This document shows, in pieces, positions 1 to 35,809 of a stretch of DNA of 35,809 nt (its first letter is position 1; each line of letters starts with the position of its first letter). Source of the DNA: Limisphaerales bacterium. GTDB lineage: Bacteria; Verrucomicrobiota; Verrucomicrobiia; Limisphaerales; SXTU01. The stretch is taken from the NCBI GenBank assembly GCA_009773355.1, contig WRPG01000055.1, forward strand, positions 1 to 35,809. The letters are read 5' to 3'. The notes under the pieces were generated by a model. The model saw only the letters and a list, made by a program, of their open reading frames with translations. It was not told the origin of the DNA and did not search any database. A program made the translations under genes and the position numbers.

Positions 1-1
1 C

Positions 2-376
2 GTGCAACTGCCGCTCACGCGCAAGGCGCTGGGCGCGCGCTTCGCGGACCTGTTCCGCAACTACGGCGTCAACCCGCCGCCGGGCCGCCGGCCGTTCGAG
101 GACGCGCTGGGTTTTGCGCGCCACCTGGAGGAACACGCCGCCGCCAACGGACTCGAGCCGGCGTGGGCGCTGTCCATCCTGCGCTACGAGGCGGCGAAGC
201 TGGAGGCCACCTGGCTGAAGCGGCGGTTTGTCTTCCGCAGCCTGCCGCACGCGGTCAAAAAGCTGGCCGCGTGGCTCGCGGCCGGGGACGTGCCGGAGGG
301 TTCGCACCAGCGGTTTTCCCCCGCGCTGTGGTGGCGCGCGTCCGCCTCCAGCCGGCTGCGGCACTGGCTGGGTTGA
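2..376 (+). CDS. C-terminal part of an unknown protein, cut by the left edge
   Basis: An open frame runs from the window edge to a TGA at 374-376, giving about 124 residues. The GTG at position 2 is probably not the true start, because nothing upstream can be seen. The visible part is basic, rich in Ala, Arg and Leu, and largely predicted helical, with no signal peptide, membrane segment or motif that I recognise. A helical stretch (around residues 35-70, containing HLEEHAAANG and LRYEAAKLEA) is followed by an Arg/Trp-rich tail ending in RLRHWLG. Codon use (G or C at third positions) fits a real gene. About 100 bp and two small hairpins separate it from the universal stress protein gene on the same strand. 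I do not assign a function. Confidence 0.6.
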   Translation: MQLPLTRKALGARFADLFRNYGVNPPPGRRPFEDALGFARHLEEHAAANGLEPAWALSILRYEAAKLEATWLKRRFVFRSLPHAVKKLAAWLAAGDVPEGSHQRFSPALWWRASASSRLRHWLG

Positions 377-420
377 CCGGCGTCACAATGCAAGGCACGC
401 TTCGGACAATACCTGAGCAG

Positions 421-451
421 CCCGCGCCGCGCGGGAAACCGACTGTCGGTT
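421..451. terminator. Two adjacent small hairpins in the gap before the stress protein gene
   Basis: CCCGCG-CCG-CGCGGG (421-435) and AACCGA-CTG-TCGGTT (437-451) are two consecutive perfect 6-bp hairpins with 3-nt loops. They sit 45 bp after the upstream stop codon and 25 bp before the ATG at 477. They could end transcription of the upstream gene or form a structured leader. There is no T-tract, so the terminator reading is weak. Confidence 0.35.
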
Positions 452-476
452 GGCAAGCAAAACTCAATTCACGCTT

Positions 477-1025
477 ATGAAAAAAACACCCGCCAAAAAG
501 GCCGCCCGTTCCGCCGCCAAACCCGCGCCGGACAACTCAGGCCGCCCGGTCATTGACCTCGTGCCGTCGTTTCTGCGGCTCAAGAAAATCCTCGTGCCGG
601 TGGACTTCTCGGAGTTCTCCGCCAAGGCCATCAAGTATGCCGCGCGCTTTGCCGAGCAGTTCGGCGCGACGCTCGTGCTGACGCATGTCGTCGAGCCGGT
701 GCATTACCCGGAGAGCGTCATCATTCCGCCCGAGATGGAGGAGGCCAACCGCGAGCGCCTCAAGCTCGCCCGCGCCTCGCTCGCCGAGTTCGTGAAGAAG
801 CAGGTTCCCGCGGGCATCCCGACGGAGACCGCGACGCGCCTGGGCCATCCGTTCTCGGAAATCGGCGCGGTGGCGAAGGACTTCGACGTGGACCTGATCG
901 TCATCGCCACGCACGGGCACACGGGATTGAAGCACCTCTTCCTCGGCAGCACGGCCGAGCGCGTGGTCCGGCTGGCCCCCTGCCCCGTCCTGACGGTGCG
1001 GGCGCAGGAGCACGAGTTCGTCTGA
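477..1025 (+). CDS. Universal stress protein (UspA family)
   Basis: A 182-residue single-domain UspA-type protein, a cytoplasmic nucleotide-binding stress protein. I chose the ATG at 477 over an in-frame TTG at 450 because it gives a clean Lys-rich N-terminus, and the TTG lies inside a hairpin. After about 35 basic residues the fold begins with KKILVPVDFSEFS (Asp43 is the usual adenine-contacting position) and ends with the phosphate-binding loop ATHGHTGLKHLFLGST (144-159). This loop fits the family pattern G-2X-G-9X-G(S/T), except that the first Gly is Ala144, a common variant, so ATP binding is plausible. The basic N-terminal extension of about 35 residues is longer than in most Usp proteins. 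The gene converges on phoU, with an inverted repeat between them. The partner or stress signal cannot be read from the sequence. Confidence 0.9.
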   Translation: MKKTPAKKAARSAAKPAPDNSGRPVIDLVPSFLRLKKILVPVDFSEFSAKAIKYAARFAEQFGATLVLTHVVEPVHYPESVIIPPEMEEANRERLKLARASLAEFVKKQVPAGIPTETATRLGHPFSEIGAVAKDFDVDLIVIATHGHTGLKHLFLGSTAERVVRLAPCPVLTVRAQEHEFV

Positions 1026-1036
1026 CCGGACAGGTA

Positions 1037-1099
1037 GGAGACGACGTGAGGAGTCTCTAACTTTCGGGAAGTCGAGGTGAGACTCCTCAAGTCGTCTCC
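1037..1099. terminator. 21-bp inverted repeat between convergent genes, likely bidirectional terminator and dispersed repeat
   Basis: The left arm (1037-1057) and right arm (1079-1099) are reverse complements at 20 of 21 positions, around a 21-nt loop. The element fills the 83-bp gap between the ends of the stress protein gene and phoU, so it can stop transcription from both sides. The arm sequence (core GACTCCTCACGTCGTCTCC) recurs exactly at 28062-28082, so this is a member of a dispersed repeat family, not a one-off terminator. Confidence 0.65.
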
Positions 1100-1108
1100 G
1101 ATGAAGAG

Positions 1109-1771
1109 CTACGCTTTCGCGTCCTTGCCGGTGTGGCGGATGTCGCGGCCCTCGTAGAGATAGACCACCTCCTCGGCGATGTTCGTCGCGTGGTCGGCGA
1201 TGCGCTCGATGCGCTTGGAAATCTGCATGAGGTTCAGGCAGCGCGTGATCGTCGCCGGCTGCTCCATCATGTAGGTGACCAGTTCACGCTGAAGCTGCTT
1301 GTGCAGGGCGTCCACGTCCTTGTCGCGCGGCAGCACGGCGCGGGCGCGGGCGGTGTCGCGGCTGACGAAGGCCTCCAAGGCGTCGTTCAGCATCTCCAAG
1401 GTCATCGTCGCCATGCGCGGGATGTCCACGTAGGGCTTGAGTTGCGGCTCCTTGTTCAGGTCCACCGCCCGGCGGGCGATGGTGGTGGCCTCGTCACCGA
1501 CGCGCTCAAGGTCATGGGTGATCTTCATCGCCACGGTGATCATGCGCAGGTCGCTGGCGATGGGGCCGCGCGACAGGAGCACGATGGACAGCTCATCCAG
1601 CTCGATCTCCAGCGCGTCGAGCTGGTCGTCGGCCTGCTCGACCTGGCGGGCGAGGTCGTCGTTGCGCTCGACGAGCGCCTTGACGGCGTTCTGCACCGAG
1701 CTGGCGGCGAGGCTGGACATGGTGAGGAGCTTTTCCTTGAGGGCGGCGAATTCGTGGTCGTGGGGGAGCAT
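1109..1771 (-). CDS. phoU: PhoU, phosphate transport/signalling regulator
   Basis: A 220-residue protein of the usual PhoU length, made of two three-helix repeats. Both carry the family metal-binding signature: E89-R-V-G-D93 (within THDLERVGDEATTIARR) and E189-R-I-A-D193 (within SKRIERIADHATNIAEE). PhoU is known to bind the PstB ATPase and a PhoR-type kinase, restraining both phosphate import and Pho signalling when phosphate is plentiful. It is the last gene of the porin-pst operon; 98 bp separate it from pstB, and the gap holds an imperfect inverted repeat. The start is the ATG at 1771, giving MLPHDHEFAALKEKL, a normal PhoU N-terminus. No classical PhoR is encoded in this window; the soluble hybrid kinase at 19997-22060 is a possible partner (inference). 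Confidence 0.95.
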   Translation of the reverse strand: MLPHDHEFAALKEKLLTMSSLAASSVQNAVKALVERNDDLARQVEQADDQLDALEIELDELSIVLLSRGPIASDLRMITVAMKITHDLERVGDEATTIARRAVDLNKEPQLKPYVDIPRMATMTLEMLNDALEAFVSRDTARARAVLPRDKDVDALHKQLQRELVTYMMEQPATITRCLNLMQISKRIERIADHATNIAEEVVYLYEGRDIRHTGKDAKA

Positions 1772-1779
1772 GGGGTGGG

Positions 1780-1859
1780 GAAAGTGATTAGTAGTTAGTG
1801 ATTAGTGGGCGTGGTGTGAGCATGAGGATCGGACTAAACACTGAATACTAATTACTTTC
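1780..1859. repeat. Imperfect inverted repeat rich in GTGATTAGT in the pstB-phoU gap
   Basis: The left arm (1780-1800) and right arm (1839-1859) are reverse complements at 18 of 21 positions, 38 nt apart. The left side also contains tandem GATTAGT/GTTAGT words. AT-rich in a GC-rich window, it may be an RNA processing or attenuation site within the operon, or a decayed copy of a dispersed repeat. Confidence 0.45.
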
Positions 1860-1869
1860 TTCATCGGGT

Positions 1870-2685
1870 TCATCCAAACCTTCCGGTCACATAATCCTCC
1901 GTCTGCTTCTTCGATGGGTTGGTGAAGATCTTCGCGGTGGTGTCGAACTCGATCAGCTCGCCCAGGTAGAAGAACGCCGTCTGGTCGGAGATGCGCGCGG
2001 CCTGCTGCATGTTGTGGGTGACGATGACGATGGTGAACTCGCGCTTCAATTCGAGAATCAGCTCCTCGATCTTGGCCGTGGCAATCGGGTCCAGCGCGCT
2101 GGCCGGCTCGTCCATCAGGAGAATCTCCGGCTTGATGGCGATGGCGCGGGCGATGCAGAGGCGCTGCTGCTGGCCGCCAGAAAGGCCCAGCGCGCTGGTG
2201 TGCAGGCGGTCCTTCACCTCGTCCCAGAGCGCCGCGCCGCGCAGACTTTGCTCCACGGTCGCGTCCAGCTCGGACTTGGCCGTCATGCCATGCAGCTTGA
2301 GGCCGTAGGTGATGTTGTCGTAGATAGATTTGGGGAACGGGTTCGACCGCTGGAAGACCATCCCGATGCGCTTGCGCAGCTCGATCACGTCCACGTCCGG
2401 GCTGTAGATGTCCTGCCCGCCGATTTTGATCGAGCCGGTGATGCGCACCGAGTCAATGAGGTCGTTCATCCGGTTGAAGCAGCGCAGGAACGTGGACTTG
2501 CCGCAGCCGGATGGCCCGATGAACGCCGTGACGTGCCGCTCGCCGATGGTGAGCGAGATGTTCTTGAGCGCCTGCGTCGCGCCGTAGTGGAGGTTCACGC
2601 CCTCGCTCGCGATGAGCGGCGCGCCCGCGCCCTCCGTGGGCTTCGCGGTGTTCAGCGTGACTTGCGTGGGGGAGAAGGCAGCCAT
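1870..2685 (-). CDS. pstB: PstB, phosphate ABC transporter ATPase
   Basis: A 271-residue ABC ATPase that powers the PstSCAB high-affinity phosphate importer at the inner face of the cytoplasmic membrane. Visible motifs are Walker [10 protein letters not shown] (57-65), the PstB-type Q-loop segment [16 protein letters not shown] (about 109-124), signature LSGGQ (168-172), Walker B ILLMDEP (188-194) followed by ASALDP, and the switch His in [16 protein letters not shown] after Walker A and a terminal VTGRFG are also typical of PstB. The N-terminus is about 25 residues longer than the minimal family start, but the ATG at 2685 lies only 3 bp after the pstA stop, which supports it and suggests coupled translation. 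Confidence 0.97.
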
Positions 2686-2688
2686 AGT

Positions 2689-3639
2689 TCAATGTCCGGC
2701 GCGCATCTTCTTGCGCACCCGCGCGCGCACGATGACGGCAACCAAATTCAGGGACAGCGTCAGGAGCAGGAGGGCCAGCACGGTGGCGAACAGGATGGGC
2801 CGCGTCTTCTCAATGTCCGGCGATTGCGTGCTGAGGATGAAGACGTGGTAGCCGAGGTCCATGAACTGGTCCGTCAGCGAGTGCGGCAGGTCGCGCATGT
2901 AATAGGCCGCGCCGGTGAAGAGAATCGGAGCCACCTCGCCACCCGCGCGACCGACGGCGAGAATGCCGCCGGTGAGAATGCCCGGCAACGCCTCGGGCAG
3001 GACTATCTTCAAGATGGTTTCCAGCTTCGTCGCGCCGAGCGCCAGGCTCGCCTCGCGCAGGCCGGGCGTGATGGCGCGAAGCGATTCCTCCGTCGCCACG
3101 ATGACGAGCGGCAGCGTCATCACCGCCAGCGTGAGCGAGGCCCAGAGGATGGCCGGCTTGCCCCAGTGCGGCTCCGCCGCGCCGGCGTCCAGCCCGCGTC
3201 CGATGAAGCTGATGAAAAAGCCCAGCCCGAACAGGCCGAACACGATGCTCGGCACGCCCGCGAGATTGTTCACCGCGCCCCGGATGACGCGCGTGGTGAC
3301 CGCGGTGGAGTGCGCGTATTCCGTGAGGTAGATGGCCGTGATGACGCCGATGGGCACGACGAACAGCGTCATCACCAGAACGCGCAGCGCGGTGCCGATG
3401 ATCATGGGCAGCACGCCGGCCTTGTTCACGTCGAACATGTCCTGATCCGCGCTGCCGGTGAGGAAGCGCCACGAGAACGTGCTCCAGCCGTGCCACGCGA
3501 TGTTCGCGATGATGATGGCGAGGATGGCGAGGATGAAGAGCGTCGCCAGCCCGGTGAGGCTGGTGAAGGCGAAGGACGCGAAGTCGAAACCGCGGGAGCG
3601 GAAGTCGAGACGGGCGGGTTGGGGAGCGGCGGGGGTCAT
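2689..3639 (-). CDS. pstA: PstA, phosphate ABC transporter permease
   Basis: A 316-residue inner-membrane permease with about six hydrophobic segments and the ABC-permease EAA-type loop (LREASLALGATKLETILKIV and LPGILTGGILAVGRAGGE). It pairs with PstC to form the phosphate channel. I use the ATG at 3639 (MTPAAPQPARLDF). The frame stays open 51 bp further, but that stretch encodes MELFWSLELEVWSF, which is simply translated intergenic repeat. Downstream, pstB starts 3 bp after the stop; upstream, 145 bp of repeat sequence separate it from pstC. The first periplasmic segment (STFSWRFLTGSADQDMFDVNKAG) is typical of PstA. Confidence 0.95.
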   Translation of the reverse strand: MTPAAPQPARLDFRSRGFDFASFAFTSLTGLATLFILAILAIIIANIAWHGWSTFSWRFLTGSADQDMFDVNKAGVLPMIIGTALRVLVMTLFVVPIGVITAIYLTEYAHSTAVTTRVIRGAVNNLAGVPSIVFGLFGLGFFISFIGRGLDAGAAEPHWGKPAILWASLTLAVMTLPLVIVATEESLRAITPGLREASLALGATKLETILKIVLPEALPGILTGGILAVGRAGGEVAPILFTGAAYYMRDLPHSLTDQFMDLGYHVFILSTQSPDIEKTRPILFATVLALLLLTLSLNLVAVIVRARVRKKMRAGH

Positions 3640-3647
3640 GCGCTGGG

Positions 3648-3783
3648 CAAAGCTCCAAACCTCAAGTTCCAAGCTCCAAAAAAGTTCCAAACTCCAAATT
3701 CCAAACAGAGGCCGAGTGCCTCCCAGCCCGCGCCTTGGAGCTTGGAGCTTGGAACTTCTTTGGAACTTGGAGCTTGGAGCTTG
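3648..3783. repeat. Palindromic CCAAGCTCCAA-type element, copy 1 (pstC-pstA gap)
   Basis: The gap is filled with variants of the words GCTCCAA, GTTCCAA and ACTCCAA on one side and TTGGAGC, TTGGAAC on the other, around a core of about 28 bp that is GC-rich. The two sides form an imperfect inverted repeat (about 31 of 36 positions over the best segment). The same word set and layout recur at 8862-9071 around a different core. It lies inside an operon, so the transcript would carry a long hairpin between pstC and pstA. Confidence 0.7.
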
Positions 3784-3784
3784 G

Positions 3785-4969
3785 TCATTTCGCTTTTCCT
3801 TCCAGCCGGCCCTTGAGCCGGTGCATGATGAGATCGCCCGCCAGGTTCGTGAGAAAGGTCACGATGAAGAGCATCGCGCCGATGAGGAAGAGCATCCGGT
3901 AGTGATGCCCGCCAAAGACCGCCTCGGCCAGCTCCGCCGCGATGGTCGCGGTGATGGAGCGCGTCGAGTCGAAGAGGCTCCAGGACATGATGCTCGCGTT
4001 GCCGCTGGCCATGAGCACCACCATCGTCTCACCGATGGCGCGCCCAAAACCGAGCACCACGGCGGCGAACACGCCCGGCGCGGCAGCGGGCAGGACGATT
4101 TGCCAGGCGGCCTGCCACTTGGACGCGCCCAGCGCCAGCGCCGCCTGCGTGTAGCTGCGCGGCACGCTCGTCAGCGCGTCCTCGGCGATGGAGAAGACGA
4201 CGGGAATCACCGCCAGGCCCAGCGCGATGCCGGCGACGAACGCGTTCAGACGCGACTGGTAGCCGAAGACACTCTGAAGAAACGTCGCCATCACAATCAG
4301 CCCGAAGAAGCCGAGCACCACCGACGGCACGCCGGAAAGCATTTCAATCGCGGGTTTCAACCACTCCTTCAACGATGGGGACGAAAGCTGCGAGACGTAA
4401 ATCGCCGCCGCCAGCGCCAGTGGCACGCTGAACAGCAGCGCGACAAGCGTGGTCTTCAGGCTGCCGATGATGAGCGGCCAGAGGTTGTATTTGTGGATGC
4501 GCCCGATGGGTTGCCAGACGTGGCGGTCCTCTGGCCGGCTGTCGGACCACTCGTGCGCGCCAAAGAGATACTTCCACTCGGTCGTGTTGACCTTGGCGTC
4601 CTTGTCCTTGGGCGCTTCCTTGGCCTCCTCTTCGCGCACTTCCATGAGCGCCTGAAGCGCTTCCTTGTCGAGTCCCTTGAATTCGGCGGGTGTCAGGCCC
4701 AGATACTCCTGCAGCTCCGCCGGCTTCAGCTTGTCCATGTCCTTCGCCGGAATCGCCGGACGGGCGGCGGCGCTGTTCATCTGGCCCAGCACGAGCGGCA
4801 GCGCCTCGCGGGCGACGAACACGAAGATCAGAAACACCATCAGGATCGCCGTGAGCGAGACCAGGAAGATGAACTTCTCGGCCAGCCACTCGACGGGCCG
4901 GGCCTTGTGCCCGCGATGGATGCCCATCCATCCGACGGTGCGCTTGGCGTTGGCGGGCGTGTTCGTCAC
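3785..4969 (-). CDS. pstC: PstC, phosphate ABC transporter permease with an enlarged periplasmic loop
   Basis: A 394-residue inner-membrane permease partner of PstA. The permease core is clear: about six hydrophobic segments, with SGVPSVVLGFFGLIV and the EAA-type loop YTQAALALGASKWQAAWQIVLPAA. PstC proteins are usually about 300-320 residues. The extra length lies between the first membrane segment (about 31-54) and the second (about 165-190), where about 100 hydrophilic residues, rich in Lys, Glu and Asp (for example MEVREEEAKEAPKDKDAK), would face the periplasm. The start is the ATG at 4969. It is separated from pstS by 155 bp holding a terminator-like hairpin, and from pstA by the palindromic repeat. 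Confidence 0.94.
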   Translation of the reverse strand: MTNTPANAKRTVGWMGIHRGHKARPVEWLAEKFIFLVSLTAILMVFLIFVFVAREALPLVLGQMNSAAARPAIPAKDMDKLKPAELQEYLGLTPAEFKGLDKEALQALMEVREEEAKEAPKDKDAKVNTTEWKYLFGAHEWSDSRPEDRHVWQPIGRIHKYNLWPLIIGSLKTTLVALLFSVPLALAAAIYVSQLSSPSLKEWLKPAIEMLSGVPSVVLGFFGLIVMATFLQSVFGYQSRLNAFVAGIALGLAVIPVVFSIAEDALTSVPRSYTQAALALGASKWQAAWQIVLPAAAPGVFAAVVLGFGRAIGETMVVLMASGNASIMSWSLFDSTRSITATIAAELAEAVFGGHHYRMLFLIGAMLFIVTFLTNLAGDLIMHRLKGRLEGKAK

Positions 4970-5043
4970 GGGCGGCGAGAGTAGGAGAACCGGACGGCGA
5001 TGGCTAGTTACGAGCCGGCAACAAAGCGCGTGGCATCAAGTCG

Positions 5044-5085
5044 AAAAGGGCGGGCGAAGGACAATGCACCGTCTTTCGCCCGCCC
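5044..5085 (-). terminator. Terminator-like hairpin between pstS and pstC
   Basis: The arms at 5048-5062 and 5071-5085 pair at 14 of 15 positions around an 8-nt loop and contain GGGCGGGCGAA. In the direction of transcription (minus) the stem is followed by TTTTC (5047-5043), as in an intrinsic terminator. Its place just after pstS suggests partial termination, giving more binding protein than permease, as is common in pst operons (inference). Confidence 0.7.
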
Positions 5086-5124
5086 CAGGTGATCGCAGGA
5101 GGAACTCACGATCAAGAATCAGCC

Positions 5125-5973
5125 TTACTCCCGCAGGTTCTTGGGCAGCGGGAAGTAGCCCACGTCCTTCACGACCTTCTGGCCCTCGTCGCCACGGATC
5201 CACGTCAGGTATTTCTGGATGTCGCCCTTGTCGAGCGCGGGGTTCACATAGACGTAAAGGTAGCGCCAGATGGGATAGACTCCCTTGATGACGTTCTCCT
5301 CGGTCGGCTCGATGGCCGGCGAGGCGTCGTCCTTCTTCACCTTCAGGTGCTTGGCGCCCGCGCCGTAGGCCGCGCCGCCGTAGCCGATGCCGGTCTTGTC
5401 CTTCGCCACCGCCTGGAGCACCGCCGCCGTGCCGGGCATGGTCTGCGCGCTGGAGGCGAAGTCCTTGCCCTGCAGCACATGCTCCTTGAAGAACTCGTAG
5501 GTGCCCGAGCTGTTTTCACGGCTGTAGACGGTGATCGGCGCGTCGGGTCCGCCCACCTGCTTCCAGTTCTTGGTCTTGCCGTTGAAGATGTCGGCGATCT
5601 GCGCGACGGAAAGTTCCTTCACCGGGTTGTCCGCGCTGACATAAACGCTGAGGCCGTCGAGGCAGACCTTGTATTCCGTCGGGCGCTTGCCGAAGGCCTT
5701 GATGCAGGTGGCCTGCTCGGCGGGCTTGATTTTGCGCGAGGCGTTGCACAAGTCCGTGGACTTGTTCTGCAACGCGGCGAAGCCAGTGCCCGTGCCGCCG
5801 CCGGTGACTTGGATCTTGGTGTCGGCGTGCTTGCCCATGTAGGTCTCGGCCCACTTCTGGGCGAGCACGACGAGCGTGTCCGAACCTTTGACCGTGATGT
5901 TGCCGGCCTGGGCAGACCCCGCGAGCGCAAGGGCGGCCACCAGCAGCGTGGATTGGATGAGTTTGTTTTTCAT
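5125..5973 (-). CDS. pstS: PstS, periplasmic phosphate-binding protein
   Basis: A 282-residue PstS-like binding protein that captures phosphate in the periplasm for PstCAB. It opens with a Sec signal peptide (MKNKLIQSTLLVAALALAGS, cleavage predicted after SAQA) followed by NITVKGSDTLVVLAQKWAE, the phosphate-binding loop region of the family. TGGGTGTGFAALQNKSTDLC and SRENSSGTYEFFKEHV are further typical PstS segments, the latter holding the Arg and Ser/Thr expected at the ligand site. It has no lipobox, so it is soluble rather than lipid-anchored. It lies 45 bp downstream of the porin gene and is followed by a terminator-like hairpin before pstC. Confidence 0.95.
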   Translation of the reverse strand: MKNKLIQSTLLVAALALAGSAQAGNITVKGSDTLVVLAQKWAETYMGKHADTKIQVTGGGTGTGFAALQNKSTDLCNASRKIKPAEQATCIKAFGKRPTEYKVCLDGLSVYVSADNPVKELSVAQIADIFNGKTKNWKQVGGPDAPITVYSRENSSGTYEFFKEHVLQGKDFASSAQTMPGTAAVLQAVAKDKTGIGYGGAAYGAGAKHLKVKKDDASPAIEPTEENVIKGVYPIWRYLYVYVNPALDKGDIQKYLTWIRGDEGQKVVKDVGYFPLPKNLRE

Positions 5974-6018
5974 GGTGACAGGTTACGTGGTGATTGGTTC
6001 TGGTGGGTGACGATCCGG

Positions 6019-7428
6019 TTAAAACTTGAAGGCGGCGTCCACCTGGATGCGCCCTGCCGTGCTGGACGAGGCGCCCGCCGGCTTGTCAATGAGGCCGAAC
6101 AGGTAGTAGGTGACGGACAACGTCAGCGAGTCATAGGGCGAGTAGGCCGCCCGCATGTAGTGGCCGCGCAGGTTGGTGCCCGCACCGTAGCCGGTGCCGC
6201 CGCCACCCACAAAGGGCGAGGCCTGATACCAGCCGCCGTGGTCGGAATCCACCATCTCCTCGAACATGTAGTTGCTCTCCAGCCACTTCCACTTGTAGGT
6301 CAGATCCCAAGTGCCCCGCTTGCCCGACTTGCCCAGTTGCATGCCGATGTTGTAGGCCTCGCCGCGCGTCTTGCCCGGCCCGATGGGCGAAGTGGCGAGG
6401 TTCGGAGAGGCGGCCGGGTTGTTGATGTATTCCGCCATAAACTTGATCGGAAACGCGCCGGGGTAGAACGGAAAGCTCTCCCTCGTCCACGTCACCGAGC
6501 CGTCCACGATGATCGGGTTGAAACTGCTGGTAAGCGCCCCGACGCTTGATACCCGGGTGTTGCCCCGGCTCACGTCGGGGACGTTCGGGTTCACGCCCGC
6601 CGCCGCGTGCGTCAGGTTTTGCTTGTCGGAGAACGCCAGCCCGGAGAGGCCGAGCGAGGACGCCCAGTGCTGGCTCCAGTTCGCCTCCCAGCGCAACTGC
6701 GCCCCGAAGAGATAGGCATCGTGGCTGGAGGCGGCAATCTCGGCGAGCGAGAACAGGCCGGTGTTGAACTTGAGCGCGTGCTGGTCGTTGACTGTGTAGC
6801 CGGACTGGAAGGCCAGGCCTTCCGGCGTGTAGTCGCCATCGAACACCACCTCGTCGAACACGAACGGGTTCTCCATCTTGCCGCCGATGAAGGTCGCGCT
6901 CCAGTCGGGCCGGTTCAGCATCTGCCACTTGGCATAGGCTAGGTCAATCCACAGCGATTTCTTCGACGCGTTGCTCGTCAGCGTGTCATTGCCGGAGATG
7001 GGGTCGCCCATGCCGTTGTTGCCGGTGGATTTGTTCTCCGCCGAGGTGAACCGGAAGCCCACCTCCATGTCATCCATCATCGTGGCCGTCACGCCCACGC
7101 GCATCCGGTAGCGGAGACGGTTGCGGTCCACCGAGTTCACGCCACCGCTGTCGGGATCCTGATAGATGCCGTCGTAGCGCAGCCGGACATCGCCACCGAT
7201 GCGCAGCGCCGTGACCCAGTCGGGCAGGCCGCTCTTGGCCTGGTAGGCGCGGGAGAAGTCCTTGTCCGTCTCCTCGCGCAGCGCCTGGCCTTCTTTGGAA
7301 GTCAGCACGCCTTTCTCGATGAGCTTGTCTATCAGCGCGTCGGCGGTCTGGGCCTGCGTTGAGGGGGCCAGCGCAAGTGCGCCCAGCGCGCCCGCCACCA
7401 GCACGGTCGGTTTGAGGAAGTGTTTCAT
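6019..7428 (-). CDS. Outer-membrane porin (Porin_5-like), first gene of the pst operon
   Basis: A 469-residue outer-membrane protein, probably the route by which phosphate crosses the outer membrane. It has a signal peptide (MKHFLKPTVLVAGALGALAL, predicted cleavage after STQA), then a short helical segment (ALIDKLIEKGVLTSKEGQAL) typical of this putative-porin family, then a beta-barrel with alternating aromatic strands such as LRIGGDVRLRYDGIYQ and RNRLRYRMRVGVTATM, ending in DAAFKF with the terminal Phe expected for BAM-dependent assembly. Specificity for phosphate is inferred from its place upstream of pstS and from the PHO-box-like promoter. It could also be a general anion porin. The start is the ATG at 7428. 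Confidence 0.85.
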   Translation of the reverse strand: MKHFLKPTVLVAGALGALALAPSTQAQTADALIDKLIEKGVLTSKEGQALREETDKDFSRAYQAKSGLPDWVTALRIGGDVRLRYDGIYQDPDSGGVNSVDRNRLRYRMRVGVTATMMDDMEVGFRFTSAENKSTGNNGMGDPISGNDTLTSNASKKSLWIDLAYAKWQMLNRPDWSATFIGGKMENPFVFDEVVFDGDYTPEGLAFQSGYTVNDQHALKFNTGLFSLAEIAASSHDAYLFGAQLRWEANWSQHWASSLGLSGLAFSDKQNLTHAAAGVNPNVPDVSRGNTRVSSVGALTSSFNPIIVDGSVTWTRESFPFYPGAFPIKFMAEYINNPAASPNLATSPIGPGKTRGEAYNIGMQLGKSGKRGTWDLTYKWKWLESNYMFEEMVDSDHGGWYQASPFVGGGGTGYGAGTNLRGHYMRAAYSPYDSLTLSVTYYLFGLIDKPAGASSSTAGRIQVDAAFKF

Positions 7429-7432
7429 GTGT

Positions 7433-7516
7433 GTGTCAGAATGATTGCAACAACGTGGCGAGACTGGCGTGGCTCTGTGACAAACAAAGGGCCGTCATGT
7501 TACGTTCGTGTGACAG
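7433..7516 (-). promoter_or_regulatory. PHO-box-like array upstream of the porin-pst-phoU operon
   Basis: On the minus strand, heptads at an 11-bp period read CTGTCAC (7516-7510), ACGTAAC (7505-7499), CGGCCCT (7494-7488) and TTGTCAC (7483-7477). This is the 7+4 direct-repeat layout of PhoB boxes. The array ends about 50 bp upstream of the porin ATG, and a further in-phase CTGACAC lies at 7439-7433. The PhoX-like gene has the same four-unit arrangement with the same odd third unit (CCGCCCT). No clear -10 can be picked. PhoB-type activation under phosphate limitation is inferred. Confidence 0.65.
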
Positions 7517-7635
7517 AATCCGCACGCCCTCATTTGGCGCGGTCAAGGAAACAACCCGATGTCGGCCAGTTGAAGACAAGGTGAAACTGGTCGCGGGCCA
7601 GGCCAGGCCGCGCTTCCGGGCGATGTCCGGCTAAA
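7517..7635. other. Gap between the TolC-like gene and the porin promoter
   Basis: These 119 bp lie after the TolC-like stop and upstream of the PHO-box-like array. I see no ORF, strong hairpin or repeat family in them, only a mildly repetitive GGGCCAGGCCAGGCC stretch (7596-7611). Confidence 0.4.
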
Positions 7636-8928
7636 TCAGCGACGGCCGGTCTGAAACTCCAGCGCGGCGCGGAGAACGAGATACTCGTAGCGCGCGGTGG
7701 CTTCGGCAATCTCGGCGGTGGTGAGGTTGAGCTGGGCCTGGTTGAGTTCGGTGATGCTGCTCGCACCCAGCTTGTAGCGGGCGACGGCGAGGTCGTTCGC
7801 GGTCCGGGCGTGGGCGAGGAGCTTCGCGGTGAGGGCGAGGCGCTCGTGGGCGTGCTGCGCGCGGAGCAACGCGAGGCGCACGTCGCGGATGACGTTGTTC
7901 TCCTCGTCCTTCAAGGATTCCTCGGCGGCCTTGGCTTTCAGTTCGGCTTCCTTCTGGCGGGCGGTGTCGCGGCCACCGCTGAAGAGCGGGAGGCTCAGGA
8001 CGAGGCCGGCGGAGGCGTAAGTGTCTTCCAGCCGTGTGTCATGAACAGGCGTGACGCCGATGCCGGCGAGCGCGCTGAGAGTTGGGTAGTGCAAGGCTTT
8101 GTCAGCGCGTGCCTGCTTCATGGCGGCGTCGCGCTCGGCGCGGAAACGCTCCAGCTCGGGACGGAGCCGCAGCGCGTCAGCCACGAGCGGCGAGGCATCG
8201 GCGGGGAGGTCAACGGGCAGGACTTCCTCCACGAGGTCGTAACGGCGTGGCTCGCGTCCACCGAGCAGGGTGTCGAGGGCGGTGAAACTGGCGTCGAGGT
8301 CGTTGCGGGCGCGGAGTTGCAGCAGGCGGGCCTCCTCCAGCGACACGCGGGCGAAGCTCACGTCGAGGTCCGACTTCAACTGGTTCTTCGCCAGCGCGCT
8401 CACTTGGTCGAGCAAGGTCTGGCGGTTGGTGACCGTCTGGTCCACGACACGCAGGACGGACTGCGCCTGTTGCGCGCTGAAATACGTCGCGCTCACGGCG
8501 AGGAGGAGCTGGGCGCGCGCGGTGTCGGTGCTGGCCTCTTCGGCACGGGCCTTGTCCTTCGCGCCGCCGAGCAAGTTGTCGGTGCGGCCAAAGTCCGTGA
8601 TGAGCTGGCTCACCGAAATGCCGCCGGCAGCGCGCTCGATGACGGTGGGATTGTTCAGACCGCCGCCTGCCGTCAGGCGCGTGTTCGCGTCCGCCGCGCC
8701 GACGGCGACGACGTTGGCGCTGAAGCTCGGCAGGAGCGCGGCGCGGGTTTGCAGAACGGCCTGTTTCGCGGCGAGCGCCTTGAACTCGGCGGCGGTGATG
8801 CGCGGATGCTGGTGGAGGGCGAGGTCGCGGGCTTCCTTCAAGGTAAGTTTCTCGGAAGCTCCAAGCTCCAAGGTCCAAGCTCCAAAGAAACACCAAGCAC
8901 CAAGCACCAAGCTACAAAGGCGAAACAC
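7636..8928 (-). CDS. TolC-like outer-membrane efflux channel
   Basis: An OEP/TolC-family protein forming the outer-membrane duct of the RND system encoded just upstream. Two halves of coiled-coil helices and short barrel strands are visible: LTLKEARDLALHQHPRITAA begins the first repeat, LPLFSGGRDTARQKEAELKA the second. Start choice is uncertain. The frame is open back to a TTG at 9081 and an ATG at 9072, but those first 51 codons are translated repeat and palindrome sequence. I prefer the GTG at 8928, giving a plausible signal peptide MFRLCSLVLGAWCFFGAWTL followed by ELGAS and the mature EKLTL, about 430 residues. Even this peptide is encoded by the CCAAGC-type repeat. It is the last gene of the efflux operon. 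Confidence 0.88.
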   Translation of the reverse strand: MFRLCSLVLGAWCFFGAWTLELGASEKLTLKEARDLALHQHPRITAAEFKALAAKQAVLQTRAALLPSFSANVVAVGAADANTRLTAGGGLNNPTVIERAAGGISVSQLITDFGRTDNLLGGAKDKARAEEASTDTARAQLLLAVSATYFSAQQAQSVLRVVDQTVTNRQTLLDQVSALAKNQLKSDLDVSFARVSLEEARLLQLRARNDLDASFTALDTLLGGREPRRYDLVEEVLPVDLPADASPLVADALRLRPELERFRAERDAAMKQARADKALHYPTLSALAGIGVTPVHDTRLEDTYASAGLVLSLPLFSGGRDTARQKEAELKAKAAEESLKDEENNVIRDVRLALLRAQHAHERLALTAKLLAHARTANDLAVARYKLGASSITELNQAQLNLTTAEIAEATARYEYLVLRAALEFQTGRR

Positions 8929-9071
8929 ACTGACGTAGCGGAGCGCCGAGCATTGCTCGGCTTTGAGGCGTCCGCCATCACCTGCCGAGCGATGCTCGGC
9001 GCTCCGGTCTTTGGAGCTTGGGATTTGGAGCTTTTTTGGAGCTTGGAGCCTGGGATTTGGAATTTGTTTCA
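8862..9071. repeat. Palindromic CCAAGCTCCAA-type element, copy 2, with a nested hairpin core
   Basis: Flanks of GCTCCAA/CACCAAGC words (8862-8920) and TTGGAGC/TTGGGATTTGG words (9008-9065) match the element at 3648-3783. The core is a separate palindrome: arms 8939-8961 and 8984-9006 pair at 22 of 23 positions, and each arm is itself a hairpin (GCCGAGC-ATT-GCTCGGC and GCCGAGC-GAT-GCTCGGC). The element overlaps the 5' end of the TolC-like frame and abuts the RND stop at 9078. Confidence 0.75.
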
Positions 9072-9077
9072 TCGCAA

Positions 9078-12000
9078 TCAAGATGCAGGAGTTGCCTCAG
9101 CCGCCCGTTCTTTCCGCCCATAGACCAGCAAATACGCCGCCGGGACGATGAACACGGTCAGCACCACGGACACCGCAAGCCCGCCGATGATGGCGAGCGC
9201 GAGCGGCGCGTAGGCTTCGCTGCCGGTGCCGAGCTTGAGCGCCATCGGCAGCAGGCCGATGAGCGTGGCGAGCGAGGTCATCAGCACCGGGCGCAGGCGG
9301 ACACGGCAGGCGAGCGTGACGGCCTCGCGCACGGTCTTGCCGTCCTCGCGCAGGCGGTGGGTGAAGTCCACGATGAGGATGCTGTTCGACACCACGATGC
9401 CGACCATCATCACGATGCCCATGAGCGACATGACGTTCAGGGTCGTGCCCGTGAAGTAGAGCAGCAGCAGCACGCCGGTCAGCCCGGTGGGCACGGCGAG
9501 CAGGATGAGGATGGGGTCAATCCACGATTGGAACTGCGCCACGAGTATCAGATAGACCAGCAGCACGGAGAGAATCAGCCCGAGGCCGAAGCTTTTGAAC
9601 GACGAGTTCATCCCCTGCACCATGCCGCGCAACGTGACGCGCAGGCCCGCCGGGATTTCGGTTTCGGCCAGCACCTGCTCGACGCCCTTGACCACCTGGC
9701 CGAGGTCTTCCTTGGCGGGCGCGACATAGACGTTGATGACCCGGCGGAGCTGATAGTGGTTCACCTCGGTCGGCGCGTAGCTGTTGTTGATGCGACTCAC
9801 GGCGTCGAGGCGCGTTGGCTTGGCCTGCATCGGCGAGCGGATGGGGATGGCCTGGAGGTCAGCGAAGTTTTTCACGTAACCCTCGTTGTATTGCACGGTG
9901 AGCAGGTAGTCGTTGCCGTTGCGCGGGTCCACGAAGTAGCTCGGGGCGATCATCGTGCCCGAGGTCAGCGCGGTGATGACGTTCTGCACGACTTCCTTCG
10001 AGGTCAGCCCCAGCTCGGCGGCGCGCGCGCGGTCCACTTCGAGTTGCAGCGCGGGCTGGTCAATGTCCTGCGGCACGAGCACGTCGCTGACGCCGGGCAG
10101 CTCACGGACCTTGCGGGCAATCTCCGACGCGGTGCGGTGCGCAAGTTGCAGGTCGGAGCCGCTCACCTGGATGTCAATGGGCGCGGGCAGGCCGAGGTTC
10201 AGCACGGCATCCACGAGGCCGCCGGACTGGAAGTAGGCGGTGAGCTGCGGCAGCTCGTTGCGCACGCGGCGGCGGATGCGGTCCATGTAGTCGTAGCTGC
10301 CGGTCTTGTGCCCGCCGTTGAGGCTCACCTGAAGCGTCGCGGTGTGATGGCCGGAATTGCTCGTGTAGATCGAACTGAAGCCCGGCTGCACGCCGATGTT
10401 CGCCACGACCACGCCCAGCTCCTCCTTCGCCACCTCCTCGCGGATGATGGCCTCGACCTGCTGGACGTATTTCTCCGTGATGTCCACGCGCGTGCCGGTC
10501 GGGGTCTTGAGGTTGATGACGAACTGGCCGGGGTCGGTGCGCGGGAAGTAGGCGACGCCCATCAGCGGATACACGCCGAGGCTCAGGACGAAGATGGCGA
10601 GCAGGCCCACAACGGTCGCGGCGGGCCGCAGCAACGACCAGCCCAGCACACGCTCATAGCCGTTGAGCATGTTGTGGAACTTCATGTTAAACCAATGGTT
10701 GAAGCCGCCGCCCTCGCTCGGGTCGTGGTCGGGCTTGTGCCCCTTGATGAGCTTGGCGCAGAAGAGGGGAACCACGGTCAGCGCGACGACATACGAGGCG
10801 AAGAGCGACAGCATCACCGACAACGCCAGCGCGGTGAACAGGAAGCGGCTCACGCCATAGAGGAACGTGACCGGGAAAAAGACCACAACCGTCGTCAGTG
10901 TCGCGGCCAGCACCGGCAGCGCCATTTCCTGCCCGCCCTTTTCTGCGGCGACGGCGGGCGACTCGCCCAGTTCGATGTGGCGGAAGATGTTTTCGAGGAC
11001 GACGACGGAGTTGTCAATCAGGCGGGAGAACGCCAGCGCAAGGCCGCCGAGAATCATGGAGTTGACCGTGTTGTTGCTCATGGCCAGTGCGATGAACGTG
11101 GCGAGCGTCGAGAGCGGGATGGAGAGGAACACCGCGACGGTCGCCCTCATGCTGCCGAGGAAGATGAGAATGAGCGCGCCGGTGAGCACCAGGCCGATGG
11201 CTCCCTCGTGGATGAGGTTCGTAATGGCGTTGCGGACGAAGATGGACTGGTCGAACACGACCTTGGCAACCAGCGACTCCGGCACGTCGAGCAGGTTCTT
11301 GAGCGAGGCCTTGATGCCATCCACCACGGCGATGGTGTTGGCGTCACCGCCCTGCTTGAGCACCGGGAGATAGACCGAGCGCTGGCCGTCAATGCGGACG
11401 ACGTTGTTCTGGATTTGCGCGGCGTCGCGGGCCTCGCCGACATCGCCGACGAGGATGGAGGACTTGCCTTCCGTGCGGAGCGGCAGGCGGTTCACGTCCA
11501 CCACGTCGCGGAGCTGGCTGTTCGCGTAGATGTTGTAGTTGAGCGGCATGATGCGCACGTCGCCGGCAGGGAGAATGAGGTTCGAGTCGTTGACCGCGCG
11601 CACCACGTCCATCACGCCCATGTGGTGCGCTTCGAGCTTGAGCGGGTCCACATAGACCATGATTTGGCGGTAGCGTCCGCCGAAAGGCTGCGGGACGGAG
11701 GCGCCGGGGACGTTGGCGACCTGATTGCGCACGGCGTATTGGCCGGTGTCGCGGAGCTGCGTCTCGGTCATGCCGTCGCCCTTGAGCGTGATGAGGCAGA
11801 CGGGGAGGCTGGAGGCGTCGAACTTGAGCACGACCGGCGGCAGCGTGCCGGGCGGGAGCCGGCGAAGGTTCGCGGTGGCAAGGTTTGCGATGGTGCTGAC
11901 AGCGGTGTCCGGGTCTGTGCCGGGCTGGAAGTAAACCTTGATGAGGCTCACGCCGGGCAGCGACCGCGACTCGATGTGCTCGATGCCGCTGGCCAGCGTG

Positions 12001-12206
12001 AAGAAGCGCTCGAAGCGGCCCGTGATGGAGTTCTCAATCTGCTCCGGCGGCATGCCGGAGTAGAACGTGGCAACGACGACGACCGGGATGCGGATGGCGG
12101 GGAACAAATCCACCGGCAGCCGCAGCAGGCTGGTGACACCCACAACGCAGGTGATGAGGCAGAGCACCACCGTGAGATACGGATACCGGAGGGCGAAGCG
12201 CGTCAT
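9078..12206 (-). CDS. RND efflux permease (AcrB/HAE1 superfamily), second of a tandem pair
   Basis: A roughly 1042-residue inner-membrane drug/proton antiporter-type permease with twelve expected membrane segments and two large periplasmic porter loops. I use the ATG at 12206 (MTRFALRYPYLTVVL), because the neighbouring paralogue begins with the same MTRFALRFPYL; 13 extra codons upstream fall in the intergenic element. The fourth membrane segment reads AFSRLIDNSVVVLENIF, so only one of the two proton-relay acids of AcrB is kept (Asp398; the next is Asn399). In the tenth segment (VVSNSILIVDF) Ser replaces the relay Lys. The protein is closely similar to the permease at 12472-15618, indicating tandem duplication. 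Substrate is unknown. Confidence 0.93.
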   Translation of the reverse strand: MTRFALRYPYLTVVLCLITCVVGVTSLLRLPVDLFPAIRIPVVVVATFYSGMPPEQIENSITGRFERFFTLASGIEHIESRSLPGVSLIKVYFQPGTDPDTAVSTIANLATANLRRLPPGTLPPVVLKFDASSLPVCLITLKGDGMTETQLRDTGQYAVRNQVANVPGASVPQPFGGRYRQIMVYVDPLKLEAHHMGVMDVVRAVNDSNLILPAGDVRIMPLNYNIYANSQLRDVVDVNRLPLRTEGKSSILVGDVGEARDAAQIQNNVVRIDGQRSVYLPVLKQGGDANTIAVVDGIKASLKNLLDVPESLVAKVVFDQSIFVRNAITNLIHEGAIGLVLTGALILIFLGSMRATVAVFLSIPLSTLATFIALAMSNNTVNSMILGGLALAFSRLIDNSVVVLENIFRHIELGESPAVAAEKGGQEMALPVLAATLTTVVVFFPVTFLYGVSRFLFTALALSVMLSLFASYVVALTVVPLFCAKLIKGHKPDHDPSEGGGFNHWFNMKFHNMLNGYERVLGWSLLRPAATVVGLLAIFVLSLGVYPLMGVAYFPRTDPGQFVINLKTPTGTRVDITEKYVQQVEAIIREEVAKEELGVVVANIGVQPGFSSIYTSNSGHHTATLQVSLNGGHKTGSYDYMDRIRRRVRNELPQLTAYFQSGGLVDAVLNLGLPAPIDIQVSGSDLQLAHRTASEIARKVRELPGVSDVLVPQDIDQPALQLEVDRARAAELGLTSKEVVQNVITALTSGTMIAPSYFVDPRNGNDYLLTVQYNEGYVKNFADLQAIPIRSPMQAKPTRLDAVSRINNSYAPTEVNHYQLRRVINVYVAPAKEDLGQVVKGVEQVLAETEIPAGLRVTLRGMVQGMNSSFKSFGLGLILSVLLVYLILVAQFQSWIDPILILLAVPTGLTGVLLLLYFTGTTLNVMSLMGIVMMVGIVVSNSILIVDFTHRLREDGKTVREAVTLACRVRLRPVLMTSLATLIGLLPMALKLGTGSEAYAPLALAIIGGLAVSVVLTVFIVPAAYLLVYGRKERAAEATPAS

Positions 12207-12237
12207 GCGGGCCTCCGGAGGTGGGACAGGAACGGCG

Positions 12238-12451
12238 AATCCCAACGGGATTTCGGCCTCCAGCCCAGGGTTGCGAGGAACGAGCTACCCTGGGAAACGC
12301 ATTCCATTGACGCACCAACCCCAACGGGGTTGTGGCGGGCAAGCTGGCGAAGGGGCCGCAACCCCGTTGGGGTTGTGACGTGTTGCGCGACATTCCCAGG
12401 GTAGGTGCCGCGCGCCAACCCTGGGCTGGAGGCCGGAATCCCGTTGGGATT
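12238..12451. repeat. 214-bp composite palindrome (four nested hairpin pairs) between the two RND genes
   Basis: Mirror-image units read inward from both ends: AATCCC-AAC-GGGATT (12238-12252) with AATCCCGTTGGGATT (12437-12451); a GGCCTCCAGCCCAGGGTTG block on the left matched by its complement on the right (36 bp with one mismatch including the outer unit); CTACCCTGGGAA with TTCCCAGGGTAG; and CAACCCCAACGGGGTTG (12316-12332) with CAACCCCGTTGGGGTTG (12359-12375). The outer and inner units are also small hairpins themselves. It occupies nearly all of the 265-bp gap inside the efflux operon, so the transcript would carry it. Confidence 0.85.
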
Positions 12452-12471
12452 CTGGGCTGGAGCTTCCCATC

Positions 12472-15400
12472 TCATGCCGCCGGAGCCTCCGCTGGTGCCG
12501 CTCCGTTCGCCTCGTCCTCGCGGCGGTGCGCGAGGAGATACGCGGCGGGGACGATGAAGATGGTCTGCACCAGCGAACACGTCAGCCCGCCGATGATGGC
12601 CAGCGCGAGCGGCGCGTAGGCTTCGCTGCCGGTGCCGAACTTGGCGGCCATCGGGAGCAGGCCCATGAGCGTGGCGAGCGACGTGATGACCACGGGACGC
12701 AGGCGCACGCGGCAGGCCAGCACGAGCGCCTCGCGCACGGGCATCCGGTCCTCCCGCAGCCGACGAACGAACTCAACAATGAGGATGCTGTTCGCCACCA
12801 CGATGCCCACCACCATCACCACGCCCATCAGCGACATGATGTTCAGCGTCGTGCCCGTGGCGGCGAGCAGCACGAGCACGCCGGACAACGCCGACGGCAC
12901 GGCCAGCAGGATGATGAGCGGGTCGAGGAACGACTGGAACTGCGCGACCAGAATCAAATACACCAGCACCACCGCCAGAATCAGCCCGAGGCCGAAGCTT
13001 TTGAACGACGAGTTCATCCCATGCACCATGCCGCGCAACGTCACCGTCAGGCCGGCGGGAATCTCCGTCTCCGCGAGGATGCGGTTCACATCCTTGACTA
13101 CCGCGCCGAGGTCCTCGCCGGCGGGCGCGACATAGACATTGATGACGCGGCGGAGCTGGTAGTGGTCCACCTCGGTCGGCGCGTAGGCGTTGTGGAACTC
13201 GCTCATCGCATCCAACCGCGCGGTGCGCAGCCCCTTCGGCGAGCGCATGGGGATGGACTGCAAGTCCGCCATGTTTTTCACGTAGCCCTCCTGGTATTGC
13301 ACGGTGAGCAGGTAGTCGTTGCCGTTGCGCGGGTCCACGAAGTAGCTCGGGGCAATCATCGCGCCCGAGGTCAGCGCGGTGATGACATTTTGCACGACCT
13401 CCTTGGAGGTCAGCCCCAGCTCGGCGGCGCGCGCGCGGATGACTTCGAGCTTGAGTGCTGGGTGATCAATGTCCTGCGGCACCAGCACGTCGCTCACGCC
13501 CTGGAGGGCGCGGACCTTGCGGGCGATTTCCAGCGCGGTGAGGTGCGCGATTTCGAGGTTCGAGCCGCTGATCTGGATGTCAATCGGCGCGGGCAGGCCG
13601 AGGTTCAACACGGCGTCCACGAGGCCGCCGGATTGCAGATACACGCTCAATTGCGGCAGCTCCTGCGTGATGCGGCGGCGCACGCGGTCCATGTAGGCGT
13701 AGCTGCCGGTCTTGTGCCCCTCGTTCAAGCTGACTTGGACGGAGGCGGTGTGGTGGCCGGAGTTGCTCGTATAGATGGAGCTGAAGCCCGGCTGCACGCC
13801 GATGTTCGACACGATGACGCCGAGATCCTCTTTCGCAACTTCCTGCCGGATGATGTCCTCGACCTGCGCAATGAGCTTTTCGGTGATTTCCACGCGCGTG
13901 CCGGTCGGGGATTTCACGTTGATGAGGAACTGGCTCGGGTCCGTGCGCGGGAAGTAGGACACGCCGACCATCGGGTAAATCGCCAGGCTCGCGGCGAACA
14001 GCAGCAGGCTTGCGAGGACGGTCGTGCGCGGCAGCCGGAGCGCGACGTTGAGCAGGCGCTCGTAGGCGTTGAGCAGGCCGGTGAAGCCGCGCTTGAAGTT
14101 GTCGTTGAAGCGCTGGCCCCAATTGCGCGAGGCGAGCGCGGCATCGCGGATGGCCGGGCGTTTGAGCATCTTCGCGCAGAAGAGCGGCACGACCGTGAGC
14201 GCGACGACGTAGGAGGCGAAGAGCGAGAAGACCACCGCCAGCGCCAGCGCGGTGAACAGGAACTGGCTCACGCCGTAGAGGAAGATGACCGGGAAGAACA
14301 CCACGGCGGTCGCCAGCGACGACGCGAGCACCGGCATGGCGACCTGCTCGCCGCCCTTTTCGGCGGCGGCTTCGGGCGACTCGCCGAGTTCCAGCAGCCG
14401 GAAGATGTTCTCGATGACGACGACGGAGTTGTTGATGAGGCGCGAGAAGGCCAGCGCGAAGCCGCCGAGGACCATCGAGTTCACCGAGTTGTCGCCCAGG
14501 CTGAGCGCGAGGAAGGCGGCGAGGACGGAGATGGGAATCGAGAGGAAGACCGCGAGGGTGCCGCGCACGCTGCCGAAGAACATGAGAATCATCAGGCCGG
14601 TCAGCAGCAGGCCGATGACGCCGATGAGCGTGAGGTTCTTGATGGCGCTCTTCACGAAGAGCGACTGGTCGAAGACGACCTTGCTGACGAGCTGCTGCGG
14701 CACGTCGAGCAGCTTGCCGACGGCGTCCTTCACGCCGTTGACGACCGCGATGGTGCTGCCGCCCTGCTTGAGCACGGGCAGATACACGGAGCGCTGGCCG
14801 TCCACGCGCACGATGTTGTTCTGGATTTGCGACGCGTCCTTCGCCTCGCCCACGTCGGCGACGAGCACGGAGGACTTGCCGACGGTCTTGAGCGGGAGGC
14901 GGCTTACGTCGGCCACGTCGCGGAGCTGGCTGTTCGCGTAGATGTTGTAGTTCAGCGGGCCGATGCGCACGTCGCCGGCGGGAAGAATGAGGTTCGAGTC
15001 GTTCACCGCGCGCACCACATCCATGACCGAGAGCTGGTGCGACTCCAGCTTCAGCGGGTCCACATAGACCATGATCTGCCGGTAGCGCCCGCCGAAGGGC
15101 TGCGGGACGGAGGCGCCGGGGACATTGGCGACCTGGTTGCGCACGGCGTATTGGCCGGTGTCGCGCAGTTCGGTCTCCGTGAGGCCCTCGCCCTTGAGGG
15201 TGATGAGGCAGACCGGGAGGCTGGAGGCGTCGAACTTGAGCACGACCGGCGGCAGCGTGCCGGGCGGAAGCCGGCGGAGGTTTGCGGTGGCGAGGTTTGC
15301 GATGGTGCTGACGGCAGTGTCGGGATTCGTGCCCGGCTGGAAGTAAATCTTGATGAGGCTCACGCCCGGCAAGGAGCGCGACTCGATGTGGTCAATGCCC

Positions 15401-15618
15401 GACGCCAGCGTGAAGAAGCGCTCGAAGCGGCCCGTGATGGAGTTCTCAATCTGCTCCGGCGGCATCCCGGAATAGAACGTGGCGACGACCACGACCGGGA
15501 TGCGGATGGCGGGGAACAAGTCCACCGGCAGGCGCAGCAGACTCGTCACGCCCACCACGCACACGATGAGGCTGACGACGATGGTCAGGTAGGGAAACCG
15601 CAGGGCGAAGCGCGTCAT
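12472..15618 (-). CDS. RND efflux permease (AcrB/HAE1 superfamily), first of a tandem pair, proton-relay acids absent
   Basis: A 1048-residue RND permease collinear with and very similar to the one at 9078-12206. Its start ATG overlaps the RraA-like stop as ATGA, implying translational coupling. The expected layout is visible: first membrane segment, porter loop beginning PEQIENSITGRFERFFTLAS, membrane block, second porter loop and terminal membrane block. In the fourth membrane segment both positions that are Asp in AcrB are Asn (Asn396-Asn397 in AFSRLINNSVVVIEN), and in the tenth VVANSILIVEF lacks the relay Lys. It may therefore be energised differently, or act with its paralogue in a hetero-oligomer, as MdtB and MdtC do (inference). 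Confidence 0.93.
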   Translation of the reverse strand: MTRFALRFPYLTIVVSLIVCVVGVTSLLRLPVDLFPAIRIPVVVVATFYSGMPPEQIENSITGRFERFFTLASGIDHIESRSLPGVSLIKIYFQPGTNPDTAVSTIANLATANLRRLPPGTLPPVVLKFDASSLPVCLITLKGEGLTETELRDTGQYAVRNQVANVPGASVPQPFGGRYRQIMVYVDPLKLESHQLSVMDVVRAVNDSNLILPAGDVRIGPLNYNIYANSQLRDVADVSRLPLKTVGKSSVLVADVGEAKDASQIQNNIVRVDGQRSVYLPVLKQGGSTIAVVNGVKDAVGKLLDVPQQLVSKVVFDQSLFVKSAIKNLTLIGVIGLLLTGLMILMFFGSVRGTLAVFLSIPISVLAAFLALSLGDNSVNSMVLGGFALAFSRLINNSVVVIENIFRLLELGESPEAAAEKGGEQVAMPVLASSLATAVVFFPVIFLYGVSQFLFTALALAVVFSLFASYVVALTVVPLFCAKMLKRPAIRDAALASRNWGQRFNDNFKRGFTGLLNAYERLLNVALRLPRTTVLASLLLFAASLAIYPMVGVSYFPRTDPSQFLINVKSPTGTRVEITEKLIAQVEDIIRQEVAKEDLGVIVSNIGVQPGFSSIYTSNSGHHTASVQVSLNEGHKTGSYAYMDRVRRRITQELPQLSVYLQSGGLVDAVLNLGLPAPIDIQISGSNLEIAHLTALEIARKVRALQGVSDVLVPQDIDHPALKLEVIRARAAELGLTSKEVVQNVITALTSGAMIAPSYFVDPRNGNDYLLTVQYQEGYVKNMADLQSIPMRSPKGLRTARLDAMSEFHNAYAPTEVDHYQLRRVINVYVAPAGEDLGAVVKDVNRILAETEIPAGLTVTLRGMVHGMNSSFKSFGLGLILAVVLVYLILVAQFQSFLDPLIILLAVPSALSGVLVLLAATGTTLNIMSLMGVVMVVGIVVANSILIVEFVRRLREDRMPVREALVLACRVRLRPVVITSLATLMGLLPMAAKFGTGSEAYAPLALAIIGGLTCSLVQTIFIVPAAYLLAHRREDEANGAAPAEAPAA

Positions 15619-16316
15619 GGCTCGTGGAAGACTCCTTTCACGGCATCACGCAGCTTCTCGACGGTGAACTCCTTGGAACGGCAAAATTCAATCACCTTCC
15701 GCTCGCGTGCGAGCAGGCGCTCGGCGGCGGCGGGGATTTCGGCGGCGATTTGCGCGGGCACGGAGAGCACCCCGTGCTGGTCCGCGTGGAGCAGGTCGCC
15801 GGGACTCACCTTCAACCCGCCGACCTCGACCGGCTTACCGAAGTCCACGATGTGAACGTAGGCGTGCGAAACCGCGACGCTGCCGGCAAAGAGCCGGAAG
15901 CCCGCCGCCTCGATGCCCGGCAGGTCATGCACCGAGCCATTCGTCATCGCGCCGATGCAGCCGAGCGCCTGAAGCACGCGCGCGTGAACCTCGCCGATGA
16001 ACGAGCCAAAGCCAGGCCGCTCGCTCACGTCCTGAATCACGACCACGCGCGGCGCGGGCACGGCGAGCAGCTTGTTCCACCAGTCCGTGCGCTCGATGGC
16101 AACGTGCCCCTCGACGGGCGGCCCGGCGTAACGGATGCGCACGGTCGCCGCGTAACCGACCAGCGGCGGCATCTTCGGAAAGATGCAGCGCACCGACGAA
16201 TCGGCGAAGCCCACGTCGCGCAGGCGGATGTTGAAGGTCTCGATGGCGTTGGCCACCGTGCAGGTGTCGAGCCGGCGGAGGGCGTCGAGCTGGGCGGGCG
16301 AAAGCGTGTTGCTCAT
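15615..16316 (-). CDS. RraA-like / HMG-aldolase-fold protein inside the efflux operon
   Basis: A 233-residue member of the RraA / 4-hydroxy-4-methyl-2-oxoglutarate aldolase family. The fold is recognisable from the N-terminal LDTCTVANAIETFN, the GE at 108-109, the NGSVHDLPGIEAAGF segment (126-140) and PGDLLHADQHGVLSVP (172-187). Aldolases of this family use an Arg-Asp pair near the metal site; here it is His130-Asp131, so aldolase activity is uncertain. RraA of E. coli instead binds and inhibits RNase E. The gene is translationally coupled on both sides (ATGA overlaps at 16313-16316 and 15615-15618), so it is an integral operon member and not a chance neighbour. Its job in an efflux operon is unknown. 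Confidence 0.85.
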   Translation of the reverse strand: MSNTLSPAQLDALRRLDTCTVANAIETFNIRLRDVGFADSSVRCIFPKMPPLVGYAATVRIRYAGPPVEGHVAIERTDWWNKLLAVPAPRVVVIQDVSERPGFGSFIGEVHARVLQALGCIGAMTNGSVHDLPGIEAAGFRLFAGSVAVSHAYVHIVDFGKPVEVGGLKVSPGDLLHADQHGVLSVPAQIAAEIPAAAERLLARERKVIEFCRSKEFTVEKLRDAVKGVFHEP

Positions 16317-17641
16317 GGTGCCTCCTCCAGCTTCACCAGCTTCGGCTCGACCTTCTGGCCGGGCTTCACCTGGCTGCGGCTGCCGACCAGCACGGAGTCG
16401 CCTTCCGCGAGGCCGGCGAGCACCTCGGCCTTGTCCGGCGCTTCGAGACCGAGCTTCACTTCGCGTTCTTCCAGCGTGTTGTCCGACTTGATGAGGAAGA
16501 CTGTGACCTTCTTGCCCCGCGCCAACGCGGTGAGCGGCACGGCCAGCACGCCCGTTTTGCGGTCGAGCTTCATCGCCACCGCCGCATACATGCCGGGATA
16601 GAGCGAGCCGTCCGCGTTCACCACGTCCACCTGCGTTTCCATCGTGCGCGTGTTGGCCTCCACCTCGCGCGTGATGCGGGCGACCTTGCCGGGAAACGTC
16701 TTGGTCAAGCTGGCAACGCGCACCTCGACCTCGTCGCCGGCCTTCACCTTCGCGACGAAGGACGAGGACACGGGGAACACCAGCCGCAGCTTGTCCTGAT
16801 GCACCAGCCGCACCAGCGGCACCGCCGGTGCGCTCGGGGAAAGCCCGCCGCGCACCATGTCTCCGGCGTCGGCGTAACGCTTGGAGATGACGCCATCGAA
16901 CGGCGCGACAATCTTGGTGAACACCGCCTTAGCCTGAAGCTTGTGCAATTCGGCCTCAGCGACGTTGACTTGCTCCTTCACCGAGCCAATCGCCGCCCGC
17001 GCAGATGACGCGGCAGCACGGCTGCCGCTGTGCGCGGCTTGGGCGGCGGCAACCTGCGCGTCCGCCGTGCGCTCCTTCGCCTGCGCGGTGTCAATGTCCT
17101 GCTGTGACACAAGGCCGGGCTGTTCCTTCGCCACGCTCGCGATGCGACCGAACGTCAGCTTCACCTCGGCGTGGGTGGCTTGCGCGCGTTTGATTTCGGC
17201 CTCGGCGCGGCGGATGTCCTCGTCAGCACGCAGCGCGTCCTCCTGCGCCTTGACCACGTCCTGCTGCGCGCGCTTCACGGTGGCACTGGCACGTTCGAGG
17301 TCCTCCTTCAACTCCGGCACCTCGATGCTGGCGAGGAGCTGACCGGCCTTCACGCGATCGCCCACGTCCACGTTCATCGTCTGCACGAAGCCGGCGACCT
17401 TCGCGTGGAGGTCAATGTCCTGGAAAGGCCGGAACTCCGCGTCGAAGACGACTTCGCGGGCAATGTCCGCGCGCGTGACCTTCGCCACGGCGACCGGCGC
17501 GGGAGCGGCGGCGCTGCCCTTTGACGTTTCGCTGCCGACGGGTTTCTTGCAAGCAGTGCCGGCGGCGCCCAGCACGAGGGCAGCGGCCAGACCAAGCAAG
17601 GCTGTTCGGAATTCCAAGAATGTTGATGGTCTATCCTGCAT
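16313..17641 (-). CDS. RND membrane-fusion (periplasmic adaptor) lipoprotein
   Basis: A 442-residue HlyD/AcrA-type adaptor linking the RND permease to the TolC-like channel. The ATG at 17641 is preferred to one at 17662 because AAGGA lies 9 nt before it; both overlap the kinase gene. A hydrophobic N-terminus (TALLGLAAALVLGAAGTAC) ends at Cys31 with a weak lipobox, so it is probably a lipoprotein. Next come a barrel-sandwich lipoyl half (FVQTMNVDVGDRVKAGQLLA), a long Ala/Glu/Lys-rich alpha-hairpin (about 105-225), the second lipoyl half (KIVAPFDGVISKRYADAGDMV), a beta-barrel, and a C-terminal membrane-proximal domain (VPLTALARGKKVTVFLI). The stop overlaps the RraA-like start by 4 bp. Confidence 0.92.
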   Translation of the reverse strand: MQDRPSTFLEFRTALLGLAAALVLGAAGTACKKPVGSETSKGSAAAPAPVAVAKVTRADIAREVVFDAEFRPFQDIDLHAKVAGFVQTMNVDVGDRVKAGQLLASIEVPELKEDLERASATVKRAQQDVVKAQEDALRADEDIRRAEAEIKRAQATHAEVKLTFGRIASVAKEQPGLVSQQDIDTAQAKERTADAQVAAAQAAHSGSRAAASSARAAIGSVKEQVNVAEAELHKLQAKAVFTKIVAPFDGVISKRYADAGDMVRGGLSPSAPAVPLVRLVHQDKLRLVFPVSSSFVAKVKAGDEVEVRVASLTKTFPGKVARITREVEANTRTMETQVDVVNADGSLYPGMYAAVAMKLDRKTGVLAVPLTALARGKKVTVFLIKSDNTLEEREVKLGLEAPDKAEVLAGLAEGDSVLVGSRSQVKPGQKVEPKLVKLEEAP

Positions 17642-19076
17642 TGTGTGTGTCCTTCGTTTCATCCGAGTTCTCCGCGAGCGGGAGCAGCACGCGGAACCGC
17701 GCGCCGCGTCCTTCCTCGCTTGCCACTTCCACCTGCCCGCCGTGCGCGGTGCAAATCGCCTTCACGATGGACAGGCCGATGCCCGCACCGCCCAGCTCGC
17801 GCGAGCGGGCCTTGTCCACGCGGAAAAAGCGCTCGAAGACGTGCGGCAGCGCGCCCGCCGGAATGCCCATGCCCGTGTCCGTGACTTCCAGCACGGCCTT
17901 GCCGATATTCGGCGCGGCGACGACGGAGAGCGTGACGGAGCCGCCGGGGGGCGTGTATTTGACCGCGTTGTCGAGGAGGTTCACGACCACCTGCTTGAGC
18001 CGGGCGCGGTCGCCCTCGACGCTCACGGCGCGGGGCGCGAGGCAGTTGAGCGACACCTGCTTGTCCTCGGCGAGCAGGCTCATCTGCTCGGCGGTGGTGG
18101 CGGCGAGCTGGCCCAGGTCGAAGGGCACCGACTCGGCCTGTGCCTCGCCCGCGTCGAGCCGCGACAATGCGAAGAGGTTCTCCACGATCTTGGCGAGCCG
18201 CTCCACTTCTTCGAGCACGCTGCCGATGCGGTCCTGCAACTCGGGCGCGCCGTCGGTCTGTTGCAGCATCGTCTCCAGCTCGCCGCGCAGGATGGTCAGC
18301 GGCGTGCGCAGCTCGTGCGAGGCGTCGGCCATGAAGCGGCGGTTGTGGCTAAGTGCCTCGTCCAGCCGGGCAATCATCTGGTTGAGCGCGGTGGACAGCC
18401 GCTCCAACTCGTCGCCCGTGCGCGGCACGGGCAGGCGCTCGCCGAGGTTGTGCGAGGAAATCTGCTCGGTCCCGTGGATGATTTTTCGCACCGGCTCCAG
18501 CGCGCGCCGGGCGAGGAACCAGCCGCCGCCCGCCGCCACGGCCAGCAGGAAGGGGAACGCCAGCGCAAACGTCACCAGCCACTCGCGCAGCACCGTCTCC
18601 ACCGGCCCGAGCGACGCGCCCACTTCCACGCGAAACGTCCCGGCCGCCGTCGGCACGGGGCCGGTGACAATGAGCAAACTTTCGCTCTCCGGCGGCGACT
18701 CCACGCGCGCGTAGGCCCGCGCCACCGTCGTTGCGGCGGGCGGCACCTTGGTCGGATCGAAGCTCAAGTCCGCCGGCACGCCGCAGACGTAGAGCACGCT
18801 GCCATCTGGGCGGGTCACGCGGATGAAGCGGCTGTTCAATTCCGGCGCGTAGCTCTCGCGGATTTCCTGGATGACGTGCGCCTCGCCGAGCTGCGCGACG
18901 CGCGCCACGAGCGTCTCGGCGATGACCCCCGCGCGTTTGGACTGCGTCTCGCGGAGGTTCTTCTCCAGATGATGCTTCATGCCTAAATACATGAAGCCGC
19001 CCAGCAGCAGGAAGACGACGGCGATGACGCCCGCATACCAGGCCGTGAGCTGGAAACCGATGGAACGCGGGTTCAT
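17631..19076 (-). CDS. Membrane sensor histidine kinase of the efflux operon
   Basis: A 481-residue kinase of the QseC/CusS type. Order: first membrane helix (about 10-32), periplasmic sensor domain (about 33-165), second membrane helix (166-188), HAMP (188-240), HisKA with the phosphorylated His254 in FMADASHELRTPLTILR, and HATPase with N-box NLLDNAVKYTPPG, DTGMGIP and GGAGIGLSIVKAICTAHGG. It would phosphorylate the response regulator whose stop codon overlaps its start (ATGA, 19073-19076) and so control the efflux genes downstream. CusS-like kinases often sense metals, but I see no His- or Met-rich metal cluster in the sensor domain, so the stimulus is open. Confidence 0.93.
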   Translation of the reverse strand: MNPRSIGFQLTAWYAGVIAVVFLLLGGFMYLGMKHHLEKNLRETQSKRAGVIAETLVARVAQLGEAHVIQEIRESYAPELNSRFIRVTRPDGSVLYVCGVPADLSFDPTKVPPAATTVARAYARVESPPESESLLIVTGPVPTAAGTFRVEVGASLGPVETVLREWLVTFALAFPFLLAVAAGGGWFLARRALEPVRKIIHGTEQISSHNLGERLPVPRTGDELERLSTALNQMIARLDEALSHNRRFMADASHELRTPLTILRGELETMLQQTDGAPELQDRIGSVLEEVERLAKIVENLFALSRLDAGEAQAESVPFDLGQLAATTAEQMSLLAEDKQVSLNCLAPRAVSVEGDRARLKQVVVNLLDNAVKYTPPGGSVTLSVVAAPNIGKAVLEVTDTGMGIPAGALPHVFERFFRVDKARSRELGGAGIGLSIVKAICTAHGGQVEVASEEGRGARFRVLLPLAENSDETKDTHNAG

Positions 19077-19753
19077 CCGGGCGTGTCCTCGCTTAGGCTG
19101 TAGCCCACGCCGCGCACGGTGCGGATGAGCTTGGTGGGAAAGGGATCGTCCACCTTCGCGCGCAGATGGCGGACATACACGTCCACGATGTTCGTCAGCC
19201 CCTCGAAGCTCTCGTCCCAGACGTGCTCGATGATCATGGTGCGGGACAAGACTCGACCCGAATGCGCCATGAAGTATTCGAGCAGGGCGTATTCCTTGCC
19301 GGTGAGTTCCAAGCGCGTCCCGCCGCGCCGCACCTGCTGGGTGAGCCGGTCCAGCTCAAGGTCCGCCACGCGCAACGTGCTGCTACGCGCCACCGGCCCG
19401 CGCCGCAGGAGCGCCTTCACTCGCACCGCCAGTTCCGCGAAGGCAAACGGCTTGGTCAGGTAATCATCCGCGCCCGCCTCGAAGTTCTCGACCTTCGCAG
19501 CGGTGTCGTCCTTCGCGGTCAGAATGAGCACCGGCACATCCGGCGTCTGGCGGCGGATGCGCTTGAGCACCTCGGTCCCGCTCATCACCGGCAGCATGAG
19601 GTCGAGGATGATGGCGTCGTATTGGAAGCTGGCGGCAAACTCGCACGCGCTCTGCCCGTCGAAGGCGAGGTCCACGGCGAAGCGCTCGGCGCGCAGGCCG
19701 CGCGCCACAAAGTCCGAAACCTTCCGATCATCCTCAGCCAGGAGCAATCGCAT
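19073..19753 (-). CDS. OmpR/PhoB-family response regulator of the efflux operon
   Basis: A 226-residue regulator with a full receiver (acidic cluster E7-D8-D9 in LLLAEDDRKV, phosphoacceptor Asp51 in ILDLMLP, Thr79, Lys101 in YLTKPFAF) and an OmpR-type winged-helix domain (ELTGKEYALLEYFMAHSGRV, IVDVYVRHLRAKVD, and VRGVGYSL). I take the ATG at 19753 because MRLLLAEDD is the family's usual start. An in-frame ATG at 19789 would add 12 residues. As first gene of the operon it probably autoregulates; an inverted repeat at 19796-19828 is a candidate operator. The nearest characterised families are CusR/CopR. Confidence 0.93.
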   Translation of the reverse strand: MRLLLAEDDRKVSDFVARGLRAERFAVDLAFDGQSACEFAASFQYDAIILDLMLPVMSGTEVLKRIRRQTPDVPVLILTAKDDTAAKVENFEAGADDYLTKPFAFAELAVRVKALLRRGPVARSSTLRVADLELDRLTQQVRRGGTRLELTGKEYALLEYFMAHSGRVLSRTMIIEHVWDESFEGLTNIVDVYVRHLRAKVDDPFPTKLIRTVRGVGYSLSEDTPG

Positions 19754-19795
19754 GTCGTGTTGTTCGACCGCAGAGTCGGCCGGGGACATTAAAGA

Positions 19796-19828
19796 ATTCC
19801 GAACGAAACATTAAAAGCCGTTCAGAAT
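19796..19828 (-). promoter_or_regulatory. Candidate operator/promoter for the efflux operon
   Basis: ATTCCGAACG (19796-19805) and CGTTCAGAAT (19819-19828) are reverse complements at 9 of 10 positions, with a 13-bp AT-rich spacer that contains TTTTAATG on the minus strand. The dyad lies 43-75 bp upstream of the preferred start of the response regulator, where an autoregulatory site would be expected. OmpR-family regulators more often bind direct repeats, so this is tentative. Confidence 0.4.
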
Positions 19829-19996
19829 CGCGGCGGGCACCGAAGTTCGCCTTCCGAGTGGGCGCAATCACTCCAGTAAGAAGCCACCAGTCGAAGGTCA
19901 CCCCGACCGGGGTTGCTTTCCCGCACTTGGGCTGCTCTCGACCGTGGCTCTGGCTTTTTCCTCGTCAACCGGGAGCCAGCCAGCGACGCCCCGCCC
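19829..19996. other. Gap between the hybrid kinase and the efflux operon promoter
   Basis: These 168 bp contain only a short GC hairpin (ACCCC-GACC-GGGGT, 19900-19913) downstream of the hybrid kinase stop, a weak terminator candidate without a T-tract. I see no ORF or repeat family here. Confidence 0.35.
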
Positions 19997-22060
19997 TCAG
20001 CTTTGGAGCAGCAACTGGCACTGGGTGAGGAAGACCTCCATGGGGAAGGGTTTGCGCAGCACCGGGACGCCGAGGGTGTCCAACTCCTCGTTCAAACTGG
20101 TGCTGCCGGCGTCGCCGGTGATGAAGATGAAGCGGCGGGCCAGTTCCGGCCGGGACTCGCGCACCCAGCGGAACAGGTCAAGGCCGCTGATGTGGGGCAT
20201 TCGCACGTCGGAGATGATCAGGTCGAAGTGCTCGGCCTTGAGGCGCGTGATGGCTGTCTGGCCATCGGCGACCCACTCGGCTTGCGAACCCATGTTGCGC
20301 TGGACGATGGAGCGCAGGATGACGGCGATGGCGTCCTCGTCATCCACGATGAGAATGCGGCGCGCCCCGGTGACGCTGGCGGCGAACCGCTCGGGGACCG
20401 GGCTGGCGGCGGTGGGATTGCCCCCGCGTTCCGACGACTGGGCTATCGCGGCGGCGGCGGCGGGAAGTTTGACACGCGCCTGCGTGCCCTCGCCGGGCAC
20501 GCTCTGGAGGGTCAGTTCGCCCCCGTGCTGCTTGATGATGGTGTAGCAAACACTCAAGCCCAGACCGGTGCCGCGATCCGGGGCCTTGGTGGTGAAAAAA
20601 GGGTCAAAGACGCGGTTGAGGTGCTGTGGGGCGATGCCGCAGCCGGTGTCCGCGAGGGTCAAGAGCCAGCAACCGTTGTCCCGCGTGACCTCGAAGCGCA
20701 GGGCGCGGCGGGGGCTGCCCTCCATGGCGTCGAGGCTGTTGATCAGGAGGTTCACCAAGACCTGCTTGATCTGCTGGGCATCGGCCATCACGCAGACCGT
20801 GGCGCCCGGGAGAAGCACCTCATGCTGCACGTCGGCCTGCCGCAGGCGGTGGGTGAGGATGGTCAGCGTGTCCTCGATGATCTCGCGCAGGTCGCACTGG
20901 ACCAGCTCCATCTTGACCGGCTTGGAGAGCTGCAGGAGCTGGCGGATGATGCGGGCGGCCTCGGTGGCGCTGTTGCGCATGGCGGTGCAGTGCCCCAGGA
21001 TGACGGCGGGGTCGGCCTTGAGCCGGAGGTCCTCGGTGACCATGTCGGCGAACATGAGGATGGGGGTGAGCTTGTTGTTCAGCTCGTGGGCGATGCCGCC
21101 GACGAGCGACTCCAGCAGGTTGGCCTTCTCCTTCTGGGCCAGTTTGCGCTCCAGCACGCGTTGCTCGCTCACGTCCTCGAGAAGCACGCTGAACTGGCCG
21201 GTTTCGCCGACCCAGTTGACGACGATCTTGAACTGCCGGATGCCCAGGCGCGGAAGCTGGAGGCGGAAATCACCGCTGTGCGCAATGGGGGAACGAGGCT
21301 CATCCTCCGCATCGCTCTCCTGCCGGCGCACGAGCAGGAAGAAGGCCTGCCGGTCAGCCGGCACGATGAGGTCGCTCAGGTTCAGGGCCTTGGCCGAGTC
21401 TTTGGTTGAGTCCAGGCCAAGCAGGACTTCGAACCGGCGGTTGTGCGACTCGACCTGGCAGAGCCGGTTCAGGAGGGCGACGCCCAGCACATTGTTCTGG
21501 AAGAGGATGTCATAACGGCCCTGCGAGCGGCGCAGCTCGTCGAGGCTCTCGTTAAGCGCCCGGTTGCGCTCGGCCAGCGTTTTGCGCTGGGCCTCGATCT
21601 GGCTGGTGGATTCCGCGATCAGCCGGGTCTGCAGCCGCACGAGCGTTTGCACCTGAATGATGCCCCGGAACATGCCCTGCTCATCAGTGAGCGCCACGTC
21701 GTCGTAAAACTCCTCGCCCTCGCGGGACAACGCCTGGTCCAGCAGTTCCAGCAACGGCATCTGATCCGGCACGGCCAGATGCCTGGCCATCAGGTGCTGG
21801 CCCACCGGCTGACGCCCGTAAACGGCGAAACCAAAGCGCGCGCCCAACAGGAAACCCACATGGCCACGGGACACCATGCCCACCACCCGCCCGTGCCGGG
21901 TCACCCCCACGTATTCGGGCTCGTGGCTCTGGAAGTAACCATAGACGGCTTCGAGCGTGGTGTCCGCCTCCACGGCCTCACGGTGGCCGATGAGCGAATC
22001 CAAGGTCTGGAGTTGCTGCTTCACCGCCAGCCCACCGGGATACTCGGATAAAAGATTCAT
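19997..22060 (-). CDS. Soluble hybrid histidine kinase: CBS-like pair, PAS, kinase, receiver
   Basis: A 687-residue kinase with no membrane helix, so its signal is cytoplasmic. Order: CBS-like region (about 25-145, with EYVGVTRHGRVVGMVSR and FRGIIQVQTLV, each the end of a CBS motif), a coiled coil (about 148-180), a PAS-like domain (about 181-298, opening YDILFQNNVLGV), HisKA with His325 in SLVGGIAHELNNKLTPIL, HATPase (N-box NLLINSLDAM, DTGCGI, GTGLGLSVCYTIIKQHGG), a Pro/Ala linker, and a C-terminal receiver (D573-D574, phosphoacceptor Asp618, Lys670 in LRKPFP). CBS pairs often bind adenine nucleotides. Two PHO-box-like heptads lie just upstream. It is the best candidate in the window to feed the receiver at 22807-23199, though this is inference. 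Confidence 0.9.
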   Translation of the reverse strand: MNLLSEYPGGLAVKQQLQTLDSLIGHREAVEADTTLEAVYGYFQSHEPEYVGVTRHGRVVGMVSRGHVGFLLGARFGFAVYGRQPVGQHLMARHLAVPDQMPLLELLDQALSREGEEFYDDVALTDEQGMFRGIIQVQTLVRLQTRLIAESTSQIEAQRKTLAERNRALNESLDELRRSQGRYDILFQNNVLGVALLNRLCQVESHNRRFEVLLGLDSTKDSAKALNLSDLIVPADRQAFFLLVRRQESDAEDEPRSPIAHSGDFRLQLPRLGIRQFKIVVNWVGETGQFSVLLEDVSEQRVLERKLAQKEKANLLESLVGGIAHELNNKLTPILMFADMVTEDLRLKADPAVILGHCTAMRNSATEAARIIRQLLQLSKPVKMELVQCDLREIIEDTLTILTHRLRQADVQHEVLLPGATVCVMADAQQIKQVLVNLLINSLDAMEGSPRRALRFEVTRDNGCWLLTLADTGCGIAPQHLNRVFDPFFTTKAPDRGTGLGLSVCYTIIKQHGGELTLQSVPGEGTQARVKLPAAAAAIAQSSERGGNPTAASPVPERFAASVTGARRILIVDDEDAIAVILRSIVQRNMGSQAEWVADGQTAITRLKAEHFDLIISDVRMPHISGLDLFRWVRESRPELARRFIFITGDAGSTSLNEELDTLGVPVLRKPFPMEVFLTQCQLLLQS

Positions 22061-22106
22061 AGACTCCTATTCTCGTCCCGGCGCTTGAAGGCAGGACGAC
22101 GGCTCG

Positions 22107-22124
22107 GTGACAGAACCGTGAAAT
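22107..22124 (-). promoter_or_regulatory. PHO-box-like heptad pair upstream of the hybrid kinase
   Basis: On the minus strand ATTTCAC (22124-22118) and CTGTCAC (22113-22107) are spaced exactly 11 bp, 47 bp before the ATG at 22060. The heptads match those of the other arrays in this window (for example CTTTCAC and CTGACAC at 22731-22759). Only two units are seen, so it is weaker than the porin site. Confidence 0.5.
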
Positions 22125-22138
22125 ATTCGACCGGGGCG

Positions 22139-22171
22139 GGCGGGCGGCCAGCAACCTGACAACCGCCCGCC
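22139..22171. promoter_or_regulatory. GC-rich dyad between divergent promoters
   Basis: GGCGGGCGG (22139-22147) and CCGCCCGCC (22163-22171) form a perfect 9-bp inverted repeat with a 15-nt spacer. It lies between the divergently transcribed hybrid kinase and H1-like genes, so it is not a terminator for either. It may be a protein-binding dyad or a leader hairpin. Confidence 0.35.
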
Positions 22172-22201
22172 AGGCCGCCAAAGACCCCGCCAAAGGCTCA
22201 A

Positions 22202-22226
22202 ATGTAACGTAGTTGTCCGTTGACAT
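22202..22226 (+). promoter_or_regulatory. Possible weak PHO-box-like pair and -35 for the H1-like gene
   Basis: ATGTAAC (22202-22208) and TTGTCCG (22213-22219) are 11 bp apart, followed directly by TTGACA (22220-22225), a perfect -35 hexamer. The best -10 (TATCCT, 22241-22246) is only 15 bp away, short of the optimum. The promoter call is reasonable; the PHO-box reading is weak. Confidence 0.3.
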
Positions 22227-22252
22227 CGGACAGTTTCGGTTATCCTCCCTCC

Positions 22253-22717
22253 ATGCAAATCCAGAAGAAGCTGTCCGCCCGCGCCTCGGCACTTGCTTTC
22301 GCCGCCCAAGACGCCGCTGAAACGGCTAAGGCCGCCGAGACCAAGGCCAACGTGGCCGCCCACGAGCACAAGCAGGCCAAGGCCCGGCTGAAAGCCGCTC
22401 GCAAGGCCGCAAAGGCCACCAAGCGCGCCGCCCGCGCCGCCGCCGAGACCGCCGCCGACGCCGCCAAAACCGCCAAGCGCGCGCGCAAGCAGGCCGAGCG
22501 CGCCGCCCAAGCGCTGGCCAAGGCGAAGCAGCCCGCCAAGCCGGCCAAGAAGAAAGCTGTCGCGAAGCCCGCCGCCAAAGCGACCACGCCCCGCAAGCGG
22601 CCGGCGCGCGAGGCCGCCAAGGCTGTGCCGGCCGTCAATCCCGTTCCCTCCCCTGCCCCGTCAGCGCCGCCGCCGGAAGCTTCCGGCCTGGACGCCGCTC
22701 CTCCCGGCCAGTCCTGA
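22253..22717 (+). CDS. Histone-H1-like Ala/Lys/Pro-rich basic protein
   Basis: A 154-residue low-complexity protein starting MQIQKKLSARASALAFAAQD. The first half (about 15-95) is Ala/Lys/Arg/Glu-rich and predicted as one long helix with repeating AAKA, AAET and KRAA words. The second half is rich in Lys, Pro and Ala (KPAKKKAVAKPAAK), resembling eukaryotic H1 tails and bacterial AlgP or HupB C-termini, and it ends in a neutral Pro-rich tail. DNA binding and nucleoid compaction are plausible from composition only; composition-driven matches mislead easily. I start it at the ATG at 22253 because residues upstream (from a TTG at 22220) would cover the promoter. It is divergent from the hybrid kinase and lies 89 bp before the stand-alone receiver gene. 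Confidence 0.7.
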   Translation: MQIQKKLSARASALAFAAQDAAETAKAAETKANVAAHEHKQAKARLKAARKAAKATKRAARAAAETAADAAKTAKRARKQAERAAQALAKAKQPAKPAKKKAVAKPAAKATTPRKRPAREAAKAVPAVNPVPSPAPSAPPPEASGLDAAPPGQS

Positions 22718-22730
22718 CGCGCCGCCCACA

Positions 22731-22759
22731 CTGACACCGGAACGTCACCGTGCTTTCAC
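22731..22759 (+). promoter_or_regulatory. Three-unit PHO-box-like array upstream of the stand-alone receiver
   Basis: CTGACAC (22731-22737), ACGTCAC (22742-22748) and CTTTCAC (22753-22759) repeat at exactly 11 bp, beginning 14 bp after the H1-like stop and ending 47 bp before the ATG at 22807. All three fit NNNNCAC, and two resemble the classical CTGTCAC heptad. No clear -10 is visible in the GC-rich stretch that follows. Confidence 0.6.
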
Positions 22760-22806
22760 CGCGCCGCCGTTGAGCGGCCCGGCTGGCGGGCCGATGCTCC
22801 CGGTCT

Positions 22807-23199
22807 ATGACGCACCGGGTTTTGGTCGTGGATGACGAGGCGGACATCACGGAGTTGCTCACCTACAACTTCCGCGACGCGGGCTATGAGGTGCTCACCG
22901 CCGGCGACGGCATGGCGGCGGTGTCCCTCGCGCAGCGCTGGCTGCCCGAGGCCATCGTGCTGGACCTGAACCTGCCGGGCCTGGACGGCTTCGCCGTGTG
23001 CGAGATGCTGCGCGTGCTGCCCTCCACGCGGGACATTCCCATCCTCATGCTCACCGCCTTCGCCACGGAGCAATCCCGCGCGGTCGGCCTCCGGCTGGGC
23101 GCGAACGGCTACCTGACCAAGCCCTTCAGCCCGCGCGATGTCGTGGCGCGCGTGGCGGAACTGGTGAGCCAGGCGGGCAACGAACTGCCGGCGGCGTAA
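22807..23199 (+). CDS. Stand-alone receiver protein (PhoB-type receiver without output domain)
   Basis: A 130-residue single-domain receiver with every key residue: D9-D10, phosphoacceptor Asp53 (VLDLNLPGLDG), Thr83 and Lys105 (YLTKPF). Its sequence is closest in style to PhoB/OmpR-family receivers (RVLVVDDEADITELLTYNFRDAGYEVLTAGDG) rather than CheY, but it stops after about 120 residues (ELVSQAGNELPAA) with no DNA-binding domain. No frameshift remnant is visible: the 209 bp that follow do not encode a winged helix. It may relay phosphate from the hybrid kinase or interact with another regulator, for instance the degenerate PhoB-like protein at 27295. A PHO-box-like array precedes it, and the aminolipid genes follow. 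Confidence 0.9.
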   Translation: MTHRVLVVDDEADITELLTYNFRDAGYEVLTAGDGMAAVSLAQRWLPEAIVLDLNLPGLDGFAVCEMLRVLPSTRDIPILMLTAFATEQSRAVGLRLGANGYLTKPFSPRDVVARVAELVSQAGNELPAA

Positions 23200-23228
23200 G
23201 GACCAAGTGGCCGCGGGCCGCGCACGCG

Positions 23229-23246
23229 CCGTCACCGGCCCGTCGC
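23229..23246 (+). promoter_or_regulatory. Possible weak PHO-box-like pair upstream of the olsB-like gene
   Basis: CCGTCAC (23229-23235) and CCGTCGC (23240-23246) are 11 bp apart in the 209-bp gap between the receiver and the OlsB-like gene. They are 160 bp upstream of the ATG at 23409, and the following in-phase unit (AAGTTGC) is poor. The rest of the gap holds only a small GCGGTG/CACCGC dyad. Confidence 0.3.
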
Positions 23247-23408
23247 CGCGAAGTTGCAATTGTCATCTGTCCAAGCGCGCGTCCCGTCAGCTACATGGAA
23301 GGCGGTGAGACTGTTTGCCACCGCAACCGCCGCCATCACAACGGCGAATGTCCGGGCGAAAATCTTCCGATTCACGCCGCGCAGTCCCGCCGCCCCATCC
23401 TGCCGCCC

Positions 23409-24182
23409 ATGACTGCCACCCTTGCCCAACCCAGACCCACCACCCTCGGCTCCCGCGTGCTCGCGCGCAGCGGCCTGGCCGACCGCTACGCCGTGCGCCT
23501 CGCGCGCGACCGGGCGGACGTGCTCGCCGCGCAGACGCTGCGCTTCCTCGTCTTCAACGTGGAGTTGAACGAGGGCCTCGAAGCCAGCTACGCAACCTGC
23601 CGCGACGCGGACCCGTTCGATGAAGTCTGCGACCACCTCGTCGTCGAGGACCGCGCGACGGGCGACATCGTCGGCACCTATCGCGTGCAGACCGGCGCGA
23701 TGGCGGCGGCGAACCGGGGCTTTTACAGCGCGGGCGAATTTGACTTCGCCCCGTTTGCGCCGATGGGCGCGCAGCTTGTCGAGCTGGGCCGCGCGTGCGT
23801 CCACAGCCAGCACCGGAACCTCGCCGTGCTCGCGTTGCTCTGGCGGGGCATCGCGGGTTACGCCCGCGAGCGCGGCGGACGGTATCTCGTGGGCTGCAGC
23901 TCGCTCCCGACCGTGGACCCGGCGGTGGGCGCGGGTGCCTACTCGCAGCTCATGCGCACGCATCTGGCACCCGAGCCGTGGCGCACCGTGCCCGTGCCGG
24001 CCTGTCATTGTCCGCTGGACCAAATCGCGCCGGAGCCGGTCCGCCTGCCGCGCCTGCTCTCGGGCTACTTCTCGCTCGGCGCGAAAATCTGCGGGCCGCC
24101 GGCGCTGGACCGCGAGTTCCGCACGATTGACTTCCTCACGTTGATGGACTTGGAGACGCTGCCGGCGGGCGCGCTGGGTTGA
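23409..24182 (+). CDS. olsB: OlsB-like N-acyltransferase (lyso-ornithine lipid synthase family)
   Basis: A 257-residue GNAT-fold acyltransferase of the OlsB family, which transfers a 3-hydroxyacyl chain from acyl-ACP to the alpha-amino group of ornithine, the first step of ornithine lipid synthesis. Family segments are clear: LRFLVFNVELNEGL (45-58), DEVCDHLVVED (71-81), GDIVGTYRV (85-93), VELGRACVHSQHRN (124-137), and a C-terminal SGYFSLGAKICGPPALDREF. I chose the ATG at 23409 since it gives the normal family length; a longer open frame upstream is non-coding in character. It is followed 2 bp later by an OlsA-like gene, the usual pairing. Ornithine lipids replace phospholipids when phosphate is scarce, which fits the surrounding Pho genes. 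Other amino acid acceptors, such as Gln or Gly, cannot be excluded. Confidence 0.87.
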   Translation: MTATLAQPRPTTLGSRVLARSGLADRYAVRLARDRADVLAAQTLRFLVFNVELNEGLEASYATCRDADPFDEVCDHLVVEDRATGDIVGTYRVQTGAMAAANRGFYSAGEFDFAPFAPMGAQLVELGRACVHSQHRNLAVLALLWRGIAGYARERGGRYLVGCSSLPTVDPAVGAGAYSQLMRTHLAPEPWRTVPVPACHCPLDQIAPEPVRLPRLLSGYFSLGAKICGPPALDREFRTIDFLTLMDLETLPAGALG

Positions 24183-24184
24183 AC

Positions 24185-24976
24185 ATGAACCACCTGCGCT
24201 CCACGCTTCGCTCCGCCGGACGCCTGGGAACCTTCCTCGGGGTGGCCGGTCTCGCCTTGCTGCATTCGGCGTGGCTGGCGCTCGCCGAGCGCAAGCTTCC
24301 GCCCGCCACGCGTCGTGCCCGCTGGCTGCGCCGGTGGTGCCGGGTGGTGCTGCCGTTCATCGGCGTTGAGGTCGAGCTGCGCGGCCGCGCGCCGGACGGC
24401 GGGCTGCTCGTCTGCAACCACGTCAGCTATCTCGACATGCCCGCGCTCACGGCGGCGACGGAAATGGTGTTCCTCTCGAAGGCCGAGGTGCGCCGCTGGC
24501 CGCTGCTGGGACCAATCGCCCGCGCCGGCGGCACGCTGTTCGTCAACCGCCAGCGCCGCGCGGACGTGGCCGACCTCGGGCCGCAGTTCGTGCCGGTCAT
24601 CGAGGAAGGGGTCGTGCTCACGCTGTTCCCGGAAGGCACCAGCACCGGCGGCGACCGCGTGCTGTCGTTCCACAGCTCCCTGCTCGCGCCCGCCGCGCAA
24701 CACGACTGGCCCGTCACGCCCGCGTTCATCCGTTACGAGGTGACGAACGGCGTGGTGGAGGCGGACGTGGCCTACTGGCGCGACATGACCTTCCTCCCGC
24801 ACTTCTTGAACCTCCTCGGCAAGCGCCGCGTGCGCGCCATCGTCCACTTCGGCGCACCGCTGCGAAACTCCGACCGGAAAGCCCTTGCGCGCGAACTCCA
24901 TCGCGCCGTCTGCGCGCTGGCGGGCCAGGCCAGTTCAGCGCAGCTCCCAGCGGAGCTGGCGCAGCCGGCGGCCTGA
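24185..24976 (+). CDS. olsA: OlsA/PlsC-like 1-acyl-sn-glycerol-3-phosphate-type acyltransferase
   Basis: A 263-residue membrane-associated acyltransferase. It has an N-terminal hydrophobic helix (FLGVAGLALLHSAWLAL, about 17-33), the catalytic H79-X4-D84 motif in CNHVSYLD, an acceptor motif around GGTLFVNRQRR (115-125) and FPEG at 148-151 (TLFPEGTSTGGDR). Next to OlsB, such proteins O-acylate lyso-ornithine lipid, the second step, though a phospholipid role is also possible. The ATG at 24185 is 2 bp after the OlsB-like stop; a TTG at 24179 overlaps that stop. Its last 42 bp overlap, tail to tail, the end of the minus-strand gene at 24935-25306. Confidence 0.87.
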   Translation: MNHLRSTLRSAGRLGTFLGVAGLALLHSAWLALAERKLPPATRRARWLRRWCRVVLPFIGVEVELRGRAPDGGLLVCNHVSYLDMPALTAATEMVFLSKAEVRRWPLLGPIARAGGTLFVNRQRRADVADLGPQFVPVIEEGVVLTLFPEGTSTGGDRVLSFHSSLLAPAAQHDWPVTPAFIRYEVTNGVVEADVAYWRDMTFLPHFLNLLGKRRVRAIVHFGAPLRNSDRKALARELHRAVCALAGQASSAQLPAELAQPAA

Positions 24977-25306
24977 CACGCGCAGCCGGAGCCAATTCCT
25001 CGTCCAGCCGCCAGTGCGGATGGTCTCGTCCCGGAACTGCTCGATGAGGATGTAAAACTCCGTCGCATCCCGCGTCTGGCCCAGCTCGCGGATGAGCGCA
25101 AGGTCGCGGGCGAAGAACTCCCGTCGCACCAGCCACACGAGCGCCGCCAGCGGCAGCGACACGCGGGGCAATGCGCGCCAGAAGACGCGCCGGAGCCAGG
25201 CCGGTTCATCGCATTCCCATTGCGCCATCGCCCGGTCGCGGAAGCAGGGAAATGTCGGACGCAACGGGACGGTGGTCATGTGCCAGTCGAGGATTGCTTC
25301 AGCCAT
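24935..25306 (-). CDS. Small conserved-looking protein of unknown function, third in the second acyltransferase operon
   Basis: A 123-residue protein that I do not recognise. It starts MAEAILDWHMTTVPLRPTFP and has one short hydrophobic stretch (VSLPLAALVWLVRREFF, about 49-65), then a charged part with ELGQTRDATEFYILIEQFRDE and a basic Trp/Arg/Leu-rich end (WTRNWLRLRVSGRRLRQLRW). It may be a peripheral or single-pass membrane protein. It begins 17 bp after the N-acyl synthase-like stop, so it is probably cotranscribed, and its 3' end overlaps the OlsA-like gene by 42 bp on the opposite strand. A role in the same lipid pathway is a guess from position. Confidence 0.65.
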   Translation of the reverse strand: MAEAILDWHMTTVPLRPTFPCFRDRAMAQWECDEPAWLRRVFWRALPRVSLPLAALVWLVRREFFARDLALIRELGQTRDATEFYILIEQFRDETIRTGGWTRNWLRLRVSGRRLRQLRWELR

Positions 25307-25323
25307 GCGCGCGTTGGGTTGAG

Positions 25324-26043
25324 TCAGGCCAGCACCGCGTCGGCGAAGTGCGGCACCGAGGTGTCCTCGCGCAGCACGGTTTCCTCGCCCACCAGCCGCC
25401 GGTGCAGCGCCTCGCTCCAGTCGGCGGTGAGGTAGCGGAAGAACCAGCCCCCGCTGCGGCGCAGACGGCGATACGCGGCCTGCAAGTCGAGCACCATCGT
25501 CACGCGACGGTTCGGGCAGTTGAGTTCACCCACGTCGTGCGTCGCCACCGGCTCGAAGCCCATCACGCGCGTGTGGAAGAGATACGGGCTGTGCTGCTCG
25601 CCCTCGAAAATGTCCGTGACGTAGTGCGTGAAGCCGCGCTCCAGCGTGTCCCGCGCGGCGGCCCGCATGAGCGCGGCGGCGATGTAGTGGTTCTTCCGGT
25701 GCTCCGGCAGCACGGCGAAGCGGCCAATCTCCGCGACGCGGCGGCGCTTCACGAACTCGGCCACATCGAAGTTCACGCCGGGCACGGGCTGGAAGCCGTA
25801 TTGCGCATAGACCGCCAGCGGCGGATTGAACAGCACGCGCAGCACGCCCACCGGCTCGCGGTTGCGGCGCGCGAGGAACCACGCGACATCGAAGCGGTCG
25901 AGGTCGTCTGGCGAGAAGACCTGGTTGCCATCCGCCACCCAGCGCTTTTCGCGCTCGTAGGTGGCGCGGAGGACTTGCAGCGCCTCCTGGCGCTCGCACT
26001 CGGAGATGACGGGGACCACGCTGACTCGGCTGAGGCTAATCAT
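25324..26043 (-). CDS. GNAT-fold N-acyl amino acid synthase-like protein (FeeM/LuxI type)
   Basis: A 239-residue acyltransferase starting MISLSRVSVVPVISECERQE at an ATG that overlaps the preceding acyltransferase stop by 8 bp. Features of the FeeM/autoinducer-synthase fold are YEREKRWVADGNQVF (29-43), REPVGVLRVLF (62-72), EIGRFAVLPEHRKNHYIAAALMRAAA (105-130), and YLFHTRVMGFEPV (154-166). FeeM-like enzymes join an acyl chain from acyl-ACP to the amino group of an amino acid. The EIGRFAV segment parallels ELGRACV of the OlsB-like protein, so the two are distant relatives. Product identity, whether aminolipid or secreted signal, cannot be told. PEP-CTERM-associated proteins of similar fold exist, but no exosortase gene is seen here. 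Confidence 0.8.
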   Translation of the reverse strand: MISLSRVSVVPVISECERQEALQVLRATYEREKRWVADGNQVFSPDDLDRFDVAWFLARRNREPVGVLRVLFNPPLAVYAQYGFQPVPGVNFDVAEFVKRRRVAEIGRFAVLPEHRKNHYIAAALMRAAARDTLERGFTHYVTDIFEGEQHSPYLFHTRVMGFEPVATHDVGELNCPNRRVTMVLDLQAAYRRLRRSGGWFFRYLTADWSEALHRRLVGEETVLREDTSVPHFADAVLA

Positions 26044-26956
26044 GGGTTTTCCTTTCGTTGGACCAGGTTTTTCCAGACAGACGGGCAATCTCGCTCATCA
26101 CGCAGGCGTGCCACGCGCGCACGGCAGCGGCAGTCAGGTCGCGTTCAGCGGGCGGAACAAGTGGTGCGCCAAACTCGATTTCCATTGGAGCAAGCTCCGG
26201 GATGCGGGACGCCTGCTCGTGGCGCGGGAAGCGCACGCCGGCAGGCACGACCGGCACGCCAGCTTGCAGCGACAACTTCGCCGCTCCGTGGAAGCCGCGC
26301 AGCAATCGGCGCGGGTCACGGTTCGTCGTGCCTTCCGGGAAGATGCCGACGGAAGCGCCCGCCGCGAGCCGCTCCGCCGCGCGGGTGAACGCCGGCACGC
26401 GGTCGGTGAGCAGCGGGCGCAGCGCGTTGAGAAAGCGGGGCCGCGCCGGTTTGCGGTCCAGCGTGATGACATCGCCCGCGCGGTAGATGCACGCGATGCC
26501 GGGGACGAGCTTGAGGTTCCAGTCGGCAATGAAGTGCAGCGCCTTGCCGCCGCGCGCGTGCAGCAGGAATGCCGGCAGAAACAGCGCCTCCAACTTCGTG
26601 CTGTGGTTCAGCGCGAGGATGAACGGGTCGTGCTCCGTCGCAATGCGCTCCAAGCCGCGCACACGGACGATGCAGCCCCCGAACGCCAGCAGCAGCCCGC
26701 GAATCACCCCGCGCGCCAGCGGACGCCCGGCCTTGTGCGGCATCGGCGCGCCGAGGATGTCGCGCACCGTGAGTAGTGCGGGCGAATTGCCTTGGAGCGC
26801 GGCCCTCCGGGCCGCAGCGGCGGCCAGCACCGTTGGCGTGCGGACTTCGGAAACCGCTCCCGCGAGGTCGCCGCTGCGGGCCGGAGTCCCGCGCCCCGCC
26901 ACCGGCGCGGACGGCGCGGCATCGCGGTCGGGAGCGGGGGCGGTGGTCGTCAGCAT
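26036..26956 (-). CDS. PlsC-like acyltransferase with an HX4E catalytic motif
   Basis: A lysophospholipid-acyltransferase-family protein of about 306 residues. The catalytic motif reads N-H118-S-T-K-L-E123, that is HX4E rather than the usual HX4D. Downstream are VITLDRKPARP and GIFPEGTTNRD, with FPEG at 206-209. I use the ATG at 26956, which has AAAGG upstream; a GTG at 26974 is possible. The first 65 or so residues are Ala/Pro-rich low complexity, so the functional domain may start near MPHKAGRPLARGVIRG. The stop overlaps the N-acyl synthase-like start by 8 bp, so the two are translationally coupled and mirror the OlsB/OlsA pair on the other strand in reversed gene order. Confidence 0.85.
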   Translation of the reverse strand: MLTTTAPAPDRDAAPSAPVAGRGTPARSGDLAGAVSEVRTPTVLAAAAARRAALQGNSPALLTVRDILGAPMPHKAGRPLARGVIRGLLLAFGGCIVRVRGLERIATEHDPFILALNHSTKLEALFLPAFLLHARGGKALHFIADWNLKLVPGIACIYRAGDVITLDRKPARPRFLNALRPLLTDRVPAFTRAAERLAAGASVGIFPEGTTNRDPRRLLRGFHGAAKLSLQAGVPVVPAGVRFPRHEQASRIPELAPMEIEFGAPLVPPAERDLTAAAVRAWHACVMSEIARLSGKTWSNERKTHD

Positions 26957-27008
26957 GGCCGGATTGCCTTTCACACCGAGTTGACCATCGCGAGATGCCG
27001 GGCGCGTG

Positions 27009-27040
27009 GCGGCGGCGTCACGTTTCCGTGAAGCCGCCGC
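27009..27040 (-). promoter_or_regulatory. Leader hairpin upstream of the PlsC-like gene
   Basis: The arms at 27009-27022 and 27027-27040 pair at 13 of 14 positions around a 4-nt loop (GC-rich, with TCACG/CGTGA next to the loop). It lies 53 bp before the ATG at 26956 and has no T-tract. As RNA it would form a stable structure in the leader of the minus-strand acyltransferase operon. Confidence 0.5.
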
Positions 27041-27076
27041 TTTGCCGCGGGGGCGTTCCTTGGCGTCCAGGGCTAA

Positions 27077-27131
27077 AAATCAAAAACGGGTTCCGGCGAA
27101 GGAAACGCGGGAGAAAATCGCCGGAACCCGT
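27077..27131 (-). terminator. Intrinsic-terminator-like hairpin in the leader of the minus-strand acyltransferase operon
   Basis: The arms at 27118-27131 and 27086-27099 are perfect 14-bp reverse complements (ACGGGTTCCGGCGA) around an 18-nt loop. In the minus direction the stem runs into TTTTGATTTTTAG (27085-27073), a good T-tract. No minus-strand gene lies immediately upstream, so the transcript it would stop must start in the divergent region itself. That suggests an attenuated leader or a small RNA. Confidence 0.6.
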
Positions 27132-27294
27132 GCCCCGCCACTCAGCGGCGCGGTCGCAATCTGTCCGCGCCGCGTCACGAACACACGTCCCTCCGGTCAC
27201 GTTCCCGCAACGTCCCCGGGCGGCGCGTGTCACCGTTTCTTAACCCCCGCGCCACACGCCCGACACGCGCCTGTCGCATATTTCCCCTCTGCTT
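27132..27294 (+). promoter_or_regulatory. Extended PHO-box-like array upstream of the PhoB-like regulator
   Basis: Heptads in a single 11-bp register: CGGTCAC (27194), CCGCAAC (27205), CCGGGCG (27216, poor), GTGTCAC (27227), TCTTAAC (27238), GCGCCAC (27249), CCGACAC (27260), CTGTCGC (27271). Two more in-phase units lie upstream: GCGTCAC at 27172 and CTGTCCG at 27161. The strongest pairs are 27194/27205 and 27227/27238. The last unit ends 18 bp before the ATG at 27295. Cytosine-rich composition inflates chance matches, so the outer units are uncertain. Confidence 0.55.
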
Positions 27295-27987
27295 ATGCCA
27301 GCGCCCCGCGCCCAAGTCCTGTTCGCCAGTGCCGACGTCGACGAACGCTTGCAGGCCGAGGCCAGCCTCGCCGTCGCCGGCTGCCGCGTCCTGTGTGCCA
27401 CGGACGGCCCCGGCGCGCTCCGGCTGGCGCGCGCCCGTCTGCCCGACCTTGCGCTGCTGGACCTGCAACTGCCCGGCCTCGACGGCCTCGAAGTCTGCAA
27501 GGAGCTTCGCCGCGACTCCGCGACCGCGCGGATGCCGATCTTCATCCTCAGCGCGCGGAACAATCCCACCGAGCGCCTGCTCGCGCTCGAACTCGGCGCG
27601 GACGAATTCCTCCCGCTCCCATTCGACTCGCGCGAGCTGGCCCTGCGCGTGCGCAACATGATTGACCGCACGCGCCCCGCCGCCGAGCCGCCCGCGCAGC
27701 TCCACGTCGGCGAGCTTGTCGTGGACTTGTCCGCGCACGAGGCGAGCGTGGCCGGGCGGCAGCTCCGGCTTTCGCCGACGGAATTCAAGCTGCTCACCGC
27801 CCTGCTGGAGCACCTCGGCCATGTGCAATCGCGCGAGGAACTGCTCCACCACGTCTGGGCCGACGCCACCCTCGCCACCAACCGCACCGTGGACACGCAC
27901 ATCCGCCGCCTGCGCGCCAAGCTGGGCCGGCTGCGCTCCTGGATTCACACCGTCCGCAACGCCGGCTACTGCCTCAGGCCGGAGTGA
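27295..27987 (+). CDS. PhoB-like response regulator with a degenerate receiver
   Basis: A 230-residue OmpR/PhoB-family regulator. The winged-helix half is intact: LRLSPTEFKLLTALLEHLGHVQSREELLHHVW (158-189), TVDTHIRRLRAKLG (198-211) and IHTVRNAGYCL (217-227), close to PhoB. The receiver keeps the phosphoacceptor Asp56 (LLDLQLPGLDGLEVC) and a Ser at the switch position (ILSARN), but the acidic Mg-binding pair is Ser12-Ala13 (VLFASADVDE in place of VLVVDDE) and the conserved Lys is Leu108 (FLPLPF in place of YLTKPF). Normal phosphorylation is therefore doubtful, and it may work by dimerisation or by contact with another receiver. It is preceded by the long PHO-box-like array and followed by a small terminator. 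No kinase gene is adjacent. Confidence 0.9.
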   Translation: MPAPRAQVLFASADVDERLQAEASLAVAGCRVLCATDGPGALRLARARLPDLALLDLQLPGLDGLEVCKELRRDSATARMPIFILSARNNPTERLLALELGADEFLPLPFDSRELALRVRNMIDRTRPAAEPPAQLHVGELVVDLSAHEASVAGRQLRLSPTEFKLLTALLEHLGHVQSREELLHHVWADATLATNRTVDTHIRRLRAKLGRLRSWIHTVRNAGYCLRPE

Positions 27988-28005
27988 GGGCGGTGCGCAA
28001 GCTGG

Positions 28006-28023
28006 AGTGCCTTGGCACTTTTT
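28006..28023 (+). terminator. Short intrinsic terminator after the PhoB-like regulator
   Basis: AGTGC-CTTG-GCACT (28006-28019) is a 5-bp stem ending in TTTTT (28019-28023), 19 bp after the stop. The stem is short, but the run of T fits an intrinsic terminator on the plus strand. Confidence 0.5.
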
Positions 28024-28061
28024 GACGCACGGCAGACAGCGACGCACGCGTTCGAGGTGGT

Positions 28062-28085
28062 GAGACTCCTCACGTCGTCTCCTAC
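28062..28085. repeat. Dispersed repeat, second locus of the GACTCCTCACGTCGTCTCC family
   Basis: The 24 bp at 28062-28085 match exactly the reverse complement of 1034-1057. The preceding CGAGGTG (28053-28059) also occurs before the other arm, at 1073-1079. Unlike the copy at 1037-1099, I see no inverted partner here, so it is a half-element. Confidence 0.6.
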
Positions 28086-28091
28086 GGGTGG

Positions 28092-28199
28092 AAAAACGAG
28101 GCAGGCCCCAGCCGCACACGTATTCGGACTGGAGCCTGCCGTCCCCTCACACGAGGGAACTCTGGAAGAGGGCCGCCGGGTTTGCTCTCCCGGCGGCCC
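28092..28199 (-). terminator. Two terminator-like hairpins after the PhoX-like gene
   Basis: First hairpin after the stop: 28170-28180 and 28189-28199 are perfect 11-bp arms (GGGCCGCCGGG/CCCGGCGGCCC) with an 8-nt loop, 14 bp past the TAA. Second: 28100-28111 and 28129-28140 pair at 11 of 12 positions, and on the minus strand the stem is followed by TCGTTTTTCC. The second has the proper T-tract for termination of the minus-strand gene. Confidence 0.65.
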
Positions 28200-28213
28200 C
28201 TTGATTGGTGGCC

Positions 28214-31200
28214 TTACGGCGTGGGCACCGCGCGGAAGAAGCGGCGGGCGCGACCGTCCGAGGTCGTGTCAATGTAGAACTGCCGGCCGCCCTGATGAAC
28301 GACGTTCGTCAGGGTGGTCCAGGAGTTCGTGTTGGTGATGTCGGCGAGGAACTCGAGGCGATACTTCGCGTTGGCCGGGCCATCAATGGTGACGCCGCCG
28401 AAGAACGCGATGTCCGCCGTGCTGACGGGCACCGGGACGCTGGTGGTCACGCCCGCGCCGTTGCTGATTTGCACCGAGTAGTTGCCCCCGTTGGCCGGGA
28501 GGAACCCGTTGACCGTGAGCGTGCTGCTGGTCGCCGTGGGGATGAGCACGCCGTTGAGGAACCACTGGTAGGTGAACGGCCCCGTGCCGGCGACGGCGTT
28601 GGTCGGGACGCTCAAGACGAGCGTGCCGCCGCTGCTGACGGTCGCGCCGGGCAGGCCGTTGCGGAACAGCGTGTCGCCGATGATCGGCGGCGCGGTGATG
28701 GCGACGTTGGCAACTGCGCTGGTGACGGAGCCGTTGCCGTTGGCGGCCACCAGCGAGTAAGCGCCGTTGGCGACCTCGACCATGAGCTGCAACTGGCCGT
28801 TCTCGCGCAGCTCGGTGGTGTTCAGCCCCGCCGGGATGCCGGCGGTGGTGTGAAACTGGTCGGCGATGAGGTAGGCGCGGTGGCCCAGGATGCCGCTGAC
28901 ATCAATGATGCCGGAGGCCTCCTCGTCCTGCGTGAGGAAGCCGGGCTGGCCGGTGGTCACGAGGTTCGGGCGGTGCTGGGAGACGAGCACGAGCGAGTCC
29001 GTGGCGACGACATACTTCCACGTCTTGCCGTTGTGCGCCTGGTTGCCCACGTCTTCCTGGATGAGGAGGTTGCCATCGGGGTCAATGCCGATGTTGTCCA
29101 TCATCTTGATGCCCTCGGTGCCGTCGAGCAGCATGTCAATCACGCCGCCGGACTCCGGGTTGGCGATGTCTGTGAAGCGCAGACGCCACAGGCGGCTGGT
29201 GCCGGTGAAGCTCGCGGTGGTGACGAAGTAGAAGTCCCGCGGGTTGGCCGGGTCCCACACGCCGTCCTCGACGCGCTGGAAGGCGGTCACGGCGTTCGTG
29301 TTGCCGAAGTCCTCGAGGTTCTGCTCCGACAGCGCGGTGGCGTTGCCGAAGTTGAACAGCGTGAAGTTCCGCTGGACCGCCGTGGTGCCGGCGACTTCCT
29401 GCGCCAGGCCCGTGACCTGCACGCCGTAGAGGCTGCCGTTCTGGAGGCCGGCCTTCTCGATGTCGAGGCCGCCAGCCTGCTTGTTGCCGATATAGACATA
29501 CACCTGCGAGTCCGTGGTGCCGTCGTCGTCCATGCCCATCACGATGGTCTTGGCCTGCGCGAACGGGCTGGCGAGCGAGTTTTCCCAGGCGAATTTGCCC
29601 AGGTAGGGGAGCTGCCAGGCCTTGCCGGCGTCCGGTCCCGTGGCGACGAACGCGAAGGCGCGGCCGTCGGTGTTCTCCTCGCCGTTCATGAAGATGCGGT
29701 TCGGGGTGCCGACGCCGCCGCCCGGGAAGTTGAAGGCGGAGACGGCAGGCAGGTCGGCGGAGCAAAGGCGGGCAATTGCCGCGTTGCTCTGCACGAAGCC
29801 GCTGCCGTTCCAGATCTGGATGTTCGTCGCGAGGTCGCTCACGTTGAGCACCGCGAGGTTGCTCTTGGCGATGACCAGCTTGCTGACGAACGCGCCAATC
29901 GCGCCGTGCGCGCGGACGATGCCGTCCGTGTTGCGGATCTCATGGTTCACCAGCACGGTGAACGTGCCGTCGCCGTTGTCGAACGCGCCAAGGCCGTCCA
30001 TCAGGCCCGCAAGCCGGTGCGGCGAGCCGTCACCCTTGTTGTTGACCGTGTCGCCCACGGACATCAGCGAGATGAGCGCGTGGCCGGAATCCACCGCCTC
30101 CTGGAAGGGCGGGCGGCTGCTGCTGGGGCCGGTGTGGTCGAGGCCGGCGGCTCCGCGCACGTTGTTGAGCGTGAGCGTGGCGCCGTTCGCGCCGGCGATG
30201 GCGACGCCGTTCTTGAACCACTGGAACGAGGTCGCGCCAGTGACGTTCGGGGCGAGTGTCACGGTGCCGCCGGCGTTGGCGAGCGTGTTGGCCGGCGGCT
30301 GGGTGTTGACGGTCGGCGGCGTGGCCGGGAGCGGCGCGGTCTGCGGGAGCCGCGCCCCGTTGCCGGACATTACGCCGTAGGCGCCGAGCGTGGTCCAGTC
30401 TGCGGCCCAGTTGTGGTCGCCAAATGCGCCAACGTAGGGGGCGTTGACGTAGAAGCCGTTCGCCACGGTGGGCTTGATGTTGGCCGGGTTGAGCGCCGGG
30501 CTGCCGATGGCCGGACGCGGGTCGAGCCCGAAGCCCGTCACGCGGCTGATGCCGGTGAGCTGCGGGCTGACGATGAGGTTGGTCTTGGCCGGGTCCGTGA
30601 GGAACGGCTGGAAGTTCGCCGTGATGGCGATGTTCGTCACCGTGTCGCTGGTGCCGATGCCGAAGAAGATGTTGTTCTGGAAGTCCAGCTTGCCGCTGGC
30701 GATGTGCGTGCCGGCGTTGGCGTCAATGCTCACGCCCCGGCGCGCGAAGTCGCCGAAGATGCCGTTGAAGAAGCTCGGCGCGGCGAACTCGCGGATGGTC
30801 ATGCCGTTGCCGCTGCCCTGGCCGTTGACCGCTCCGGAGCCGAGCACGGTGAAGTTCCAGACCTTCCACTCCGAGGTCGGCAGGACGCCGGTGTTGGGCG
30901 CGTCGCCGTCAATCTCGAAGCCGCTGTCCTTGAGGCCGTGCTCCTGGATGCCGAACCAGAACTGGTTCTGGCCGCGATAGCCCTGGTCGGCGTCGAAGGC
31001 GTCGTCGTCGTTGAACGCGGAGACGAGCCACTTGGTGCTGACCGTGCCGCCGAAGAACTCAAAGCCGTCGTCCGCGATGGCGTAGGCCTCGACGAATTCA
31101 ATCGTTGTTCCCCGGCCCACACCGCAGAGGGAGAGGCCGTTGATTTCCTTGTTGGACTCGAGCTTCTTGCCGCCGTGCCGGATGGACACGTAGCGCATCA

Positions 31201-33079
31201 CGCCGGAGGAGTCGTCGTCGTTGCTGCCGCCGAAGCGGTGGACGTTCTGGCTGTTGATGACGGTGTCGGGCAGGCCCTCGTAGATGTCATACTTGGGCGT
31301 CGCGCCGTTGCCGGTGGCGTCGGTGGCGCTGTTGATGCCGGCGTTGCCCAGCAGGACTATGCCGCCCCAGAGGCCGCGGTCGTAGAGGCCGAGGTTGGGC
31401 CAGGCGTTCGTGGTGCCGAGCGTATCCGCCGTCGAGGTGAAGACGATGGGGTTCTGCGCGGTGCCGTTGGCGAAGAGCTTGCCGCCGCGGGTGACGAAGA
31501 GGGAGCCGAAGCCGTTGGTGTTGGCGAGGTCGTTGGTGCCCTTGACGATGGTGCCGGCCTCGATGTTGAGCACAGCGCTGGACTCGACATACACCTTGCC
31601 GACGAGGTGGTAGATGTTGGTGCGGGTCCAGTTGTTCGTGCCGGTCAGCGAGCCGCTGATGGTGACGACGTTCTGGCCGTAGTTGCCGTTCGGGCGGATG
31701 ACGCCGTATTGGGAGAGCGTGGTCCACTTGGCAATCCACAGGTTGTCCGGGCTGAACGCGCCAAGGTGGCTGGTCGGGACGATGAAGCCGCCGGGGGCCG
31801 CCACCTTCACGTTGGCCTGATTGAGGGCGGGGCTGCCGGCGGTCGGGCGCGGGTCGAGGCCGCCGTCGTTGATGCGGCTGATGCCGGCGAGCTGCGGATT
31901 GACGATGAGGTTGGTCTTGCTCGCGTCGCTCAAAAGCGCCTGCGCGTTGGCGGTGATGCCGATGTTCGTCACCGTGTCGCTCGTGCCGAAGCCGAAGAAG
32001 ATGTTGTTGGCGATGTCGAGCTTGCCGCTGGCGATGTGCGTGCCGGCGTTGGCGTCAATGCTGATGCCCCGGCGCGCGAAGTCGCCGAAGATGCCGTTGA
32101 AGATGCCCGGCGCGGCAAACTCGCGGATGGTGAAGGCGTTGCCGCTGCCCTGGCCGTTGACCGACCCGGAGCCGAGGATGGTCGCGTTCCACACCTTCCA
32201 CTCGGAGGTCGGCAGCACGCCGCTGTTGGGCGCGTCGCCGTCCAGCTCGAAGCCGCTGTCCTTGAGGCCGTTTTCCTGGATGCCGAACCAGAACTGGTTG
32301 AAGCCGCGATAGCCCTGGTCCGTGTCGAACGCGTCGTCGTCGTTGAAGGCCGAGACGAGATAGCGGGTGTTGACCGTGCCGCCGAAGAACTCGAAGCCGT
32401 CATCGGCGATGGCGTAGGCCTCGACGAACTCGATGACCGAGCCGCGCCCGACGCCGCAAAGCGACAGGCCGTTGATTTCCTTGTTGGACTCCAGCTTCTT
32501 GCCGCCGTGCCGGATGGAGACGTAGCGCATCACGCCGGAGGAATCGTCGTCATTGTTGCCGCCAAAGCGGTGGACGTTCTGGCCGTTGACGAGCGCGTCG
32601 GGCAGGCCCTCGTAGATGTCATACTTGGGCGTCGCACCGTTGCCGGTGGCGTCGGTGGCGCTGTTGATGCCGGCGTTGCCCAGCAGGACGATGCCGCCCC
32701 AGAGGCCGCGGTCGTAGAGGCCGAGGTTGGGCCAGGCGTTGGTCGTGCCGAGATTGTCCGCCGTGGAGGTGAAGATGATGGGCCGGTCCGGCGTGCCTTG
32801 GGCGAAAAGCTTGCCGCCCTGGCAGATGAAGAGGGAACCGAAGCCGTTGGTGTTGGCGAGGTCGTTGGTGCCCTTGATGATGGTGCCTGGCTCGATGGTC
32901 AGGTTGGCCCCGGTCTGGACATAGACCTTGCCGACGAGATGGTAGGTGTTGGTTGCGAACCATGTCGTGCTGCTCGTGAGGGAACCGGAGACGGTCACCA
33001 CGTCAGCACCCGCCTGCGAGGCCGCCAGCATGAATGCGAGGCCCAGCGCTTTGCCGAGTGTTTGGAGGGATTTCTTCAT
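28214..33079 (-). CDS. Secreted 1621-residue protein: two tandem repeats, Ig-like domain split by a PhoX-like (DUF839) phosphatase domain
   Basis: It starts with a signal peptide (MKKSLQTLGKALGLAFMLAA, cleavage near SQAGA). Residues 26-470 and 471-907 are tandem copies of a probable beta-solenoid module (ANLTIEPGTIIKG, GGKLFAQGTPDRPIIFTS, FEFFGGTVNTRYLVSAFNDD). An Ig-like half follows (922-977, TSFQWFKNGVAIAGANGATL, ending LTLNNVRGAAG). Then comes a DUF839/PhoX-like domain (about 980-1435) with LVNHE (1043-1047), VRAHGAIGAFVSK, Cys1106 and MNGEEN (1131-1136), which resemble metal-ligand segments of PhoX. GAYSLVAANGNGSVTSAVAN (1439-1458) then supplies the missing end of the Ig domain. A second Ig-like domain (about 1468-1552) and a verrucomicrobial-type C-terminal module (1560-1621) complete it. 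Likely a calcium/iron-dependent phosphatase. Enzymatic activity is inferred. Confidence 0.82.
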   Translation of the reverse strand: MKKSLQTLGKALGLAFMLAASQAGADVVTVSGSLTSSTTWFATNTYHLVGKVYVQTGANLTIEPGTIIKGTNDLANTNGFGSLFICQGGKLFAQGTPDRPIIFTSTADNLGTTNAWPNLGLYDRGLWGGIVLLGNAGINSATDATGNGATPKYDIYEGLPDALVNGQNVHRFGGNNDDDSSGVMRYVSIRHGGKKLESNKEINGLSLCGVGRGSVIEFVEAYAIADDGFEFFGGTVNTRYLVSAFNDDDAFDTDQGYRGFNQFWFGIQENGLKDSGFELDGDAPNSGVLPTSEWKVWNATILGSGSVNGQGSGNAFTIREFAAPGIFNGIFGDFARRGISIDANAGTHIASGKLDIANNIFFGFGTSDTVTNIGITANAQALLSDASKTNLIVNPQLAGISRINDGGLDPRPTAGSPALNQANVKVAAPGGFIVPTSHLGAFSPDNLWIAKWTTLSQYGVIRPNGNYGQNVVTISGSLTGTNNWTRTNIYHLVGKVYVESSAVLNIEAGTIVKGTNDLANTNGFGSLFVTRGGKLFANGTAQNPIVFTSTADTLGTTNAWPNLGLYDRGLWGGIVLLGNAGINSATDATGNGATPKYDIYEGLPDTVINSQNVHRFGGSNDDDSSGVMRYVSIRHGGKKLESNKEINGLSLCGVGRGTTIEFVEAYAIADDGFEFFGGTVSTKWLVSAFNDDDAFDADQGYRGQNQFWFGIQEHGLKDSGFEIDGDAPNTGVLPTSEWKVWNFTVLGSGAVNGQGSGNGMTIREFAAPSFFNGIFGDFARRGVSIDANAGTHIASGKLDFQNNIFFGIGTSDTVTNIAITANFQPFLTDPAKTNLIVSPQLTGISRVTGFGLDPRPAIGSPALNPANIKPTVANGFYVNAPYVGAFGDHNWAADWTTLGAYGVMSGNGARLPQTAPLPATPPTVNTQPPANTLANAGGTVTLAPNVTGATSFQWFKNGVAIAGANGATLTLNNVRGAAGLDHTGPSSSRPPFQEAVDSGHALISLMSVGDTVNNKGDGSPHRLAGLMDGLGAFDNGDGTFTVLVNHEIRNTDGIVRAHGAIGAFVSKLVIAKSNLAVLNVSDLATNIQIWNGSGFVQSNAAIARLCSADLPAVSAFNFPGGGVGTPNRIFMNGEENTDGRAFAFVATGPDAGKAWQLPYLGKFAWENSLASPFAQAKTIVMGMDDDGTTDSQVYVYIGNKQAGGLDIEKAGLQNGSLYGVQVTGLAQEVAGTTAVQRNFTLFNFGNATALSEQNLEDFGNTNAVTAFQRVEDGVWDPANPRDFYFVTTASFTGTSRLWRLRFTDIANPESGGVIDMLLDGTEGIKMMDNIGIDPDGNLLIQEDVGNQAHNGKTWKYVVATDSLVLVSQHRPNLVTTGQPGFLTQDEEASGIIDVSGILGHRAYLIADQFHTTAGIPAGLNTTELRENGQLQLMVEVANGAYSLVAANGNGSVTSAVANVAITAPPIIGDTLFRNGLPGATVSSGGTLVLSVPTNAVAGTGPFTYQWFLNGVLIPTATSSTLTVNGFLPANGGNYSVQISNGAGVTTSVPVPVSTADIAFFGGVTIDGPANAKYRLEFLADITNTNSWTTLTNVVHQGGRQFYIDTTSDGRARRFFRAVPTP
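30359..33004 (-). repeat. Tandem duplication of about 1.33 kb inside the PhoX-like gene
   Basis: Codons 26-470 (33004-31670) and 471-907 (31669-30359) encode collinear copies with long identical protein stretches, such as LYDRGLWGGIVLLGNAGINS and RYVSIRHGGKKLESNKEING. DNA similarity is also high: the stretches at 31305-31400 and 32635-32730 are almost the same. The duplication looks fairly recent or kept alike by gene conversion. Confidence 0.85.
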
Positions 33080-33100
33080 AGGGACGAACTTGCGTTAGTT

Positions 33101-33173
33101 GATTCAACGACCGGCGCATTAAGCAGTGGCTCCGTTACGCGCCAAGGGCGGGAAGGTTACGATTGCGTGAGAC
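33101..33173 (-). promoter_or_regulatory. PHO-box-like array and -10 upstream of the PhoX-like gene
   Basis: On the minus strand, at an 11-bp period: GTCTCAC (33173-33167), TCGTAAC (33162-33156), CCGCCCT (33151-33145) and GCGTAAC (33140-33134). After a 10-bp gap comes CTTAAT (33123-33118), a fair -10, which is the spacing expected for PhoB-activated promoters. The pattern matches the porin array unit by unit, including the aberrant third unit. The ATG is at 33079. Confidence 0.65.
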
Positions 33174-33233
33174 GAAATCCGGCGGGCTGTCACAATCCGC
33201 ATGAAACCGGCACCGAGCGCGCGGGGCTGAATT

Positions 33234-33300
33234 GCGGAGTGATGGAGTGGTGTGCTGGCCAAACGCGGCTTTCCAAGACTCCACTACTCCATCACTCCGC
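33234..33300 (-). terminator. 19-bp inverted repeat after the TonB-dependent receptor gene
   Basis: GCGGAGTGATGGAGTGGTG (33234-33252) and CACTACTCCATCACTCCGC (33282-33300) pair at 18 of 19 positions around a 29-nt loop, 13 bp after the receptor stop. It likely insulates the receptor from the PhoX-like gene. The GGAGTGATGGAGT wording looks like a dispersed repeat, though no second copy is in this window. Confidence 0.6.
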
Positions 33301-33313
33301 TCATCCCTGCGGC

Positions 33314-35809
33314 TCAATACTCGTAGGACAGCGAGATGCCGAACGTCATCCCCTTCGTGTAGGCCGAGTAGCTGTTCTGGGACAGATCCTTGTCGCCGTA
33401 GGTGCGGCGATAGACCGGGTCGAGCAGGTTCTTGGCGGTGAACTTCAGCGCCATGCCGGGGCGCAGCTTCTGGCTCCACACGAAGTCAAGCTGCGGCGCG
33501 GGCTGCTCATACACGTCATTGATGAGCGCGGAGGCGATGGTCAGACGCGGGCCGACGACGCTGTAGCCCAGGGTCATCGAGGTGCCGGTGCGCTTGTTGT
33601 CGTAGTTCAGGTCCGTGCTGAAGATGTAGGGCGACTGGTCGTAGAGCGGCCGCGTGGCCTTGGCATCGGGCACGCCGAGCTGCTTGGTCGCCAGCTCGCC
33701 GGGCGTGAGCTTCACCTCGGATTTCAGCATCGAGTAGCTGAAGCCCCAACTGAAGTTGTCCAGGAGCGGGCTGAGGACATCGAGCTTCTTGCGCGCCTCC
33801 AGCTCGAGGCCATAGATCGAAGCCTGGTCCCGGTTCTCGTAAATCAGGATGTCGCCCTGCAAGTCCACGAACTTGCGCTCGATTGGGTTGGCAATCTTCT
33901 TGTAAAAGCCGCTGACGGAGAACACCTCGCCGGGGCGCGGAAACCACTCCCAGCGCACGTCGTAGTTGTCCACCGTGCTGATTTGCAGCGCGGGATTGCC
34001 GCGCACCAGCGTGTCAATCGAGGGGTCATACGCCTGGTAGTTCGCGATCTCCCGGTAGCTGGGCCGCGCGATGGTCTGCGCCCAGGCGACGCGCAGGTTC
34101 ATGTCCGTGGCGAGGTTGAAGACCAGGTTCAGCGACGGCAGCCAGTGCGCCGCCTGCAAGGAGCTGTTTGCCCCGCCCAGGTTGCTGCCGCCGGTGCCCG
34201 CGATGCTCAGGTCCGTCATCTCCAGCCGCGCGCCGCCGATGAGCCGCAGCCGCTCCGTGGCCGCGAGGTCCGACATCATGTAGGCCGCCGTGATGTCCTG
34301 CTGCCCCTCATAGCGGCTGTTGCCGATTTCGTTGACGAGATAGCGCTCAATCCGCCCGCTGGCGAACTGCAGCGCTGCGTCGTCGAGAAACGTGTTGGGC
34401 GTGCCGGTGAACTCGCCCACGTCACCCAGCGCGCTGGCCATCTTGTATTGGAACGTCCGCTCGGTGAACTCGCGCTTCGACGCGCTGAAGTAGCCGCCCG
34501 CCTTGAACTCGCTGTCCAGTCCGGCCCATTGCAGGAACGGCCAGGTGAAGTCGCTTTTCAGGTTGAAGTTCTCGTCCAGCAGGTCGCGGAAGTAGCGCGT
34601 CGGCAGAAACGGCTGTGGGATTTCCGCGCTGTTGATCTGGTAAATAGTCGTCCCGCCCGGCCCGGGGCGCTTGAAGGCGTTGAAGAACCGCGAGTCCGGC
34701 TCCGCCTGCGTCGTCTCCGAGAGCGTCGCGAGCCACTCGAACTTCGGCGCGTTGTGGCGCGGCAGCTCGTGCGTGCCCTTGAGCTGGAACGTGTGCAGAT
34801 GCCGCTCCACGAAGAGCAGCTCGTTCTGCTCCAGCGCCGTCGGCGTGCCCGCCGTGTCAATGGAGGCGCCGTCCGACGTGCGCGCCGTGTCCTCGGCGAA
34901 CTGGTTGTAGAGGAAGTTGAAGGCGAACTCGTGGCCTTCAACCGGCTTCAGGCCCAGGCTCACCGACGTGACCCACGACGCCTCCATCACGCCGCGCTTG
35001 TCCTTCAGCTCGACGCTCGGCTGGAGCGCGCCGGCGTCGTTGCGGAAGCGGTTCCGCGTGCCGCCCTCGTAGGACGAGAACGAGCGGCTGTAGCTCATGC
35101 CCATGAAGTAGCCCGCCGGCATCCCGAGGAAATAGAACTGGTCGCCGGTCGAGAGCGAAAAGCTGTTGTTCACCGGCGACGAGCCGTTCACCGGACCGAA
35201 CTGCGTCGGGCCAAGCTCGCGCGTCAGCCGCGCCAGCGTTGCGTTGCCCGCCACCGTGGTGCCCACCCGGCCCGGGATGAAGAAGCCATCCGCTGCAAAC
35301 TGCGGCGGCAGCTCGCGCGTGCCGTCATCCAGCGCCGCCCAGTCGAACGCGCCGCCGCTGTAGGTGGGGAACGCGTCGTTCAAGCTCGACTGCGTGTTGT
35401 AGGAGGCCCCCAGCGACATCTTGAAGAAATGCCGCGACGGGATGGACTTGGTGACGATGTTGACCGCGCCGCCCGTGAACGCGCCGGGCAGATCAGGGGT
35501 GAACGTCTTCGCGACGACGATGTTGTCAATGATGGCCGCCGGGAAGAGGTCGAGCTGAACGGACTTGCGATAAGGGTCCGCGCTGGGAATGTCCGCGCCG
35601 TTGAGCGTCGTGCTCGTGTAGCGGTCCGCGAGGCCGCGCACGACGACGAACTTGCCTTCGACAATCGTCGTGCCCGTCACCTTCGAGACGATGTCGCCCG
35701 CGTCCGACGCAGTGCCCTTGGAAATCTGCTCCGAGCCGATGGCGTCGGTCACGGCGGCGGCCTTCTTACGCTCTTCGAGCACCGCCGCGATGGTCGTGGG
35801 CTTCACGAC
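33314..35809 (-). CDS. TonB-dependent outer-membrane receptor, N-terminus beyond the right edge
   Basis: At least 831 residues of an outer-membrane active-transport receptor. The plug domain is visible at once: GSEQISKGTASDAGDIVSKV, VVVRGLADRYTSTTLNGADI, DLFPAAIIDNIVVAKTFTPD and GAFTGGAVNIVTKS. A large beta-barrel follows and ends in GISLSYEY with the expected terminal aromatic residue. The signal peptide, TonB box and any N-terminal carboxypeptidase-like domain lie outside the window; the GTG at 35806 is not the real start. It sits directly upstream of the secreted PhoX-like gene in the same orientation, but each seems to have its own transcription signals. A substrate released by that phosphatase, or the phosphate ester itself, is an attractive but unproven cargo. 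Confidence 0.9.
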   Translation of the reverse strand, partial: VVKPTTIAAVLEERKKAAAVTDAIGSEQISKGTASDAGDIVSKVTGTTIVEGKFVVVRGLADRYTSTTLNGADIPSADPYRKSVQLDLFPAAIIDNIVVAKTFTPDLPGAFTGGAVNIVTKSIPSRHFFKMSLGASYNTQSSLNDAFPTYSGGAFDWAALDDGTRELPPQFAADGFFIPGRVGTTVAGNATLARLTRELGPTQFGPVNGSSPVNNSFSLSTGDQFYFLGMPAGYFMGMSYSRSFSSYEGGTRNRFRNDAGALQPSVELKDKRGVMEASWVTSVSLGLKPVEGHEFAFNFLYNQFAEDTARTSDGASIDTAGTPTALEQNELLFVERHLHTFQLKGTHELPRHNAPKFEWLATLSETTQAEPDSRFFNAFKRPGPGGTTIYQINSAEIPQPFLPTRYFRDLLDENFNLKSDFTWPFLQWAGLDSEFKAGGYFSASKREFTERTFQYKMASALGDVGEFTGTPNTFLDDAALQFASGRIERYLVNEIGNSRYEGQQDITAAYMMSDLAATERLRLIGGARLEMTDLSIAGTGGSNLGGANSSLQAAHWLPSLNLVFNLATDMNLRVAWAQTIARPSYREIANYQAYDPSIDTLVRGNPALQISTVDNYDVRWEWFPRPGEVFSVSGFYKKIANPIERKFVDLQGDILIYENRDQASIYGLELEARKKLDVLSPLLDNFSWGFSYSMLKSEVKLTPGELATKQLGVPDAKATRPLYDQSPYIFSTDLNYDNKRTGTSMTLGYSVVGPRLTIASALINDVYEQPAPQLDFVWSQKLRPGMALKFTAKNLLDPVYRRTYGDKDLSQNSYSAYTKGMTFGISLSYEY

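Follow-up and report, generated by a model that had tools for sequence, protein, structure and literature searches.

A PhoX-like propeller lying between strands E and F of an immunoglobulin-like domain in a predicted secreted protein of Limisphaerales

Gram-positive pilus tip adhesins such as RrgA and GBS104 carry a vWA domain among their Ig-like domains, a surface head on an interrupted Ig-like stalk, and the hybrid domain of the integrin beta subunit is itself an I-set Ig fold. It is into this hybrid domain that the beta-I domain of integrins is inserted (PMC10137042, PMC9805914). Domain insertions have been reported for 20% of multidomain proteins (PMC13114784), with no mention of immunoglobulin or propeller found by word search in the main text of that paper, and a partial literature search gave nothing relevant on a PhoX or catalytic domain inserted in an Ig-like domain. 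Canonical PhoX phosphatases are exported by the Tat pathway (PMC4223295).

The gene described here lies on the minus strand of a 35,809-nucleotide stretch of DNA, the whole of which is referred to below as the window. Its features, in window positions and in the order of the protein, are as follows.

28214..33079, minus strand: whole gene, encoding a 1621 aa secreted multidomain protein (ORF listing and translation)
33005..33079, minus strand: Sec-type signal peptide, about residues 1-25, MKKSLQTLGKALGLAFMLAASQAGA, without twin arginine (read from the sequence)
31685..33001, minus strand: tandem repeat unit 1, about residues 27-465, a beta-solenoid by appearance only
30365..31672, minus strand: tandem repeat unit 2, about residues 470-905, 80% identical to unit 1
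30149..30334, minus strand: N-terminal half of an Ig-like domain, strands A-E, residues 916-977, ending LTLNNVRGA (HMM columns 6-64, 48.0 bits; confident strands in the model)
28772..30136, minus strand: inserted PhoX-like beta-propeller enzyme, residues 982-1436, GPSSS...GQLQLMVE (PF05787, PhoX fold match, ligand motifs)
28676..28771, minus strand: C-terminal half of the Ig-like domain, strands F-G, residues 1437-1468, ANGAYSLVAANGNGSV... (HMM columns 65-95, 21.2 bits)
28412..28666, minus strand: second Ig-like domain, uninterrupted, about residues 1472-1556 (HMM columns 19-91, E 2e-21; Pfam Ig_3)
28217..28411, minus strand: C-terminal tail module, residues 1557-1621, ending RRFFRAVPTP, common to many proteins of the order

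A Pfam scan of the protein gave Ig matches near the C-terminus with a PhoX match inside, and no match in tandem repeat unit 1. The tail module has no Pfam name and is perhaps a sorting tail. Directly upstream of the gene, on the same strand, lies a TonB-dependent receptor (33314-35806), and in genomes G010 (L141) and G046 (L140) receptors 46-48% identical precede the homologue by a few kb. Elsewhere in the window, at 12472-22060 on the minus strand, there are an AcrB-type pump, an HlyD adaptor and two histidine kinases.

Searched with an HMM based on 75 uninterrupted Ig domains from the order, the whole protein was found to match at 30155-30325 over columns 7-64 and again at 28685-28783 over columns 63-95, with 458 residues between the two; a near-complete further Ig follows at 28418-28645 (columns 19-91). 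When joined in silico, the two halves score 24.9 bits against the Pfam I-set profile, for which the cut-off is 23.7, and 69.3 bits on the order's own HMM, the profile spanning strands A-G. The initial annotation had placed the two parts at residues 922-977 and 1439-1458 with about 460 residues between them, numbers that agree with the present borders to within a few residues. The split is confirmed: a complete PhoX-like propeller of about 455 residues separates strand E from strand F of an I-set Ig domain. In 706 ORFs that were scanned, with 252 Ig hits between them, the pattern is restricted to this protein family, and a scan of the window's own whole genome gave one split domain among about 37 Ig domains. 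A suspected second case, G000:C16:68797-68997, turned out, once its sequence was read, to be an unbroken PKD-like domain.

The same arrangement was found in 11 proteins from nine genomes (G000, G003, G004, G005, G009, G010, G046 with three copies, G072 and G308) belonging to three families of one order; these are the window protein and ten from related genomes, whose inserts are about 50-86% identical to that of the window. The N-terminal half ends at HMM column 63-65, or at 69 and 72 in two of the 11, while the C-terminal half starts at column 64-65 in every one, so that no strand is missing or repeated between the complementary halves; joined, the halves score 65-95 bits in the 11 proteins. 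The frame is open throughout, and dN/dS between the window gene and its G003 counterpart is 0.18-0.27, indicating purifying selection in both Ig halves and in the enzyme. No split was seen among 11 non-inserted homologues, which have either no convincing Ig at the enzyme borders or a complete Ig after the enzyme. That the arrangement is an artefact of assembly has practically negligible probability: the carriers are indeed multi-contig drafts, and the G009 protein (L051), a mosaic of two lineages, could also be produced by mis-assembly, but the recurrence of one junction in inserts so diverged, behind upstream domains that differ, is a strong counter-argument, and both the open frame and the purifying selection on the two halves also speak against it.

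The host module also occurs without its enzyme, and the enzyme without its host. A window query from which the enzyme had been removed by script, leaving Ig-Ig-tail, aligned to proteins of the same order at 33-38% identity over 238-256 aa, the junction being bridged with a gap of a single residue; examples of the uninterrupted host are L032, L031, L036, L033 and L041, with L031 and L041 coming from the same genus as the window. A search for relatives with an uninterrupted Ig had been proposed at the outset, and these are its yield. Standalone homologues, from the order and the class, consist of a signal peptide and enzyme, often with a PEP-CTERM element, or of enzyme followed by a complete Ig. 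Their enzyme borders, GPSS...PY and E..GQLxLM, are those of the insert, and they stop at GQLxLM without the C-half segment (ANGAYSLVAANG), which itself aligns to the F-G strands of intact Ig domains in the same tail module. The uninterrupted host and the free insert, each found elsewhere, are what defines a domain insertion. In Bacteroidetes the enzyme is fused to choice_anch_I and 5'-nucleotidase domains. Scans of viral collections yielded no more than a few Ig domains and lipoprotein forms of the enzyme; the standalone lipoprotein-type enzyme is found on IMG/VR contigs (L124, L125, L126). In four proteins (L103, L104, L105 and L107, from G150, G201, G199 and G283) two PhoX-like enzymes stand in tandem in one ORF.

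It might be supposed that the two flanks are independent of each other, the first being a truncated Ig remnant and the second an extra propeller hairpin or a linker to the next Ig. The second flank is short, at about 31 residues, and scores 11-24 bits when taken alone in a whole-protein scan, as such a reading would have it; the complementary HMM columns in all 11 proteins, the ending of standalone enzymes ahead of this segment and its match to the F-G strands of intact Ig domains make the reading very unlikely. Nor was a core complete in one half seen, each half lacking the other's strands in sequence. By far the best explanation, and in our view a highly probable one, is that an Ig-Ig-tail module, common among secreted proteins of the order, has received a whole PhoX-like enzyme between strands E and F of its I-set Ig. 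As judged from sequence comparison, an exact split, a complete enzyme, an enzyme-free host module and conservation of the arrangement across 11 proteins, nine genomes and three families are all in evidence.

A first AlphaFold2 model, from seven sequences, had a pLDDT of 47.9 and was discarded. For the second, the input consisted of enzyme rows plus Ig N-halves and C-halves as separate unpaired rows, because MAFFT had misaligned full Ig rows across the 460-column gap; the half rows included those of other proteins, and only the window protein and L051 span both halves. Giving the halves unpaired is the stricter test. The resulting model has a pLDDT of 76.1 and a pTM of 0.79, with the Ig blocks mostly at 66-90, and its last enzyme strand (515-524, model numbering) is separated by about three residues from Ig strand F (528-535). 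VIA-align matched mainly propellers, and the Ig part was barely covered by the fold search. As for the proposed packing of the two halves as one sandwich, both halves and the enzyme are confidently modeled, and HMM complementarity together with model confidence strongly implies that the halves would fold together around the insert.

The relation of the enzyme to PhoX is distant by sequence. Against PF05787 it scores 35.3 bits (curated cut-off 24), matches to this family being obtained for 26 of 32 family members at E <= 0.01, and hhalign to three clear PhoX proteins gives an E of 6e-9. Querying the PDB by sequence with the profile of the enzyme did not find PhoX, and searching the window's own genome for PF05787, at genome level, gave no hit. 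Starting from the predicted model, the closest PDB fold is Pseudomonas fluorescens PhoX, in entries 4a9v and 3zwu (Foldseek E 7.8e-13), with a VIA-align Z of 25.8 over 394 residues at an rmsd of 3.5. With this fold match, the PF05787 match and the complementary split in all 11 proteins, the proposal of a PhoX-like domain in the Ig E-F loop is upheld. PhoX has E273, E387 and C179, the iron-ligating cysteine, among its Fe/Ca-site residues; residue numbers were read from motifs in the PDB alignment. Two more, R385 and D292, are named in PMC11098088. E273, D292 and E387 have counterparts that are the same in 32/32 relatives, and the counterpart of R385 is kept in 30/32, all of them aligned by hhalign. 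A cysteine at residue 1106 is likewise invariant in 32/32 and comes in the same order as C179, but lies outside the block aligned by hhalign. A Tat signal is usual in characterised PhoX, if not strictly defining; no twin arginine was read in the N-terminus, MKKSLQTLGKALG..., and the enzyme is for this reason named PhoX-like rather than PhoX.

In one G005 protein (L057:2790-6749) about 62 residues of the inserted enzyme, conserved acidic motifs among them, are missing through an in-frame deletion, with both Ig halves kept; to judge by these losses, this copy is probably inactive. Were the split real and the enzyme catalytically inert throughout the family, the propeller would serve in binding or as a structural element. 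The distance from PhoX, the G005 copy with its retained frame and the lack of a Tat signal are in keeping with this, but the metal-ligand positions preserved across the relatives and the fusions to PhoD and phytase-like enzymes weigh the other way, and inertness is judged rather unlikely. On the preferred reading, of an inserted enzyme that is active, the protein would be exported by Sec and the propeller would hydrolyse phosphate monoesters at a PhoX-like iron-calcium site. The first and last strands of a propeller lie side by side in its closing blade; it therefore tolerates insertion, and the enzyme can extend from a loop between two Ig strands. The Ig domain would then hold the enzyme at two points, providing a rigid mounting in place of a single linker.

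What lies upstream of the cassette varies considerably. In the window protein it is the two tandem repeats; in G009, G010 and one G046 copy there are phytase-like domains, in G004, G005 and G308 PhoD phosphatase domains, and in G072, as in another G046 copy, nothing but a short N-terminus. The initial annotation saw the enzyme as displayed on a stalk of beta-solenoid repeats; repeats of that appearance do precede it here, but with upstream parts that vary so much the stalk is one variant and not the principle. The fusions to PhoD and phytase-like domains suggest that the cassette may help to free phosphate from extracellular organic compounds.

In the enzyme tree the inserted state needs two changes; the AU test (p 0.39) does not reject a single origin, nor is one shown. 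In the near relatives G118-G120 the repeats are followed by the enzyme, and the enzyme by a complete Ig. The G009 protein (L051/L064) is a mosaic, with most of its Ig N-half, second Ig and tail resembling G010, and its enzyme and the stretch that follows resembling G000 and G003. An exchange of the enzyme breaking exactly at the loop was considered and dropped, as the breakpoints fall at about 951-978 on the left and 1485-1500 on the right (window-protein residues). Recombination fits this mosaic, and chimerism is possible, the assembly being a draft and the contig 6.5 kb long. One further proposal is that the Ig acts as a mechanical clamp, tension on the chain or binding to the Ig straining the closing blade and so tuning activity, with the E-F loop serving as a port for enzyme exchange. 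The clamp is suggested by the way in which the end strands of the enzyme continue with hardly any linker into Ig strands E and F, and the port by the G000-type enzyme in the G010-type chassis of G009; the proposal as a whole is speculative and its truth doubtful.

The survival, in the same order, of both the host module without its enzyme and the enzyme without its host makes this an unusually clean natural before-and-after set, showing that an inter-strand loop of an Ig can accept a 455-residue propeller and offering a template for two-point enzyme display on Ig scaffolds. It is also a warning for annotation pipelines, as an Ig domain that is split gives poor scores when its halves are read separately, and a pointer to proteins in which several phosphatases are fused (PhoD or phytase-like with PhoX-like) for the scavenging of phosphorus.

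Of the described systems, PhoX of P. fluorescens (3ZWU, 4A9V) is like the enzyme in its fold, in belonging to PF05787 and in several counterparts of the Fe/Ca ligands; it differs in standing alone, in being Tat-exported and in its larger size, the window enzyme being about 455 aa, lying inside an Ig and following a Sec-type signal. RrgA and GBS104 differ from the window protein in that their domain is one of adhesion, their Ig type is CnaB and they are anchored by sortase; there is no homology. Psip1 of picocyanobacteria (PMC11098088), likened here by description only, is a propeller phosphatase with PhoX-like Fe/Ca residues and little sequence similarity, for which no Ig host is reported. In architecture, the closest precedent is the integrin beta-I domain, likewise a large functional domain in an Ig-fold loop and held at two points; it belongs to a eukaryotic adhesion receptor, its insert is of the vWA binding type and not an enzyme, and there is no homology. 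With that precedent, the arrangement described here is a conserved domain insertion of an already known sort, of which the enzyme in the E-F loop of an Ig is a new variant.
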